Assembly (NCBI RefSeq): GCF_002554795.1
Contig: NZ_PDEQ01000007.1
Coordinates: 1 to 64,000, forward strand
Source of the DNA: Longibacter salinarum
GTDB lineage: Bacteria > Bacteroidota > Rhodothermia > Rhodothermales > Salinibacteraceae
Reading direction: 5' to 3'
DNA: 64,000 nt
The translations under genes were made by a program, and so were the position numbers. Below, one piece after another: positions 1 through 64,000 of the stretch; position 1 is the first letter of the stretch; the number at the start of each line of letters is the position of its first letter. Under the pieces are notes generated by a model that saw nothing but the letters and a program-made list of their open reading frames with translations, was not told the origin of the DNA and ran no database searches.

Positions 1-130
1 ACATGGTGCCACGGGCTCCATCAACTGTTCGGGCTTCAGTACGGAAGACGGTGCTGCGCCCCTGCTCCACAGCGGTCTCGATGACCCAGGTGTGATCGAG
101 CTACAGCACCAAGTTCAAGATACAAGGTGT

Positions 131-168
131 AGACGTGTTAACGTGTTGACGTGTTAAGGTATTAACGT
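131..168. repeat. GTTGACGTGTTAA-type intergenic repeat
   Basis: Four imperfect copies of an ACGTGTTAA/ACGTGTTGA unit stand head to tail. Related GTTGATACGTTAA-like strings recur at 44911-44957, 51404-51460, 51505-51575 and 59951-60030, always outside genes. The rest of 1-374 holds no gene I can support. Confidence 0.6.
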
Positions 169-211
169 CTTCTGGTGCGTCCACCTGTACCGAATCGGAC
201 CGGCTCGCCCG

Positions 212-248
212 TTCCCCCTTTCTCCCTTCCCCCTTTCTCCCTTCCCCC
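212..248. repeat. 15-bp pyrimidine tandem repeat
   Basis: The unit TTCCCCCTTTCTCCC occurs twice, followed by a partial third copy, in the leader of the FG-GAP gene. Just downstream (253-264) is CCCAAACCTCAT, which reappears at 4349-4360 on the far side of the same gene. Confidence 0.7.
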
Positions 249-374
249 ACACCCCAAACCTCATCCCCCACACACCTCATCCCTCTTCACAGTTTATCGT
301 TGACGTGGCAGCGTGAATTTGGGGGTTCTATTTATTACTATTTGTTGGCCTTATTCCCCCACCTCCCTGCTTCC

Positions 375-3300
375 ATGTACGACGAACCGAGCCGGTCTCG
401 ATTTACCGTATTTCTTTCATCTCTGTTTTTCATCTTGCTCGTCGTTCCGTCTGCGTGCCCGGGCGGTGGAGGAATCATCGGAACCGCAGTAGCCCAGCAC
501 GACCCGGACGATCAAGCAAAGCGACCCGTTGATGCCCTTCACGGGCTGGTCCAGCAGCGGTCGAAAGCCGCTCCGCATGTCTTGCCTGATCGTCGGGATA
601 GGCCGGCTGAAGTACAGCGACTATTACTGAGGCGAACGGCCAACCGCACTGCCGACCCGGGGATCCCGCTCGCGCTCCACAACGTCCCCGTCGAAGCCCC
701 CGTACGCCGGATCGGAGGCAAGCGGTGGCCGAACCCCGACATGAACTTCGGCTTTCCGGGCCTGCCCAGACCCGCGGGCGACGTGAACGACGATGGCATT
801 CGTGATATCCTGTACCCGCTTTGGGGCGTCGCCGATGAGCGAACGTCGACGATTTCGGACCGGACGCACAAGAGCCTCGTCAGCTTCGGGGGCCAAGCGT
901 TCGGCACACAGCTGTATGATGTCTCAAGTTTCGACGTGTTCACGTTCGTCGGTAACATCGTGGGAGGTCCGGAAGCTGATGCCATCACCACCTCCCCCCA
1001 AGAGACACCCCGCGTCTACAAAGGTGGACCGCAAGGGCACACCTATGTCGGAAGCCTCCCGAAGGACATTACGTTTGGCCGATGGAATTGGGATAGAGCC
1101 GTAGATGTGGACGGCGACGGCTACGACGATGTGATTACCACTCTCAGCTTCGCGAACACGGTCGAAATATTATACGGAGGACCGACATTTTCAGACCTTG
1201 TTATTGTCGAGTATGACCTCCCGGAGCAGATGCGCGACAATTCTTATTCGTATGCCATTGTCGACATTACAGGCGACCAAACCGCCGAAATCGTTCGTCT
1301 AGGTAAATCGGATGTATCCGGTGAGGTCGTGGAGATCGGAATCTTCGATGTCGTATCGCACCGGGGAGCTCCTCTCGCCGAAATCGAACAGTTCTTTCCC
1401 TCCGTTCCCGTGTATTCGGATGTAGATCCGAGTGACATCCCGCTGCTTTCGGCCGACATCACGGGCAGTGGTTCTCCTGAACTCCTGCTCCTAGGTAAAT
1501 CCTACCGCGGCGAGCTGAATGAAACGTACGTGTTCACACGCGACACCGGATCCTATGCTGCTGCGCCGGCCGCAGTATACCCCGAGATGGATCTGCGCCT
1601 CATTGGGGACGTGAACGACGACGGTCGACAAGACCTGGCGTACCCGAGCGGAGAGGAAACCACCGTTGCCTTTGGTCCGCGCAGCGTATCCGACGGCCTG
1701 AGCGCAAGTCATACCATTCGCGGTACCCTATCGCCTTCGATCCTCGGAGACGTTACAGGAGACGGTCGAGATGACCTACTCTACCTTGCGAACGGTTCAG
1801 AGTACCGGATCGAACGTCTCGACTTTCAGGGGACGGATCAGATACAGGACCGGCAAACGCTTGTACTCGACGAAGCAAAGCACGGAGCGTACGGCATTCG
1901 AGAGACCCAGCGCATCGGCGATGTGGACGGGGACGGAGCAGATGATTACGCCCTGATTCGCGTAGAGGGAATTGTCGATGTGTACACTGGGGATCCAGCC
2001 GTGCAAGCGTCGCCGCACCTTCGCATTACGGGGCCCGCAGCATTTCCGGCGACTCGCGATCATGCGGGGAAAACCGTTGCTGTGGGCGACTTTACCGGGG
2101 ACGGAGCGAGCGACCTGGCAATTCGATGGAACAGGAAAGATGAGTTCGTGGGTGTCTACGACCTGAGCAACGGAGGCACGAAGATCCACTCGGTCGGGCT
2201 ATCGAATCTTGGGGTGTCGAACGATGCGCCCGGGTTGCCAGACGGGACGCATGGCCCCAACGCCTCCATCGCAAACCTGGGCGACATCAATGACGACGGC
2301 GCCGACGACCTCGGCATCACGTTGCCCGATGTCGAAATCATGGATGACGACCGCGTTCACGTCTTCTTTGGTGGCTCTACGCTGTCGCCCTCGCCCGATC
2401 TAGTGGTCCGGTCGTATGCATCGGGGGTTGGGGAGCACTTCGGCCAGGTACTTCTCGGTCTCGGCGATATCAACGGCGACGGCATCGACGATTTTGCCGT
2501 TTCAGACGCCGACAGCCGCTACACCGGCATCTTGCCGCGTACAGATCTGCTGCAGAACGCATCGTTCGGTGCGTTCTTCGTGCACTATGGGACGTCGTCA
2601 CCCTCCGGTTCTTTCGACCGCGCCGACCTGACCCTCGGAATCCCTGAGACCGAGTTTCAAGATGGCAAATCCATCGTGCGCCATGGGGCAGGAGCGACAA
2701 TGGCCGCGGCCGACGTAAACGCGGACGGCCACCCTGATCTTGTCACGACCACCTACTACAACCTCGCAACCTACCCGCAAACCGGGCAGGGAGCCCTTTA
2801 TGTGTTTTACGGCGGCAGTGGATTCGATGCAACGCCGGACCAGATTGCAGCAGTACCCAGTGTCGTGGATTATTTTCCATGGGGTCCTGATGCAACGTAC
2901 ATCCTGGGAAATCTATCAACGGTGCCCGCAGTAAACGCCGGTGATGGGGACGGACTATTTCTCAGTGCCGGGCATTCTGGAGCCGGCGTGGTGTGGCAAC
3001 CCGATGCTCAGTCAACTCATACCCTAGAGGTGACGCGTGTGCTTCGTGGCCCCGATCAGTACGGCGGGCTCGGCCCATCGGGCTGGATCTTTTCTGGATC
3101 GAAAGCCGCAAAATCCGCAATCGCAGATTTTGACGGAGATGGACGGACAGAGGCAATCCTGGTTCAGCGAGCCAGCAAGGACTTTCAACACACCCCTGCC
3201 TACGTTTTCGAGTTCGGGAGCCAGATGATGTCTCCACCGACGGCCGACGCATGTGCGACAGTGCAGAACGTAACAGCACCGGACACGCAGCCCGACCTTC

Positions 3301-4259
3301 CCTTCCCCAGTCTGGGCGTCACTCTCGTCATGGGCAGAGAGACAAGCGGCCAAGGCGACGTGACTGTTTGCCGATACGACACGGAGCCTGTGGACCCGGC
3401 CCGCACGATGAACAAAATTAATCTCGCAGATTACAGCTTCTCAATTCTACAGGAGGGAGATCTTACCCTAGGCGAATTGAGCAGCGTGCGCTTCGACGCG
3501 ACGGGATTGCCCGGCCTGGACGAGCCGGGAGCCATCACAGTCTTTCAACGCCCCCTGGTCGGCACAGGTAGCTTCGGTATAATCAAGGGCAACTACGATG
3601 AGGCGGCCGGTGAGCTCGTTCGGTTCATCGACATGTTTGGCGAGTTTGCGTTCACGTCGGATGTCGACCCACTGCCGGTGGAACTGGCGAGGTTTGACGC
3701 TCACGTTGCCGGCGAAAACGTCGCGTTGACATGGCAGACGCTGTCAGAAACGGGCAATGATGGATTTGCTATCGAACGCCGAGCTGAGGAGCCACCCGGT
3801 GCAGAGAAGAACCAGGCGTGGACCCGCGTCGGATTCGTGGACGGAGCAGGCACAACGACTGCCCCCCAAGACTACCGATTCCTTGACCGCAGCGTACCGT
3901 ACGAGGCTGAGCACATCACCTACCGCCTGCGGCAGATCGACGTGGATGGCACCGAGACGGTGTCAGAACCGGTGACAGCACGATTCAATGTCCCGAACGA
4001 ACTGCGTCTGCACAAGACCGGCCCGAATCCCGTGACGAACACGATCACCGTTCGATACGAAACTCCGCAAAGCGGCGTGGTGCGCCTGTCCCTCTATAAT
4101 GTGCTGGGACAGAGGGTAAAAACAGTGCACCTCGGAAGTCCAGGGGCAGGCAGGCACCGAACGCAAATTGACGTTCGCGACCTCGCGAGCGGGACGTACT
4201 TCCTACGGATGAAGCACAAGACTGGCATGGCAACGCAACAATTCACCGTGGTCCGATGA
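375..4259 (+). CDS. Secreted FG-GAP/VCBS repeat protein with type IX sorting domain
   Basis: This is a large (1294 aa) secreted or surface protein. I chose ATG 375 over an in-frame TTG at 300 because a hydrophobic signal peptide follows (residues about 9-41, ending near AVAQ). Between about residues 135 and 920 there are some twelve calcium-loop motifs of the D-x-[ND]-x-DG-x-x-D type (GDVNDDG, DVDGDG, GDFTGDG and others). These are typical of integrin-like FG-GAP beta-propeller blades. A fibronectin-like domain starts near residue 1100 (LPVELARFDA). The last 80 residues, from GPNP to the terminal basic residue, have the form of a type IX secretion (Por) sorting domain. An adhesive or structural role is likely but the ligand cannot be told. 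It stands alone, with C-rich repeats on both sides. Confidence 0.88.
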   Translation: MYDEPSRSRFTVFLSSLFFILLVVPSACPGGGGIIGTAVAQHDPDDQAKRPVDALHGLVQQRSKAAPHVLPDRRDRPAEVQRLLLRRTANRTADPGIPLALHNVPVEAPVRRIGGKRWPNPDMNFGFPGLPRPAGDVNDDGIRDILYPLWGVADERTSTISDRTHKSLVSFGGQAFGTQLYDVSSFDVFTFVGNIVGGPEADAITTSPQETPRVYKGGPQGHTYVGSLPKDITFGRWNWDRAVDVDGDGYDDVITTLSFANTVEILYGGPTFSDLVIVEYDLPEQMRDNSYSYAIVDITGDQTAEIVRLGKSDVSGEVVEIGIFDVVSHRGAPLAEIEQFFPSVPVYSDVDPSDIPLLSADITGSGSPELLLLGKSYRGELNETYVFTRDTGSYAAAPAAVYPEMDLRLIGDVNDDGRQDLAYPSGEETTVAFGPRSVSDGLSASHTIRGTLSPSILGDVTGDGRDDLLYLANGSEYRIERLDFQGTDQIQDRQTLVLDEAKHGAYGIRETQRIGDVDGDGADDYALIRVEGIVDVYTGDPAVQASPHLRITGPAAFPATRDHAGKTVAVGDFTGDGASDLAIRWNRKDEFVGVYDLSNGGTKIHSVGLSNLGVSNDAPGLPDGTHGPNASIANLGDINDDGADDLGITLPDVEIMDDDRVHVFFGGSTLSPSPDLVVRSYASGVGEHFGQVLLGLGDINGDGIDDFAVSDADSRYTGILPRTDLLQNASFGAFFVHYGTSSPSGSFDRADLTLGIPETEFQDGKSIVRHGAGATMAAADVNADGHPDLVTTTYYNLATYPQTGQGALYVFYGGSGFDATPDQIAAVPSVVDYFPWGPDATYILGNLSTVPAVNAGDGDGLFLSAGHSGAGVVWQPDAQSTHTLEVTRVLRGPDQYGGLGPSGWIFSGSKAAKSAIADFDGDGRTEAILVQRASKDFQHTPAYVFEFGSQMMSPPTADACATVQNVTAPDTQPDLPFPSLGVTLVMGRETSGQGDVTVCRYDTEPVDPARTMNKINLADYSFSILQEGDLTLGELSSVRFDATGLPGLDEPGAITVFQRPLVGTGSFGIIKGNYDEAAGELVRFIDMFGEFAFTSDVDPLPVELARFDAHVAGENVALTWQTLSETGNDGFAIERRAEEPPGAEKNQAWTRVGFVDGAGTTTAPQDYRFLDRSVPYEAEHITYRLRQIDVDGTETVSEPVTARFNVPNELRLHKTGPNPVTNTITVRYETPQSGVVRLSLYNVLGQRVKTVHLGSPGAGRHRTQIDVRDLASGTYFLRMKHKTGMATQQFTVVR

Positions 4260-4444
4260 TGATCTGAGGCAACACCGCCTGTGGATGCGTCCACGTTCGC
4301 TCTTACGCTGCACGGAAACTCTTCCCAACGGTGCCCCCATTCCCACATCCCAAACCTCATACCTCAAACCCCGAAACTCATTCGCTCTTTCTCAACCATT
4401 TCGCTGGATCATGTCACGGGGCGGTACGTAGGAGGCGGTCCGAA

Positions 4445-4516
4445 GCGGGAATAGCTCAGGGGTAGAGCATCAGCTTCCCAAGCTGAGGGCCGCGGGTTCG
4501 AATCCCGTTTCCCGCT
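4445..4516 (+). tRNA. tRNA-Gly (anticodon CCC)
   Basis: The acceptor arms GCGGGAA (4445-4451) and TTCCCGC (4509-4515) pair perfectly. The D arm, a TCAGC/GCTGA anticodon stem with loop TTCCCAA, and a GGTTCGAAT T-loop are all present. CCA is not encoded. Confidence 0.95.
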
Positions 4517-4517
4517 C

Positions 4518-4586
4518 ATTTCGAGATCGAAGTTCGAAACTCGAAATGCGAAGTGCACTTCGAAATTAGCCTTTCGCACTTCGACC
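4518..4586. repeat. CGAAATGCGAAGTG-type repeat between two tRNAs
   Basis: The spacer between tRNA-Gly and tRNA-Val is made of degenerate TTCGAA/CGAAATGCG units. It contains a perfect 14-bp palindrome, CGAAGTGCACTTCG, at 4549-4562. A related stretch lies between rpsI and rpsB (56214-56288). Confidence 0.6.
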
Positions 4587-4593
4587 TGGACTT

Positions 4594-4668
4594 GGGCGAT
4601 TAGCTCAGTTGGTTTAGAGCACCTCCCTTACAAGGAGGGGGTCGTTGGTTCGAATCCAACATCGCCCA
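4594..4668 (+). tRNA. tRNA-Val (anticodon TAC)
   Basis: The acceptor arms GGGCGAT (4594-4600) and ATCGCCC (4661-4667) pair fully. The anticodon stem CCTCC/GGAGG encloses CTTACAA, and the T-loop is canonical. It is probably co-transcribed with tRNA-Gly and ends at the terminator at 4684. Confidence 0.95.
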
Positions 4669-4683
4669 CATTCAACTCTCCGA

Positions 4684-4711
4684 AGCCTCTGCTCTCCGCA
4701 GGGGCTTTTTT
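4684..4711 (+). terminator. Rho-independent terminator of the tRNA pair
   Basis: A hairpin AGCCTCTGC / GCAGGGGCT (one G-T pair, 5-nt loop) is followed by six T residues, 16 nt after tRNA-Val. Confidence 0.85.
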
Positions 4712-4827
4712 GTTTGGGTGCGGCACATGTCCTGATGCTGCAATGCTATCACTCGAGATTGCTCCGATCGTCTATTTCGGAGAAGCAAGCCCGCCTCTCT
4801 CGACGCCAACTCACGGTTTGCCCGAAC

Positions 4828-4886
4828 AAAAACGCCCCGCCGTTCCCTGCCGCCGCGACTGGGCGAGCAGTAAAACCGGCGAGGCG
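4828..4886 (-). terminator. Possible terminator of the azurin-like gene
   Basis: On the minus strand CGCCTCGCCG (4886-4877) can pair with CGGCGGGGCG (4842-4833). The pairing has one wobble and is followed by five T residues. The loop is long (34 nt), so this call is tentative. Confidence 0.45.
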
Positions 4887-4916
4887 TGAATCGCTGGGCG
4901 ATGCGATGCCCACATC

Positions 4917-5420
4917 TTAGGCTTCGACGACGCGCATCGTGCCCTGCATCATCATGTAGTGGCCCGGGAAGGTGCAGATGTACGTGTACGTGCCCGGCTC
5001 GCTCGGCACGGTGAACGTCATCGTGACCGTCTCGCCCGGGTCCGCCAGGTCGGTGGCCGCGACGATGGCATCGAGCTCCGGAACGTAGCCACTGTCAGAC
5101 GCCTGCGATGCCGCCGTTCCCACGCGCTGGACGAGGTCGTCGCCCTCGCCGTTCAGGATCACGACGTTGTGCTTCATCGCAGGGCTCGACGCGGTGTTGT
5201 CGAATGTGAGCGTCACTTCCGTGCCGGCTTCGACGGTGAACTCGGTCTGCTCATACTTCATCTGGTTTCCTACAGGCTCGATGGTGACCTCGGACACGGC
5301 TTCCGTCGCCGAAGACGTCGCCGACTTCGATGCCTTGTCGGAGGTCTCCGTGTCGGAGCCGCCGCAGCCGACAAAAGCAACCATCAGGAAAAGAGAAACG
5401 AAAAGGGAGAGGATACGCAT
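4917..5420 (-). CDS. Azurin/plastocyanin-like copper lipoprotein
   Basis: This is a 167-aa periplasmic or membrane-anchored blue copper protein, expected to shuttle single electrons. A lipoprotein signal ends at Cys19 (FVGC), followed by a Ser/Thr/Ala-rich linker to about residue 45. The cupredoxin domain carries the type 1 copper ligands His84 (KHN) and the azurin-type C-terminal loop, with Cys149, His154 and Met158 spaced as in azurin (C-x4-H-x3-M). The family gives electrons to terminal oxidases or other reductases; the partner here is unknown. The gene is divergent from the TonB receptor, with 505 bp between them. Confidence 0.92.
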   Translation of the reverse strand: MRILSLFVSLFLMVAFVGCGGSDTETSDKASKSATSSATEAVSEVTIEPVGNQMKYEQTEFTVEAGTEVTLTFDNTASSPAMKHNVVILNGEGDDLVQRVGTAASQASDSGYVPELDAIVAATDLADPGETVTMTFTVPSEPGTYTYICTFPGHYMMMQGTMRVVEA

Positions 5421-5460
5421 GGGGACTTAGGGCCTCTGTGGGTGAAGGAACGAATGGACG

Positions 5461-5513
5461 GCTGAAAACCGGCCCAACAGGCCGAAAAGCCGGGAAGCAC
5501 CCGGACGTTCAGC
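5461..5513. other. Predicted three-way-junction fold in a shared leader region
   Basis: GCTGAA (5461-5466) pairs with TTCAGC (5508-5513). Inside lie two 5-bp hairpins: CGGCC/GGCCG with loop CAACA (5470-5484) and CCGGG/CCCGG with loop AAGCA (5490-5504). They are joined by AAAAG. Joints and loops are A-rich when read on the plus strand, which would favour a plus-strand RNA, but on the minus strand it sits about 40 nt upstream of the azurin-like start. I do not recognise a known riboswitch. The rest of 5421-5853 shows no gene. Confidence 0.35.
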
Positions 5514-5853
5514 AGCCGCCTCCTATTTAGATCCGTTATACACAGTGATTACCTAATGGCGCCTCTCGGTGGTCCTGACACACGAAGAGACGGACCTCGA
5601 TTCGCCTGATTTTCTCCGGACAATGCGCCGGGCAAAAGGAAAACAAATCCCCACCGATCGAGATCACGGATTCCTCGAACGTAGTCGGCGATGTTCAGAG
5701 CTTCCGCCTCGGGTCCCGTCCGCGACGTGCCGTGAACAGCAACGTTCAATCGGTCCAACCCGGACTCTACTGTTTACCCCTGAGCGCACGTCGCCTCTCC
5801 GCCGGTGCCGTCACCCTCCTCTTCCCCGAGTCACGGGAGACCGACAATATGAT

Positions 5854-5882
5854 TTGACGGTCTCGGTATACGACCGTACTTT
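5854..5882 (+). promoter_or_regulatory. Candidate promoter of the TonB receptor
   Basis: TTGACG (5854-5859) and TACTTT (5877-5882) are separated by 17 bp. The -10 match is weak. The spacing places the start of transcription just before the DtxR-like palindrome. Confidence 0.35.
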
Positions 5883-5900
5883 AGGCCAACCGAATCTCTT

Positions 5901-5918
5901 TTTTAGGTAAGCCTAAAA
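5901..5918 (+). promoter_or_regulatory. DtxR/IdeR/MntR-type operator
   Basis: The 18-bp palindrome TTTTAGG-TAAG-CCTAAAA matches the TTAGG...CCTAA core bound by metal-dependent DtxR-family repressors. It ends 7 bp before the receptor's ATG, so a bound repressor would block transcription or the ribosome site. No regulator gene of this family is in the window. Confidence 0.65.
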
Positions 5919-5925
5919 CACCGAG

Positions 5926-8151
5926 ATGAACGCCTTCTGTGTGTTCAGCACGATTCTTCTCCTCCTGACTCTCGCACCCGTAGCACACGGACAGGGAGTG
6001 ATCACAGGGCTCGTCACCGGGAATGGTGCGCCGCTCCCGGGGACCAACGTCCGACTACAGGAGTCCACGCAGGGGGCCGCGACTCAGTCCGACGGGACAT
6101 ACCGCATCACAGGTGTCACACCGGGAACGCACATCCTGGTGGTCTCAGCAATGGGCTTCGAGACAACACAAAGAGCTGTCACGGTCGATGCCGGCAAGAC
6201 GGTGCGCATCGACATTACACTGAGCGAGGCGGTTCTTCGGGGAGAAGAGGTCGTGGTGACGGGGACCATGCGGGAGCAGTACGTCAGGGACTCGCCGGTG
6301 AAGGTCGAGGTGATGACGTCGGAGCGACTGCAGCGCGCGCAGACGACCTCCAACCTGATGGACGTGATCGGGAGCGTGAATGGCCTGACCACCCAGCTCA
6401 ACTGTGGCGTCTGCGGGACGAACGCGATCCGGATTAACGGGGTCGAGGGGCCGAACACAGCGGTTCTGATCGACGGCATGCCGGTGATGGGCGCCCTCGC
6501 CAGCGTGTATGGCCTCAACGGCATCAGCCCGGCCATCATCGACCAGGTGGAGGTGATAAAAGGGCCTCAGTCGACCCTCTACGGCACACAGGCGCTCGGC
6601 GGCGTGGTCAACATCATCACGAAGGACCCGGACAACACGCCGACGTTTTCCGGCGAAGTGTACGGGCGCAGCACGGCCGAGGGAAGCGTGGACCTGGCCG
6701 TGTCCCCGTCGGCCGGCCGCGTCAACGGCTTCCTCAGCGCGACGGCGTTTCAGATGGAGAACTACGTTGACGACAATGGCGACGGCTTTGCCGACGTGCC
6801 GAAACGCTCGCGCCTGGGTATTTTCGGCAAGGGCACGCTGGAAAATCGGAGCGGCGTGACCGTCGGTAATGTAGCGGCGAAGTTTTACGGCGAGAACCGG
6901 ACCGGTGGCGTGCGCGCGTACTCGGATGCCCAGCGCGGATCGGGCCGCACGTACGGCGAATCCATCTACACCCGGCGCGGCGAGGTGATGGCGAACTACA
7001 TGCCGCCGTCCGTCGACGGCCTCCGCGTGGAAGGCGCCTTCACCTACCATGACCAGGACAGCTACTACGGCACAGAGCACTACGTCGCACAACAGGGCAT
7101 TTCCTTCGCACAGGTGACGTACGCGATGCCCATGTCCGATGCCGTCGACCTGCTGGCGGGTAGCACGGTTCGCTACCAGACCTACAACGACAACACGCCC
7201 GCCACCTCGTCCGGGGCCGACCGGCGCGTTATCCCCGGCGTCTTCGGCCAGATGGAAGCGAGAGCCGGCGACCTGACCTTTCTTGCCGGGCTCCGCGTCG
7301 ACCACCAGAAAACCCACGGATTCGTCAGAGCACCCCGGCTATCCGCGAAATACAGTCCATCGGATCGGACCACAATCCGCGCAGGGACCGGGACGGGCTT
7401 TCGCATCGTCAACGTGTTCACCGAGGATCACGCAGCGCTGACCGGGTCCCGCGATGTCGTGTTTACCGAGGACCTGAAGCCGGAACGCTCGCGCAGCATC
7501 ACAACGAGCATCGAGCACATTTTCCCGCTCCGTGCCAACCCGCTGACCGTCACGGTCGACGGGTTCTACACGCGCTTCTCCAACAAAATCATCCCGGACT
7601 ACGACCAGGACCCGTCCCTCATCGTCTACGAAAACCTGGATGGCTTTTCCGTCACGCGTGGATTCTCGATTGGACTCGACCAAAACCTGACGGCCCTCCC
7701 GCTGACATACAACCTCGGCTTCACGCTGACGGACGTGTTTACCGAGGAAAACGGAACGCGCCGGGCGGTCGCCTACGCGCCGGACTACACCGGAACGGCC
7801 GGCGTCACGTACCAGATTCGGTCGATCGGCGTCGAACTCGACTATGCCGCGCGCCTCGTCGGGCCGAAGCGGATGCCGGATGTTTACGTCGATACCTTCC
7901 GACGCGACCAGACCTCGCCGGTCCACTCGACGCACGACCTGAAACTCGAAAAAGCGTTCGGGAGCGTTACTAGCGATGCGGGTCTGGGCATCGACGTCTT
8001 TGTCTCCGTGGAAAACGTCTTCGACCACACGCAGGGAAGCCCACTCGTCGACGCAGAAACACCGTTCAGCCCGGACTTCGACACGATTTACACGTGGGGC
8101 CCGATCGTCGGACGGACCTTCGCGCTCGGCGCCCGGCTGAATCTGCGGTGA
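5926..8151 (+). CDS. TonB-dependent outer-membrane receptor
   Basis: This 741-aa receptor imports a ligand across the outer membrane using TonB energy. It has a signal peptide (1-23), a carboxypeptidase-regulatory-like domain (about 24-105), a TonB-box-like EEVVVTGT (about 107-114), a plug domain to about 235 containing the typical IDQVEVIKGPQSTLYGT, and a C-terminal beta barrel ending in aromatic/basic residues. The plug carries a CxxC pair (Cys160, Cys163), unusual for an outer-membrane protein and possibly redox- or metal-active. The DtxR-like box points to iron or manganese control, so a siderophore or metal-complex substrate is inferred. A thioredoxin-like gene follows after 49 bp, probably in the same transcript. 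Confidence 0.93.
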   Translation: MNAFCVFSTILLLLTLAPVAHGQGVITGLVTGNGAPLPGTNVRLQESTQGAATQSDGTYRITGVTPGTHILVVSAMGFETTQRAVTVDAGKTVRIDITLSEAVLRGEEVVVTGTMREQYVRDSPVKVEVMTSERLQRAQTTSNLMDVIGSVNGLTTQLNCGVCGTNAIRINGVEGPNTAVLIDGMPVMGALASVYGLNGISPAIIDQVEVIKGPQSTLYGTQALGGVVNIITKDPDNTPTFSGEVYGRSTAEGSVDLAVSPSAGRVNGFLSATAFQMENYVDDNGDGFADVPKRSRLGIFGKGTLENRSGVTVGNVAAKFYGENRTGGVRAYSDAQRGSGRTYGESIYTRRGEVMANYMPPSVDGLRVEGAFTYHDQDSYYGTEHYVAQQGISFAQVTYAMPMSDAVDLLAGSTVRYQTYNDNTPATSSGADRRVIPGVFGQMEARAGDLTFLAGLRVDHQKTHGFVRAPRLSAKYSPSDRTTIRAGTGTGFRIVNVFTEDHAALTGSRDVVFTEDLKPERSRSITTSIEHIFPLRANPLTVTVDGFYTRFSNKIIPDYDQDPSLIVYENLDGFSVTRGFSIGLDQNLTALPLTYNLGFTLTDVFTEENGTRRAVAYAPDYTGTAGVTYQIRSIGVELDYAARLVGPKRMPDVYVDTFRRDQTSPVHSTHDLKLEKAFGSVTSDAGLGIDVFVSVENVFDHTQGSPLVDAETPFSPDFDTIYTWGPIVGRTFALGARLNLR

Positions 8152-8200
8152 GATCCCCGCGACGCGTTGCCTCAATCGTCCCCCGACCCAGCCAGCCGTC

Positions 8201-8761
8201 ATGCTCCGGACACGTCACCTACCCATTCTCCACCGATGGACCCTGATCCTCGCACTGTCGGTGCTGGGATACGCATCGGCCGTGCCAGAGGCGTCCGCGG
8301 CACAGCCGATCGAGTGGCGCTCCTTTGAGACCGCCCTCGCCGTTGCCGACGCCACCGACCGCTGGATCCTCGTCGACATCTACGCGCCGTGGTGCGGGTG
8401 GTGCTACAAAATGAAGCGGGAGACCTACCCGTCCGTCTTCGAGGACAGGGAGCGACCATTCGTCCTGACGCGCCTGAACCGGGATGATCGTGACACCATG
8501 CATCGATACCGGGGTCGTCGCCTCTCCTCCCGGCAACTGGCGAAAGAATTGGGCGCCCACGGCGTGCCCGCGGTGGCGATTCTCGATGCCTCGGGCACCC
8601 TCGTGTTTAACGTCTCGGGGTTCATCCGGCCGGAGCTGCTCCACAACATCCTCACCTACATTCGCACGGAGGCCTACCGGACGGCTTCGTTCGAGGCGTT
8701 CCAGGCCTCACAATCACGTCGCCCAGAGCCTCACCGCACAGTCTCACCGGACGACGACTGA
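8201..8761 (+). CDS. Secreted thioredoxin-fold protein
   Basis: This is a 186-aa protein with a hydrophobic N-terminal signal (about residues 12-34, AQ after ASAA). The thioredoxin fold has an active site APWCGWC (Cys65, Cys68) and a cis-proline segment GVPAVAIL. It resembles periplasmic thiol-disulfide proteins of the DUF255/SoxW kind rather than cytosolic thioredoxin. It sits behind the TonB receptor, whose plug has its own CxxC pair, so it may keep that pair or a metal-reductase partner reduced. The acidic/basic tail after about residue 165 looks disordered. Confidence 0.88.
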   Translation: MLRTRHLPILHRWTLILALSVLGYASAVPEASAAQPIEWRSFETALAVADATDRWILVDIYAPWCGWCYKMKRETYPSVFEDRERPFVLTRLNRDDRDTMHRYRGRRLSSRQLAKELGAHGVPAVAILDASGTLVFNVSGFIRPELLHNILTYIRTEAYRTASFEAFQASQSRRPEPHRTVSPDDD

Positions 8762-8776
8762 TCGCAGACCGCCTGT

Positions 8777-9163
8777 TCACCCACGGTCTCGGGCCGAAAG
8801 AATACGTATCGTCGCATTACGGGCACGATCGCTGATCATCGGGTCGAGAAACCGGCTGCCATCGTACTTCTCCCTGTATGCATCGTCGATGCGGTCGAGC
8901 AACACGTCGTCGTTGACCGGTTCGAATGCGACGTCTCTCGTCTCGCCTGCGGCCTCGATCCGACCGGCCCCTTCCCGCATGGCCGCCTGATGCCAGCTTG
9001 AGTCTCGCCCGTTGTAGGCACGAACGAAGAGATCCCCGTCGACGGACACGCACCAAATCCAGGTCGGCGTGCCGTACGTTTCGCCGTCTTGACGAAAGGG
9101 TGCGACGTGCAAATCATCGGACTCGACGATGTCACGCAACTCGGTTTCCAGCCAGTCGCTCAT
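8777..9163 (-). CDS. DUF2255 family protein
   Basis: This is a small cytosolic protein of 128 aa. I use the ATG at 9163 (MSDWLETEL), because the upstream in-frame extension is Arg/Ser-rich and overlaps the neighbour. The motifs TWIWCVSVDGDLFVRAYNGR and SSWHQAAMREGAGRIEAAG match the DUF2255 family, which looks like a flavin-reductase-type split barrel. The enzymatic role is unknown. It converges with the thioredoxin gene (15-bp gap) and follows the cupin gene by 62 bp, so they may be co-transcribed. Confidence 0.82.
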   Translation of the reverse strand: MSDWLETELRDIVESDDLHVAPFRQDGETYGTPTWIWCVSVDGDLFVRAYNGRDSSWHQAAMREGAGRIEAAGETRDVAFEPVNDDVLLDRIDDAYREKYDGSRFLDPMISDRARNATIRILSARDRG

Positions 9164-9225
9164 GCTTATTTCGACGTTGATGTGGGCAGAACAAGAGTCT
9201 GAATTCGGAATGACGCAGCGACGGA

Positions 9226-9702
9226 TTACTCGTCTGCTCCCTCTCGATATTCGTCGTCCGTAACCGGGTCCATCCATTCGACGACCGAGCCATTCTTCTC
9301 TTCCTGGATGGCAATGTGGCTCATCGACTGGCTCGGTGTTGCACCGTGCCAGTGCTCAACTCCGGGTGGGGTCCACACCACGTCTCCGGGCTCAATCTTC
9401 CGCCGCTCGCCGCCACGCTGCTGAACCCATCCGTGGCCAGACGTAACGGCCAGCCGCTGGCCGCGGGGATGACTGTGCCATGCTGTGCGCGCGCCGGGAG
9501 CGAACAGGACCCGGGCGGCCGACGCACGAGCCGCCTCGTTCGGGCTAAACAACGGTTCGATAATCGCCGTCCCGGTGAAATACTCGGACGAGCCGACGGA
9601 GGCCGGACGCGAGTCGAGCTCCGAAACCTCCATTTGCTGGCCCTGAGCAGGCAGGGCCGTCAGAACAACGAGAACGGTGGTCAATGCGATCAGTCGAGTC
9701 AT
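9226..9702 (-). CDS. Secreted cupin-domain protein
   Basis: This is a 158-aa protein with a signal peptide (1-22, ending QGQ). The cupin core has the first metal motif around WHSHPRGQ, with a Gln/Glu-type position and a following His/Gly segment, and the second around GVEHWHG, so it should bind a divalent metal. The pattern (HSHPRGQ...GDVVWTPPGVEHWHGA) resembles manganese cupins related to bacterial hydroxynitrile lyases and carboxymuconolactone-decarboxylase fusions. Its substrate is not known. It lies 112 bp downstream of the SDR gene on the same strand. Confidence 0.85.
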   Translation of the reverse strand: MTRLIALTTVLVVLTALPAQGQQMEVSELDSRPASVGSSEYFTGTAIIEPLFSPNEAARASAARVLFAPGARTAWHSHPRGQRLAVTSGHGWVQQRGGERRKIEPGDVVWTPPGVEHWHGATPSQSMSHIAIQEEKNGSVVEWMDPVTDDEYREGADE

Positions 9703-9814
9703 GGGATTTGTTGCTGAAATGATTGTGGCGGTAAGATCCGAGAGGTGGTCGTGCCTTCTGAGAAATGCTTGCGTTCGACCCATGCCGCTTGCGGTCGAAG
9801 CCGGCCGCCGGCAC

Positions 9815-10564
9815 TTACCAGGGCTGCGTCGTCGGGCCGACAGTGAACTCATTGACGTTCGTGTCGTCGGGCTGGTCGATCGCGAACGCCACGACATTCG
9901 CGATGCGGTCCGGGGAGATGCCGTGCTGTTCGTACAGCCCCTCCATCTGCTCCGCCGCGCCTTCGTGACTGATGGAATCGAGCAATTCGGTGTTGATCGC
10001 GGCTGGGTAGATCGTCGCGGTGCGGATGTTCGTCCCCTCCTGGGCCGATTCCATGCGGAGGATTTCCATAAAGTCGCGCACGAACCATTTCGTCCCGCCG
10101 TACACCGCGTTGCCCGGATAGGCCTTTAGTCCTGCGACGGACGAGGTCGCGATCACGTGCCCGGACTCCTGCTCGATAAAGGTCGGTAGCACCGCAGCGA
10201 CGCCGTTCAGCACGCCGTTGATGTTGACATCGACCGTCTTTCGCCATTCGTCGGTCTTCATCGCCGAAAGCGGAGCCGTCGGCATGATGCCGGCATTCAA
10301 AAAGATGACGTCGACCCCGCCGAACGTGTCTTTTGCCACCTCCACGATCGCATCGTTTTCGGATGGGACGGTCACATCCAGCACCCGGTAGGCGGCCTGC
10401 CCGCCATCGGCCTCGATCTCGTCGACGATCTTCTGCAGCTTGCCCTCCCGTCGGGCGCCCAATACGACCTTTGCCCCTTTGCTCGCAAGTAATTTCGCGG
10501 TGGCCTCCCCGATGCCGGAAGATGCTCCGGTAATGACGACGACTTTGCCTTCGATATTGCTCAT
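9815..10564 (-). CDS. Short-chain dehydrogenase/reductase (SDR)
   Basis: This 249-aa classical SDR oxidoreductase uses the ATG at 10564 (MSNIEGK). The nucleotide site TGASSGIG is near the N-terminus. An acidic/Arg-containing segment after strand 2 (GARREGK) suggests NADP. The usual NNAG appears as LNAG. The catalytic Ser lies in ATSSVAG and the Tyr-Lys pair in YGGTK. The substrate is unknown. It is divergent from an AraC-type regulator gene, a common arrangement for SDRs involved in aldehyde or redox stress, so the regulator probably controls it. Confidence 0.9.
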   Translation of the reverse strand: MSNIEGKVVVITGASSGIGEATAKLLASKGAKVVLGARREGKLQKIVDEIEADGGQAAYRVLDVTVPSENDAIVEVAKDTFGGVDVIFLNAGIMPTAPLSAMKTDEWRKTVDVNINGVLNGVAAVLPTFIEQESGHVIATSSVAGLKAYPGNAVYGGTKWFVRDFMEILRMESAQEGTNIRTATIYPAAINTELLDSISHEGAAEQMEGLYEQHGISPDRIANVVAFAIDQPDDTNVNEFTVGPTTQPW

Positions 10565-10685
10565 CGTTTGAACCCTTTTGTCATGTGCGTAAACCCGATT
10601 CGAGTGACAGAGGCTCAGCTTCGATAAGCCCGAGTCTTTCTCTGTCGTTCGGTTCACATGATATCGAGAGATCGCACGCGCACCT

Positions 10686-10730
10686 TGATCGATCTTCCAG
10701 AATGATTGTATCATCCTCCAGAATCGATCA
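10686..10730. promoter_or_regulatory. Candidate AraC-type operator between SDR and regulator
   Basis: Direct copies of TCCAGAAT start at 10696 and 10717, exactly 21 bp apart, the repeat length expected for tandem AraC-family half-sites. They are bracketed by the inverted pair TGATCGAT (10686-10693) and ATCGATCA (10723-10730). The region 10565-10838 holds no gene. Confidence 0.55.
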
Positions 10731-10838
10731 TGTCAGCGTGCGCGTCGTTGCAATATTCTCCATCGCGGCCGTACCCTGTTGAATCAGAAAACAGTCTCCA
10801 TTCGACGAGACAGACTCAGAACAAACCGCGACAGGACC

Positions 10839-11813
10839 ATGGCTGAGAACATGAACACGCGAGCCGTACAAACGGACTCTGACCATGCTCGCTCAGACCG
10901 TGACGCGTTACGAGAGAAGGCGGACCGGTCGGAACTCGTCGAGCGCATTACCCGAGCCATCCCCGACGACGGACGCGTCGAAGTGCTCGAGGGTCTGACG
11001 CTGCACCGCTCGTCAAAGCCGACCGAACCGCTACACAGCGTGTCGGAGCCGGCCCTCTGCGTGATGGCACAGGGAGCGAAGCTTGTCCACCTCGGCGACA
11101 ACCATCATCGGTACGACCCCTACCACTACCTCCTGGTCACGTCCGAACTGCCGATCGCAGGGGAAATCGTGGAGGCGTCGAGGGACAAGCCGTACCTGAG
11201 CATGATCCTGTCTCTAGACGCCAATCTCGTGAGCTCCGTGATGGTCGAAGCCGGACACCCGGCTCCCAGCAACGCCTCCAGCGTGCGGGCCCTCGACGTG
11301 AGCCCTCTCGACAATGACCTGCTGAGTGCGATGGTGCGGCTGATCCGGTTGATCGAGTCGCCCGACGAAGCAGATGTCATCGGCCCGCTCATCAAGCGCG
11401 AGATCGTCTTTCGTCTCTTGCAGGGCGAACAGGGACGCCGACTCCGTCACATGGCGGTCATGAACGGGAGCGACCATCGCATCGCGAGTGTGATCCAGAA
11501 GCTCCATGACGACTTCGACCAGGCGATGGATGTTGAACGCCTCGCGGAAGAGGTCGGCATGAGCACGTCCAGCTTCTACGCGCACTTCAAGTCCGTCACC
11601 GACATGACGCCGCTCCAATTCCAAAAGCAACTCCGACTGCAGGAGGCGCGCCGGCTGATGCTCACTGAAGACCTGAACGCTTCCACCGCTGGCTACCGCG
11701 TCGGCTACAACAACGACGCGCAGTTCAACCGGGAATACAAACGCCTCTTCGGCCGACCGCCCATGCGCGACGTCCATCGGCTCCGGGAGTCGGCCGATGC
11801 CGCGGCCTTTTAG
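10839..11813 (+). CDS. AraC family transcriptional regulator
   Basis: This is a 324-aa regulator. I use ATG 10839, preceded by AGGACC, rather than the in-frame TTG at 10779. The N-terminal half has the AraC_N ligand or sensor domain (SEPALCVMAQGAKLVHLG, YLLVTSELPI), as in the YqhC-like group. The C-terminal half carries two helix-turn-helix motifs: MDVERLAEEVGMSTSSFYAH and AGYRVGYNNDAQFNREYKR, ending FGRPP. It probably regulates the divergent SDR-cupin genes through the repeat in the shared intergenic region. Confidence 0.92.
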   Translation: MAENMNTRAVQTDSDHARSDRDALREKADRSELVERITRAIPDDGRVEVLEGLTLHRSSKPTEPLHSVSEPALCVMAQGAKLVHLGDNHHRYDPYHYLLVTSELPIAGEIVEASRDKPYLSMILSLDANLVSSVMVEAGHPAPSNASSVRALDVSPLDNDLLSAMVRLIRLIESPDEADVIGPLIKREIVFRLLQGEQGRRLRHMAVMNGSDHRIASVIQKLHDDFDQAMDVERLAEEVGMSTSSFYAHFKSVTDMTPLQFQKQLRLQEARRLMLTEDLNASTAGYRVGYNNDAQFNREYKRLFGRPPMRDVHRLRESADAAAF

Positions 11814-12144
11814 ACGAACCAGGTAACATGTCACCTCCCTTGTCCTTACTGCGCCATCACGTTTGGATTTACCCAACGAAACGTCAATCGACTCGCGGTC
11901 GGGGCAGCAGGACAGCAATCCCAATAACCTACCCCCTACACGAGGTGTCCGACTGCGGCTACACCCGGTCACGTCAAAAGTAGGTCTACAGGATGAGAGT
12001 GACTTCCCACGTTCTCATACCGTACAGTCGGCGCTCCCGTCCCGCGCTCGGCTTCTGTGTCGGCATCATTCGCTTTGTCGTCATAGCCTTCATTGGCGAA
12101 CCTGGGCATGACGCAACGACTCGACACAGACTCCCGCCTCCGTC
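11814..12144. other. Intergenic region without recognised gene
   Basis: These 331 bp separate the AraC gene from the aminotransferase gene. I see no convincing coding sequence, hairpin with T-tract or RNA motif. It presumably holds the aminotransferase promoter. Confidence 0.5.
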
Positions 12145-13476
12145 ATGCGTCGTAGAGACTTCCTCCGTCACGCCGGCCTCCTCGCGGGAACGGCTCCTGC
12201 CCTCGGCGCACTGGCACCGACCATCCGGAGCCGGCGGGCTGGGACGGTCGACCACGAGCGGCCTCGCCCGTTCGATCCGACGAGCTGGTCCGACGTCCGC
12301 GACCAGTTTGCGCTAACACGTTCGCACATCCACATGGCCAGCTTTCTGCTCGCGAGTCACCCGCGCCCCGTTGCCGAGGCGATCGAGCGTCATCGCAAAG
12401 GGTTCGACAAAGACCCGGCCACCTACTGGGGGGAACACTTTCGAAGCGCTGAACCGAACGTGCGGGCGGCAATCGGCACCTACCTTGGCGCGGATCCGGC
12501 GCACATCGCGCTCACCGACAGCACGACGATGGGCCTCGGGCTCGTCTACGGGGGGCTCGCTCTGAGGCCCGGGCAAGAGATTTTGACGACGCCGCATGGG
12601 CACTGGTCGACGCTCGAATCGCTCAACCTCCGTGCGAAGCGGACCGGAGCAAAGGTCAATACTGTGGCGCTGTACGACGACCCGGCAGAGACCTCCGTCG
12701 ATATGGTCGTCAGTCGCATGCGCGGGGCGATCACCGACCAGACGCGCGTTCTTGCCGTGACGTGGGTTCACTCATCTACCGGCGTGAAACTACCGCTCTC
12801 GGACATGGCCGAAGCGCTACAGGACATCAACTCGGGACGGGAAAAGAAAGACCATGTGCTGTTCTGCGTCGACGGCGTCCACGGGCTGGGGATTGAGGAC
12901 GTGACGGTCGAAGATCTGGGGTGCGACTTCCTCATGGCGGGCACGCACAAGTGGATGTTCGGCCCCCGCGGCACCGGACTCATCTGGGGGCGGCGCGATG
13001 CTTGGGACGCGCTGGATCCCATCATTCCAACGTTCGGCCCCAGCGTCGGCGTCTGGATCGGCGCGCTCCCTCCCGACACGCCCTACATCACGCCCGGGAG
13101 CGTCCATACGCCGGGAGGATTTCACTCCTTTGACCACCGCTGGGCGGTCGGCGAAGCCTTCCAGTTTCATCTCGACATCGGCAAAGACCGGATTCAGCAA
13201 CGGATCCACGGGTTGAATACGCGAGCGAAAGAAGCCCTCGCATCGATGCCGCACGTGCGCATGTACACGCCAATGTCCCCGTCGCTGTCGGCCGGCATCA
13301 TCTGCTTCGACGTTGACGAATACGCGCCCTCGGACGTTGTCGAGCACCTACGCAGCCAGAGCATCATCGCCAGCACCACGCCGTACCGGGAATCGTACGC
13401 GCGACTTGCTCCCAGCCTGTTGAACAACGAAGGTGAGGTGGATCGAACGATCGACGCCATTGCTGAACTGGGCTAA
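12145..13476 (+). CDS. Class V aminotransferase-like PLP enzyme with Tat-type signal
   Basis: This 443-aa protein starts MRRRDFLRHAG, a twin-arginine-like signal followed by an Ala/Leu/Gly stretch, so export in folded form with its cofactor is likely. The body is a fold-type I PLP enzyme of aminotransferase class V, close in pattern to isopenicillin N epimerase or cysteine desulfurase-like proteins: ALTDSTTMG, a CVDGVHGLG aspartate, and the PLP lysine Lys269 in AGTHKWMFGPRG. The real substrate cannot be told. Its end is 5 bp from the converging lipoprotein gene. Confidence 0.88.
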   Translation: MRRRDFLRHAGLLAGTAPALGALAPTIRSRRAGTVDHERPRPFDPTSWSDVRDQFALTRSHIHMASFLLASHPRPVAEAIERHRKGFDKDPATYWGEHFRSAEPNVRAAIGTYLGADPAHIALTDSTTMGLGLVYGGLALRPGQEILTTPHGHWSTLESLNLRAKRTGAKVNTVALYDDPAETSVDMVVSRMRGAITDQTRVLAVTWVHSSTGVKLPLSDMAEALQDINSGREKKDHVLFCVDGVHGLGIEDVTVEDLGCDFLMAGTHKWMFGPRGTGLIWGRRDAWDALDPIIPTFGPSVGVWIGALPPDTPYITPGSVHTPGGFHSFDHRWAVGEAFQFHLDIGKDRIQQRIHGLNTRAKEALASMPHVRMYTPMSPSLSAGIICFDVDEYAPSDVVEHLRSQSIIASTTPYRESYARLAPSLLNNEGEVDRTIDAIAELG

Positions 13477-13481
13477 CCAGG

Positions 13482-14462
13482 TCAACAGTCCAGAGCTGCT
13501 CGCAGTGCCGGGACGGCGTCGGTACGGATGACGTAGTGGTTCCAGTTGTCGGACGTGTCGGCCGGTGACTCCAGCCGGCTCGACGTGAGAAAAAGCTTAC
13601 TTCCGTCGGGCGTGATGTACGGGTGCGTGTCGTTCGCCGACGTATTGACGGCCGGTCCTAGGTTCACGGGCGTAGACCAGCCGGTATCCTGGCGGGTCGC
13701 GATGTACAGATCCTCCTTTCCGTAGCCATCGTCTCGCCCCCACATAGCAAACAGAATGAATCGCTTTTCTGGATCGATATACGGGTTGTTCTCGCCTCCG
13801 TCGTCGACGAAGAGCATCGGATCGGCATTCACGGTGTCGCGAATGGATCCTTCGGCATCGATACGCCCGCGGTAGAAGCCCATTCCTTCGCCGCGAACGT
13901 ACGTCCAGTAATAGATCGTCCCGTCCGAAGCGACGCCTGCGCGCTTCTCGCTGATACGCTTCGTCGTGGTCATGCGGGTAACGTCCGTCCACCCCGATGC
14001 TCGCGTGACGCGGTAGAATTCGTCCGCATCCAGAGGAGGAGCCGTGCTCGCAGAAGCGGAGGGACGATCCGAGCCGAACACGATGTATGCACCATCGGGC
14101 GTGATAGACGGCGCTCCCTCATCATACCGCTCCAGGTCGAACGGAGCAGGCCGCGGCGATGTCCAACCGGTGTCCGTACGCGTCACCATCGCGATACCGC
14201 TCTCTCCATCGCCCCGGTTCGTCGTGTGAAAGAAGAGCGTATCGCCTTCCGGCGTGTAGGCCGTACCGTACACCTTTTCACCTTCACGCGAGATCGTCCC
14301 GTCTCCCACGAGCGTCACGGAGTCCGTGACTTGTGCCCAGGCGAAGGGACGGGCCTCCTGCTCGGAAGCCGACCGGCAGCCGAAGAACAGCAGAGCACAG
14401 CAAAACGCGGCAATGAATGTGGCGAAACGGACGTGTCGCGAAAACGAGGACTGCATCATCAT
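13482..14462 (-). CDS. PD40/WD40-like beta-propeller lipoprotein
   Basis: This is a 326-aa lipoprotein. I start it at ATG 14462, the first of three Met codons, followed by a hydrophobic signal with lipobox LLFFGC. The rest consists of TolB/PD40-type propeller blades: TPEGDTLFFHTTNRG, SITPDGAYIVFGSDRP, SDGTIYYWTY, NPYIDPEKRFILFAMWG and PYITPDGSKLFLTSSR. Such proteins sit in the periplasm or on the outer membrane and bind partners, and no catalytic motif is visible. An upstream in-frame extension to 14636 lacks the look of coding sequence. Confidence 0.85.
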   Translation of the reverse strand: MMMQSSFSRHVRFATFIAAFCCALLFFGCRSASEQEARPFAWAQVTDSVTLVGDGTISREGEKVYGTAYTPEGDTLFFHTTNRGDGESGIAMVTRTDTGWTSPRPAPFDLERYDEGAPSITPDGAYIVFGSDRPSASASTAPPLDADEFYRVTRASGWTDVTRMTTTKRISEKRAGVASDGTIYYWTYVRGEGMGFYRGRIDAEGSIRDTVNADPMLFVDDGGENNPYIDPEKRFILFAMWGRDDGYGKEDLYIATRQDTGWSTPVNLGPAVNTSANDTHPYITPDGSKLFLTSSRLESPADTSDNWNHYVIRTDAVPALRAALDC

Positions 14463-14573
14463 ACGGAAAGAAGAACGGGACGGGATGAGTTTAGAACGCG
14501 TCGACGAAACGTTGTAAAGCATATTCTCGTCAGCGCTGAAAATCCCGTCACGTGCGACACGTTGTCGTCCTCC

Positions 14574-14609
14574 TGCGATAAGCCGGCAGTATGCGATCAG
14601 TCGGCAGTC
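14574..14609. repeat. 18-bp direct tandem repeat
   Basis: Two abutting 18-bp copies (14574-14591 and 14592-14609) match at 15 of 18 positions: TGCGAT, then a variable triplet, then CGGCAGT. They lie between the divergent propeller-lipoprotein and membrane-protein genes. A nearby 13-bp palindrome, CGACA-CGT-TGTCG, is at 14555-14567. They could be regulator sites. Confidence 0.55.
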
Positions 14610-14765
14610 CGGCGCCGAAACCGTGGGGCTCACCATCTTTGTCGATCGGCTCTACACGTCGCACGTCGAGATGGAGCACATCAATGACTTCCGGCTTGAC
14701 ACATTGATGCTGCATCGTATCTTCAAGGACAAACCGGCGCCTGCCTCATCGAACTACGTACAGCC

Positions 14766-15215
14766 ATGTCATCCCCGTCCGCTTCTGCCACGTCCCGCCC
14801 GCCAAAGCACCTCTGGATCGTCGGCGGACTTTCTCTTCTCTGGAATGCGTTCGGCGCACTCGACTACCTGATGTCGCAGCTGCAGGTGGACGCCTACATG
14901 TCCCAGTTCACCCCGGATCAGCTCGAGTACTTCTACGGCTTTCCAGCCTGGGCGGACGCAGCCTGGGCGTTCGGCGTGTGGGGCGCGGTGGCCGGATCCG
15001 TGGGACTCCTGCTCCGCAAAGCCTGGGCGCAGTGGGCATTCGCCGTCTCTATCCTCGGCCTCGTCGGGTCGAGCACGTACTCCATGCTCTTGACCGACGG
15101 CATCGCGGTCATGGGCGGAACGGGCCCGCTGATCTTCTCGCTCGTCATCTGGCTCGTCACGATCGGGCTGTTCTTCTATGCGCGGTCGATGACGCAGCGG
15201 GGCGTTCTCGCGTGA
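14766..15215 (+). CDS. Four-helix inner-membrane protein of unknown function
   Basis: This 149-aa protein starts at ATG 14766. After a Ser/Pro-rich head there are four hydrophobic segments: about residues 15-36, 65-83, 88-108 and 115-138. The FYGFPAWADAAWAFGVWG segment between the first two is conserved-looking and aromatic. I recall similar unnamed membrane proteins in other bacteria, but no function is established. It has no obvious operon partner; the next gene converges on it. Confidence 0.75.
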   Translation: MSSPSASATSRPPKHLWIVGGLSLLWNAFGALDYLMSQLQVDAYMSQFTPDQLEYFYGFPAWADAAWAFGVWGAVAGSVGLLLRKAWAQWAFAVSILGLVGSSTYSMLLTDGIAVMGGTGPLIFSLVIWLVTIGLFFYARSMTQRGVLA

Positions 15216-15271
15216 GAGGCGGCCATCCAGCGTAACCGCTAGCGTCTCCTGCTATAAGTGAGGCGGACGAC

Positions 15272-16540
15272 CTACTCTGCGCCATCATTCCTGCCCAGCC
15301 AGCGACGGACCTGTTCGTAGACACCCCGGTCACTCAACAGGTCAAAGTGGCTCAACCCGGAATGCAGGCTTTGGTTTGGTTGCGGGATGCCCAGCGAACG
15401 CTCGGGGTCATTGTGCCATCCCAGTGCGCTAGCGACCGGCACGAGTCCATCACCGCGCACATCCGGGCCGATCCCGCGTCCGTTTCGGAGCGTCGCTGCC
15501 GCAGCGTAGCACGTCACGTTCTTGGGAAGAGGGACCGCCGTCACGGGCTCGGTCTCGCTCCCCTCCACCACCGTCCCGTGACAAAGATCGTTGATGCCCG
15601 CGCTCCGGATCATCCCGACGCGTGCGATCGGAGCGGTGTACGGACTCTTCCCCAGGAGCCGATCCACCCACTGACCGGCGCGCTCAAGCGGAGCACCGTG
15701 GTGCGGCGTCCCCAAAAATACAAGCGTGCTCAGCCGCTTCGGCCACCTGTGACCGACCCTCTGTGCATGATAACATGCGCTCCGCGCGACGAGGCCGCCC
15801 ATGCTGTGCCCGATGACAAACAGTTCGGACGCCGCGTCCGGCCACTCTTGCATGAGGCGTTCCAGAAGCCCGGCGAACTCGCGGCCGTTTTCGGAAATGG
15901 ACCGGCCCGTGTTGTAGTGCAGGTAGAGCGGCGTGTACCCCAGATTGCGGGCCAGCGCGGCGCCGTGATCGTGCCCCTCCCGCCCCCACTGCAGGTCGTT
16001 CATGCAGAGGCCATGCAGTAGCACGAGCGGCGGCGAATCCGGAGACGCCATCTGGCGAGAAAGCGTGTCACGATCCAAAACGAGCGGGCGCCCCTTCACC
16101 CGAAACTGCATCGGGAGGGCAAGCGGATTCTTCGTTATCTCAAGATAATCACCCAACACTCCGTTCAACGCAGCCAGAACAGCTTCGCGCTTCGGGGAGA
16201 CATCACCTCTCTGCTCCCGCTTCTCCAGCACCGGCCTGAGACCTCGTAACGCGGCACCCGCCCCGATCCCCGTCACCCGCGACAGGGTGCGGATCGTTCG
16301 GTACACGAACCCCGTGATGCCGCGCGTCTGTCCTCGACGTCCCTCGCCGACGATTGGAGCCAATCCAGAGATGTTGCGATGCATCGCTTCGACAATGTCC
16401 GTCATGCCCACGATGCCGTCAACAGCGAGCTGCTGAGCCCCCTGCAGGTCCGACAAGCGCCAATCCCAACCGTCATCGGGAGAGCGTTTCCCCGCCGGGT
16501 GTTCCTCGATTCGACTGACACGTTCAGGGTTCATAAGCAT
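15272..16540 (-). CDS. Alpha/beta hydrolase (lipase/PGAP1-like)
   Basis: This 422-aa hydrolase starts at ATG 16540; an ATG at 16534 is equally possible. After a roughly 170-residue N-terminal helical part comes an alpha/beta hydrolase domain: oxyanion segment LVLLHGLCMND, nucleophile elbow GHSMGG (Ser about residue 245), LGTPHHGAPLE, a likely acid in VRGDGLVPV and a catalytic His in LSHFDLLSD. The LGTPHHG motif is typical of triacylglycerol lipases and PGAP1-like esterases. No signal peptide is evident, so an intracellular role is likely. Confidence 0.87.
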   Translation of the reverse strand: MLMNPERVSRIEEHPAGKRSPDDGWDWRLSDLQGAQQLAVDGIVGMTDIVEAMHRNISGLAPIVGEGRRGQTRGITGFVYRTIRTLSRVTGIGAGAALRGLRPVLEKREQRGDVSPKREAVLAALNGVLGDYLEITKNPLALPMQFRVKGRPLVLDRDTLSRQMASPDSPPLVLLHGLCMNDLQWGREGHDHGAALARNLGYTPLYLHYNTGRSISENGREFAGLLERLMQEWPDAASELFVIGHSMGGLVARSACYHAQRVGHRWPKRLSTLVFLGTPHHGAPLERAGQWVDRLLGKSPYTAPIARVGMIRSAGINDLCHGTVVEGSETEPVTAVPLPKNVTCYAAAATLRNGRGIGPDVRGDGLVPVASALGWHNDPERSLGIPQPNQSLHSGLSHFDLLSDRGVYEQVRRWLGRNDGAE

Positions 16541-16854
16541 GCAAGACAGGTGTAGGCACGTCGAAAACGAACCCGTTCCATAGATGAGAATGTCGCCGCA
16601 CCATTCGCGTACGCCCAGTGTTAGATCGGAGACCACCCAGCATGCATTTAACGGGCAGGTTCCCATGCGGCTCCGGCCGAAGGGACATTCGATCGTTACG
16701 TGGCCCCCGCTCGGCGCCGCCAACAAGTGTCCAGACAAGCGCTACCATGTAAATGAGTCCGTCAGAACCGACCAGATGACTCCAGCACGGACAGGCCGAT
16801 GAATGTACCCTCTCTAGCGAGAATGGTCACGTGAACAACAACCAACGAGACCCG
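16541..16854. other. Divergent intergenic region without recognised gene
   Basis: These 314 bp separate the hydrolase from the phosphatase gene. I see no RNA gene, repeat or strong operator. An in-frame extension of the hydrolase across this stretch is not supported by its composition. Confidence 0.45.
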
Positions 16855-17631
16855 ATGAAAACAGACGAGTCGCGAAAGCAGCGTTCGGTGCGCTACTGGA
16901 TTCGTCAGCTGTACAATCAGCTCCTCGCCCTCCGGGAGCGTTCGGAATTCCTGCTCCTTCTTGCCGTCGCCATTCTTGCGGCGGGTGCAACGGGCTTCGC
17001 GGGCGTGGCAGATGCGGTCGTGGAAGGCGAAGCGCGCATGGTGGACCGGCACATCCTGCTGGCGTTCCGATCGGCGAGTGACCTCAGCGACCCGCTCGGA
17101 GGCCCTGCGGTGGAGGAGGCCGTCCGCGACCTCACCGCGCTCGGCAGCGTCCTCCTTACGTCGCTGTTCACCCTTCTCGTCGTCGGCTTTCAATTTCTCG
17201 ACGGCCGACGCCGACGAGCTATCTTCGTCCTGGGTTCCGTCCTCACCGGCGTCGGCGTCATCTTCGCCCTGAAACTCGGGTTCGACCGTCCCCGCCCGGA
17301 CCTGGTGCCACATGCCATGGAAGCTCTCTCCCCCAGCTTCCCGAGTGGACATGCAGCTACGTCGGCTGTGGTCTACCTGACGCTCGGCGCATTGGACGCG
17401 GAAGCCTTGCCTCGAAAACGCCTGAAGGTGTTTGCCATGGCCATCGCCCTTCTCATCACCATTGGCGTCGGCTTCAGCCGGGTGTACCTTGGCGTGCACT
17501 GGCCCACCGATGTGCTGGCCGGCTGGACCATCGGAGCCACCTGGGCACTGGCCTCCTGGCTCCTCGCCCGCGATTTCAGCCGGCGCGGCTGGATCGAAAG
17601 CGGTAGCCGCATCATCCAGCGGGACCCATGA
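16855..17631 (+). CDS. PAP2-family membrane phosphatase
   Basis: This 258-aa integral membrane phosphatase probably acts on lipid phosphates such as phosphatidic acid or undecaprenyl diphosphate. I use ATG 16855; an in-frame GTG at 16831 would add eight residues. Hydrophobic helices flank the three PAP2 signature motifs: KLGFDRPRP, PSFPSGH, and SRVYLGVHWPTDV with its catalytic His. The active site should face the periplasm. It converges with the outer-membrane-type gene (52-bp gap). Confidence 0.92.
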   Translation: MKTDESRKQRSVRYWIRQLYNQLLALRERSEFLLLLAVAILAAGATGFAGVADAVVEGEARMVDRHILLAFRSASDLSDPLGGPAVEEAVRDLTALGSVLLTSLFTLLVVGFQFLDGRRRRAIFVLGSVLTGVGVIFALKLGFDRPRPDLVPHAMEALSPSFPSGHAATSAVVYLTLGALDAEALPRKRLKVFAMAIALLITIGVGFSRVYLGVHWPTDVLAGWTIGATWALASWLLARDFSRRGWIESGSRIIQRDP

Positions 17632-17683
17632 ACCCTGCAGCGGCTGACCCCGGATGTTCTACCGAATCGATCGCGACCCGTGA

Positions 17684-18349
17684 TTACCGGACAAGCATTG
17701 ACCAGTTCATGCGCAGGCCGACCGCGAACTCGAGCAACGTCCGGTCCTCGCAGAACGGAAACCACGCGTCTTGGCCACAGGCCCCTAGCTGTGGCGCATG
17801 CACACCAATCCGTCCGGACAGCCCGACGAGCGGCGTGATCAAGTAGTGGACCTGTCCGCCCGCTGCCCACCCAACCGAGAATCCATCGGGGGCGATCGGA
17901 CGAACTTCACCGTCGCCTCCCTGCTCCGTGAATACGGCATCGACGCTCGTTCCGGTCGCGAGAACGTAAAGCTCTGGCAGGAAGCCGGCAGCCGGTTCGA
18001 TCGGCTGAACGGCGACTCCTGCTGCAATCACACTCATCCGGGCATCTCCATCAAACGGCCGCTCGGAGCAGTTCGAGCCCGGCAAAACAAGACCCGTGCA
18101 GGGCGACCGGCGAATCGAACGGTGTTCTGTTTGATGGGAACCGGCGAGGCGTATGGCAAACCGCTCGCGGACCGGGAGATCGAGATAGCCGCCGATACCT
18201 GCCGGGCGCTGAAGCGCATTCCCGTATCCGGCGCGCGTCATCCCGACCTCGATGCCGAGCGCCTGCGCGACTGCACCGGACGACCCCGCAGAAAGAGAAA
18301 GGAGAACGACGAAAAGTGCGAGTCCGACGCGAACGGCATGACTGATCAT
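17684..18349 (-). CDS. Predicted outer-membrane beta-barrel-like protein
   Basis: This 221-aa exported protein starts at ATG 18349, followed by a clear signal peptide ending AVAQ (about residue 29). The mature part has alternating beta-strand patterns (GIEVGMTRAGYG, RFAIRLAGSHQ, GFSVGWAAGGQVHYLI, LLEFAVGLRMNWSM), as in small eight-stranded barrels. Four Cys residues (CTG, NCSE, ACGQ, FCED) could form disulfides. I do not recognise a family with a known function. Confidence 0.7.
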   Translation of the reverse strand: MISHAVRVGLALFVVLLSLSAGSSGAVAQALGIEVGMTRAGYGNALQRPAGIGGYLDLPVRERFAIRLAGSHQTEHRSIRRSPCTGLVLPGSNCSERPFDGDARMSVIAAGVAVQPIEPAAGFLPELYVLATGTSVDAVFTEQGGDGEVRPIAPDGFSVGWAAGGQVHYLITPLVGLSGRIGVHAPQLGACGQDAWFPFCEDRTLLEFAVGLRMNWSMLVR

Positions 18350-18584
18350 CTCGGATACGAATCGCTTCAGGGGAACGGGGTGGCGGAGGCGAAGGCAAAG
18401 ACAGAGCAGGAAAGCTGCTCGTTCGGGCAGACCTCCAACGTAGATACACGTATAGGCCGGCAAGTACCCCCGGGATCGGAGCGTCCTTGCACCGGCATGA
18501 TGTTTCAGGCCGGATCCATGCTGACAACAGACCGCCGGTATTCGAGAACGGGACCAAGTTTCGGCTCTGCGTGGCGCTCAGCAT

Positions 18585-19508
18585 TTAGTACGTCGGCTCG
18601 CCGTCCGACGTCACCTCCACGCGCGGGCCTTTGAAGGCCTCCGCCCCACCGTCATCGTCGGGAATTTGGACGTGGAGCTCGTACGTGCCGGTCGTGGAAG
18701 GAACGGTCAGGGTTCCGTCGAACGGCTGTCCTGCAGACGGGCGACGAAACGTTTTGTATGTGGGCTGACCAACAGGGACGAACGCGTAGCGCGTCGGTTT
18801 ACGTTCGGCGACGACGAGCGAAAGCCTGACGGTTGTCGACTCACCGGGCGCCATTGCCCACGGCAACGGATCGGCGAGATAGGCCTGCACGCGGGCGAAC
18901 ACCTGGGTGGCACGGCTCGTGTGTTCGGATTCGGACAAACAAACACCGAGGTGTGTCCACTTGGCCTCCATGAGGGTCTCACGGTGGCCCGGACTCTTCA
19001 TCCAGGAGTCGACGACCATCTCTGCCATATCGCGAGGCGCCCGCCCGCTAGTCGCAGCCCGGCTGTGCGCGTTCTCGGACGCCTCCCCAATCAGGCGCCG
19101 GTGTTCGCGCTGAACACGGTCCCACGGCATTCGATCGTCGGAGTCGTTATGACCGAGGTAGTTGTGCGCGATCATGTCCTGGTTGTGCCAGCACGCATTC
19201 TGGGCAAGAGTTGGGTCTTCTTTCACCACCGGAATGCCTTCCTTCTGACGCGTCTCGTTCGTTACCTCAAGAAGGTGTTCGTTGACATCGCTGCGTCGGT
19301 CCGCCAGATCGTGGTACTCGTCGGACCAGGGAGGCTGGTATGCGGTGCGCGTGTGCCGATCGGGCGGACCGTCGACCATGTAGCAAGAACCGCCTTTCCC
19401 GCCTCCGTCACACCGCATGTTGAGGTTGCCGCATGCGGTGAGTCCCCACGTCACCAGACATGCTGTGCAAAAGCCGATTAGAATACGCTGAAAACAGGAG
19501 AGAGACAT
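18585..19508 (-). CDS. CAP/SCP-domain lipoprotein, copy 1
   Basis: This 307-aa lipoprotein starts at ATG 19508, with a hydrophobic signal and lipobox LTAC followed by GNLNMRCDG. A CAP (cysteine-rich secretory/SCP) domain covers roughly residues 80-215: LLEVTNETRQKEG, LAQNACWHNQDM, LGHNDSDDR, IGEASENA, WMKSPGHRETLM and WTHLGVCLSES. This includes the His and Glu positions expected of the CAP cavity. A beta-sandwich-like tail follows. It is a tandem duplicate of the next gene upstream, with a 57-bp gap, and is probably in one operon with it. CAP proteins bind lipids or act at the envelope; the role here is unknown. Confidence 0.88.
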   Translation of the reverse strand: MSLSCFQRILIGFCTACLVTWGLTACGNLNMRCDGGGKGGSCYMVDGPPDRHTRTAYQPPWSDEYHDLADRRSDVNEHLLEVTNETRQKEGIPVVKEDPTLAQNACWHNQDMIAHNYLGHNDSDDRMPWDRVQREHRRLIGEASENAHSRAATSGRAPRDMAEMVVDSWMKSPGHRETLMEAKWTHLGVCLSESEHTSRATQVFARVQAYLADPLPWAMAPGESTTVRLSLVVAERKPTRYAFVPVGQPTYKTFRRPSAGQPFDGTLTVPSTTGTYELHVQIPDDDGGAEAFKGPRVEVTSDGEPTY

Positions 19509-19565
19509 CGCGCTCAGATAGGAGAGAGATTGATATCGCGTTTGAAGAAGCGTCATCCGAAACCA

Positions 19566-20498
19566 TCAGTACGCCGGTTCGCCCGGCGGCTTCACCCAGA
19601 CGCGCGGTCCGCCCACAACGGTGTACCGCCCACCACCTTTCGGGACGAGGACGCGCAGGGCATACGTCCCGGTGGATTCAGGAAGGTAGAGCTTTTCGGT
19701 CAGCGGTTGCCCCGTTCCTTCGTTGAACGCCTTCGCTAGGTTCTCGCCCGCCGGGGCCCACTCGTAACGCCTGGGTGGAGCCGGCGCCTTCTCCAACTGG
19801 AAAGAAACGGCGATCGAGTCCCCTGGCGACATGGTCCATGGCAGCGGCTCCTCCAGATACGCCCACGCCTGGGCAAACACCTGCGTCCCCCGGCTCGCAG
19901 ATGAGTCCTGCGAGACGCACGCCCCGAGATGCGTCCAGTCGCGGTCGAGAATATTAGACCGATGACCGGTGCTGTTCATCCACTGCCGCATAATGCTTTC
20001 AGCCCACCGCATCTGGCTCTCACGAGAGGCATCCCGATCCATTCGCCCCGTCGTCAGGGTGTTTTCTCCAACCGTTCCGATCAGGCGTCGGTGCTCGCGA
20101 GCGACCCGGTCGGACGGCATGCGGTCGTCCGAGTCTTCGTGCCCCATGTAGCCGTGGCCGAGCATGTCCTGATTGTGCCAGCAGGCGATCTGCGAGAGGG
20201 TCGCGTCTTCCCTCAGCACCGATCGCCCCCTGTCGTTGCGCTCTGCGTTAGTCAGGCTTACGACCTCATCCGAAACCAGCGACCATCCGTAGGCGAGATC
20301 GTAATATTCGTCTGACCAGACCGGCTGGTATGAGGTACGAGAATGCTGCTCCGGCGGGCCATCGATTTGCGTACAGGAGTATCCCCCTCCAGCACCGTCA
20401 CACCGCATGTTGACACTTCCACATCCGACGATAGAAACCATCAGCGCGACCACAGCAACCGCTAGGATGCTAGATCGGAGAACGGATCGCGTGAACAT
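19566..20498 (-). CDS. CAP/SCP-domain lipoprotein, copy 2
   Basis: This 310-aa paralogue of the 18585 gene starts at ATG 20498. It has a signal with lipobox SIVGC, then GSVNMRCDGAGGG, the same Cys-containing linker as its neighbour. The CAP domain shows LTNAERNDRG, LSQIACWHNQDM, MGHEDSDDR, VGENTLTTG, WMNSTGHRSNIL and WTHLGACVSQ. It carries the same C-terminal domain ending in GPRVWVKPPGEPAY. The two copies differ enough to be an old duplication. The upstream repeat lipoprotein gene ends 84 bp before its start, on the same strand. Confidence 0.88.
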   Translation of the reverse strand: MFTRSVLRSSILAVAVVALMVSIVGCGSVNMRCDGAGGGYSCTQIDGPPEQHSRTSYQPVWSDEYYDLAYGWSLVSDEVVSLTNAERNDRGRSVLREDATLSQIACWHNQDMLGHGYMGHEDSDDRMPSDRVAREHRRLIGTVGENTLTTGRMDRDASRESQMRWAESIMRQWMNSTGHRSNILDRDWTHLGACVSQDSSASRGTQVFAQAWAYLEEPLPWTMSPGDSIAVSFQLEKAPAPPRRYEWAPAGENLAKAFNEGTGQPLTEKLYLPESTGTYALRVLVPKGGGRYTVVGGPRVWVKPPGEPAY

Positions 20499-20582
20499 TC
20501 GAGAATAGGGACTTAGAGGAGAGAGGAACGAGACGTCTCGACAAGACAGGGCCAGTCGCTGCGACGACCGCGCGGAGACCAT

Positions 20583-21926
20583 TCACTGACGGATGGTGAC
20601 ATCGGCGGGCATCGGATCGTCGGTGCCGCCGTACTGGCCAAAGGTGCCGCCCTTTACGACGTAGACTTGCTCTCGGGAGGTGTTGATTTTCCAGTAGAAG
20701 CCGTCCCACGACGAGCGGCGGGCGTGGTAAAGGAAAGGCTTTAGCTTCTCGACCTCCCATCCCTGTCGGTACGAAAGGACATCATCGTCCACCAGCATCT
20801 GCGGTCCAGCTGCGCCCCGGGACCCGGTAGCCGGATCGTACAGCCAGCGAGCGTTGGGAATGGTGACGGTGAACCGAGACGGGTTGTCGCCCGACCCACG
20901 TACCGACAGGTCGAAGCTCACCGCGTCGGACTCGCCGCCGAGGCGCCCAAACGTGCCGTTCTCGACGCGATAGACCGTCTGGCGAGACGTATTCACCTTC
21001 CAGTAGAAGTCGTCCCAATAGGTATAGCGGACGTGATACAGGAAAGGCTTGACCTCGCGGACATCCCAGTCGTCCCCATACGACAGCACGTGGTTATCGG
21101 CCGCCACCTGCGGCCCGTCCCACCCCGGCTCGTACACGATCGTTGTCTCGTCGAACCGCAACTGGATTTGCGCCGGGGGGGCGTTCGTCGCACTACCGGT
21201 CGCCGTCCTCTCTCTGGTTTCTGCCGTGGTGGCCTCACGCTCATCATCTGCTTCCCGAGCCGCCCTACGCTCGTACGTGCTCATGCCCGTTCCGGCCCAG
21301 AACGACGTGATGTAGTCGGCGCGATTCCGGCGATTGTTGTCGCGGCCAATGAAGCAGTGCCGCGTATGGCCCCGCGCCCAGTCGAGAGCCTTCTCGGCAT
21401 CGATTTCGTTGTCGAGCATGGCCATGCGAGAGCGACCATCCGTCAGTACATATCCGTCACTCCCTTCATCGACGATGCGGAGGTCGGTCGGATCATATGA
21501 GATACAATCCGACTCCGGCGGCGCATCACCGTCCACGCTCGACTGGCCCTTCCAGTACTCGAACACGTAGGTGTCACGGTCGGCACGAGTGTTGTCGCGC
21601 CCGATGAAGCAATGGGACTCGTGCTGACGGGCAAGCGCTGCCATGTCTCGCGCGTCCCGCTCTGAAGCGGCCTGGAGCATGCGGCTCTGCCCGTCCGTGA
21701 CGACGTATGCTCCACCGTCTCGCTCGACGCGAACCTCGGACGCATCAATGGCGATGCAGTCCTGGGAGCCGCCGGGCATACTGATGTTCTCCATCATGCT
21801 CTTGCATCCGGAAAAGACCATCAGGCCCAGCAGCAAGGCGGCGACCCCGACGACGGCAGGGGGATCGAAATGGACGTTCGGGAACGATGACGGCTCGGGA
21901 GAGGGATCGTAGCTGGAAAACGCCAT
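20583..21926 (-). CDS. Lipoprotein built from two pairs of duplicated modules
   Basis: This 447-aa lipoprotein has a long N-terminus before the signal and lipobox VFSGC. The first half holds two copies of a module of about 70 residues: DCIAIDASEVRV...DGQSRM...HCFIGRDN and DCISYDPTDLRI...DGRSRM...HCFIGRDN. Each copy has a conserved Cys near each end. A Glu/Arg/Thr-rich linker follows. The second half holds two copies of a module of about 85 residues ending DDFYWKVNTSR/DGFYWKINTSR and GTFGRLGG/GTFGQYGG. I do not know a function. The first module type recalls unnamed envelope domains with CFIGR/CFVGR motifs. It lies upstream of the two CAP lipoproteins and may belong with them. Confidence 0.78.
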   Translation of the reverse strand: MAFSSYDPSPEPSSFPNVHFDPPAVVGVAALLLGLMVFSGCKSMMENISMPGGSQDCIAIDASEVRVERDGGAYVVTDGQSRMLQAASERDARDMAALARQHESHCFIGRDNTRADRDTYVFEYWKGQSSVDGDAPPESDCISYDPTDLRIVDEGSDGYVLTDGRSRMAMLDNEIDAEKALDWARGHTRHCFIGRDNNRRNRADYITSFWAGTGMSTYERRAAREADDEREATTAETRERTATGSATNAPPAQIQLRFDETTIVYEPGWDGPQVAADNHVLSYGDDWDVREVKPFLYHVRYTYWDDFYWKVNTSRQTVYRVENGTFGRLGGESDAVSFDLSVRGSGDNPSRFTVTIPNARWLYDPATGSRGAAGPQMLVDDDVLSYRQGWEVEKLKPFLYHARRSSWDGFYWKINTSREQVYVVKGGTFGQYGGTDDPMPADVTIRQ

Positions 21927-22272
21927 GGAGAGAGGAGTCGCATTCGCTGGAAACGTCGATCTAGAGCTTGCCAGATTGCAACAGCCGAGGTGAGCTGATG
22001 CGTTTCGGCTGCGACCGTTTGGATTCAGTCGACTGGCACGTTCGGGATGCTAGCAGCGGGGCACGGCGGCAATACCTTTAATCGCGCACTTCAACGTATA
22101 CGTAACGGAGGACGATTGAAAATGAAGACCGCCTGTTCACCGTTCACGGTCGTCACCGGAAACGCGTCTCTGACCGCTTCGGAAGAGGAAAAGCGAACGG
22201 AAAACGAGTAACATCCATCGTCCTCACACATGAACGCCGCGCCTCCCACCAGGCAATCTCACACGAACGCAA

Positions 22273-22320
22273 AGACTGCCGCCGGCAGAGCTCATAATTG
22301 CTCTGCTCCGACGGCAGTCT
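22273..22320. repeat. Two-step inverted repeat downstream of the sulfur operon
   Basis: AGACTGCCG (22273-22281) pairs with CGGCAGTCT (22312-22320). Inside it, GCAGAGC (22285-22291) pairs with GCTCTGC (22300-22306), with an 8-nt AT-rich loop. It lies about 100 nt past the dsrE-like stop, so it may end or stabilise that transcript, but only three T residues follow it. Nothing else is seen in 21927-22420. Confidence 0.6.
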
Positions 22321-22420
22321 GCTACCCCTCCCAGGGTTCAGGCGAAGCCTGTCAACACCCATTCAGCGTGCCCGGTCCCGACACATCTCCTGATCAGTGG
22401 CCGAGGAACGGACCGATCGA

Positions 22421-22948
22421 TCAGACGAAGAAGGCCTGTGAGCGGCTACCTCCGGCGAGCTTCAGCATTTCTCCCACGGTGATGATGTCCTCGAGATCGT
22501 CGATCAAGTCCTCGCGCTCAAGCTTGAACATCTCGACGGCGAGCTGACAGCCATAGATCTTTCCGCCGCCTGCGACGATCATCTCCAGGAATTCGGACAC
22601 GGGCGGAATGTCGAGCTCTTCCATCTGCTTCTTCATGGCTTTCGACACCATCGCCTCGAACCCCGGCAGGCCTCCGACCATCGTCGGCAGGTAGCGGCTC
22701 AACGCCGGATTGCCGACCGTCGCCGTGTGCAGACCATCCTGCTTTTTCTTGGTAATGGCGTCCAGGCCAAAAAAGGTGAAGAAGAGATGCGTCTCGATGC
22801 CTTCCATCACGGCACCGTTCGCCATGATGAGCGCAGCGTACACGTCTTCGAGTGTGCCTTTTGAGCTGATGATGAGCACCCGTTCGAGTGAATCCTCATC
22901 GGTGGTTTTCTGGCCGAATTGTTCGGCGTATGAGAGGGGAGCTTCCAT
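22421..22948 (-). CDS. DsrE/DsrF/DrsH-like sulfur-carrier protein
   Basis: This is a 175-aa cytosolic protein, started at ATG 22948 (MEAPLSYAEQ). The fold motifs VLIISSKGTLEDVYAALIMA, THLFFTFFGLDAI and LPGFEAMVSKAMKKQM match the DsrE2/DrsE_2-type family. It has a conserved-looking Cys in GGGKIYGCQLAVEMF (about Cys134). Members pass persulfide sulfur to TusA/DsrC-type proteins. It is the last gene of a minus-strand operon after the sqr-like and tusE-like genes (57-bp gap), so a role in handling sulfur from sulfide oxidation is inferred. Confidence 0.9.
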   Translation of the reverse strand: MEAPLSYAEQFGQKTTDEDSLERVLIISSKGTLEDVYAALIMANGAVMEGIETHLFFTFFGLDAITKKKQDGLHTATVGNPALSRYLPTMVGGLPGFEAMVSKAMKKQMEELDIPPVSEFLEMIVAGGGKIYGCQLAVEMFKLEREDLIDDLEDIITVGEMLKLAGGSRSQAFFV

Positions 22949-23005
22949 GACTGTCACCGTGGATTGAGCGCGTGGGACGTAGGCTTCCGTGCGGAGGACT
23001 CGATA

Positions 23006-23314
23006 TTAGACGCAACTGGCGGGCTTCGGAATGCCCGCAATCTTGCTCGATATCTTGAGGGGTCCGCCGGGGAAGAGGTCGTAGAACTCTTTGATCGACA
23101 CGATGCCCGATTTCCCGACGCGGCGGATCGTTAGTTTCGCACCGGACTCTTCCTGTTCACGCAGGAAGTTGATCACATCCCAGTGTTTGTCCGTCAGGTC
23201 GATCTCTTCGACAGCAGCGATTTCGCGCGCCATCTCCGGGATCCAGTCCGACATGTTCTGCAGGTAGCCTTCGGCGTCGAGGGCAACGGTCTGTCCGGCA
23301 AGTTGAACGTCCAT
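23006..23314 (-). CDS. TusE/DsrC/DsvC-family sulfur-relay protein
   Basis: This 102-aa protein has the typical length and motifs (DAEGYL, DLTDKHWDVINFLRE, YDLFPGGPLKISSKIAG). It ends KPASCV, with the invariant penultimate Cys (Cys101). The second Cys found in true DsrC about ten residues earlier is replaced by Ser (ISSK instead of xACK), so it resembles TusE-type relays that use one thiol. It sits between the sqr-like (43-bp gap) and dsrE-like genes and is probably translated from one mRNA. Tungsten/selenium or tRNA-thiolation roles cannot be excluded, but the context favours sulfide metabolism. Confidence 0.92.
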   Translation of the reverse strand: MDVQLAGQTVALDAEGYLQNMSDWIPEMAREIAAVEEIDLTDKHWDVINFLREQEESGAKLTIRRVGKSGIVSIKEFYDLFPGGPLKISSKIAGIPKPASCV

Positions 23315-23357
23315 GGTTTTTCAGGTCTGAGTTCAGAAGAGCAGAGAGGGGGTTTCG

Positions 23358-24611
23358 TCAGTTAGCGACAACGGCATCCGGCTGTTTGCCCACCATCGAC
23401 ATCTGATTTGTGACCGGCAACTCGCGACCGGTGAGCAGCACGTGCCAGTAGATCCAGCGGAAGAAGAGTTTGCCCACATGGTTCAGGCGCGTTTCCTTCA
23501 AGAGCTTCATCGGTCCGAGTGCGGGGAGCGGATAGGTCCCCGGGAGCGGCTCGGTGTCGTAGTTGAAGTCGATCAGCGTCGCCTTCCCGAAGCCCGTTTC
23601 GATGAAGCAGTTGGCGTGCCCGTCGAACGAGGGCTCCAGCGGCTCTCCGTGGATGTGGTGCAGGATGTTCTCCAGGACGGTATCGCCCATGAAGTGCGCG
23701 ACCGATCCCGCCTTCGACGTCGGGACGTTGGTGGCGTCACCGATCACGAAGATGTTGTCGTGATCCTTTGCCTTCAGCGTGTGCTTGTCGGTCGGGATAA
23801 AGTTGAGATCATCGAGGTCGCCCATATCACTGGCCTCGACAAACTCGGCGCCCTTGTTCACGGGGATGGACACGAGCAGATCGAAGGGCACCTCCTGGCC
23901 GTCATAGGACACCAGTGTTTTCGCGTCCTCGTCCACTTCCATGAGGTAGAAGTCCGAGATCACGTCGACGCCTTTCTCCTCGAGCAGTCCGCCGAGCACC
24001 TTCGTCGCCTTCGGCTTGGTGAACGCGCCGGGAAGCGGCGTGACGTATGAGATCTCGACCCGATCTCGCATGCCTTTTTCCGTGAAGTACGCATCGGCAA
24101 GGAAGGCGAACTCCAGCGGCGCCACCGGGCACTTGATGATCGACTCCGCCAGGTTGATCACCAGGCGGCCGCCCTCCCATGTCTCGAGCTTCTTCGCAAG
24201 GCGCGTGGCGCCGTCGAACGTGTAGAAGTCGAAGATATCGTTGTACCAGAGATCACCGTGGAGGCCCGGCGTCTCCTCCGGGTCCGGCGTCGTGCCCGTC
24301 GCGATCAGAAGCACGTCGTAATTCAGCGTCTGTCCATCCGAGAGATGCACAACGTTCTCTTCCGGCTCGACGCGCGTCACCTCATCCCAGATCACATTCG
24401 TGCCCTTCGGGAAGAAGTCTTCCTTCGGCCGCGTGACGTCGCCCTCATTATACATCCCGAATGGAATAAATAGGAAGCCCGGCTGATAATAGTGGACTCG
24501 ATCTTTGTCGACGATCGTCAGACGCCATTCCGATCGGTCCAGCGCGCGAACAAGCTTGTTTAACATCATCGTACCGGCTGTACCGGCACCGAGAATAACA
24601 AGATCTTTCAT
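23358..24611 (-). CDS. Sulfide:quinone oxidoreductase-like flavoprotein
   Basis: This 417-aa FAD enzyme of the SQR/NDH-2 superfamily starts at ATG 24611 (MKDLVILGAG). It has an N-terminal FAD site GAGTAG (9-14), a second dinucleotide-type segment and the FAD-binding FVIGDATNVP. Two cysteines sit where SQRs keep their redox pair: about Cys161 (IIKCPVAPLE) and Cys335 (HANCFIET). The third, N-terminal Cys of classical type I SQRs is absent. It would oxidise sulfide to bound sulfur and reduce quinone at the membrane. It is the first gene of an operon with tusE-like and dsrE-like partners, which could receive the sulfane sulfur. Confidence 0.88.
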   Translation of the reverse strand: MKDLVILGAGTAGTMMLNKLVRALDRSEWRLTIVDKDRVHYYQPGFLFIPFGMYNEGDVTRPKEDFFPKGTNVIWDEVTRVEPEENVVHLSDGQTLNYDVLLIATGTTPDPEETPGLHGDLWYNDIFDFYTFDGATRLAKKLETWEGGRLVINLAESIIKCPVAPLEFAFLADAYFTEKGMRDRVEISYVTPLPGAFTKPKATKVLGGLLEEKGVDVISDFYLMEVDEDAKTLVSYDGQEVPFDLLVSIPVNKGAEFVEASDMGDLDDLNFIPTDKHTLKAKDHDNIFVIGDATNVPTSKAGSVAHFMGDTVLENILHHIHGEPLEPSFDGHANCFIETGFGKATLIDFNYDTEPLPGTYPLPALGPMKLLKETRLNHVGKLFFRWIYWHVLLTGRELPVTNQMSMVGKQPDAVVAN

Positions 24612-25049
24612 GGGGTCGCGGGGCAATGTGATCATTCAGTGGCGCGACAAACATCCTCAACGCGCACCTTTATATTCTGTCACAAGAATCTATTAGTCAG
24701 CAAGGGATCTCTCGTAGTGCGTGCGGGGAGCATAAGGGTACCGGTGTAGGGGATTTTCGCACGCGGCCACATAACCGACGGTGCAGCCAGCCCCCACAGC
24801 CCGTCCCTCTCGCTCCCATCATGGAAACGAATCCGACCGGGATCGGTGAGACCGGAGACAGTCATTTACAGGATGAGGCGATCGCCCCAGATGTGCCCTG
24901 CCGGACGAACCGCAGCCGCCATCGCCAGTGAGGGTCGATTTCGTTTCCTCCGCTCGATCATGCCCGGAAATGGCTCGCCGTGCCCCATTCTCCAGGGTGG
25001 GCCTTGCTCCGCTCCCGGATTTTCCTCTCGTTAACGTTCTCTGAGCGCC
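24612..25049. other. Divergent intergenic region upstream of the sulfur operon
   Basis: The region holds no gene. A dyad ATTCT-N6-AGAAT (24674-24689) lies about 63 bp before the sqr-like start, next to an AT-rich TATAAA on the minus strand. It is a weak candidate operator or promoter. No RNA motif is seen. Confidence 0.35.
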
Positions 25050-25481
25050 GTGACTACTGCATCTGACGTACCGCGTTCTTCCACCACAACGCCGCATATC
25101 GTGGTGATCGAAGACGACGACAACTTGCTGCAGACGTACGGCGTCTTCCTTCGCCACTTTCTCTCGGCCGAACCGGTAAAGCTGTTCGACGCGATCGAGC
25201 CCGCACTCGAGTACTTGCGCGATGCCACCCCGGACATCATTCTGACAGATCTTTCGCTTCCGTCCGTGGAGGATGCCGGGGTCGTATCCATTCTCCATGA
25301 CGCTGCGCCCGACGTGCCGATTCTCGTGATATCGGGCTCATCGTCGAACCGACTGGTCCGCGAGTCCCTCGACGGAGGAGCAATTGGTTATGTGTTGAAG
25401 GGCAAACGCAGCGAGATTGTCGAGGGCGTGGAGGCGGCTTTGCGTGGCGAATCGTACCTCAGCGGCGAACTCAGCATCTAA
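25050..25481 (+). CDS. Stand-alone response-regulator receiver protein
   Basis: This 143-aa protein starts at a GTG. A single CheY-like receiver domain has the acidic pair Asp22/Asp23, the phospho-acceptor Asp67 in ILTDLSLPS, a Ser in the ISGSSS segment and Lys117 in YVLKGK. There is no output domain and the C-terminus stops just after the fold. No histidine kinase is in the window, so its partner is elsewhere. It may act through protein-protein contacts. Confidence 0.9.
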   Translation: MTTASDVPRSSTTTPHIVVIEDDDNLLQTYGVFLRHFLSAEPVKLFDAIEPALEYLRDATPDIILTDLSLPSVEDAGVVSILHDAAPDVPILVISGSSSNRLVRESLDGGAIGYVLKGKRSEIVEGVEAALRGESYLSGELSI

Positions 25482-25555
25482 ATTCATCTCTTTCCTTCCG
25501 AAACAAGTCCGTCCAGCCCAGACGGATGCCTGTCCCCCGCACGTTTCCCCCGAGT

Positions 25556-26002
25556 ATGTCCGAGCATCGCCTTCAGAATGCCATCTACCAGTTCTTTCAT
25601 GGGAAGCGTCATCCCATCACGATCCCAAACTGCGGGGCGTGTGGCGTGGGAAAAGCCGACCTCCTCTCCGTGACAAAGGCTCATCTCGTGCACGAAGTCG
25701 AGATCAAACACACGGTGGCCGACTTCCACCGCGACTTCGAGGAAAAGACGTACAAGCATCACGCCCTCGCAAATCAGAAGGGCTACCGAACGGCCAACTA
25801 CTTTTGGTTCGGCGTGCCCGAAGACCTGATCGAGCCCGACGACGTGCCCGATTACGCGGGTTTACTGTACGTAAACGAAGCCGGGGGCGTCGATGAAATC
25901 ATCTCCGCCCCCCGGATCCACAGTAAGAAGCTTCGCGAACGCGACCGTGCCTACATCGAGCGCGGACTCACGCTTCGCTACTGGAATACCCGCCTAACGT
26001 AG
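25556..26002 (+). CDS. Predicted PD-(D/E)XK nuclease-like protein
   Basis: This 148-aa protein starts at ATG 25556 (MSEHRLQNAIYQFF). The segment KADLLSVTKAHLVHEVEIK reads as a restriction-endonuclease-type core: Asp35, then a beta strand with Glu49-x-Lys51. It is followed by FHRDFEEKTYKHH and the YFWFGVPEDLI strand found in phage and MmcB-like members of this fold. A PNCGACG motif near residue 25 could bind metal or be incidental. It is 74 bp after the receiver gene. Function is unknown; DNA processing or repair is inferred. Confidence 0.68.
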   Translation: MSEHRLQNAIYQFFHGKRHPITIPNCGACGVGKADLLSVTKAHLVHEVEIKHTVADFHRDFEEKTYKHHALANQKGYRTANYFWFGVPEDLIEPDDVPDYAGLLYVNEAGGVDEIISAPRIHSKKLRERDRAYIERGLTLRYWNTRLT

Positions 26003-26034
26003 CAGCCCAGAGCTCAGAGCCCTAGGCGAGCGCG

Positions 26035-26076
26035 CTGAACCCTGAACTCTGAACTCTGAACCGTGAACTCTGAACT
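26035..26076. repeat. CTGAAC-type intergenic repeat
   Basis: About six degenerate 7-bp TGAACTC/TGAACCC units stand in a row between two converging genes. Close relatives are at 26691-26742 and 44955-44988. Confidence 0.7.
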
Positions 26077-26571
26077 TTAGAGCTCATCTCCCGGGCTTTT
26101 CTGCTTCTCGAGTTCGTCGCCGGCTCCAGCGGCGATGCGAATCATCTTCGATAGAACCTCCGACGAGGCTTCGGCATCGATCTTCGCAACAAAATAGACG
26201 GTGCCGCTCCCATCTGCTGCCAGCGACCCGACGACCATGTCCCAGGAGGCCTCGATAGCCCACTGCGCGATCTCATCTGGAAGGGTCGATGTCTCGGACT
26301 TATACACGGGCGACCAGACCTCGCGAATCTCCAGTCCCTGGTTCTCCAGCGTATTGCTGATCACCCACACGAGCTGCGAACGATCCTCTTCCTCGAAGCC
26401 AACGACCATTTTGAAATCGCCATCGTCGTCAATTTCATAGTTCCAGTCTTCCGCATCGAGCGCCTTCTTGACGCGGGTATCGTACGATGCGGAGGAACTG
26501 CTGGACCCGATCTGGGCGGAAGCAGGAAAGACAGCAAGAGAGAGAACAACGGCGAGAAGCAGTGTACGCAT
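26077..26571 (-). CDS. Exported YbjN-like protein of unknown function
   Basis: This 164-aa protein starts at ATG 26571 with a cleavable signal (1-20, ASAQ). After a Ser-rich stretch the mature domain reads VKKALDAEDWNYEIDDDGDF, FKMVVGFEEEDRSQLVWV and LEIREVWSPVYKSETSTLP. This alternation of helix and strands is seen in YbjN/type-III-chaperone-like folds. No catalytic residues are evident. It is flanked on both sides by CTGAAC-type repeats. Confidence 0.68.
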   Translation of the reverse strand: MRTLLLAVVLSLAVFPASAQIGSSSSSASYDTRVKKALDAEDWNYEIDDDGDFKMVVGFEEEDRSQLVWVISNTLENQGLEIREVWSPVYKSETSTLPDEIAQWAIEASWDMVVGSLAADGSGTVYFVAKIDAEASSEVLSKMIRIAAGAGDELEKQKSPGDEL

Positions 26572-26690
26572 GGGCAAGCGCGCGGCGAGGACAAAGGAAA
26601 GAGGAGGCGATCAGACATGAATCGCTCCCGGAAGATACGTAACAAGTCGCACTCTAACTCTCAGGATAATTTCAGAAGGTAGCCAGACGC

Positions 26691-26742
26691 CGAACCCTGA
26701 ACCTTGAACTCTGAACCATGAACTCTGAACCGTGAACTGTGA
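26691..26742. repeat. CTGAAC-type intergenic repeat
   Basis: This is a second array of TGAACTCT/TGAACCNT units. It fills the gap just before the stop of the ABC permease gene and after the start of the YbjN-like gene. Confidence 0.7.
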
Positions 26743-26748
26743 TTTCCC

Positions 26749-29151
26749 TTACTCATCCCGGAGCGTGGTCGCGGGGTTGAGGCGAGCCGCTCGGAACGCC
26801 TGTGTGCTAACCGCGAGGAGAGCGATCACAAGGCTGGCTGCACCGGCCACCACCAGCAATCCGACGCCAATGTCCGTTCGGTAGGCGTAGTAGGACAGCA
26901 ATTCATTCATGGCGAAATACGAGATTGGCAACGCGACAAAAAATGCGAGGGCAACCAGTTGGATGAATTCGCGAGAGAGCATCCCGACAACCTGTGCTGC
27001 CGTGGCGCCCATCGCCTTGCGGATGCCGATCTCTTTCGCCCGTCGCTGGACCGTGTACGTCGCCAGCCCGAACAGTCCGAGGCAGGCAATCAGAATGGCC
27101 AGCGCTGCGAACAGCGTGAACAGCCGGCTTGCCCACTGCACATCGCGGTGAACCCGATCGTACCTCTGATCGAGGAAGGTGTATTGGAAAGGCGTTCCAC
27201 CCGCGATCGCGACCCATGCATCACGGATACCGTCGAGCGCTACGGACGTATTTCCCGGAGTGAGGCGCGCGTAGATGCTCTTCGGGCGGCTGGGAGTCGA
27301 ATTCGGATGATCGAGAAGGATGGCCAACGGTTTTACTTCCTCCCGCATGGACGCGTAGTGAAAGTTTTCGACGACGCCGATGACATCGTACGTGCACAAC
27401 GTGTCGCACGACTGAAGTTGCTGCTGTAGAGGCTTATCCCACCCGTACAGGTCGACCGCCGCCTGATTGAGCACCACTGCGGTGGAATCACCTCTTCTCG
27501 CGGGGTCGAACGCGCGTCCCTTGACGATCGACATGTCCATCGACTCGATGAAGCGGGCGCCGACCTGCATGTATTTCAGCGCTTGAACGTCGTCTCCATC
27601 TCCGCCGACGGGCATGAATGAGGTCTGCGAGACGCCAGTGAACAATCCCTCTCCCATGGCGACGGATTGCACGCCTGAAACGCGCCGCAGACGCTCGACA
27701 AATACGTTTTGCTGCGCCTCCAGATCGTCGGACCGCTTGATCTCGACAACGCGCTCTTTGTCCAATCCGAGACGCTTCGACTGGATAAAGTCGAACTGGC
27801 TCTGCACAACCAGCGTCCCGATGATGAGGACGATAGAGATCGCAAACTGGAAGACCACAAGACCCTGACGCAACCGTCGCCCCTGGCCGCCCGAGGTCGT
27901 CGGACCGGACGCGCGCAGGACCGTGGACGGAGCGAAGCGCGATAGAACGAGAGCTGGATAACTGCCGGCAATGGCACCGATAACGACAGCCACGGCAATT
28001 CCTCCTGCGAGAACACCTGGACGGAGCAGACCCGATGCCGTCAGCGACGTACCCGCCAACTGATTGAAAAGAGGCAGCGTGGACATCGCGAGGAGAAAGG
28101 CTATCACCGTTGCGATCGCCGTCGTCAAAATGGCCTCACCGAGAAACTGTCCGGTAAGCTGCTCCCGCGCGGCACCGAGTGCTTTTCGCATTCCGACTTC
28201 CGTCGCGCGCTCCGTCGCACGCGCCGTCGCCAGGTTCATGAAGTTGATGCACGCGATCAACAGGACGAAGATGCCGACGAGAGCCAGCAGATACACCGTA
28301 GCGATGGAGCCGCTGGGACCAATGTTGTTGTACGGCGAATGGAGATACACGGAGGGAAGTGACTCGGCAACGAGGCGATAAACGAAGTTGTCCGACGGAT
28401 CGCCAAATCGCTCCTGAATGTCTTCCATCGCCCGGTTCTCGACAACAGCGTCGAGTTGCGCCTGGAAATCTGCCGTCGTGGCCTCATCCACGAGCCTCGC
28501 ATACGTCACATAGGCAAACCCTGTCCAGTTCTCCTTGAACACGTCGCGTATACCCTGCCGCCGAGCGACCGCTCGAAACTGAAGGTGCGATGTCTCTGGC
28601 ACGTCCGCCATCACCGCGGTCACGCGCCGAAGCCCGCCGTCCATCTGCAACGTCTCACCGACAACATCCGTCCGGTCGAACAATTCTTGCGCGGTTGTCT
28701 CGGTAAGAACGACGGCATCGACCGGATTCAGCGCCGTGCTCCGGTCTCCCTGGATCACCTCGAAGCCGCCAAATACATCGAAGAACGTCGAGTCGGACTT
28801 CAGCGTCATGCGTTCAGACAACGACATCGACCCGCGGCGAAAGATGACGCGGCTGGGACGCACCCGCACGACGGCCTCGGCCTGCGGAATGTCGCTCCGA
28901 ATCGCGGGAGCGAGCGGTGCTGGAACGCCAATGGTTTTGTTTATCGCATCGGTGATACGTGCCTCAAGAGCGACACGATGAATCCGGTCGGCTTCGGGAT
29001 GAAAATCGTCGAAGCTCATTTCCCGCTCCACCCAGAGGCCGATGAGCAGGCATGCGGCGATGCCGATGGTCAAACCCATTACGTTGATGATCGTCGGGCC
29101 GATACGCTTACGGAGACTCCGTGCGGCGATCGTCAGGTAATTGAAGAGCAT
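26749..29151 (-). CDS. MacB/FtsX-type ABC transporter permease
   Basis: This 800-aa inner-membrane protein starts at ATG 29151 (MLFNYLTIAARSLRKR). It has the MacB-like order: an N-terminal helix (about 20-42), a large periplasmic MacB_PCD domain (about 50-270), an FtsX bundle of three helices (about 275-410), a second helix and periplasmic domain (about 425-665) and a final FtsX bundle (about 670-790) containing RRAKEIGIRKAMGA. The first bundle has the matching ERATEVGMRKALGA coupling helix. No ATPase lies next to it, so it must use one encoded elsewhere. Such permeases export lipoproteins, peptides or antibiotics, or transmit force. It is divergent from DUF432-MscS across a pair of palindromes. 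Confidence 0.9.
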   Translation of the reverse strand: MLFNYLTIAARSLRKRIGPTIINVMGLTIGIAACLLIGLWVEREMSFDDFHPEADRIHRVALEARITDAINKTIGVPAPLAPAIRSDIPQAEAVVRVRPSRVIFRRGSMSLSERMTLKSDSTFFDVFGGFEVIQGDRSTALNPVDAVVLTETTAQELFDRTDVVGETLQMDGGLRRVTAVMADVPETSHLQFRAVARRQGIRDVFKENWTGFAYVTYARLVDEATTADFQAQLDAVVENRAMEDIQERFGDPSDNFVYRLVAESLPSVYLHSPYNNIGPSGSIATVYLLALVGIFVLLIACINFMNLATARATERATEVGMRKALGAAREQLTGQFLGEAILTTAIATVIAFLLAMSTLPLFNQLAGTSLTASGLLRPGVLAGGIAVAVVIGAIAGSYPALVLSRFAPSTVLRASGPTTSGGQGRRLRQGLVVFQFAISIVLIIGTLVVQSQFDFIQSKRLGLDKERVVEIKRSDDLEAQQNVFVERLRRVSGVQSVAMGEGLFTGVSQTSFMPVGGDGDDVQALKYMQVGARFIESMDMSIVKGRAFDPARRGDSTAVVLNQAAVDLYGWDKPLQQQLQSCDTLCTYDVIGVVENFHYASMREEVKPLAILLDHPNSTPSRPKSIYARLTPGNTSVALDGIRDAWVAIAGGTPFQYTFLDQRYDRVHRDVQWASRLFTLFAALAILIACLGLFGLATYTVQRRAKEIGIRKAMGATAAQVVGMLSREFIQLVALAFFVALPISYFAMNELLSYYAYRTDIGVGLLVVAGAASLVIALLAVSTQAFRAARLNPATTLRDE

Positions 29152-29280
29152 GGATCGATGCAATCGAGAAAGAAGCCGGCGAGGCAAAAGACGCTATCTG
29201 TTGATTGGTTACACAATCAGCGTTCCGCGGCGCCTACCCGAAAGGAACGGCCAAAAAGGGCGATTCCCGTCCCGCTGACC

Positions 29281-29315
29281 GTGCGCGATCGCACACGCTC
29301 CGTGCGTCAGCGCAC
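29281..29315. promoter_or_regulatory. Twin palindromic operators GTGCG-N4-CGCAC
   Basis: Two 14-bp palindromes of the same form stand at 29281-29294 and 29302-29315, with centres exactly 21 bp (two helical turns) apart. Each is preceded by CC. They lie 130 bp before the permease start and 88 bp before the DUF432 start. This is the geometry expected of two dimers of one repressor or activator. Confidence 0.65.
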
Positions 29316-29402
29316 AACGGGGTCCCCCGATCCGAACGCAACATCCGTTAAAGCGTTGCTCTCCCCGCAGTGCAAGCGACGACTTTCCTGACCCCGGTGC
29401 TT

Positions 29403-30260
29403 ATGGAATCGATGCCATCCGATACGCTCTCCCCCTGGTGGGGCCCGGTCGATCTCGACCTGAACACAGCCGCGTGCTGGAACGTGGGCCCGACGACGCT
29501 CTGGGCGTATCGGACACCCCAGGACTGGCGGATTCTGTACTCGTCGACCGGCGACGCGATGCAGCACGATTCGTCGGTCGAAACTCCATTAGGCGTCGAT
29601 CGCTGGGAGGAGATGGAGGCGCAGGCGCAAGCGGATACCGCCTTCACCCTCCATCGCCACACGTTTCGATCCACCCCGACGACGCTCGACATCCAACCCG
29701 TGAGCGCGGACCGATCGATTGTCGTGCGGCCGGAGCATCCGCTGTCTATTCCGCCCGGCGAAGAAGTCACGCTGTACCTCAGCCTGCCGCTCTGGATTCG
29801 AGTCGTCGCCGGGACGACCGCGCTGGAGGAGGTGCCGTCGCACCGACCGTCGGACACCTGGTTCGGCCCCTCGACACAGGAGGGCGAGCTATGCTACGCA
29901 ACCAAGACCGCCGGCCGCCTCCGCCTCACCAATCTGCCCCTTCGCCCCCACCGCAGCGTCACGCCGCTCCGCATTCGCAACGACGCGCCTGACAGCCTCC
30001 CGCTGGAACGCATTCACGTCCCGGCTCCGTATCTTGCCCTGTATGCAGCGGACGGTGAAGACGCCCCCACCCACCTGTGGACGCAAGCCCTCACACTCAC
30101 GCGAGACAAGGGCGGCGTCATCACCGAAGTGCGGATCCGCACCGGCCCACCGCGCGACCTGGAGGATGCTGTGCGCATTCAGGAACCGAGGCGAGAGATC
30201 AAGTCGGGGCTCGTCTTAAACACATTTCGCGCCATCGAAGGGCTCCTTGGAACAGCATAA
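29403..30260 (+). CDS. DUF432 domain protein
   Basis: This 285-aa protein starts at ATG 29403, 33 nt downstream of an in-frame GTG. It is all-beta in character with no signal peptide: WWGPVDLDLNTA, SIPPGEEVTLYLSLPLWIRV, DTWFGPSTQEGELCYATKT and RLTNLPLRPHRSVTPLRIRN are typical of DUF432. The family is often encoded beside MscS channels, as here (64-bp gap), so it may modulate the channel or share its regulation. Its biochemical role is unknown. Confidence 0.8.
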   Translation: MESMPSDTLSPWWGPVDLDLNTAACWNVGPTTLWAYRTPQDWRILYSSTGDAMQHDSSVETPLGVDRWEEMEAQAQADTAFTLHRHTFRSTPTTLDIQPVSADRSIVVRPEHPLSIPPGEEVTLYLSLPLWIRVVAGTTALEEVPSHRPSDTWFGPSTQEGELCYATKTAGRLRLTNLPLRPHRSVTPLRIRNDAPDSLPLERIHVPAPYLALYAADGEDAPTHLWTQALTLTRDKGGVITEVRIRTGPPRDLEDAVRIQEPRREIKSGLVLNTFRAIEGLLGTA

Positions 30261-30324
30261 TATCCCGGAGATCCTCCGACAACAAGACTCGCGCCCCTTT
30301 CCCTGAACGAACCGACTTGGCTAC

Positions 30325-31179
30325 ATGGAGCAAGCGTGGAGCTTCATTGAACAACTTGCGGCAGACGAAGAGGTCATCGCGGCTGTACGCGCGGCCCTCA
30401 AGATTGGCATCGGCTTTCTCGTTGCGCGCCTCGCCAGCCATGCCGTGTCGCGCATGTTCGCGACGCAGACAACCGCACACCAGGAAATCCTCGCGCGCCG
30501 CGTCACGTTCTACCTCATCCTCGGCGTTTTCTGCGCGTCCGCGCTTTCGGAGCTGGGCTTTGACCTGGGCATCCTTCTCGGGGCCGCGGGGATTCTGACG
30601 GTCGCGCTCGGGTTCGCCTCGCAGACCTCCGCCTCCAACGTTATCAGCGGCCTCTTTTTGCTTGGGGAAAAACCGTTCGAGGTCGGCGACGTGATCCGTG
30701 TCGGCACTACGACGGGCGAGGTCCTCTCCGTCGATCTTCTCTCCGTCAAGCTGCGCACATTCGACAACCTCTTCGTCCGCCTGCCGAACGAGACGATGAT
30801 CAAGTCGGAGATCGTGAACCTGCAGCGGTTTCCGATTCGCCGCTACGATCTCCAGGTGGGCGTGGCCTACAAAGAGGACATGCGGGCCGTGCGGGATGCG
30901 CTCTCTGAGGTCGCGGAGCAGCACCCGTTATGCCTGGAGGAGCCGGCCCCCATGGTTCTGTTCCAGGGGTACGGGGAGTCGTCGCTCAACTTTCAGTTCT
31001 CCGTGTGGGCCAGTCAGGAGAACTACATGGACGTGCGCAACTCCATTCCCGCCGAGGTCAAAGAAGCCTTCGACGCGCGTGGCATCGAGATTCCGTTCCC
31101 CCACCGGACGCTCGTCCCGGCAAGCAGCGGTGCACCGTTTTCCATTCAATCTGCCCACGATACCGCCGATTCAGCCTGA
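30325..31179 (+). CDS. MscS-type mechanosensitive channel
   Basis: This 284-aa inner-membrane channel starts at ATG 30325. It has three N-terminal hydrophobic helices (about 15-35, 55-75 and 80-110), the last with the Gly/Ala-rich pore pattern LGAAGILTVALGFASQTSASN. Next comes the beta domain (GLFLLGEKPFEVGDVIRVG, VRLPNETMIKSEIVNL) and a mixed C-terminal domain ending FPHRTLVPA. It would release solutes during osmotic downshock, relevant to a salt-living host. It is the second gene after DUF432. Confidence 0.92.
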   Translation: MEQAWSFIEQLAADEEVIAAVRAALKIGIGFLVARLASHAVSRMFATQTTAHQEILARRVTFYLILGVFCASALSELGFDLGILLGAAGILTVALGFASQTSASNVISGLFLLGEKPFEVGDVIRVGTTTGEVLSVDLLSVKLRTFDNLFVRLPNETMIKSEIVNLQRFPIRRYDLQVGVAYKEDMRAVRDALSEVAEQHPLCLEEPAPMVLFQGYGESSLNFQFSVWASQENYMDVRNSIPAEVKEAFDARGIEIPFPHRTLVPASSGAPFSIQSAHDTADSA

Positions 31180-31194
31180 CGCGCGCGGCCGCCT

Positions 31195-32466
31195 TCACCA
31201 ACCGAACCGAATCTGCACGGCGTGCGCGTAGGTCGATCCATCCTCCGGGATGATGCCCTCTTGCCGACCATAGATGGCGTAATCGATGTAGACCACGCGC
31301 CCATCAATGCCAACACCGACCGTCGGGAGCCCCTGGCTGAGTCCCGCCCGAAATTGTAGCGGCCCAGCCTTCGTGTCGGTCCCCAACCGGAGGCGACGAA
31401 AAACGGACTGCCGCGCCCCGGTCGTCGAGGCCGTCGACCAGTCGAGGAGCACGGTGGTATCTCCCATACGAGGCATGTACCGCCGAGGGATCACGTAAGC
31501 CAGACCAAGGCGCATACTCGGTCCGTCGTAATCGTCAAGAAGAGACTGCGCACGTTCGACAGAACCGGGCTCCGGCTCGTCGTCAAATGCTCCGAAGAAG
31601 TCGTCTTGGTCGTACGATATGTTGCCTCCCACGAGATCGTACACGGCGAGTCCCGCCGTCAGCCCCTTTACCTGTGCGATGTCGTACTGAACACCGAGAT
31701 CGACCGCTATCGTCGATCCGGACAGGACCGGAGGAACGTCATAATCCTCCACACGCTGCCGATACGTCGACACGTAGCGTCGCACGTAGCGAGTGGTCAG
31801 CCCGGCGCGAAGTCCGGTCATTCCGATCGGGACACCAGCTCCGACCGCAACGATGCCGTCGGTCTGACCAAAGACGGCAATGTCCGGCGAAACGCCACCG
31901 GGGATCGCTTGCGCTCGAGCCGTCTGCGTGACGAACGCGCCAGCACTCATCCCGACTCTGCCCGCCCGAAACGCCGCCGAGGGAAGCAGAACGGCCGACC
32001 GAAGCGTGAGCGGCCGTCGAAAAAGGTCGAGAGCCTGTCGCTCCACCTCGTCGACTTCCTCATCGGTTCGCTCCTCAATATCGGCGAGCTCGTCTTCGAA
32101 CAGGTCGATCGCATCGCTGATGCGCCCCGGTCGGCCACTCGCCGTCACGCCAAGAACCGTAAACCTGGGCGCGTTGCCCCACGCTGCCCCCAGCTGAGCC
32201 GGATTGATCAACGCAGAGACGTACAGATCCGGTCGAGCTACCCCGGCGTCCCCGCGCGCAAGCATGTCCGGCAGGACCGGCATCGCGTGGGTGTCTGCGT
32301 AGCTTCCCTGCGCAGATGCATGCGGAGAAGGCGCGACGAGGGAGAACACAATCACAACCGCTGCAATCCAGGTGCAGCACGGTGAAATGAACGGTTGGTC
32401 GTGGAAATGCGTGGAGACGAAACGAATCCAGTCCTCACGCCAGACGGTGCATCGAAGGCGAGACAT
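31195..32466 (-). CDS. Predicted outer-membrane barrel protein (TraF/PorV-like)
   Basis: This 423-aa protein starts at ATG 32466. About 30 charged/aromatic residues precede a hydrophobic signal ending HASAQG (about residue 53), so the true start might be internal. The mature part resembles PorV/TraF-type long barrels: ARGDAGVARPDLYVSALINPAQLG near the N-terminus, then many amphipathic strands (VGAGVPIGMTGLRAGLTTRY, GPSMRLGLAYVIPRRY, LQFRAGLSQGLPTVGVGID) ending in an aromatic residue (FGW). An acidic Glu/Asp-rich helix (about 125-150) interrupts the strands. Function is not known; it could serve as a surface-attachment or transport porin. Confidence 0.68.
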   Translation of the reverse strand: MSRLRCTVWREDWIRFVSTHFHDQPFISPCCTWIAAVVIVFSLVAPSPHASAQGSYADTHAMPVLPDMLARGDAGVARPDLYVSALINPAQLGAAWGNAPRFTVLGVTASGRPGRISDAIDLFEDELADIEERTDEEVDEVERQALDLFRRPLTLRSAVLLPSAAFRAGRVGMSAGAFVTQTARAQAIPGGVSPDIAVFGQTDGIVAVGAGVPIGMTGLRAGLTTRYVRRYVSTYRQRVEDYDVPPVLSGSTIAVDLGVQYDIAQVKGLTAGLAVYDLVGGNISYDQDDFFGAFDDEPEPGSVERAQSLLDDYDGPSMRLGLAYVIPRRYMPRMGDTTVLLDWSTASTTGARQSVFRRLRLGTDTKAGPLQFRAGLSQGLPTVGVGIDGRVVYIDYAIYGRQEGIIPEDGSTYAHAVQIRFGW

Positions 32467-32704
32467 AGCCGGAGCACAAAGCGGGTCAACCAGAGACAAA
32501 CCCGGATCCTGAATTCTTCTGTAGCACGTTCCGGGCAGGAATTGGTCGACACAGTACGACAAATTTCCGCTGTCGGACCCATCCTATGAGGACAGTGCAC
32601 CGCTCCCCAAGGCGCAATTTTCCTGTCCAAATGGATATTGCCAGTGCTACACCAGCGTACCTCCTCTCAAGCGTGAAGGATGTTGCCACGCTCCGCTCAA
32701 CACC

Positions 32705-33769
32705 CTACCACCGGGCCGTGTACCCGCGGAAGTCGAGGTGAACGAACGGACCACGGTGCGAGGCTGGGCCATACGTTCCGAGCCCGCCGATGAACGTCCC
32801 ATCTTCGCCGGCCGCCGACTCGATGATGTCAGCCAGATACCGCGCATCCGCTTCGGTCACGCGCCCATCGCGGTTCAGGTCATCCATTCGGCCATCATTG
32901 TCTACGTCGACAAAAACGTCGGCCGCGTCACCGTAGAGGTGTCGGCTGTAAATGGTGGTGTTGCCAATGGCACGGTTGTAAAACGGCGTACGAAAACCGC
33001 TCATGACGTGAAGCGTCGCCGCGTCGTGGCCTTTCTCGCGGACGGCAGCCAGAACGTCCTCGAGGGCCTGAATGAGCTTCGTATCGAGGAGCGCGAACTC
33101 GGTCGTGCCCCCCTGCTGCTTGCAGAGAAACTGGGCCAGGCGAAAGTTGGGCGAGACCCGCACGTCGCGATTCGTCTCGGTCACACGGACAAAACCGCGA
33201 GGCCGCTCATACGTCTCCAGCCCGCCGCGGGCCTCGCTCTGGTAGCGTCCAATGCGATACCCCTCTATCGAGGTGCCCCGGTGATCCCAGGGCTTCAAGA
33301 CAAAGATATGGAGTTGCAGCGACGCATCACGTTCGGTGTCGCGCACGGTGAGGCGGGCGGTGCCGGGTTTATCCGGGGCATGGTACAGCCACTGATTCCC
33401 GAGTCCCTGCACGGCCTCGCCTGCATTCGCTGTTACCTCAACGGAGCGCGCGTTTCCGATACTCACCGGGACGGATTCTCCGGGCATCACAGACACCGCC
33501 ATGACGCGCTCGCGAATGAGGTCGTCGCCGAACCGGAGGCGAAGCGGAGATCGTGGTTCGTCCTCGTGCGCCGCGTCATCCTTCCAGGAGGCCGACAAGA
33601 CGCCGGATGAAATCACAGGAGCGGGTGCGGTCTGAGCCATCGCTTCGCCATTGGGACGGGCACGCACCTCGTCACCCAACTCGGTTACGGACACGTAGCC
33701 CGTGAGAAAGAGAAGAACGACGCTGACGAACGCAACGGCTCGGGCGGTGCCACCAGGTAGAACAGGCAT
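32705..33769 (-). CDS. DUF882/YcbK-like zinc peptidase (peptidase M15 superfamily)
   Basis: This 354-aa exported or membrane-anchored protein starts at ATG 33769 with a hydrophobic segment at about 8-30. Residues about 80-160 form a beta-rich domain. The C-terminal DUF882 domain has MSGFRTPFYNRAIG, SRHLYGDAADVFVD and FVHLDFRGY, giving the His/Asp/His zinc set of murein endopeptidases such as MepK. Between the metal motifs is a short EF-hand/dockerin-like insert (DVDNDGRMDDLNRDGR). It should cut peptidoglycan cross-links. It lies next to an L,D-transpeptidase gene that makes such links. Confidence 0.85.
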   Translation of the reverse strand: MPVLPGGTARAVAFVSVVLLFLTGYVSVTELGDEVRARPNGEAMAQTAPAPVISSGVLSASWKDDAAHEDEPRSPLRLRFGDDLIRERVMAVSVMPGESVPVSIGNARSVEVTANAGEAVQGLGNQWLYHAPDKPGTARLTVRDTERDASLQLHIFVLKPWDHRGTSIEGYRIGRYQSEARGGLETYERPRGFVRVTETNRDVRVSPNFRLAQFLCKQQGGTTEFALLDTKLIQALEDVLAAVREKGHDAATLHVMSGFRTPFYNRAIGNTTIYSRHLYGDAADVFVDVDNDGRMDDLNRDGRVTEADARYLADIIESAAGEDGTFIGGLGTYGPASHRGPFVHLDFRGYTARW

Positions 33770-33926
33770 ATGCAATCAGGGGTGCTACGGTGAAGCGGAT
33801 GCTGAACGGCGAACCCGTTGTCAATGAACGGAATCCGCAACGACCTGAATGAAAGGACAAAATACGTACCGCCTGGCAAAAGATAGCGAACGGACGGGCG
33901 ATTTCCCCGCTCGGTCTCCCACAACG

Positions 33927-35282
33927 TCAGGAGACGACCCTGCGATCCTCTAGAGCTTCGAGAAGCAACACGTCCCGACCATACACGTCGTTTCGGAAAT
34001 GAACGTCGCCATTCTCGGTCCAGGTCGTCCAGTACTGCAGATGAACCAGGACACGTTCATTCAACACCACGGCTTGCTCCGTCGTACCATCCTGCATCGC
34101 GGTGCGAATCCGCTCGGGGGTCCAGTCGGGATGATCTGCGAGCAGATAGACCGCCAACTCCGCAGGTTTCGCCACACGGATACAGCCCGAGCTAAATGTC
34201 CGCTCCGCCTGCTCGAAGAGCCCGCGCTCCGGTGTGTCATGCAGGTAAACGCTGTACGGATTCGGAAACATAAATTTGACACGACCGAGCGCATTCCACG
34301 GGCCGGGATCCTGCCGGAGTCGGTATGGAAAGTTGGACGCCGACGTTGTAGACCAGTCGATCATGGCGGGGTCAACGCGGGCAGCGTCAGCGCCCCAGCC
34401 GCGAAACACCTGAATGCGCTGCCGCGCGAGATAGCCTGGATCCCGACGGATCATCGGCAGCTTATCTTGGACAGCCAATGATTGAGGGATGTGCCAATAG
34501 GGGTTGAAGACAAGGTAGGAGATTTCGTCCGAGAAGACGGGCGTCTGGCGAAACGGCCGTCCCGTGATCACCCGCATCGACAAGACGGAGCGCCCGTCCT
34601 CGATCACGTTCAGGGAAAAGCCGGCAATGTTCACCACGACATAGCGCGATCCCAGATTGTCGGGCATCCATCGCCACCGCTCGAGGTTTATGCCAATCTG
34701 CCGCACGCGCTGATCGGCTGACACGTTCATCGCCGCTCTCGTTGTCGGGCCGATCGCCCCATCGGTGGCGAGTCCATGCCGCCTCTGGAACCGAAGAACG
34801 GCCGCCCAGAGATCATCATCAAAACGATAGACGGTCTCGGCGGTCGACGTTGCTCCCGTATCCGCCGGTGCCGTCACATTTCGTTGCGAAAACGGAGGTG
34901 CCGAAGCAACTCGCGCTCGCACCGAGTCCACCGGGATCGGCAAATCTCCGGTGATAGCCAGCCGCTCCCGAACGACAGGGACTCGCGCATCGAGCTGACC
35001 GGCCTTCAATGTCGGGCCCTCCGGAATGGTCGGCCACCCTCCATTCTGTTCGAACTGCTGGTATCGTTGAAGGGCGCTGAGCAGCGAATCGTACGGCGCG
35101 GCCGACGGCTGCACCGTGGATAGAGCGGCATCCAGATCGCCGGTTCGTTCCAGGACGCGGAAGAAGACCTGTTCGTCCCGTTTCCGCGTGGGCGCGTCCC
35201 ACAGAGGCGTCACCTCGCCCGGCGAGACGCGGCCCCATCCAAGATGGGCAGCATATCGGTACGCGGCATGCATGCACAGCAA
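33927..35282 (-). pseudogene. L,D-transpeptidase (YcbB/LdtD-type), C-terminal part after in-frame stop
   Basis: This catalytic portion follows the N-terminal part at 35334-35741 in the same reading frame, separated only by one TAG at 35334-35336. It has 451 codons from a TTG at 35282, plus 17 more back to the TAG. It contains the rest of the scaffold domain (HLGWGRVSPGEVTPLW), a peptidoglycan-binding motif (VLRFQRRHGLATDGAIGPTT) and the YkuD domain with the HDTPERGLFE and SSGCIRV motifs. The nucleophile Cys codon is 34182-34184. On its own it would lack the export signal, so activity would need readthrough. A sequencing error is the other simple explanation. Confidence 0.82.
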
Positions 35283-35333
35283 CTCGAGGTCTACGAGGCG
35301 CTGAACAGCCGTTGTATCGGTTGAATGAGCCGA

Positions 35334-35741
35334 CTATGCGAGCGACTCAATGCGATCTGCAGGATAGTCTGCAGGGGATAGTCCCTGATCATCCGCATGG
35401 CGCAGCGCCACGACGAGTTGGTCGACGATTCCCCGCGGCCCGCTGGAATCGACCCAGAGCGGGCGAAAACTCGTCTCCTCGTACCACTGCATGATCGATC
35501 TGCTTCGCGCCGCGTCCGCCGTCGGCATCGCGTCCAGGCCCTGCGCTTCGCTTTCGATACGCATCCGGACGCCATCCGCGACGAGCCGGAGCGTGGAGTC
35601 TGGCCGAGACGGCTCTTCAACAACGGAATCCGCTGCAGCAGGTGGGGCATCGGTGTCGTCTGTTGCGGACGCGCCCTCGCCCTGATTGCATCCGGCCGTC
35701 AGCAAGATGACCGCGACAAAAAACAACAATATCGATCGCAT
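35334..35741 (-). pseudogene. L,D-transpeptidase, N-terminal lipoprotein part ending at in-frame TAG
   Basis: This is a 135-aa fragment starting at ATG 35741. It has a lipoprotein signal (lipobox LTAGC), an Asp/Ala-rich linker, and the start of the YcbB scaffold domain (WYEETSFRPLWVDSSGPR, VALRHADDQGLSPADYP). The frame stops at TAG (35334-35336) and then continues without shift as SAHSTDTTAVQRLVDLE into the catalytic part. A single C-to-T change from CAG (Gln) would explain the stop. The intact gene would encode about 604 residues, normal for the family. Confidence 0.82.
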
Positions 35742-35898
35742 AGCATCCTCTCCCGATGCAGGAAAATCGGAATTCGACGGGCGAATCACAGGCGATATCG
35801 CCTTTTGTCATATCATAATTTAGACGTCTCACCTGACTCATTGCTCCGTTTTCCCCTCCGCCGTTGGTTCACCAGGTAGATTGCCGGTGAAGGTTGAG

Positions 35899-36639
35899 AT
35901 GGAGCATCGCGTTGTCGTTGACGAGCGAGGTCGGCTCGCATACCATGGAGAGACCGTCGATCCACTTGCCCGACTGAAATTCCCCGTGCCCCACTACCTG
36001 AATCTCGACGAATGGCCTCGGCGACCGCAATTCGACTTCTACAGCCGCCTCGACAACCCCTTTTTTAACGTCTGCGTGGACATCGACGTGACGGAGTTGA
36101 AGGCGTGGACGGATCGCCAAGATGCGTCCTTCTTCCTGGCCTCGCTGTACGCATCGCAGCGCGCGACGGAGTCCGTCCCCAATTTCCGGTATCGGCTCGA
36201 TGGAGACCGCGTGCGCGTGCAAGACCGAATCGTCCCCGGCTGCACGATCTTACGGGACGACGACACCTTCGGGTTTGGCTACTTCGAGCCGGCCCCCACG
36301 TTCGACGAGTGGCAAGAAGCGGGGCGCAAGGTGATTGAGCACGTCCGTTCCACAGCGGGACTGGACGACCGACCCGACGACGGCGACATTTTGCACTACT
36401 CCGTCCTGCCATGGGTCTCGTTCACGAGCTTCTCTCACGCTCGCAGCTTCGGGACCGACGACTCGGTGCCAAAAATCGTCCTCGGACGCTTCACCGAGCG
36501 GGAAGGACGCCTCCAGATGCCGGTGTCGGTGGCGGTCCACCATGGCCTGATGGACGGGCTGCACGTCGGGCGCTACGTGCAACGGATGGAAGCCATCTGC
36601 GCGGACCCCGATCAGCTCGAACAGCCACACAGCGGTTAA
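35899..36639 (+). CDS. CatA-like acyltransferase (chloramphenicol acetyltransferase fold)
   Basis: This 246-aa cytosolic protein starts at ATG 35899; an in-frame TTG at 35881 is less likely. It shows the CAT trimer-fold pattern: HYLNLDEWPRRPQFDFY near the N-terminus, SVPNFRYRLDGDRV, LPWVSFTSFSHA, and the catalytic HHGLMDGLHVGRYVQ close to the C-terminus. CAT-like enzymes of this sort in environmental bacteria often have no proven drug activity, so resistance should not be assumed. It is divergent from the L,D-transpeptidase gene. Confidence 0.88.
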   Translation: MEHRVVVDERGRLAYHGETVDPLARLKFPVPHYLNLDEWPRRPQFDFYSRLDNPFFNVCVDIDVTELKAWTDRQDASFFLASLYASQRATESVPNFRYRLDGDRVRVQDRIVPGCTILRDDDTFGFGYFEPAPTFDEWQEAGRKVIEHVRSTAGLDDRPDDGDILHYSVLPWVSFTSFSHARSFGTDDSVPKIVLGRFTEREGRLQMPVSVAVHHGLMDGLHVGRYVQRMEAICADPDQLEQPHSG

Positions 36640-36770
36640 AAAAGGAACTGGAGCGAGGCAAACCATCGCCTCCATGGGCACCAACGTTCAGTTGGAAAAC
36701 ATCCGAGTAGGCGCCATGGCAGGTGTCGCGATCGGACGCTAACAGCAGGCTACCGTCATTGATCGGAAGG

Positions 36771-37193
36771 TTACGTATTCATCAGATCAAACATCGTGGG
36801 GCTGTCAGCATCCATTCGACCGTCCTCCATCGCCTCACCCGGAGCGTCCTCATCCGCCCCTTGCTTTTGCCTGCGTTTACGAGGAGTCTCGACTTCCTCC
36901 ATTCGGGACACGGCGCGCCGAAGCAACTGTAGGGTCGACTCGCTCGAAGCATTCGAATCCGGATGTTCGTCGCGCCCCTCCAACGCGTCCACCAACTGAT
37001 GTAGAGAGGTACCGTCATCGACCGGATTGATCAGCACCCGGTTGATCAGATACCGAACAAAATGATCGACCGAAACGCCCAGATGCTCAGAAACACTCCG
37101 GAGCGCGTCGACCTGTGCCTGCTCGAGTTCGACCGTCATCGACTCAAATTCCTCCGGTGTCGAGAAGGCCTCCGTAACTGGAATTGTAATCAT
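36771..37193 (-). CDS. Small ribbon-helix-helix-like protein A
   Basis: This 140-aa protein starts at ATG 37193. Residues about 18-55 (MTVELEQAQVDALRSVSEHL, then GVSVDHFVRYLINRVL) read as strand-helix-helix, as in CopG/Arc DNA-binding proteins. The rest is polar, with a basic patch (PRKRRQKQ) and an acidic tail. A similar pattern is seen in the next gene upstream (37402-37725). No toxin partner is visible. Assignment is by pattern only. Confidence 0.6.
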   Translation of the reverse strand: MITIPVTEAFSTPEEFESMTVELEQAQVDALRSVSEHLGVSVDHFVRYLINRVLINPVDDGTSLHQLVDALEGRDEHPDSNASSESTLQLLRRAVSRMEEVETPRKRRQKQGADEDAPGEAMEDGRMDADSPTMFDLMNT

Positions 37194-37401
37194 GCTAGGA
37201 TCCGTTCACTGCGTTCGTCGAAAGACCGACTGGACTGCAGGATCGGTATCATGGGCGTGCCCGTCAACGGCATTGGTCGAATGATATCCCCCGTTCGTCG
37301 AATTCAACGGATGGATCTGCTCAACAGAAGCGCACGAGCAGGTGGAAATTGCCCCGGTCGCACGCATGTTTTTGCGAAAAGCCAAGCTCGCACGCCCCGG
37401 A

Positions 37402-37725
37402 CTAGGCCTCATCCATCATTTCGAACATCGAGCGCACCTCCTTTCGTATCGCCTGGTTGTCAAGCGCCTGACGCTGCGTGACGTCATAAATTTTGGACAG
37501 CGCCTCCCGGATCAGCACCTGCGTTTTTCCACTGTCGCCTACCGCATCGGGCATATTTCCAAGTGCGTGATCCGTGTCTTCCTCCTGGTTTTCCATAAAA
37601 ACCGGCGCGATCACCAGAAGCCGAACGACATCTTCGGGGGTCGTATTGCACGCCTCTGCCGTCTCGGCCAACCACTCCGTAGTTTCGGCGGAAAACTCTA
37701 CGCAGAGAGTGTCACGGGAAGCCAT
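37402..37725 (-). CDS. Small ribbon-helix-helix-like protein B
   Basis: This 107-aa protein starts at ATG 37725. The N-terminus TLCVEFSAETTEWLAETAEA, followed by a TTPEDVVRLLVIAPVF helix, gives the same strand-helix-helix layout as protein A. The C-terminal half is a predicted amphipathic helix (IREALSKIYDVTQRQALDN). The two genes are 208 bp apart on the same strand and may be distant paralogues. A regulatory role is inferred, not shown. Confidence 0.6.
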   Translation of the reverse strand: MASRDTLCVEFSAETTEWLAETAEACNTTPEDVVRLLVIAPVFMENQEEDTDHALGNMPDAVGDSGKTQVLIREALSKIYDVTQRQALDNQAIRKEVRSMFEMMDEA

Positions 37726-37857
37726 CTTCGATCAAATGCTGTATTCAGAAAAAAGAATCGCGTCTGTGTAGCATCCGCTATGAACAAGAAATAGGCCATA
37801 CCGACCCGTACGGATCGATATGACCTGTTCCTTACGGTTGAGGTGGTGTAGCGTCGA

Positions 37858-38607
37858 TCAGGTCCGCTGATCACTCGGAAGGACCATCAATTCCTCGACG
37901 TCCACGCGGTCCGGCGCTGTGACGACGTATAGAATCGACTCGGCAATGTCGTCTGACTCCAGCGGCTCAATCCCGCTGTGCCGCTCCTCGAACATCTCGA
38001 TCACCTCCTCATCGGTAATCGTGTTCGTGAGTTCGGTGTCGACCGCTCCCGGCTGAATGCTGGTCACCCGAATGTTGTGGTGGGGCGCCAGCTCTTTTCG
38101 CATGCCCTCGGACAGGGCGCGGACGAAGTGCTTCGTGCCGCAGTACACGGCTCCCCCGGGAAAGAGTCTCCGACCGGCCGTGGACGACACATTGACGATG
38201 TGCCCGCTCTCCTGCTCCAGCATCGTCGGGAGCACGGCGCCGACGCAGTGCAACACGCCCTTCACGTTCACATCGACCATCTGCTCCCACTCGTCCTCGT
38301 GGAGGTTCTTGATGAACGAGAGCGGCATCACGCCCGCGTTGTTGATGAGGATGTCGATGCTCCCGAAGGCTGCGAGCGTCGCATCGGCCAGCGCCTGCAC
38401 CTGCTCGCGATCCGTGACGTCGGTTGCGACCACGATCGCTTCGCCACCGTCGGCCTCGATCTCCGCCTGAAGATCCTCCAGTCGGTCCGTTCGCCTTGCC
38501 GCCAGGGCAATCCCCGCCCCTTCCGCTGCCAGTCGCCGTGCTGTTGCTTCTCCAATGCCACTCGACGCGCCAGTGACAATAGCGCTTTTACCTGATAAAT
38601 CGCTCAT
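37858..38607 (-). CDS. Short-chain dehydrogenase/reductase (SDR), second copy
   Basis: This 249-aa classical SDR starts at ATG 38607 ([11 protein letters not shown]). It has [12 protein letters not shown] (LINNAGVMP), catalytic Ser in NVSSTAG and the YCGTK pair, with the PGAVDTEL loop after it. The Ala-Arg-Arg after strand 2 (AARRTDRL) suggests NADP. It is clearly related to the SDR at 9815 (same length, EWxxxVDVNxxGVL, LPTxxEQESGH), so the two are paralogues of the YdfG/serine-dehydrogenase-like group. The substrate is unknown. Confidence 0.9.
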
Positions 38608-38829
38608 GATGGATCGATATGTCAAAAGAAACCGATAGGTCGATGGCAATGCGGAAAGCTCTCCGCAACGCCGTTTATCGTGACGCATCCATCCAAGCGT
38701 GGTTGCGCTCAATTCAGATGTTTACGTTTGGAGAGGCTCGTCCGGTTTGACGTCTACTCGCCTGCAGATGCACGCTGGAAACGATGGGGCGCTGGATCCC
38801 TCCCTCGCCCGTTTTGCCCCGGCAGGTAC

Positions 38830-38864
38830 AAAAAGAACGGGGCCTGCCGGTGGGCAGCACCCCG
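38830..38864 (-). terminator. Rho-independent terminator of the small membrane-protein gene
   Basis: On the minus strand CGGGG and CTGCC pair with GGCAG and CCCCG in a two-part stem (38864-38838), followed by a T-rich tail including five T residues (38834-38830). It lies about 80 nt after the stop at 38946. Confidence 0.7.
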
Positions 38865-38945
38865 TCTCGGTGGGGAGGTCGTCATGTTCGGTCGCGATTC
38901 AGGAACGGATACGCGTGCATCGAAGCGGGTCGTGGCGGCGACAAT

Positions 38946-39203
38946 CTACAGCGCGATGCCCAGACCCGGAGCAAGGGGAAGGCGGTGGACTTGCGCGGTC
39001 ACGCTAGAGCATTCGGACTCGGCGGGAACGACGGACGGAGCCGGCGCCACCGTAGCAGAGGTCGGCGACGTGACCTCGGTGTCGTGCTCCAGAATGCCCG
39101 CAACAACGGCGAGGCAGAGGGTCAGTCCAACGATGAAACGGCGAGCCCAGGCATAGCCGTGTCGGCGGTAGCGAAGTTGAGATTCGAGCGAGGAAGGCGT
39201 CAT
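38946..39203 (-). CDS. Small single-pass membrane protein
   Basis: This 85-aa protein starts at ATG 39203. A basic, aromatic N-terminus (SQLRYRRHGYAWARR) precedes one hydrophobic helix (FIVGLTLCLAVVAGIL, about residues 23-38). A Ser/Pro/Ala/Val-rich tail with one Cys follows, likely periplasmic. The family is not recognised. A well-formed terminator on the same strand just past its stop supports a real transcript. Coding character is otherwise modest, so it could be a non-coding transcript. Confidence 0.5.
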   Translation of the reverse strand: MTPSSLESQLRYRRHGYAWARRFIVGLTLCLAVVAGILEHDTEVTSPTSATVAPAPSVVPAESECSSVTAQVHRLPLAPGLGIAL

Positions 39204-39314
39204 GGCTTCGGCGGTTCGGTCTGTTCAGGCGGGTGGCATACACGAGAACTGCAATCCGTGTACCGACACCCCTGAGACCCGGGAATCACCGAAATGGGTT
39301 ACATGGTGCGCCAA

Positions 39315-39337
39315 ATCGCACAGTTCGGGTGTGCGAT
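39315..39337. terminator. Perfect 8-bp hairpin downstream of the ChaN-like gene
   Basis: ATCGCACA (39315-39322) and TGTGCGAT (39330-39337) with a 7-nt loop lie 45 bp past the ChaN-like stop. The tail has only three T residues on the minus strand, so it is a weak terminator or a binding site. Confidence 0.4.
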
Positions 39338-39381
39338 ATCGGGCAAAGACCCCGTGCCACCGGCCAGCAAGAGCGGTTCGA

Positions 39382-40362
39382 CTACCGCTTCTGAGAGCGT
39401 GATGGCACCTTCGCAGCCTCCGTGAGAATCACGAAGTCGCCGAGCTCGCCGTGCTCCTCCGCGTCGAACGAAGAGGGATCATCGGCCGGCTCAATCATCA
39501 CGACGAGAGATCGCGCTGACGGGCGGTAGTGCTGCAGCGCCTCGGGCGTCCCGGTGCCGCGAGAGACATGAAAGCCGCCGGTGATATGCACGACGAGAGA
39601 CGCTGGTGCTCGAAGCAAATGACGGGCGATCGTGTGGGCCATGGTCGCGTCCCACAGTGCCTGCGCCTGCAGCATCGGCGACGGACCGCTCATAGCGTGT
39701 GGATGGCCGTGCGGGGACGCCTTCACCGAATCGGGCGCGGCGGCGCCGTGGTCGGCGGGCATCGACGCCCGCATCAGGTCGAGCCATTTCTGCTGATACG
39801 CGTCACTGGGACCGGGATAGGGAAGCGGCGCCAGCCACTGCAGCGCCCAGGACGACAGCGAGTCGAGCGCCGACCGCCCGCGCTGTGCCACACGGTTGAC
39901 GTACCGGCGAGGAGCATTCGCCGCCAGCACAGGGTGATCGCCGGACCGTGCCCGCTCCACGAGCGGGTGATAGTCCGTGCGGTAGTTACTCCAGGCGCGC
40001 GCGTCGTCGACGAAATGCCGCTCCGTGATTGTACCCGCCAGATACTCGTCTACGATCGGCTGCACGTCGCGCTCAAACATTTCGAGCGACAGAGCAAGCG
40101 GTCGATTGGCTTCACGAGCTTCGGCTTCTGCCCGCCGAAGCAGCGAATCCTGCAGGACATGCGCCGTCGGATCGTCGTGCGTTTCACCAATGAATATCAC
40201 GTCGACGGTGTTGAGCATAGCGACCAGGTCGTCCATCGTCGCCGGCGTACCGTCCGAGCGATAGATCGCGTACTCGCCCACCTCCGACGATTGTGCGTGG
40301 GCTTCGTCCATCCCCACGCCGACCACAGCGATAAGTCCGATGAGAACGGCCAGGAGTCGCAT
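39382..40362 (-). CDS. ChaN/TIKI-fold exported protein
   Basis: This 326-aa protein starts at ATG 40362, with a signal peptide ending AHAQ (about residue 24). It shows the ChaN/TIKI signature: VDVIFIGETHDDPTAH with the Glu-Thr-His metal site, ALSLEMFERDVQP, VLAANAPRRYVNRVAQRG, and the late VVHITGGFHVSRGTGTPEAL with its His. ChaN-like proteins bind haem or act as metal-dependent hydrolases in the periplasm. A His-rich insert (SPHGHPHAMSG) may bind metal. It follows the DEAD-box helicase gene, but a terminator lies between them. Confidence 0.87.
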   Translation of the reverse strand: MRLLAVLIGLIAVVGVGMDEAHAQSSEVGEYAIYRSDGTPATMDDLVAMLNTVDVIFIGETHDDPTAHVLQDSLLRRAEAEAREANRPLALSLEMFERDVQPIVDEYLAGTITERHFVDDARAWSNYRTDYHPLVERARSGDHPVLAANAPRRYVNRVAQRGRSALDSLSSWALQWLAPLPYPGPSDAYQQKWLDLMRASMPADHGAAAPDSVKASPHGHPHAMSGPSPMLQAQALWDATMAHTIARHLLRAPASLVVHITGGFHVSRGTGTPEALQHYRPSARSLVVMIEPADDPSSFDAEEHGELGDFVILTEAAKVPSRSQKR

Positions 40363-40395
40363 CACGAGTTTGGACGATAACGAAGACTGAACATG

Positions 40396-40425
40396 AGAAA
40401 GCCCCAGCCGAGACGGACCGGGGCT
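40396..40425 (-). terminator. Probable terminator of the DEAD-box gene
   Basis: On the minus strand AGCCCC (40425-40420) pairs with GGGGCT (40405-40400), followed by TTTCTC. It lies 35 bp past the helicase stop. Confidence 0.55.
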
Positions 40426-40459
40426 GAAGGAGGCGACGGGACCCGCCGCCCATGAACCG

Positions 40460-41887
40460 CTATTCGTCCTCTTCCTCGGCTTCCTTCTCCGCCTGAACGT
40501 TCTCGTACAGCTCGGCCACGAGCGTAGCAAGCAGTTCAGGACGGCTCTGTGCGAGACGCGACACCAGAGGGACGAACTCCTCGATGATCTCCTCCTCGGC
40601 ATCCGTTTCGCGGTACTGCGTTTCGAGTGCGTCTTCGGCGACCTGAATCGGGTCCTCCGGCAGCTCGTGTCGCTCGACCTCGATGTCGTAGCGCCGGGCC
40701 ATCCGGAGTAGCTCGAACTCGTCCTCGTTCGTCGCGAGGATGATCGTCGTGCCTTTCTTGCCCGCGCGAGCCGTCCGCCCGGAGCGGTGAATCAGGTACT
40801 CGCGATCCTGCGGCACGTCGTAAATGAAGACGTGGCTCAGCTCCGACACATCGATGCCACGGGCGGCCACATCCGTCGCGACGAGAAAGCGTGTGTCGCC
40901 TCCGCGGAGACGGTCGATCGCCTCTTCGCGAGCGGTCTGCGACAGATCGCCGGACATCTCCTCCGCCTGATAGCCCGAGTTATTCAGGAACTGGGCGACG
41001 TAGCTCACCTCGCGCTTCGTGTTGCAGAAGATGATCGACGACTCCGGCTCTTCCAGTTCGATCAGCCGGCGCAGCGTCGAGTCCTTCTGCATCGGCGGGA
41101 CAAGGTAGTAGCGATACTTCATCTCCTCCACGCTCACCCGCTCGCTGCTCAGCGAGAGGAAGCCGGGATCGTTCAGGAAGTCGCGGGCGACCGTACGCAC
41201 CTTCGCCGGCATCGTCGCACTGAACATGTACGACTCTCTGTCTTCTGGCAAAAAGTCCCGGATCTCCATCATGTCCGGGTAAAAGCCCATCGACAGCATC
41301 TCATCCGCCTCATCAAGGATGAGCGCGTGGATGTGTGACGCGTCGAATTTCTTCTTCTTGAGCAGGTCTAGCACACGACCCGGCGTCCCGACGACGAACT
41401 GCGCGCCATCCTTCAGTGCCTCGATCTGCGGTCCGTACCCAACTCCACCGTAGATGAGGACTGCCTCCAGCTCATTCGTCTGGGGTGTGGCAATCTTCAT
41501 CCGCTCGAACTCTTCGAACACCTGACGCGCGAGTTCGCGGGTGGGCGTCAGAATGAGAACCTGCTGCTCTTTCTTGGACGGATCGAGCATCTGGAAGAGC
41601 GGGAGCAGGAACGCCCCCGTTTTCCCCGATCCCGTGCGCGACTGGACGATGATATCGCGCCCCGCGAGCATGTACGGGATGGCTTTCTGCTGAACCGGCA
41701 TCAGGCTGGTCCAGCCGGCGGCGCGAACCGCCTGTTCGATATCGTCGGGAAGGTCATCGATGGTGAGTTCGTCGAGCGGCGGGTCAGGCTGCGGCAACTC
41801 CCCAACCTCGGCGCGGCGCTTCTTCTTCTGCGCCTTCGATGTGAGATCGATGACGCGGGTGTACGAACTCGGCGTATCTGAGGCCAT
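40460..41887 (-). CDS. DEAD-box ATP-dependent RNA helicase
   Basis: This 475-aa helicase starts at ATG 41887 (MASDTPSSYTR). All core motifs are visible: Q motif with PVQQKAIPYMLAGRD, motif I SRTGSGKTGAF, PTRELARQ, TPGRVLD, DEAD (LILDEADEMLSMGF), SAT, IIFCNTKREV, TDVAARGID and HRSGRTARAGKKG. After the core, an acidic C-terminal region of about 100 residues lacks a known RNA-binding domain, unlike DbpA/CsdA. It would remodel RNA in ribosome assembly or decay. Confidence 0.93.
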   Translation of the reverse strand: MASDTPSSYTRVIDLTSKAQKKKRRAEVGELPQPDPPLDELTIDDLPDDIEQAVRAAGWTSLMPVQQKAIPYMLAGRDIIVQSRTGSGKTGAFLLPLFQMLDPSKKEQQVLILTPTRELARQVFEEFERMKIATPQTNELEAVLIYGGVGYGPQIEALKDGAQFVVGTPGRVLDLLKKKKFDASHIHALILDEADEMLSMGFYPDMMEIRDFLPEDRESYMFSATMPAKVRTVARDFLNDPGFLSLSSERVSVEEMKYRYYLVPPMQKDSTLRRLIELEEPESSIIFCNTKREVSYVAQFLNNSGYQAEEMSGDLSQTAREEAIDRLRGGDTRFLVATDVAARGIDVSELSHVFIYDVPQDREYLIHRSGRTARAGKKGTTIILATNEDEFELLRMARRYDIEVERHELPEDPIQVAEDALETQYRETDAEEEIIEEFVPLVSRLAQSRPELLATLVAELYENVQAEKEAEEEDE

Positions 41888-42056
41888 AGTGGACGGATGT
41901 CCGGGTTTTCGAAAACAACATGGATGTACAAAGACACATCCTGCGCGTACTACGCAACGGCGGATCAGAACGATCCTCTGAGAGCAGAATTTGTCGGTCT
42001 CGTTCCGACCGAGCCGAACGGGGGATCCGCTCGGCGATTCGGCCGGGAAGACGTGC

Positions 42057-42806
42057 CTACATTGCGAGTCCGCCGTCGACGTGGAGAACGTGTCCGGTGA
42101 TGTAGGAGGCAGCGGGCGAAGCGAGGTAAAGCACGGCATTCGCGACGTCCTCCGGAGAGGCGGGGCGGCCGAGCGGCACGGCATCAAGCATGGCGTCACG
42201 CGCATCGTCACTCAGCGCATCCGTCATCTCCGTGTCGACGTACCCTGGCGCCACCACATTCACGCGCACGCCGCGGGTCGACAGCTCTTTGGCGAGACTT
42301 TTCGAGAACCCGATGATGCCCGCTTTCGACGCAGCGTAGTTCGTCTGCCCCGGATTCCCCATCACGCCGACGACCGACGAGAGGTTGATGATGGTGCCTC
42401 CGCGCTGGCGCATCATGGGGCGATAGGCGGCTTTCGCGTAGTTGAATACGCCTTTCAGGTTCACATCGAGGACGGTGTCCCAGTCCTCCTCCTTCATGCG
42501 CAGCATCAGGTTGTCCCGTGTGATGCCGGCGTTGTTGATCAGCACATCGAGCGAATCCCAGGCGTCGGTCACGGCATCCACGTGCTTCTGCGCCACGTCG
42601 GTCTCGGCCACGTTGCCCTGCAGCGCCATCGCGTCGATCCCCTGCTCCTGCAGTTCCGAAACGAGCGCGTCCGCTTCGTCCGACGAGGAACGGTACGTGA
42701 AGGCGATGCGCGCGCCGGTGCTGGCAAACGCATCCACGATGGATCGGCCGATACCGCGGGTACCGCCGGTGACGAGAATGCTTTTGTCGCTGAGATCGAT
42801 CTGCAT
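42057..42806 (-). CDS. fabG: 3-oxoacyl-[ACP] reductase FabG
   Basis: This 249-aa enzyme performs the NADPH-dependent ketoreduction step of fatty-acid elongation. The start is ATG 42806 (MQIDLSDKS). It has TGGTRGIGRSI, NNAG (LINNAGITRDNLMLRM, the FabG-typical form), Ser in NLSSVVG, YAASKAG and a C-terminal TGHVLHVDGGLAM. It is the last gene of the fab region and is separated from fabD by a lipoprotein gene and a terminator, so it may have its own promoter. It differs from the two other SDRs in the window, which lack the FabG C-terminus. Confidence 0.95.
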   Translation of the reverse strand: MQIDLSDKSILVTGGTRGIGRSIVDAFASTGARIAFTYRSSSDEADALVSELQEQGIDAMALQGNVAETDVAQKHVDAVTDAWDSLDVLINNAGITRDNLMLRMKEEDWDTVLDVNLKGVFNYAKAAYRPMMRQRGGTIINLSSVVGVMGNPGQTNYAASKAGIIGFSKSLAKELSTRGVRVNVVAPGYVDTEMTDALSDDARDAMLDAVPLGRPASPEDVANAVLYLASPAASYITGHVLHVDGGLAM

Positions 42807-42936
42807 AAAACCCTTCGGTGCGGTTACAGGACAGAAAATCGGGGACACTACCGGCCCGGAAGATTCGGATTGCGCGCCAGAATGACAACATCCTCGTCAA
42901 AATTTCCGCTCCCGTTGGGTTTTTCCCCTAGCGAGG

Positions 42937-43707
42937 CTACTCCGATGCCCCGTTCGCGGCCTGCGCCTGCTCCTCCATCGCCTCTTCCCACGTCCAGATA
43001 AACGTGTCGTCGATGCCCTGACCGAAGCGATTCACATCCATGCGGAGGCTCTGCGTGTTTGCCAGAATATCTTTTTCGTCCTGAATGCGCTTGAAAAAGA
43101 ACGAATTCCGGCGATACAATACGCGCTGTCCATCCGGAAGGAAGCTATCCCGAATGGGCCCATAGTCGGACCGTGTCGCGTCGTATCGGGTACCGTCGTC
43201 AATCCTGATCTCGGCATCTGTATTTGGCCCAGGCACCGTACTCGCGTTTGCCGGAGCAAACCAGTAGACGTCGATCTGAATCTCGTTTCGGGTTTCGTTC
43301 TTTCTCTGCTCGACTAACTGCAGGGCACGGTCTTTCGTCAGCCCGGAAATGCCCATCTCTACCTGCAGTGACAGTATCGATAGGTCCATTCCCCAGAGCG
43401 TAGCGTAGTCCGACACGCGTCCGACGCCCCGTCGCTGCAAGGCGTTGCGGCGCGTGGCTGACCAGTCGCGCGTCAGTCCGCGGTAGCTCTTCTCCGACTG
43501 AATCTCGACCGTCCGCTCTTTCTCAACGACGGACACGTACCGCAGTGAGTCCGGATGCGATGGCACATCTCGCTCGAAGGGTAACGAGAAGCGGGCGATG
43601 TCGGCCACCTCGAACGTGTCCGTCTTGCTCGTGCTGCAACCGACGAGCAATGGAAGCGCGACTGCGACAGCGAGAAGTGATCGAGTAAACAGGCGAGAGA
43701 TGGTCAT
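42937..43707 (-). CDS. Lipoprotein of unknown function in the fab cluster
   Basis: This 256-aa lipoprotein starts at ATG 43707, with a hydrophobic signal and lipobox LLVGC. The mature part has mixed strands and helices: VEKERTVEIQSEKSYRGL, QIDVYWFAPANAS and YRRNSFFFKRIQDEKDIL. No family or catalytic motif is recognised. It lies between fabD and fabG, where the cluster usually has no lipoprotein. The terminator after fabD suggests it is transcribed separately, perhaps with fabG (130-bp gap). Confidence 0.78.
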   Translation of the reverse strand: MTISRLFTRSLLAVAVALPLLVGCSTSKTDTFEVADIARFSLPFERDVPSHPDSLRYVSVVEKERTVEIQSEKSYRGLTRDWSATRRNALQRRGVGRVSDYATLWGMDLSILSLQVEMGISGLTKDRALQLVEQRKNETRNEIQIDVYWFAPANASTVPGPNTDAEIRIDDGTRYDATRSDYGPIRDSFLPDGQRVLYRRNSFFFKRIQDEKDILANTQSLRMDVNRFGQGIDDTFIWTWEEAMEEQAQAANGASE

Positions 43708-43893
43708 AGCCGGACCCGGGACCAGGAAGTAGGAGCACGTCCCTATAGGATACAAAAGGACCCGCGCTTTTGTTAACATTCCAGGAACGACGATATGGAA
43801 ATTGATCGTCATCCGTACACGAGAATGGTCCTCTCGCGTTGTCGGGATGACGTCGTGGGGATCATACGGCCCATTCGCGAGATCCGATATCGA

Positions 43894-43930
43894 CAAAAAA
43901 ACGGCCTCCGACGCAGTGCCGAAGGCCGTT
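43894..43930 (-). terminator. Rho-independent terminator after fabD
   Basis: The minus-strand hairpin AACGGCCTTCGGC / GCGTCGGAGGCCGTT (small mismatches, short loop) is followed by seven T residues, 28 bp past the fabD stop. It ends the yceD-fabD run. Confidence 0.9.
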
Positions 43931-43957
43931 CGATCCTACCAATAGTGTTGGACCGTG

Positions 43958-44902
43958 CTAGCTCCGTTCGCCCACGATCGCGTCTAGTTCTTCGGGCGTG
44001 CCGGCACCGGCCGTTTCTACGTCGCGACCGAGCGTTCGGCGGACGAGTCCCTGTAGCACACGTCCTGCGCCGACCTCGAAGAAGCGATCGGCTCCGTCGT
44101 CATGCATCCCGCGGAGCGTCTGCGCCCAACGCACCGGCGAAAGCAGCTGGTCGATCAAGCGCTGCCGGATCTCATCCGGGTCGATCGTCGGCTTCGCCGT
44201 GACGTTGAGATAGACCGGGCAGGACGGCTCCTGAATGTCGACGGCTTCGAGCACCTCGGCCAGACCGTCGCGCGCGTAGTCCATCAGCGGCGAGTGGAAC
44301 GCTCCGCTCACCGGTAGCGGAATCACGCGGCCGTCGATCCGCTCCGTTGCCTCCGTAACCGCGCCTTCGTCGCCCGAGATGACGACCTGTCCGGGCGCGT
44401 TGAAGTTGGCGGGCTGAACGACCCCGTCGGTTTCTTCCGTGATCGCCGTGCAGACCGCTTCGACATCCTCATCGTCCACGCCGATGACAGCGGCCATGGC
44501 ACCGGGACGCTTGTGTCCCGCCTCGGCCATGAGTTCACCGCGACGTCGAACGACACGCAGCCCATCTTCGAAGGAGAGCGCACCAGCAGCGGCGAGGGCG
44601 CTGTATTCCCCGAGACTGTGTCCCGCCACCATATCGGGTGCGATGCCTTCCGCATCCAACACGGCCATTGCCGCCATGCTATGCACGTACAGCGCCGGCT
44701 GTGTAATCTCCGTCCGCTTAAGCTCTTCGTCCGGATTCGCTATACTTGTATCCAGCCCGAACATCAGCGTCAGAAGGTCGACATCGAGGATCTCGTTGGC
44801 AGCCTCGAAGCGTTCGCGTGCCTCCGGGCGCCTGTCGAAGAGATCCGAGCCCATGCCGACGGCCTGCGATCCCTGTCCGGGAAAAAGAAAAGCGGTGGCC
44901 AT
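43958..44902 (-). CDS. fabD: Malonyl-CoA:ACP transacylase FabD
   Basis: This 314-aa enzyme loads malonate onto acyl carrier protein. The start is ATG 44902 (MATAFLFPGQGSQAVGMG). It has the nucleophile GHSLGEYSA, the Arg-containing RRRGELM segment, the catalytic His in VSGAFHSPLM, and the FEVGAGRVLQGLVRR end. It lies 86 bp after fabH, with the gap filled by degenerate repeats. Confidence 0.96.
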   Translation of the reverse strand: MATAFLFPGQGSQAVGMGSDLFDRRPEARERFEAANEILDVDLLTLMFGLDTSIANPDEELKRTEITQPALYVHSMAAMAVLDAEGIAPDMVAGHSLGEYSALAAAGALSFEDGLRVVRRRGELMAEAGHKRPGAMAAVIGVDDEDVEAVCTAITEETDGVVQPANFNAPGQVVISGDEGAVTEATERIDGRVIPLPVSGAFHSPLMDYARDGLAEVLEAVDIQEPSCPVYLNVTAKPTIDPDEIRQRLIDQLLSPVRWAQTLRGMHDDGADRFFEVGAGRVLQGLVRRTLGRDVETAGAGTPEELDAIVGERS

Positions 44903-44910
44903 AGTGTTTT

Positions 44911-44988
44911 TGTGTTGATGCGTTAAGGCGGTGAAACGTTGATACGTTGGTTCGTTGAACTCTGAACCTTGAACCCTGAACCCTGAAC
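44911..44988. repeat. Composite intergenic repeat between fabH and fabD
   Basis: A GTTGATGCGTTAA-type stretch (44911-44957) runs directly into a CTGAAC-type array (44955-44988). It thus joins two repeat families seen separately elsewhere in the window. Confidence 0.65.
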
Positions 44989-46035
44989 CTACTCCCCGTA
45001 CGCCCAGGTCAGGTATGTGGCGCCCCACGTAAAGCCGCCGCCGAACGCCGTAAGTACGATGTTGTCGCCTTTTGAGAGTTCATCCTCCCAGTCGTAGAGG
45101 CAAAGCGGAATGGTGGCGGCGGTCGTGTTGCCGTAGCGGTCGATGTTGATCATCACCTTGTCGGACGTCAGCCCCATGCGCTTCGCTGTGGCGTCGATGA
45201 TGCGGAGGTTCGCCTGGTGCGGGACGAGGAAGTCGACATCGTCTCCTGTAAGATCGTTTCGCTCCATGACCTCGACACAGACATCGGCCATCGCGGTGAC
45301 GGCATGTCTGAAGACCGGCCGCCCGTCCTGGTGGATGTAGTGCATCTTAGCATCGACCGTCTGGTGCGTCGGCGGGTTGAGACTCCCGCCGCCTTTCATG
45401 CACAGGAGGTCGCCGTGCTCGCCATCCACGTGTTGGACCGCATCGACGAGGCCGTGCTCCTCACTCGGTTCGAGGAGGACGCCGGCCGCGCCATCGCCAA
45501 ACAGGATGCAGGTCGTTCGATCGGTGTAGTCGACGATCGAGCTCATCTTGTCCGCGCCGATCACCATCACCTTCTCGTAGCGCCCGCTCTCGATGAGCTG
45601 CGAACCCGTCGTGAGCGCAAACAGGAAGCCGCTGCACGCGGCCGACAGGTCAAAGCCCCATGCGTTCGTTGCGCCAATCTTATTCTGTACCAGGCACGCG
45701 GTCGCCGGAAAAAGCATATCCGGCGTCACGGTCGCCACGATGATGGCGTCAATCTCTTCGGGGCCGATGCCACGCTTCTCGAGGATTTCCTTCGCCGCTC
45801 CGGCCGCCATATCCGACGTGGCTTTGTCTTCGTCGCGGAGGATGCGGCGCTCCCTGATGCCGGTCCGCGTACGGATCCACTCGTCACTCGTATCCACCAT
45901 CTTCTCCAGATCGGCATTTGTGAGCCGCTCGTCAGGAAGAAAGTGGCCGACGGTCGTGATGGCTGCGTTAATGCGCGGCTGTGCTTCGTTTGTGCGTGGC
46001 CGTGCTGCGCTAGAGCGCGAAGGCTGGGCGGACAT
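44989..46035 (-). CDS. fabH: 3-oxoacyl-[ACP] synthase III FabH
   Basis: This 348-aa enzyme starts fatty-acid synthesis by condensing acyl-CoA with malonyl-ACP. The start is ATG 46035; the first 25 residues are a polar extension before [19 protein letters not shown]. The catalytic triad is visible: Cys about 134 (SAACSGF), His in VPHQANLRI and Asn in [11 protein letters not shown]. It ends WGATYLTW. It lies 385 bp downstream of plsX, a wide gap for this cluster. Confidence 0.95.
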
Positions 46036-46420
46036 AGGGATGGAGATAAAGCGCGCGAAAAAGAGGAAACGAGAACATTCGCCCGGGGGCTCGAACCGAA
46101 CGTCCGAGGTGTCGGACCAGAGGATCGGCACAAAGCCGACCGATCGGATCTGCTGGGCGGCAACCACAGAGACGTGCGTTGCGACATCACGCAAAGCCTG
46201 CCTCCGAAGGAAGCATGCTTCGTAAGAAAGGCGAACCGCTATCGCGGATCAAGCCCTGTGAACCGAGAATCGACGAACTCGTGCGGTTTGCGGCGGTGGT
46301 TTGATTCCACACGCACGGCGAGACCGAGACCCGGCCTTCGGAAAGGAAACACTCGGGATACACAGGAGCCTCGCGAACGACGAGGGGCAAAACGGTCTCT
46401 GACAAAGACGCGGTCGGGAG
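46036..46420. other. Gap between plsX and fabH
   Basis: These 385 bp separate two genes that are usually close together. I see no coding sequence, clear hairpin or operator. It may carry a promoter for fabH-fabD. Confidence 0.4.
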
Positions 46421-47425
46421 CTACTCTCCGAATGCGTCCTTCAGCTCATTCACGACGTTGGAGCGAACGAGGTCGGCCGTGGCGTGGATCATTTGCTCGA
46501 TCGCATCGGCATTCGACCGGCCGTGGCCGATCATCACATTGCCGTCCACGCCGAGAAGCGGTGCACCTCCCCGGTGATCGGCATCAAACCCCTTGCTGAC
46601 TTCACTGAGGACGCCGGCGACGACCTGCTGGTCCTCCGGCGGAAGCTGTTGGCGCTCCATCTCCTGAGCCGTCATTTTCTTCAGGACCGTCGTCATGCTC
46701 TCGCCGAACTTCAGCAAGATGTTGCCGACGAAACCGTCGCACACAATGATGTCCGCGGCGTAGTCCAGCAGATCGCTCCCCTCGACATTGCCCTTGAAGT
46801 TGATGTCTTCTGCCTCCCCGAGCAGATCGAAGGCGGCCTTCACCTGCTCATTCCCCTTACCAGGCTCTTCGCCAATGTTCAGAAGACCGACAGACGGATT
46901 CTCCGTACCAAGGACGTGCTGAGTGTACACACTCGCCATCCGGGCGAACTGAACGAGGTGCTCTGGACGGCAGTCTACGTTGGTCCCGATGTCAACGACG
47001 ATCGAGAAGCCACGCAGGGTAGGAAAATATCCGGCAATCGATGGACGCTCCACGCCGCTGATGCGCCCGAGCGTGAACATCGAGGTCGCCATGACGGCGC
47101 CCGTATTCCCGGCACTGATAAACGCATCGGCGTCTCCTTTCTTGTGCGCGCCGAGTCCGAGATGGATCGACGACTCCCGTTTCTTCTTCACCGCAGCCGC
47201 CGGAGAGTCGGTCATTTCGATCACGTCCGGGGCATCTACCAGCTTGAGCGGTAGATCGGACGAAACGCCGGCCTCGTCGAGAAGGGGCTGTACGCGGTCC
47301 GTGGGGCCGAAAAGCAGAATCTGGAGCGGGTCGTCCGCCGATTCGAGAGCTGAAATCGCTCCCTGGATGACGGCGTTTGGGGCGTTGTCGCCCCCCATCG
47401 CGTCCACTGCAATACACAATGCCAT
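46421..47425 (-). CDS. plsX: Phosphate acyltransferase PlsX
   Basis: This 334-aa enzyme makes acyl-phosphate from acyl-ACP for glycerolipid synthesis. It starts at ATG 47425 (MALCIAVDAMGGDNAPNAVI). The hallmark segments SAGNTGAVMA, GFSIVVDIGTNVDCRPEHLV, NPSVGLLNIGEEPGKGNEQV and VCDGFVGNILLKFGE are all present. It lies between rpmF and fabH as in many bacteria, with 345 bp to rpmF. Confidence 0.96.
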   Translation of the reverse strand: MALCIAVDAMGGDNAPNAVIQGAISALESADDPLQILLFGPTDRVQPLLDEAGVSSDLPLKLVDAPDVIEMTDSPAAAVKKKRESSIHLGLGAHKKGDADAFISAGNTGAVMATSMFTLGRISGVERPSIAGYFPTLRGFSIVVDIGTNVDCRPEHLVQFARMASVYTQHVLGTENPSVGLLNIGEEPGKGNEQVKAAFDLLGEAEDINFKGNVEGSDLLDYAADIIVCDGFVGNILLKFGESMTTVLKKMTAQEMERQQLPPEDQQVVAGVLSEVSKGFDADHRGGAPLLGVDGNVMIGHGRSNADAIEQMIHATADLVRSNVVNELKDAFGE

Positions 47426-47770
47426 ACGGCCGAAGTGAGGTCAGTCCGGAAATCTACGAAGAGGAAAAGGGAATACCCGAGCGAGCACCGGGCAACCACC
47501 GCGCCAACATAGCACGGAGTCGCCATGAGTGCAACGCAACGGTAAACGATCAACCGATCCGAAGCCCGTGATGACGGACCAACGGCCCAGTAGACCATAA
47601 AGAAATGCACGCTCTGCTCACCGTGCCACCGCTTCGTGGGGCGTGGGTGCAGGGCGTGCTCATTTCTCTGGCCGTTCATCGGGCACGACACATCGCGGCT
47701 CGATCTTGCCGATCCAACCCGACGTGAGGCACAACCTAGATGGTCGGTGCCTTCAGCAGGCGACGCACCG
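47426..47770. other. Gap between rpmF and plsX
   Basis: I see no supported gene, RNA motif or repeat in these 345 bp. Confidence 0.4.
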
Positions 47771-47968
47771 TTACAGCTGGTATTCGGCCGACGGCTCAAC
47801 GATCTGGCGGCCGCGATAGTGTCCGCAGTGGTTGCACACGCGGTGCATCACCTTTGGATTACCGCAATTGCTGCAGTCCATCAGTTGCGGCGCCTTCAGC
47901 GCATTGTAGTACGTGCTACGGCGCTTGCGAGTGCGTGACTTGGAATGTTTTCTCTTCGGAACGGCCAT
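47771..47968 (-). CDS. rpmF: 50S ribosomal protein L32
   Basis: This 65-aa protein starts MAVPKRKHSKSRTRKRRS. Two CxxC pairs (CSNC and CNHC) form a zinc ribbon. It lies 212 bp downstream of yceD, as in the common yceD-rpmF-plsX order. Confidence 0.97.
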   Translation of the reverse strand: MAVPKRKHSKSRTRKRRSTYYNALKAPQLMDCSNCGNPKVMHRVCNHCGHYRGRQIVEPSAEYQL

Positions 47969-48180
47969 GGCTAAGCAATAAAATCGGTACGTTGAATCGG
48001 GGACGGGGAGCTGTGCTCACCGCAGGCCGGAGTCCGGCCGAACATCAGGGCATCCCGTGTCGAAATGCATCGGGGGTAAAAGGTCAACACGCCAACCGGT
48101 TCGCGGATGCGCGCGCATTTCTCTTACATTTTAAAATCTAAGGCGAACCTACTCCGGATGAATGCGACAACGGAGACCAT

Positions 48181-48702
48181 TTACTCGTCATCGGACTTCA
48201 GCTTTTGTAGTTCACTCCACCGCGGGTCGACCGGCTCCTCCACATCCTCAGGATCGTCCGGCGTGCCGAATGCCATCGTGATGTCTTCGTCTTCGGCTCC
48301 GGGCGCCACCTTGCGCTGCGGAATCGCGATCATGATCGTGTCGCGCACGATATCGGTGATGTCGACCTCTCGGTCTCCGCGATTGAGCGGGCGCACCTCG
48401 TCGTAATCATCCGTCTCGGCGCCCACAAGCTGCTCTGGACCGAAAAGGACGCTGTACTGCCCGTCCACACGCTCGGTAAACTGCTCCAGCGTCCGATCAC
48501 ACGTCAGCTCCGCATCCGCTTCGACGCCGATGTGAAGGAGCAGGCGATCGCGATGCGCCTGAATGGTAATATCGACATGGATATTCGAGATATCGTGGAT
48601 ATCATCGAACGGCTCCAGTTCGAACTCAAGGTCGCTCGCCTCCGGAGTGAGTTCGACGTGGTGGACGCCGGATTTGAACGGCGTAATGTCGAGTTGCAAC
48701 AT
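48181..48702 (-). CDS. yceD: DUF177/YceD family protein
   Basis: This 173-aa protein starts at ATG 48702 (MLQLDITPFKSGVHHVEL). The YceD core is seen in HVDITIQAHRDRLLLHIGVE, LTCDRTLEQFTERVDG and DITDIVRDTIMIAIPQRKV. The usual Cys pairs are reduced to one Cys. The C-terminus is very acidic. YceD-type proteins are linked to 23S rRNA accumulation. It is the first gene left of the origin, transcribed away from it. Confidence 0.9.
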   Translation of the reverse strand: MLQLDITPFKSGVHHVELTPEASDLEFELEPFDDIHDISNIHVDITIQAHRDRLLLHIGVEADAELTCDRTLEQFTERVDGQYSVLFGPEQLVGAETDDYDEVRPLNRGDREVDITDIVRDTIMIAIPQRKVAPGAEDEDITMAFGTPDDPEDVEEPVDPRWSELQKLKSDDE

Positions 48703-49319
48703 GGGAGTTCGACGGATGATGCCATGGAGCGAAACGAAACCGCACGCGGACGGCGGCAAAAAAGGAACGTTGAAATGAGAATGGACACCGCTAGTTCCAC
48801 CTCCCCCACGTATGAAACGGGTCTGTGACGCTCCTGAGACCGCTCCGCGCGCCCGAGGCGGGGCGTGCCCCCTTCTCGCACGACCGTCATTTCCGTATCC
48901 GAATCTTAGAGCGAGAAGACCGCTTCGCCAGGTCGCGACGCGGCGACACGGTTGCCCGCCTACCGGATCCATGAAATCCCTCCTCGACCTTGACGTTGCC
49001 GGGACCGATGATTATCGTTGATGTCCCTTTGGCGATAGGCTTCGGACCCGTCGACCCGGCTCGATACATGAGCCCAAACACATGCGAAGAGCGGGGGGCA
49101 ACCGCAAAAGAATTGCCATTCGTCAAGACAGGGGACACGTGAGAATGACCGCGCGCTGCGTCGATACCATACAGGCGACGTCGGCAAAGACCTATCGCCT
49201 CCTCGCCACCGGACGACGCCTCCTGCACACTGCAGGCGCATCCATATCGTGATGTCTCACAGAACGCTACACGGCACGATGAAGCCGGCATCTTCCTGAT
49301 CGCGTAATTTCTGTGAGCA
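48703..49319. other. Region between yceD and the DnaA-box cluster
   Basis: No convincing gene is seen; short open frames here lack family resemblance. It should hold the yceD promoter and may be part of the origin's left flank. Confidence 0.45.
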
Positions 49320-49550
49320 AGATGTGGATAACCCGTTTATATCGGGTAGTCTTCAGCATATTTTTCCACACGCAGAACGTATCCTCGCCCACCAGGACCC
49401 AACGGAACGTTCACATAACACCACAAGCCGGTGGCAATCAACGACTTAGGCTGTGTGGATAACGTGTTGATAAGGTGTGGACGAATAAGCCGGGGTGAAT
49501 GGTGACATGGGTTACACCACCATGATTCCCCGGATGGGTTGTGGATAAAG
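49320..49550. other. Putative chromosomal replication origin (oriC)
   Basis: Three exact DnaA boxes TGTGGATAA point the same way at 49323-49331, 49454-49462 and 49540-49548. Variants are TTTTCCACA at 49362-49370 (opposite orientation) and TGTTGATAA at 49465-49473, with a weaker TGTGGACGA at 49476-49484. The cluster lies 281 bp upstream of the dnaA start, and genes diverge from it. The easily melted element is not obvious; the segment around 49331-49365 is somewhat AT-rich. Confidence 0.82.
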
Positions 49551-49830
49551 TATGTAGTCGTGTACGCCATTCTTGGTCATTTCCTGGTCTGCCCGGTGCG
49601 AACCGAACCGGTGCATGGGTTTTTAGCCGGGTTCTCCGAAGGCGGCCCTCCAGCCGACAGCGGATGGAGCCTTCTGCATGAACCTCCGTACACGAACTGC
49701 GCATTGGATGAATGATGTGCACGAGGCCGTTTCTTCCCACCACGGGTCCGGCTTCGATGCTCCCCTATCACTCGTATCGTTCTTTCCTGGCCGCTGGAGT
49801 ATATTCCGCGGCAGACGGCTCCCACACGCT

Positions 49831-51405
49831 ATGGATCAGTCCGCCGAAACCGCCTGGGCGCAGTGCCGCGAAATCATCCAGGAGAACATCAACCGGCAGA
49901 GTTTTAAAACGTGGTTCGAGCCCCTCAAGGCCCAGTCGCTGACAGAGGAGGACGGCCTGCGGAAGTTGACCATCCAGCTTCCGAGCAGATTCTACTACGA
50001 ATGGCTGGAGGAGCACTATTTCTCCCTCCTCCGAAAGACGATCACGAAGGTCCTCGGCCCCAACGGCCGCCTGTTCTACGACGTGGTCATCGAGAAGGAG
50101 AATCCGGAAGAGCCGGAGCACGGGGCCTCAATGCAACTTCCGGCCCGCCGCGGAGACGATGTCAGTCCGGACGCCTCCGAGGCTCCTCCGAATCCCGCGG
50201 AGATTGACGCCCCTGAGGGTCGTCGGCAGGAGTCCTCGTCATCTCGCTCACGAGGGAGCGAGAACCAACCGTCACCGGCCCGGGATGGTGACCCGTCTGC
50301 CGGCCCGCCCGGCTCTCAGCAACCGCCCGTCAGCAATCCCTTCGCGATCCCGGGCATCCAAAAGGCCGAGATCGACAGCCAGCTCAACAGCAGCTATACG
50401 TTCGAGCGGTTCATCGAAGGCGACTGCAACCGGCTGGCCCGAAGCGCCGCGTGGGCCATCGCGCAGGAGCCCGGCGCCACGAGCTTCAACCCCTTCCTCA
50501 TCTACGGCGGCGTAGGACTCGGAAAAACTCACCTGATCCAGGCGATCGGCAACTACGTCCAGGCCAAGGAGAGCGTCGACACGTGCCTGTACGTGTCCAG
50601 CGAACGCTTCACGACCGAGTTCGTCCAGTCGATCCAGCGGAATCGCATCAGCGAGTTCTCGATGTTCTATCGCCAAATCGACTTGCTCATCGTCGATGAC
50701 GTCCAGTTCTTCAGCGGGAAGGAGAAGACGCAGGAGGAGTTCTTCCACATCTTTAATGCCCTGCACCAGTCCGGCCGGCAGATCATTCTCTCTGCAGATC
50801 GGCCGCCACGCGACATCGAAGGCATCGAGGAACGCCTCCTCTCCCGATTCCAGTGGGGCCTCTCTGCTGACGTCCAGTCTCCCGGCCTGGAAACCCGCAT
50901 CGCGATCCTCCAGCGCAAAGCAGAGGACGACGGCATCGAACTCGAGCAGGAGGTCATCGAGTTCATCGCCCACAACATCAAGAGCAACATCCGCGAGCTG
51001 GAGGGGGCCCTGATCCGGCTCCTTGCCCACGCCACGCTCCACCAGCGCGACCTGGACCTCGATCTCGCGAAAGAGGTGCTTCGCGACCTGATGCAAGATA
51101 TGCAGGTCAACCTCACGATCGAAGAAATTCAACGGATCGTCTGCGACTACCTCGACATCCCGGAAGACCTCGTTCGTGCAAAAACCCGCAAACGAGAGGT
51201 CGTTCGTGCGCGACAGATCGCGATGTACTTCTCGAAGAAACTCACGCAGCACTCGCTCAAGACGATTGGTCTCCACTTCGGCGGGCGCGATCACTCCACC
51301 GTGATCCACGCCAACAACACAGTGGAAGACCAGATCGAAACCGACGATCAGTTCGCGAGCATGGTGGAAGAGATCGGACGCAAGATCGAACTGCGCTCAC
51401 GGTGA
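49831..51405 (+). CDS. dnaA: Chromosomal replication initiator DnaA
   Basis: This 524-aa initiator starts at ATG 49831 (MDQSAETAWAQCREII); an in-frame ATG at 49678 would add residues unlike the family. Domain I spans about 1-90 and ends in the strand FYDVVIEKEN. A long Ser/Pro/Glu-rich linker (about 92-175) is larger than usual. The AAA+ domain has Walker A GGVGLGKTH (about 226) and Walker B LLIVDDVQF (about 285), and the DNA-binding domain has GGRDHSTVIHANN (about 483). It lies just right of the box cluster and is probably autoregulated. Confidence 0.97.
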   Translation: MDQSAETAWAQCREIIQENINRQSFKTWFEPLKAQSLTEEDGLRKLTIQLPSRFYYEWLEEHYFSLLRKTITKVLGPNGRLFYDVVIEKENPEEPEHGASMQLPARRGDDVSPDASEAPPNPAEIDAPEGRRQESSSSRSRGSENQPSPARDGDPSAGPPGSQQPPVSNPFAIPGIQKAEIDSQLNSSYTFERFIEGDCNRLARSAAWAIAQEPGATSFNPFLIYGGVGLGKTHLIQAIGNYVQAKESVDTCLYVSSERFTTEFVQSIQRNRISEFSMFYRQIDLLIVDDVQFFSGKEKTQEEFFHIFNALHQSGRQIILSADRPPRDIEGIEERLLSRFQWGLSADVQSPGLETRIAILQRKAEDDGIELEQEVIEFIAHNIKSNIRELEGALIRLLAHATLHQRDLDLDLAKEVLRDLMQDMQVNLTIEEIQRIVCDYLDIPEDLVRAKTRKREVVRARQIAMYFSKKLTQHSLKTIGLHFGGRDHSTVIHANNTVEDQIETDDQFASMVEEIGRKIELRSR

Positions 51406-51575
51406 TGCGGTGTGGAAGTGTTGATGTCTGAAGGTGTGAAGGTGTTGAGGTAGCTGATGTCTTGGGGCTGCACCGCAACATCGACTCAGCGTGGAGTCAC
51501 ACGCCGAATCCGCAATCCTTAACCCTCAATCCCGAACGTTTCAACGTTCAACGCATCAACGCGTCACCGACCCAA
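51404..51575. repeat. Imperfect dyad repeat between dnaA and dnaN
   Basis: A run of GTGTTGATGTCTGAAGGTG-like units (51404-51460) faces an oppositely oriented run containing AACGTTCAACGCATCAACG (51505-51575). The two arms could form a loose hairpin after dnaA. They belong to the GTTGATACGTTAA family. Confidence 0.5.
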
Positions 51576-51638
51576 CGCCCCAGACGTAAACTTCCTACGA
51601 AAGCGATCGAATGACGGGGTCCTCGGTCCTACACATGC

Positions 51639-51680
51639 ATTGTACAGTACGTGGATCTGCTCTCTCGTTTGTATTGTACA
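51639..51680 (+). promoter_or_regulatory. Repeated ATTGTACA in the dnaN leader
   Basis: ATTGTACA occurs at 51639-51646 and 51673-51680, 34 bp apart; each contains the palindrome TGTACA. The pair ends 59 bp before the dnaN ATG. It may be a regulator site or part of a promoter. Confidence 0.35.
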
Positions 51681-51739
51681 AAGCGGTCCCCAAGCATTGA
51701 TTTTCTACTTTCCTTTCCGCTTCAGCTCCTCGTCCCGTC

Positions 51740-52876
51740 ATGAAATTTACGACCAAGTGCGGTGATCTGCTCGACGCGCTCAACACCGTGAAGGGCGCCG
51801 TTCCGTCGAAGAGCACACTCCCGATCCTGGAGTGCATTCTCTTCGAACAGGAGGACGATGCACTTCGGCTGAGTGCGACCGACCTCGAGATCTCGATCGT
51901 TCGCAAACTGCCGGTTCAGTTCGAAACGAACGGCACGCCAGAAGCGAACACGGTTGCCGTTCCTGCCAAGCGGTTGACGGATACGCTCCGCGCCCTGCCG
52001 GCCGACATGCCGATCGACTTCTCCACGGACGCCGACTTCGAGATCCGTATGGACACGGATCAGGGTCACTACAAGATGGTCGGCCACGACGGCGACGACT
52101 ATCCGGAGCTTCCGGAGATCTCCGGCAAGCACGAGATCACGACGGAAGGCAACCTGCTCCGCCGCGCGATCGACAAGACGAGCTTTGCGGTCAGCAAGGA
52201 TGCGCTTCGCCCGGCGATGATGGGCGTCTACTTTCAGGTCGGTACCGATGAAACCAAGGCGGTCGCGACGGACGGACATCGCCTTGTCAAGCTCGTGCTC
52301 CCGACCCTGACCGCTGCTGAAGAGGTCAACTTCATTGTACCGGAGAAAGCGACGAAACTCGCGGGGCGTGTCGTCGAGGACGATGAGATCTGCACTCTGG
52401 CGGTCGACGAAGGCCATGTGTCGTTCGAATTCGGCAACTCGCGCGTGCTCGCCCGCCTGATCGATGAGACGTACCCGAACTACCAGGCGGTTATCCCGAA
52501 GGAGAACGAGAAGCGGCTGACCATCAACCGCGAAGACATGCTCAACGCGGTCAGGCGTGTCGGCCTCTACTCGTCCAGCATGACGAACCAGATCCGGCTA
52601 CAGATCTCGGGCGACAGTGTGACGATCTCTGCGGAGGACGTGGAACGCTCCAGTGAGGCGGAAGAGGTGGTAAAGTGCGACTACGATTCCGACGACATGG
52701 AAATCGGGTTCAACTCCGAGTACCTGACCGAGGTGCTGAGCAACGTGACATCGGAGGAGGTCGTCTTTCAGCTTAGCTCGCCCAACCGCGCAGGTATTGT
52801 CGTTCCGGTCGACCAGGAAGACGACGAGGACATCCTGATGCTCATCATGCCGGTGATGCTGAAGTCGTACGCCTGA
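51740..52876 (+). CDS. dnaN: DNA polymerase III beta sliding clamp
   Basis: This 378-aa protein of normal clamp length starts at ATG 51740 (MKFTTKCGDLLDAL). The three repeated clamp domains can be followed: LPILECILFEQEDD, PEISGKHEITTEGNLLRRAI, VSKDALRPAMMGVYFQ and YPNYQAVIPKENEKRL, ending in the family-typical ILMLIMPVMLKSYA. It holds the polymerase on DNA. It is separated from dnaA by 334 bp and ends in its own terminator. Confidence 0.97.
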   Translation: MKFTTKCGDLLDALNTVKGAVPSKSTLPILECILFEQEDDALRLSATDLEISIVRKLPVQFETNGTPEANTVAVPAKRLTDTLRALPADMPIDFSTDADFEIRMDTDQGHYKMVGHDGDDYPELPEISGKHEITTEGNLLRRAIDKTSFAVSKDALRPAMMGVYFQVGTDETKAVATDGHRLVKLVLPTLTAAEEVNFIVPEKATKLAGRVVEDDEICTLAVDEGHVSFEFGNSRVLARLIDETYPNYQAVIPKENEKRLTINREDMLNAVRRVGLYSSSMTNQIRLQISGDSVTISAEDVERSSEAEEVVKCDYDSDDMEIGFNSEYLTEVLSNVTSEEVVFQLSSPNRAGIVVPVDQEDDEDILMLIMPVMLKSYA

Positions 52877-52913
52877 CCCAGCCGCCGGTCCGCACCGGCC
52901 ATGCGAACATCCG

Positions 52914-52949
52914 ACGGGAAGCAGGGCCCAGTGCCGTGCTTCCCGTTTT
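52914..52949 (+). terminator. Rho-independent terminator after dnaN
   Basis: A 9-bp perfect stem ACGGGAAGC / GCTTCCCGT is followed by TTT-GC. It lies 37 bp past the dnaN stop. Confidence 0.75.
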
Positions 52950-53006
52950 GCATGTACCGGTCCCGAGAATGCGACCGCCTTCCGGCATCCGCAGGACGCT
53001 GCCTTC

Positions 53007-53645
53007 TCAGTCGTACGGGCTCGACATCGTGTCCGGCTCCTGCATCGGCGCCACCTTCTGCAGCCGCTTCAACATCTGCACCGCCTCAGCCGCCCGCCGA
53101 TTGTCCCGCCGCGCCAGGACCTGAAGCTGATCCCGAGCGGCATCCGGTTTCTCCTGCGCAAGGAACGCCTTCGCGAGAAAGAAACGGGCTTCGAGGCCCA
53201 GGAACGACGCCGATGATTCGCGCTCGATGACCTCCTCCAGAAGCGACATTGAGCGGGCCAGCGGCACCTCCTCGTATCGCGGAAAAAGACCGAGCGTCGT
53301 GGTGCGCGCCTCCCGAAGCTGATTCAACGCCTGCAGGAAAAGCCGATCGGTGCTGACCGTATCGTTCTGTGCAGCCAACGAGTCCGCGACGTTCATCCGG
53401 TAGCCTTCGATCCGGGTCTCCGACACGTCCAGCGCCGCGAGCTGATCGAGCGGCGACCGGGTTGCACGATCTACGCCCAATGCACTGGCATAAAGAACAG
53501 CGGCGAGGAGAAATGAGGAGAAGATCCACTGGACGGGCTCCGGCCAGCCAGCGACCCAGCCGAGCACACGACCGCGCTCGGCCTCGGTAGCATTCCCAGC
53601 CTGTGTCCCGTGGGTCGAGGACTCGGATGAAGAGACGGAAGACAT
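53007..53645 (-). CDS. Single-pass membrane protein with TPR-like tail
   Basis: This 212-aa protein starts at ATG 53645 (MSSVSSSESS). After a Ser/Thr-rich cytosolic head, one hydrophobic helix (about residues 38-58, IFSSFLLAAVLYASALG) anchors it. The rest is helical and TPR-like: FLQALNQLREARTTTLGLF, LLEEVIERESSASFLGLEAR and FFLAKAFLAQEKPDAARDQL, ending near AVQMLKRLQKV. Family and function are not recognised; a scaffolding role is possible. Confidence 0.7.
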   Translation of the reverse strand: MSSVSSSESSTHGTQAGNATEAERGRVLGWVAGWPEPVQWIFSSFLLAAVLYASALGVDRATRSPLDQLAALDVSETRIEGYRMNVADSLAAQNDTVSTDRLFLQALNQLREARTTTLGLFPRYEEVPLARSMSLLEEVIERESSASFLGLEARFFLAKAFLAQEKPDAARDQLQVLARRDNRRAAEAVQMLKRLQKVAPMQEPDTMSSPYD

Positions 53646-54139
53646 AGAAAGGAGGCGTTGAGACTCGAGGCACAAACGGAGAGGGACCACCGCTTCTTTC
53701 TCTCCGATACGCCATCCCCCGGCGCTCGTTTTCCCGTTCGCACAGAGGCCCACAGTTTCCGCTCGGTCTTCGCACGTAAGACCGTTTGGACTGTAAAATG
53801 TCGGTGTCCCCAACGGCTTCGATTCGCCATTCGCGCCACTCCGTAGCAGAACGTTTGAACGTATCCCGTTGAGAACCGGTTTGGCGGATGGGTCTCAAAA
53901 ATGCAAGATCGGTCGTTCACGTTCACTCGCAGGCGTCCCGAGAACCGACCGTCGGAAGGTCCGTCCTTTGGGATGGCCAAAGGCGGTCCGCCAAACAGGT
54001 GTTGAAACGGTTCTCTTTCCAACTCGGAGGCGCTGCGAAGACACGGTTCGGCCGACCCCGACAATATCATTCGGAAAACGTATAATACCCCGACCATGCT
54101 CGATGCGCCCGGTTGAATCGCCGAACGCACTTCGCTCCG
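53646..54139. other. Intergenic region with a split inverted repeat
   Basis: An 18-nt left arm (53871-53888, GAGAACCGGTTTGGCGGA) is complementary to two pieces on the right: TCCGCCAAAC (53987-53996) and CGGTTCTC (54008-54015). They are separated by 11 nt. No gene is supported in these 494 bp. Confidence 0.45.
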
Positions 54140-54775
54140 TCACGCGGGTGGAGCGAAGCCTTCAGAGATTTTCCGGAGGTCCGGGTCGCGGCGGAGCTCG
54201 TTGAGCGCACGGCACTTGTAGGTTCGCACTGTCGGGATCGACTTCCCGGTGGACGCCGCGATGGTCTCGAAGCTGCACCCATCCACGAAGAAGAGACGCG
54301 CCGTGTCCTGCAGATACGTCGGCAGGCGAAGGATGGCCGCGAGAAGCACTCGGCGGATCCGTGGCGCATCGTTGTACGTCGGAGCCGGTTCGCTGACAGC
54401 AAATCCTCGGAGATCGTCAATGGACGCCAGTGCCCGGGATCGCTTGGCGTAATTCACGAACGTATTTCGGCACACGACGCTTACCCAGCTCGCATACCGG
54501 ACGATGGCTGTCGCATCGTGTCGCGTTCTGCAGGTTCGCCGGATGGAACGGGCAATCAGAGCATCCATGTCCGAGGGCCGACGCATACTACTCCGGGCGG
54601 CCTTGGACAGAAAGTAGCGCCATGTAAAACAGTACGTCCATAGATCGACGATCTCACGATCGGAAAGTGCACCGGACCGAGCCCACCGTGCGTATACATG
54701 GTTCAGACGGTCGGTGTCATCGAGCGGGAAGGGGAGTTGCCGTAGGAGGGGACGCAGCCGGGAAGAGGTGCGCAT
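54140..54775 (-). CDS. ECF-like sigma-70 family RNA polymerase sigma factor
   Basis: This 211-aa protein starts at ATG 54775 (MRTSSRLRPLL). An ECF-type layout is seen. The region-2 equivalent has AIVRYASWVSVVCRNTFVNY and ALASIDDLRGF. The region-4 helix-turn-helix has RRVLLAAILRLPTYLQDTAR, FVDGCSFETIAASTGKSIPT and VRTYKCRALNELRR. Region 2 is weakly conserved. No anti-sigma factor lies next to it. An AT-rich stretch lies upstream and may carry its promoter. Confidence 0.82.
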   Translation of the reverse strand: MRTSSRLRPLLRQLPFPLDDTDRLNHVYARWARSGALSDREIVDLWTYCFTWRYFLSKAARSSMRRPSDMDALIARSIRRTCRTRHDATAIVRYASWVSVVCRNTFVNYAKRSRALASIDDLRGFAVSEPAPTYNDAPRIRRVLLAAILRLPTYLQDTARLFFVDGCSFETIAASTGKSIPTVRTYKCRALNELRRDPDLRKISEGFAPPA

Positions 54776-54850
54776 GGTGAACGAACCGGGCGGCGACAAA
54801 CGTCACCACCCTGACAATTAGGAACGGAAGTCGACGGCGGGGGCCGCACC

Positions 54851-54920
54851 TAACTCTATACATTGTAAATAATATAATCAAGTATTTATGTTCATTTACT
54901 TATTTTATATGCCATTATAG
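54851..54920. other. 70-bp AT-rich island (about 19% GC)
   Basis: Only 13 of 70 bases are G or C, in a high-GC surrounding. It lies 75-145 bp before the sigma-factor start and about 340 bp before rplM. It could be an UP-like promoter element or a binding region for a nucleoid protein. The rest of 54776-55261 shows no gene. Confidence 0.6.
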
Positions 54921-55261
54921 GGGTAGATTGCCGCGAGGAGGCTCAAATCAAGCGTCAAAATTGCAGGAAGACGAAATGGACGCGCAACCTCGAAACGTGG
55001 CACACGTGCTAGACAGCCTGATGTGTTGCGCGGAGGGCTCTGCACTACCGGAACGATGAACCGGTTCGGTGAGTTGAGCCTGTTTGCCGTGAGCGCCGGT
55101 CCTGGTCCATCCAGACAGGTCTGGCTGCTTTCGTGATTGTCGCCGTGCGCGCAGTGATCGTATTCGTGGTTCAGTCAACCTGGCTGTAATCATGAGAGGT
55201 CGTGTGCGGCGCGCCGAGCCTGCATCCTCGGACCCCGAGTGTATAATGACGAGACCCACCG

Positions 55262-55711
55262 ATGGACAGCCAAAGTTTTAAAACGTTTAGCGCGAAGTCG
55301 TCCGACGTCGACCAGGAATGGTACGTTGTTGATGCGACCAATGAGGTCGTCGGTCGCCTCGCGAGCCGGATTGCCCGCGTCCTGCGCGGGAAGCACAAGC
55401 CGACCTACACTCCGCACGTCGACACCGGCGATTTCGTCGTGGTCGTAAACGCGGACAAGGTTCGCTTCACCGGTCGCAAGGAGACGGACAAGACCTACCG
55501 GACCTACAGCGGATACCCGGGTGGCGAGCGCGAAATAAGCGCGGAAGAAGTGCGCGAGGATCATCCTGAGCGCCTCATTTCGAAAGCCGTCAAAGGCATG
55601 ATGCCGAAAGGTCCTCTTGGACGCCAGATGTTCAAGAAACTGAAGGTATACGCCAGCGACGAGCACCCACACGAGGCCCAGCAGCCGAAGCCGCTCGACG
55701 ACATCAAGTAG
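55262..55711 (+). CDS. rplM: 50S ribosomal protein L13
   Basis: This 149-aa protein starts at ATG 55262. The L13 motifs are [51 protein letters not shown] and [21 protein letters not shown]. The C-terminus is acidic. It is followed by rpsI as in nearly all bacteria (97-bp gap). Confidence 0.97.
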
Positions 55712-55808
55712 TCGGGTCGGCGCTCCTGCGCCCTTCCCCGTGACATGCGAGACGGGCCGCACCGCTCGCATTCACCGATTTTCTTTTCTGCATAACCTTC
55801 CTCTTCCC

Positions 55809-56207
55809 ATGGCAACACTCACCCAGTTTCAGGCCGTTGGTCGTCGCAAGACCTCGACGGCTCGTGTGTACCTGCGCCCCGGCGACGGCACCTCGTTTGA
55901 GGTTAACGGCCGCGACGCATCCGAATACTTCCCGGTCGCCTGGCGCCGGCGGTCGCTTGACCAGCCGTTCAGCGTTACCGACATGATCGGCAACTTCGAC
56001 GTGAAGGTTACCGTCTCCGGCGGCGGCCTCACCGGACAAGCCGAAGCGATTCGCCTCGGCGTCGCCCGTGCGCTCGTCAAGTATGACGAAGAGCTGCGTG
56101 GACCGCTCCGCGAAGCCGGCTTCCTTACGCGTGACGACCGCATGGTCGAGCGTAAGAAGTACGGTCAGCCGAAAGCTCGTAAGAAGAGCCAGTACAGCAA
56201 ACGTTAA
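55809..56207 (+). CDS. rpsI: 30S ribosomal protein S9
   Basis: This 132-aa protein starts at ATG 55809 (MATLTQFQAVGRRKTSTARV). The family motifs GGGLTGQAEAIRLGVARALV and LTRDDRMVERKKYGQPKARK, with the KKSQYSKR tail, are present. It is translated with rplM. Confidence 0.97.
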   Translation: MATLTQFQAVGRRKTSTARVYLRPGDGTSFEVNGRDASEYFPVAWRRRSLDQPFSVTDMIGNFDVKVTVSGGGLTGQAEAIRLGVARALVKYDEELRGPLREAGFLTRDDRMVERKKYGQPKARKKSQYSKR

Positions 56208-56213
56208 GCACCA

Positions 56214-56288
56214 AGTCGAACTGCGAAGGTCGAGGAGCGAAGTGGTTCTACATTTCGCATTTCGAAATCCGCATTTCGCACTCCAAAT
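56214..56288. repeat. CGAAATGCG-type repeat between rpsI and rpsB
   Basis: Degenerate TTTCGCATTTCGAAA-like units in alternating orientation resemble the spacer between the two tRNAs at 4518-4586. Confidence 0.6.
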
Positions 56289-56419
56289 CAATCATACGGC
56301 CCGATGCGACGGTGGGTTGACGGGGACGATAGGTGCCTCGCGCCGCTCGTTCCGGTTTCGCCGCGCATATGACGGTCGTAGTAGCCGAAACCCAATTTCT
56401 CCTTCCCCAGATACAGCAC

Positions 56420-57349
56420 ATGGCAGACAAAAAGACGCAGAACCCCGACGCCGTTGACGAGACTGAACTCGACGAAGAGGTCGAAGATACGGACGTCGCG
56501 GACGAAGAATACGACGATGACGAGGACCTCGACGAAGACTACGACGATGAGGAAGAGGACGTCGTAGACGAAGAAGAGGATGATGAGGATGAGGATGAGG
56601 ACGACGCCGAAGAAGGCGAATCGGCCTCCCACCGCGCCACCATCGAAGAGCTGCTGAAGGCCGGTTCGCACTTCGGTCACCTCACCAGCCGGTGGGATCC
56701 GCGCATGAAGAAGTACATCTTCATGGACCGGAACAACATCCACATCATCGACCTGATGCAGACGCAGGTCCTGCTCGACAAAGCGGCGGATGCGGCCCGC
56801 CGGTTTGCCCGTCGCGGCAAGAAGATTCTCTTCGCCGGGACGAAGAAGCAGGCCCAGGAAATCGTCCGTGAGCATGCCGAAGACGCCGGCATGCCGTTCA
56901 TGGTGCAGCGCTGGATGGGCGGTACCATGACGAACTTCCAGACGATCCGCCGGTCGATTCGCCGGATGGAAGACATTGAGCGTATGGAGAAAGAAGGCAC
57001 GCTCGATAAGCTGAAGAAGAAGGAGAAGCTGATGCGGATGCGCGAGCACGAGAAGCTCGAGGCCACCCTCGGCGGGATTCGCAACATGGCGAACCTGCCC
57101 GGCGCGATCTTCATCGTGGACGTGAAGCGCGAGCACATCGCCGTCAGCGAAGCCCGCAAGCTGGGCATCCCGATCATCGCGATGGTCGATACCAACGGCG
57201 ACCCGCGCAACATCGACTACCCGATCCCGGCGAACGATGATGCGCTGAGCTCCATCGAGCTCGTCACCTCCACGATCACGGAGGCGATCCACGAGGGGCT
57301 GCAGGAGCGCAAAGCCAAGCAGAACGCGAAGCAGAAGCAGCAGGGATAA
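56420..57349 (+). CDS. rpsB: 30S ribosomal protein S2 with long acidic N-terminal extension
   Basis: This 309-aa protein starts at ATG 56420. The conserved S2 part begins near residue 73 (TIEELLKAGSHFGHLTSRWD) and continues with GTKKQAQEIV, RWMGGTMTNFQTI, LPGAIFIVDVKREHIAV and GDPRNIDYPIPANDDA. Before it lie about 70 residues of which 44 are Asp or Glu and which look disordered. Ordinary S2 proteins start only a few residues before TIEELL. An alternative start inside the extension is unlikely because no in-frame Met follows before the core. It is probably co-transcribed with rplM-rpsI and ends at the terminator at 57368. Confidence 0.96.
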   Translation: MADKKTQNPDAVDETELDEEVEDTDVADEEYDDDEDLDEDYDDEEEDVVDEEEDDEDEDEDDAEEGESASHRATIEELLKAGSHFGHLTSRWDPRMKKYIFMDRNNIHIIDLMQTQVLLDKAADAARRFARRGKKILFAGTKKQAQEIVREHAEDAGMPFMVQRWMGGTMTNFQTIRRSIRRMEDIERMEKEGTLDKLKKKEKLMRMREHEKLEATLGGIRNMANLPGAIFIVDVKREHIAVSEARKLGIPIIAMVDTNGDPRNIDYPIPANDDALSSIELVTSTITEAIHEGLQERKAKQNAKQKQQG

Positions 57350-57367
57350 CCCCGCCAGCGGCATCCG

Positions 57368-57396
57368 GGCCGGGCTCAGTTGAGTCCGGCCTTTTT
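57368..57396 (+). terminator. Rho-independent terminator after rpsB
   Basis: A hairpin GGCCGGGCTC / GAGTCCGGCC with one wobble pair and an AGTT loop is followed by five T residues. It lies 18 bp past the rpsB stop and would partly uncouple tsf. Confidence 0.9.
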
Positions 57397-57482
57397 ACCG
57401 CCACATCTGAACGCCGGCGTCCCCCGCGCCGCTGCTGCATGTGCACGACGACATTTGAAACGAGGAATCAATACTGCCACCT

Positions 57483-58313
57483 ATGAGCATTTCCGCAAAA
57501 GACGTCAAGGCCCTTCGCGACGCCACCGGCGTCGGCATGATGGACTGCAAGAAGGCCCTGCAGGAAACGGACGGTGACTTCGACGCAGCTGTCGAACTCC
57601 TCCGTAAGAAAGGCCAGAAAGTTGCCGCCAAGCGCGCGGAGAAGGAGGCCGATGAAGGTCTCATCTCGATCGCTATTAGCGAAGACGGATCCGCCGGCGC
57701 GATCGTTGAAGTCAACTGCGAAACCGACTTCGTCGCTCGCAACGAGGACTTCGAATCGTTCGTCGATCGTATCGCCGATCTCACGCTGACGGAGAAGCCG
57801 AGCGATCTCGACGCACTGCACAGCCTCTCCTACAACGGTGAGGCCACCGTCAAGGAAGAGCTGGTCGCCATGACCGGCCGCATTGGCGAGAAGCTCGACA
57901 TCCGCCGCTTCCGCGTCGTGGAAAGCCAGGAGGGTGAAATCATCAAGTACGTCCACCCCGGTTCGAAGCTCGGCGTCATCGTGGAGGTATCCGGCAACGG
58001 TGACCGCGAAGAGGCGGGCCGCGACGTGGCCATGCAGATCGCCGCCCTCGACCCGATCGCCGTGGACCGCAGCGAGGTCCCGGAGGAAGTTCAGGAGAAG
58101 GAGAAGGAGATTGCACGCGACGCTGCGATCAACGAAGGCAAACCCGAGCACATCCTCGACCGCATCGTCGAAGGCAAGCTCGAGCGCTTCTTCGAAGATC
58201 ACGTTCTGCTCGAGCAGTCCTTCGTGAAGGACGCTTCGCAGTCCGTCCAGGAGATGCTCGACGACGCTGACGTGAAGGTGCACCGCTTCGTGCGCTTCGC
58301 CCTCGGCGACTGA
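57483..58313 (+). CDS. tsf: Elongation factor Ts
   Basis: This 276-aa protein starts at ATG 57483 ([20 protein letters not shown]). The UBA-like N-terminus has [20 protein letters not shown], and the EF-Tu-contact motif is [12 protein letters not shown]. The dimerisation part carries two core subdomains ending [19 protein letters not shown]. It is the nucleotide-exchange factor for EF-Tu. It lies between rpsB and pyrH in the usual rpsB-tsf-pyrH-frr order. Confidence 0.97.
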
Positions 58314-58334
58314 TCTACTTTTCCGCACCATTTG

Positions 58335-58385
58335 CCAGCCGACCGGCGTTCATCGATTTTCTCGACGAACGGTCCGGTCGGCTGG
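58335..58385 (+). terminator. Long stable hairpin between tsf and pyrH
   Basis: The outer arms CCAGCCGACCGG (58335-58346) and CCGGTCGGCTGG (58374-58385) pair perfectly over 12 bp. Inside, CGTTC and TCGA pair with TCGA and GAACG. Only ACTTTG follows, so it is either a weak terminator or an RNA-processing or stability element. Confidence 0.6.
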
Positions 58386-58449
58386 ACTTTGCGGGCTGGA
58401 TTTTCGATCGTAGCCTTATGCCCGCCTGACCCCGCGACTCCGATCCCCG

Positions 58450-59247
58450 ATGGCTGAGACCTCTACCGACGCTCCGATGTCGACCGACGCTTCCACCGAC
58501 CTTACCTATTGTCGTGTCCTGCTGAAACTCAGCGGCGAAGCCCTTTTGGGCACCGACCGTGAGTTCGGCATCGACGAACAGGTCCTCCGCACCTACGCAA
58601 AAGAGGTCAAGAAAGCCGTGGAGCTCGGCGCGGAGATAGCGATCGTAATCGGCGGTGGAAACATCTTCCGCGGCGTCCAGAATGCCATGAAGGGCATGAC
58701 GCGGGCGCACGCGGACTACATGGGCATGCTGGCGACGATGATCAACGGTATGGCTCTGCAGGACGCACTCGAACAGGTCGGACTGCAGACGCGCCTCCAG
58801 TCCAGCATCAAGATGGAGGAGATTGCTGAGCCGTTCATCCGCCGACGTGCGATTCGTCACCTGGAAAAGGGGCGCGTCGTAATCTTCGGTGCCGGCACCG
58901 GCAATCCGTACTTTACGACGGACACCGCAGCTGCCCTCCGCGGCCTAGAAATCGACGCGGACGTCATCTTGAAAGGAACGCGCGTGGATGGCGTCTTTAC
59001 CGCCGACCCAGAGAAGAACGACGACGCCCAGCGCTTCCGCGCCATCCACGGCAAGGAGGTCATCCGCCGCGGACTCAAAGTGATGGACATGACGGCGTTC
59101 ACCCTCTGCCAGGAATCAAGCATGTCGATTCTCGTATTCAACATGGGCATTTCCGGCAACCTGCGGCGCGTCCTCAAGGGCGAAAGCGTCGGTACGCGCG
59201 TTCACTGGAACGATTCGGAGTCCATTGCCGAACATGCAGACGCATAA
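58450..59247 (+). CDS. pyrH: UMP kinase
   Basis: This 265-aa enzyme phosphorylates UMP to UDP. It starts at ATG 58450; about 17 Ser/Thr/Asp-rich residues precede the core. The motifs are [85 protein letters not shown] and [11 protein letters not shown]. It is followed by frr after 126 bp. Confidence 0.97.
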
Positions 59248-59373
59248 GCCGTCTTGCATCTGCTGACGGCGGCCATACAATTCAGGCCGTCCCCGCGTTA
59301 GCTCGCGAATGCCGCCCCAACGGAGGGCGGCACCGAGCGCGACATCCTCATGCACACTCTCCCCCGAGCTGAT

Positions 59374-59943
59374 ATGTCTGACGATCCCGTCCAAGACGTT
59401 CTCGACGACGCAGATGAGCGGATGGAAGAAGCATTCAACTTCCTGCGTTCGGAATTCAACTCAATCCGCGTCGGGCGTGCCGCACCGGCCATGCTCGAAA
59501 ACGTGAAGGTCGAATACTACGGCAGCGTTGTGCCCCTGAACCAGGTGGCGAGCGTGACCGCACCGCAGGCCGATCTGCTGGTCGTCCAGCCGTTCGACCG
59601 CAACGCGATCGGCGACATCGAGCGCGGCATCATGACCGCGGATCTCGGCCTCAACCCGAACAACGATGGCGAGAAGATCCGCATTCCCGTGCCGCCGCTG
59701 TCCGAGGAGCGCCGTAAGGAGCTGGCGAAGAAAGCTCGTGAGCGGGCCGAAGACGCCAAGATCTCGATCCGCAACATCCGCCGCGATGTGAAGGACGAGC
59801 TCAAGAAAACGGTCGAAGAGCACAACCTCTCCGAGGACGTCATGTACGGCGCCGAGGAAGACCTTCAGGAGATCACGGACAAGTACACCAACAAGTCCGA
59901 CGACCTCCTCGAGAAGAAAACCGAAGCGATCATGAAGGTGTGA
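59374..59943 (+). CDS. frr: Ribosome-recycling factor
   Basis: This 189-aa protein has the usual length. I use ATG 59374 (MSDDPVQDVLDDADERMEEA) rather than the in-frame ATG at 59350. The motifs are FNSIRVGRAAPAMLENVKVE, YYGSVVPLNQVASV, VQPFDRNAIGDIERGI, DLGLNPNNDGEKIRIPVPPL and SEERRKELAKKARERAEDAK. It splits ribosomes after termination. It is the last gene of the ribosomal/translation run before the dyad repeat. Confidence 0.97.
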   Translation: MSDDPVQDVLDDADERMEEAFNFLRSEFNSIRVGRAAPAMLENVKVEYYGSVVPLNQVASVTAPQADLLVVQPFDRNAIGDIERGIMTADLGLNPNNDGEKIRIPVPPLSEERRKELAKKARERAEDAKISIRNIRRDVKDELKKTVEEHNLSEDVMYGAEEDLQEITDKYTNKSDDLLEKKTEAIMKV

Positions 59944-59950
59944 CCGCTTC

Positions 59951-60030
59951 GCGTTGATACGTTAAAACGTTGGGTCGTTGGGACGATAAACGCGAAAACG
60001 CATCAACGATCCAACGCATCAACGCTCTCG
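59951..60030. repeat. Long imperfect inverted repeat after frr
   Basis: The left arm starts GCGTTGATACGTT and the right arm ends AACGCATCAACGC; these are complementary with one mismatch, and weaker pairing continues inward. It belongs to the GTTGATACGTTAA family and could fold as a REP-like hairpin downstream of frr. Confidence 0.6.
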
Positions 60031-60107
60031 CGAATTTCGGATGAGGGCGCTGCGGGCCGGATCATTGGACCGGAGTTGACATTCGAGATATCACGTTTTC
60101 ACGATCC

Positions 60108-60196
60108 GGAGGGGTGCCCGAGCGGTCGAAGGGGCTCGCCTGGAAAGCGAGTGTGCCGTTTTCGCGGTACCGAGGGTTCGAATCCCTCCCCCTCCG
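60108..60196 (+). tRNA. tRNA-Ser (anticodon GGA)
   Basis: The acceptor arms GGAGGGG (60108-60114) and CCCCTCC (60189-60195) pair fully. The anticodon stem CTCGC/GCGAG has loop CTGGAAA. A long variable arm typical of tRNA-Ser precedes the T-arm GAGGGTTCGAATCCCTC. Confidence 0.95.
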
Positions 60197-60250
60197 CACG
60201 AACCTGACGCGACCCGTCCCGCCGACGCATCGCGTTAGATGACACCGAGA

Positions 60251-60285
60251 AGCCGAGTTGCCTGTGCATGGCGGCTCGGCTTTTT
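60251..60285 (+). terminator. Rho-independent terminator after tRNA-Ser
   Basis: A stem AGCCGAG / CTCGGCT with an inner GCC/GGC step is followed by five T residues. It lies 54 bp after the tRNA and just before yicC. Confidence 0.8.
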
Positions 60286-60335
60286 CTCTATCCCGCACCA
60301 TCCTTACGTCGACCGGAGCGCTCGCTCCTTTCTCC

Positions 60336-61220
60336 ATGATCAACAGCATGACCGGGTTTGGTCGCGGTTCGGCCAGCCATGCCGGCGCCACCGCAACTGT
60401 CGAAATCAAAAGCGTGAACAAGCGGCACCACGATGTGTCGGTCCGGATGCCGGGCAACCTCGCCGAGAAGGAGTCGGCGATCCAATCGGCTCTCCGCGAC
60501 ACCTTCGAACGCGGTCAGTTCACCGTCTACGTCGACGTCGAGTCCGATATCGACACGACCGTGCCCTATCGCGTCGACGAGGACGCAACAGCGAAGTACG
60601 CAGCGCTGCTCCGCACCCTGCAGTCCGCCGCGGGCATCGACGAGCCGATCACGCTGGACGACCTCCTCCGGTTTGACAACGTGTTGACGGAGGATCGCCC
60701 CGACGATGACGCCCTTCTGAAAGAATCCTGGGCAGCGGTCGAGGCGGCCACGCAAAACGCCATTCAGGAACTGGCAAAAATGCGGGCGCAGGAAGGCCGT
60801 GCGCTCCGTGAGGACCTGGAGAACCGCCTGGAGGCGATCGAAGACGATCTGGAAGCCGTGGAAGCGCGCGCACCGGAGCGCGTCCGTGAGCACCAGCAGC
60901 GCCTGCGCGACCGCCTCGCCGAAATCGTCGAGGACGAGCGCATCGATAACGACCGGATCGAGACCGAAATCGCCGTGCTCGCAGACAAGCTTGACATCAG
61001 CGAGGAATGCGTCCGACTCCGGTCGCACATCGCGATGTTTCGCGAGTCGATCGAAGACGACGAACCGTCCGGGCGCAAGCTCAAGTTCATCACCCAGGAG
61101 ATTCACCGCGAGGTCAATACGATCGGGGCGAAAGCCAACGACCCGTCCATCAGCGGATGCGGCGTTCGCATGAAAGAGGAAGTGGAAAAAATTCGAGAGC
61201 AGGTCCGTAACGTCGAGTAA
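60336..61220 (+). CDS. yicC: YicC/YloC family endoribonuclease
   Basis: This 294-aa protein starts at ATG 60336 (MINSMTGFGRGSASHAG), the near-universal beginning of this family. It has the YicC_N domain (VEIKSVNKRHHDVSVRMPGN, RDTFERGQFTVYVDVE) and a DUF1732 C-terminal domain (EIAVLADKLDISEECVRLRS, GRKLKFITQEIHREVNTIGA, AKANDPSISGC-like). Members are manganese-dependent endoribonucleases. It heads the yicC-gmk-rpoZ-coaBC run. Confidence 0.95.
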   Translation: MINSMTGFGRGSASHAGATATVEIKSVNKRHHDVSVRMPGNLAEKESAIQSALRDTFERGQFTVYVDVESDIDTTVPYRVDEDATAKYAALLRTLQSAAGIDEPITLDDLLRFDNVLTEDRPDDDALLKESWAAVEAATQNAIQELAKMRAQEGRALREDLENRLEAIEDDLEAVEARAPERVREHQQRLRDRLAEIVEDERIDNDRIETEIAVLADKLDISEECVRLRSHIAMFRESIEDDEPSGRKLKFITQEIHREVNTIGAKANDPSISGCGVRMKEEVEKIREQVRNVE

Positions 61221-61265
61221 CGCTACCTTTCTTCTGCCCTCACCTCCCATTCAGCGTTGAGCGCT

Positions 61266-61835
61266 ATGCCTAAAGACCGAGCCATCATCGTGCTCACCGC
61301 TCCCAGCGGTGCCGGCAAAACAACCATCGCTCATCGCGTCCTGGAGGAGCGTCCAGGCCTCTCCTTTTCGGTATCCGCCACGACCCGCGACGCCCGCCCC
61401 GACGAGACAGACGGGGAGGATTACCATTTTCTTTCGGTGGACGAGTTCGAGAAACGGATCAACCGCGGCGATCTTCTGGAATACGAGCAGGTCTACGACG
61501 GCCTCTACTACGGCACGCTGAAATCCGAGATCGCGGAGAAGTCGAAAGACGGCGGCGTTCTGCTGGACATCGATGTCAAGGGGGCGGTGAACGTCAAAAA
61601 GGCGTTCGGCGATGACGCGCTCGTTCTCTTCGTCGCCCCGCCGTCGGTCGAAGAACTGGAGCGACGCCTCACCGGGCGCGGCACGGAAACGGACGACGCC
61701 GTGACGACACGGCTGGCCCGAGCCCGCATGGAATTGGGAATGCAGGACGAATTCGACGCCGTGGTTGTGAACGACGACCTGGATGAAGCCGTCGAGGAAA
61801 CCTTATCGTACGTCGACCGGTTTATCCAAAGCTAA
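61266..61835 (+). CDS. gmk: Guanylate kinase
   Basis: This 189-aa enzyme phosphorylates GMP to GDP. I use ATG 61266 (MPKDRAIIVLTAPSGAGKTT). The P-loop is APSGAGKTT, and the GMP site includes FSVSATTRDARPDETDGEDY, FEKRINRGDLLEYEQVYDGL and YYGTLKS. LLDIDVKGAVNVKKAF completes the core. It lies 45 bp after yicC. Confidence 0.97.
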   Translation: MPKDRAIIVLTAPSGAGKTTIAHRVLEERPGLSFSVSATTRDARPDETDGEDYHFLSVDEFEKRINRGDLLEYEQVYDGLYYGTLKSEIAEKSKDGGVLLDIDVKGAVNVKKAFGDDALVLFVAPPSVEELERRLTGRGTETDDAVTTRLARARMELGMQDEFDAVVVNDDLDEAVEETLSYVDRFIQS

Positions 61836-61910
61836 TCGCCGGAGAACCGCAGCCATGCCCTCCGGTCACAGCGTCACCAACTCTTGAAGCACGCCAGACC
61901 CCGACTCTTT

Positions 61911-62207
61911 ATGGCTATCGAAACGCTGGATGTTGACGAGCTCGCCAAGCGCACCGGCAACATCTACGAGACGGTTGCGATCCTGTCCAAACGCTCCCGC
62001 CAGGTCGCATCGAACGTGAAGTCCGAACTCGACGACAAACTCTCCTACTTCGAAGGCTTCGGCCCGGAGATGGAGGACGTTCGCATGCAGGAGGAGCAGG
62101 AAGAGGTATCTCTCGAATACGAGAAGATGCCTGAGCCGACGGAAGTCGCCATTGGCGAGTTCCTGAACAACGAGCTGTACTACCGGAAGCCGTCGGAAGA
62201 AGAGTAG
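61911..62207 (+). CDS. rpoZ: RNA polymerase omega-like subunit
   Basis: This 98-aa protein starts at ATG 61911 (MAIETLDVDELAKRTGNIYE). The pattern NIYETVAILSKRSRQVASNV, followed by an acidic helical segment, matches the short omega/Rpb6-type subunit of Bacteroidota-like bacteria, and the position between gmk and coaBC supports this. The tail from about residue 55 is strongly acidic. Omega helps assemble and stabilise RNA polymerase. Confidence 0.88.
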   Translation: MAIETLDVDELAKRTGNIYETVAILSKRSRQVASNVKSELDDKLSYFEGFGPEMEDVRMQEEQEEVSLEYEKMPEPTEVAIGEFLNNELYYRKPSEEE

Positions 62208-62230
62208 CACTCCGGCAACGGTTTTGGCAG

Positions 62231-62295
62231 ACGCCCGACCGGTGGGTCGACGCGGAGTCTTTCGCTCCCGCGGAGCCTGTCCGACCGGGCGTTTT
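62231..62295 (+). terminator. Terminator-like hairpin between rpoZ and coaBC
   Basis: ACGCCC (62231-62236) can pair with GGGCGT (62287-62292), enclosing a second stem-loop around CGCGGAG/CTCCCGCG. TTTT and GCG follow. It may attenuate rather than end transcription. Confidence 0.5.
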
Positions 62296-62331
62296 GCGTT
62301 GTAGCCCCCGTCTCCGCTCTGCGTCTGCGTC

Positions 62332-63657
62332 ATGTCCGACTCGCCTGCGTCTCTTCCGAACCTGTCCCGCCGCCGAATCCTGCTGGGCGTCACCGGCAGC
62401 ATCGCCGCCTACAAATCCGCTCTGCTGGTTCGCCTGCTGAAAAAGTCGGGCGCGTACGTGCAGGTTCTGATGACGGAGGGCGCATCCCGCTTCATTTCTC
62501 CCCTCACGCTCGGCACGCTGTCGGAGCGCGAGGTCCTGACGGAGATATTCCCCGAGGGCCCATCCTCGGAGGACGGTGGCTGGACGAAGCACGTGGACCT
62601 CGGCCTGTGGGCAGACCTGCTCGTCGTCGCCCCCGCTACGGCGCAGACACTCGCGAAACTTGCGCACGGGTTTTGCGACTCGATGCTGACGGCCACCGCG
62701 CTGTCGGCCCGATGCCCGATGATGGTGTGTCCCGCGATGGATCGCGACATGTACACGCATCCATCGACGCAGCGCAACCTTACCCTTCTTCGCGAGGATG
62801 GGCATATCGTGATGCCCGCCGCCCACGGCGAGCTCGCCAGCGGCCTCGTCGGACAGGGGCGAATGCCGGAGCCGAACGCCATCGTTCAGCGCATCGCCCA
62901 TGAGCTCGAAGATCGCGCTTTTGCCGCGGATCGGGATGCGCACGAGAAGGCCCCGAACGAAACACGTGCGGTGGAGAAGCCGAACGATTCTCTGGACGGG
63001 AAACGCGTACTCGTCACGGCCGGCCCTACGCAGGAGCCTGTCGACCCCGTTCGGATGCTGACGAACCCGTCCACCGGCACCATGGGCTTCGAGGTCGCGC
63101 GCGAAGCGGCCCGACGCGGTGCCGACGTAACGCTCGTGGCCGGACCGACCTCGCTCGACACGCCGCCCGGCGTTACGCGCGTCGATGTGCGCACGACCGA
63201 AGAGATGCACGAGGCCGTTCAGTCGCGCCGCGAAGAGGTCGACCTGGTCGTGATGGCCGCAGCCGTTGCTGATTACACGCCGAAGAATCCGTCCGACTCG
63301 AAACAAAAGAAGGAAGACGGCAACCTGGTGTTGCACCTTCGGCGAACACCCGATATTCTGAAAACCCTGGGCGAGCACAAACAGCCGGGACAAACACTGG
63401 TCGGCTTCGCCTTGGAAACCGACGACGGACCGGCGAACGCCCGGCGGAAGATCGAGCGGAAGAACCTCGACTGGATCGTCCTCAACGACCCGAAGGAAGA
63501 GGGCGCGGGCTTTGGCACGAAAACCAATCGCGTCACGCTCTTCCATCGCGACGGATACGCCGAGGAGGTGCCGCTACAATCAAAATCTCAGGTCGCGCGC
63601 ATTCTTCTCGATCGCGTCACCGCGTCGGTCCCCGAACCATCCGGCGAGACGCCCTGA
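62332..63657 (+). CDS. coaBC: Bifunctional phosphopantothenoylcysteine decarboxylase/synthetase
   Basis: This 441-aa flavoprotein does two steps of coenzyme A synthesis. It starts at ATG 62332. The N-terminal CoaC half has RRILLGVTGSIAAYKSALLV, a catalytic His in GWTKHVDLGLWAD, LVVAPATAQTLAKLAHGFCD and the substrate motif PAMDRDMYTHP. Asp replaces the Asn of the textbook PAMNxxMW, a variant I recall from Bacteroidota. The CoaB half has VLVTAGPTQEPVDPVRMLTN, STGTMGFEVAREAARRGADV, MAAAVADYTPKNPSDSKQKK and NDPKEEGAGFGTKTNRV. Confidence 0.96.
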   Translation: MSDSPASLPNLSRRRILLGVTGSIAAYKSALLVRLLKKSGAYVQVLMTEGASRFISPLTLGTLSEREVLTEIFPEGPSSEDGGWTKHVDLGLWADLLVVAPATAQTLAKLAHGFCDSMLTATALSARCPMMVCPAMDRDMYTHPSTQRNLTLLREDGHIVMPAAHGELASGLVGQGRMPEPNAIVQRIAHELEDRAFAADRDAHEKAPNETRAVEKPNDSLDGKRVLVTAGPTQEPVDPVRMLTNPSTGTMGFEVAREAARRGADVTLVAGPTSLDTPPGVTRVDVRTTEEMHEAVQSRREEVDLVVMAAAVADYTPKNPSDSKQKKEDGNLVLHLRRTPDILKTLGEHKQPGQTLVGFALETDDGPANARRKIERKNLDWIVLNDPKEEGAGFGTKTNRVTLFHRDGYAEEVPLQSKSQVARILLDRVTASVPEPSGETP

Positions 63658-63705
63658 CTTGCAACCTCGACGAACGACCTACTAAGCTCTTCACTCTTCC
63701 CTCCC

Positions 63706-64000
63706 GATGCGTTCTCTCCTCCAAGAATTGCGCGGCGTCATCGAGCGCGAGGCGTCCCTCCACGGACCGCTCGTGCCCCTTGATGCTCCGCCGACCGATA
63801 CGGACGAGGATGCTTCGGCTACCGAGGATGACGCTCCCACGGTGAACGAGTCTTCTCCGTCAAACACGTACTCGCAGCCGGGTGAGGCAGCCACGGACGA
63901 TGCATCCAGCGTAGACGCCGACGACCTGCCGGCTCCGTCCACCGCGTCCGATGCCTCCGCCGGGGACGCCCTTTCTTCCACTTCTTCCTCCAACGACGCC
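63706..64000 (+). CDS. Partial gene with acidic, disordered N-terminus (runs off the window)
   Basis: An open frame starts at ATG 63706, 48 bp after coaBC, and is still open at the edge (98 codons). The first 20 residues (MRSLLQELRGVIEREASLHG) form a charged helix. The rest is Asp/Ser/Thr/Pro/Ala-rich and looks disordered. A short N-terminal helix plus acidic linker can precede uracil-DNA glycosylase domains of the type 4 kind, but the catalytic part lies outside, so I do not assign a function. Confidence 0.7.

Follow-up and report, generated by a model that had tools for sequence, protein, structure and literature searches.

The closest described system to the locus studied here is that of E. 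coli, in which ldtD (ycbB), encoding an L,D-transpeptidase, is followed by mepK (ycbK), a gene of the M15 family. The window, a 64,000-nucleotide stretch of the genome of the salt-loving bacterium Longibacter salinarum, likewise has an LdtD-type gene adjoining an M15 gene. The window protein, read through its stop codon, is 39% identical to E. coli LdtD over 401 amino acids; the two have three Pfam domains in identical order, and the SSGC motif is present in both. Unlike the E. coli protein, it begins with a lipoprotein signal and is interrupted by a TAG codon in its Scaffold domain. The nearest solved structures are also YcbB-type transpeptidases (6ntw, 7kgm, 7kgn, and 7aj9).

A second point of comparison is a survey reporting that in-frame stops in genes with dN/dS below 1 are widespread in bacteria, which its authors took as a sign of frequent readthrough, and that such stops persist mostly for short times (PMC7918605). 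Those cases and the window gene are alike in having a single in-frame stop in a gene that is otherwise constrained. They differ in that the stops analyzed in the survey were common to at least two species, whereas the window TAG is found in no other species.

The interrupted gene is encoded on the minus strand, from 35741 down to 33927, a detail missing from the preliminary description, and comprises 604 codons, the first an ATG, followed by TGA. Codon 136 is the in-frame TAG (35334 to 35336; CTA on the plus strand). Minus-strand translation of 33927 to 35741 gives 135 residues from the ATG, the TAG, another 468 residues, and the TGA, with no further stops. The 135-codon head (35337 to 35741) carries the first third of the Scaffold domain and an N-terminus, MRSILLFFVAVILLTAGC, that by its look is a lipoprotein signal with the lipobox LTAGC. 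The 468 open codons of the tail (33930 to 35333) hold the rest of the Scaffold domain, PG_binding_1, and YkuD with the SSGC motif, and have no signal peptide of their own. In the read-through protein, Pfam places Scaffold (PF20142) at residues 83 to 224, PG_binding_1 (PF01471) at 306 to 338, and YkuD (PF03734) at 366 to 533, and the Scaffold profile is matched in successive stretches on the two sides of the TAG (profile positions 3 to 50 before it and 59 to 139 after it). Translation and Pfam thus agree with what had been described at the outset, namely an amber codon splitting an L,D-transpeptidase gene whose frame is intact on either side and whose Scaffold domain carries on past the stop into YkuD. 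A search of the organism's own genome likewise returned a transpeptidase match running the full length of the gene with one TAG inside it. The possibility that the tail is a chance open frame can be dismissed because the congener and family homologs align both upstream and downstream of the TAG.

All three Pfam families scored above their cut-offs on the read-through sequence, and the catalytic SxGC motif of YkuD, FSSGCIRV in the window, aligns with SSGCVRV of E. coli. The score against the NCBIfam LdtD equivalog model (NF007891) was 330.5 bits, compared with a cut-off of 425. Judged from these matches, the predicted window protein is a homolog of LdtD and not a named equivalog of the enterobacterial enzyme.

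If the TAG is read as a stop, ribosomes would halt at codon 136 and release a 135-residue lipoprotein stub lacking the catalytic domain. In-frame internal starts occur about 50 to 60 bases past the TAG, at a TTG (35282) and an ATG (35273), and a product restarted at either would lack the signal peptide and be expected to stay in the cytoplasm. These same starts are what could be cited for a split of the gene into two functional proteins, the lipoprotein stub and a catalytic protein with a start of its own. We find this barely credible because the break cuts through a single Pfam domain, there is no export signal at the internal starts of the tail, and the split arrangement occurs in no relative apart from a doubtful frameshift in a metagenome-assembled genome (MAG), discussed below.

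In the family survey, the transpeptidase gene was present in 12 genomes and absent from 15 of the 27, and in 10 of the 12 the frame is open over 587 to 723 codons. The intact family orthologs (for example, G017, G018, G019, and G023) form one orthologous clade with the window gene (support, 99/95), have a similar length and the same kinds of domains, and are about 60% identical to it in the C-terminal half; they differ from it in lacking an in-frame stop. Relative to these open orthologs, the window gene has one disrupting lesion, the TAG. Most of them have an adjacent M15 gene, as at the window locus, with an orientation that varies from one ortholog to another. While some of the 15 absences come from incomplete genomes, others come from near-complete ones, and the gene is therefore dispensable in the family.

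The TAG itself falls in a linker of variable length within the Scaffold domain. When the codon was compared across relatives, the residues at this column were R, E, S, A, H, L, T, K, D, or N in the alignment rows shown; these rows, in which the genus is represented by one congener only, contain no stop at the column and also no Gln. The preliminary description had attributed the stop to a single CAG-to-TAG change. Since the column is variable and Gln was not seen there, a CAG ancestor cannot be claimed.

A single substitution would suffice to make a TAG, and the true codon could in principle be a sense codon hidden by a sequencing or assembly error or by a minority variant of the culture that was sequenced. 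MiSeq reads at a depth of 179x contain few substitution errors. The draft genome of L. salinarum KCTC 52045 (4,406,485 bp in 22 contigs; N50, 433,789 bp) was assembled with SPAdes from MiSeq (Illumina) data at 179x coverage (PMC6856283), which makes sequencing error unlikely as the source of the TAG. In addition, comparison with the congener gave no sign of interruption in any other conserved window gene; a few congener open reading frames match the window in two pieces, and these are overlapping or antisense frames in the 54- to 62-kb stretch. Taking error and culture variant together, we regard this explanation as very improbable.

The sole other genome of the genus in our comparison, the GSL.Bin3 MAG, has a syntenic transpeptidase gene with the same neighbors. 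Its codon at the TAG column encodes an amino acid, and the reading frame is shifted about 20 codons later within the same domain. The two lesions are thus different, and we rejected a disruption inherited from a shared ancestor. The frameshift and the TAG could still be independent losses under relaxed selection, as would be expected if the gene were decaying throughout the genus. Beyond the frameshift in the syntenic gene, such decay would fit the conserved Scaffold columns, which deviate in 5/24 and 4/24 cases in the window/congener pair and in 0 to 3 of 22 to 23 in others (the pair exceeds most family members), as well as the greater likeness of the paralog pair in the two genomes, whose end branches in the tree measure 0.30 and 0.26, compared with 0.46 and 0.37 for the window and congener transpeptidases. 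However, conservation in the catalytic domain is normal in both the window and the congener copies, and the MAG is an assembly of 390 contigs, with a coverage of 3.1 in the contig title. In the window (26752 to 29193), an intact gene encodes a MacB/FtsX-like permease; its counterpart in the congener MAG (L116, G001:C175, approximately 1267 to 3668) has two frameshifts. Because this gene is split twice on the same contig as the transpeptidase, the frameshift in the latter is doubtful and likely an assembly error, and with at least two more frameshifts nearby in this conserved gene, we gave it less weight as evidence of decay. On balance, decay throughout the genus seems unlikely, even if it deserves more weight than any other alternative to a recent mutation in L. 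salinarum.

What the sequence past the TAG has experienced bears on both the age of the lesion and the possibility that the tail is still made. Differences between the window and the congener past the TAG amount to 0.27/0.21/0.54 at codon positions 1/2/3, and in the same comparison, the M15 neighbor gives 0.24/0.16/0.59. At the family-conserved columns past the TAG, the window alone deviates at 10/180 and the congener alone at 9/180, and the end branches of the two copies in the tree are 0.46 and 0.37. The window copy shows no acceleration, then, and the sequence of its tail still looks constrained. Almost all of the divergence between window and congener is older than any recent mutation, and with about 60% protein identity, this one congener is too distant for dating the TAG. 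For this reason, a young lesion and a tail that is still translated are not told apart by these figures: the lack of rate acceleration or of extra lesions is expected for either one, and constraint on the tail is also what leaky readthrough would leave.

We therefore asked whether the organism has the means to read TAG. Release factor RF1 is present in its own genome with a score above the model cut-off, and TAG ends 9 of the 47 gene-like open reading frames in the window (a rough set that perhaps includes a few false ones); a change of the genetic code across the organism was rejected on these two counts. Pyrrolysine insertion was rejected as well, since the pyrrolysyl-tRNA synthetase model (PylS) gave a match of 28 bits, well below its cut-off of 178. 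A suppressor tRNA had been suggested as something to look for, and the search found none: no CUA anticodon occurs among the 47 tRNA genes (Rfam tRNA loci in the assembled contigs, read by ARAGORN), and the pattern TCTA...GTTCRANNC gave 78 matches in comparison with 64 for the reversed control. As tRNA-Ala(TGC) and tRNA-Ile(GAT) were also unseen among the 47, some tRNA genes must lie in assembly gaps, perhaps within rRNA operons. RNA structure downstream of the TAG was no stronger than in shuffled sequences (z-scores of −0.48, −0.43, and −1.06 for pseudoknot-free folds), and a scan for promoters and terminators gave chance-level results. Nothing in this set of results speaks for programmed readthrough: tRNA-CUA is missing from the tRNA genes found, PylS is under the cut-off, RF1 is present, TAG is used in the ordinary way, the RNA beyond it folds unremarkably, and none of the aligned relatives has a stop at this column.

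Termination could also be leaky without being programmed. In this case, a near-cognate tRNA would read the TAG often enough for some full-length enzyme to reach the envelope, so that expression would be lowered and not abolished. The constrained, unaccelerated tail fits this idea, as does the reading of many bacterial in-frame stops as sites of frequent readthrough (PMC7918605). Yet a young mutation predicts the constraint equally well, the stop is retained in no relative, no CUA tRNA was found, RF1 is present, downstream folding is no better than in shuffles (z of −0.4 to −1.1), and the survey itself finds such stops to be mostly short-lived. Leaky termination is accordingly quite improbable in our judgment. 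There is a slimmer chance still that the amber codon has become a tolerated attenuator, passing a near-cognate trickle of full-length enzyme with no suppressor tRNA while selection keeps the catalytic tail. If readthrough were shown here, the gene would be a test case for the idea that many in-frame stops in bacteria act as leaky attenuators.

The explanation we prefer is that, of the two LdtD-type L,D-transpeptidases of L. salinarum, one has probably been inactivated by a recent nonsense mutation. Three readings had been offered originally (recent pseudogene, error, or programmed readthrough), and the first is best supported, by the full-length relatives, the single lesion, the unaccelerated rate, the intact paralog, and the patchy presence of the gene; error is unlikely at 179x, and readthrough is unsupported. 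We infer that functional protein is absent, that the mutation is both recent and real, and that the paralog covers the function. This paralog is an intact second LdtD-type gene in the same genome, with an open frame of 638 codons (C10:89101-90615), followed by an M15 gene of its own (C10:90899-91786); the pair, a diverged second version of the window module, spans C10:89101-91786, and the congener carries the same pair on contig C245. This second pair forms a clade in the tree separate from that of the window gene and so is no recent copy. The loss would be tolerable because this intact paralog remains beside its M15 peptidase and because the family dispenses with the gene. The genome also has three further YkuD genes in addition to both LdtD-type copies. 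A change in wall chemistry, raised in the preliminary description as a consequence of loss, is possible, but with the paralog and three more YkuD genes still in place, its extent may be small. The case has the look of a commonplace, recent loss of a gene and does not look like a novel way of decoding. Outside annotation it is of little consequence, although it serves as a clear example of a loss by one lesion within a pair of duplicated transpeptidase/M15-peptidase modules.

The M15-family peptidase gene beside the interrupted transpeptidase (32705 to 33775, minus strand) is intact, with 356 codons plus a stop, and directly follows the transpeptidase gene on that strand; the two are neighbors in relatives too. 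It had been proposed that this peptidase could cut the cross-links that the transpeptidase makes. The assignment to the M15 peptidases stands (PF08291, above cut-off), while membership in the MepK family does not: the window protein scores 21.1 bits against PF05951, under the cut-off of 27 and far from the 206 bits of MepK itself, and BLASTP gives no significant match between it and MepK. Its presumed ability to cleave 3-3 cross-links is guesswork based on gene neighborhood. Across 41 genomes, 13 have both an LdtD-type and an M15 gene (a count that includes G033, where the M15 match is weak), 2 have the transpeptidase alone, 1 has the M15 gene alone, and 25 have neither (Fisher p ~8e-8, with the 41 genomes treated as independent and kinship ignored). 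This co-occurrence suggests that in halophilic Rhodothermales, the LdtD-type enzyme and the adjacent M15 peptidase act on the same cross-links.

Two smaller observations concern the surroundings of the gene. LdtD-type and M15 genes are adjacent in most halophilic relatives with a changing orientation, being convergent in G018 and on the same strand in G017. Upstream of the window transpeptidase and divergent from it lies a gene for a chloramphenicol-acetyltransferase-family protein (PF00302; 35881 to 36639, plus strand), which served as a marker of synteny with the congener, where the protein is 81% identical.
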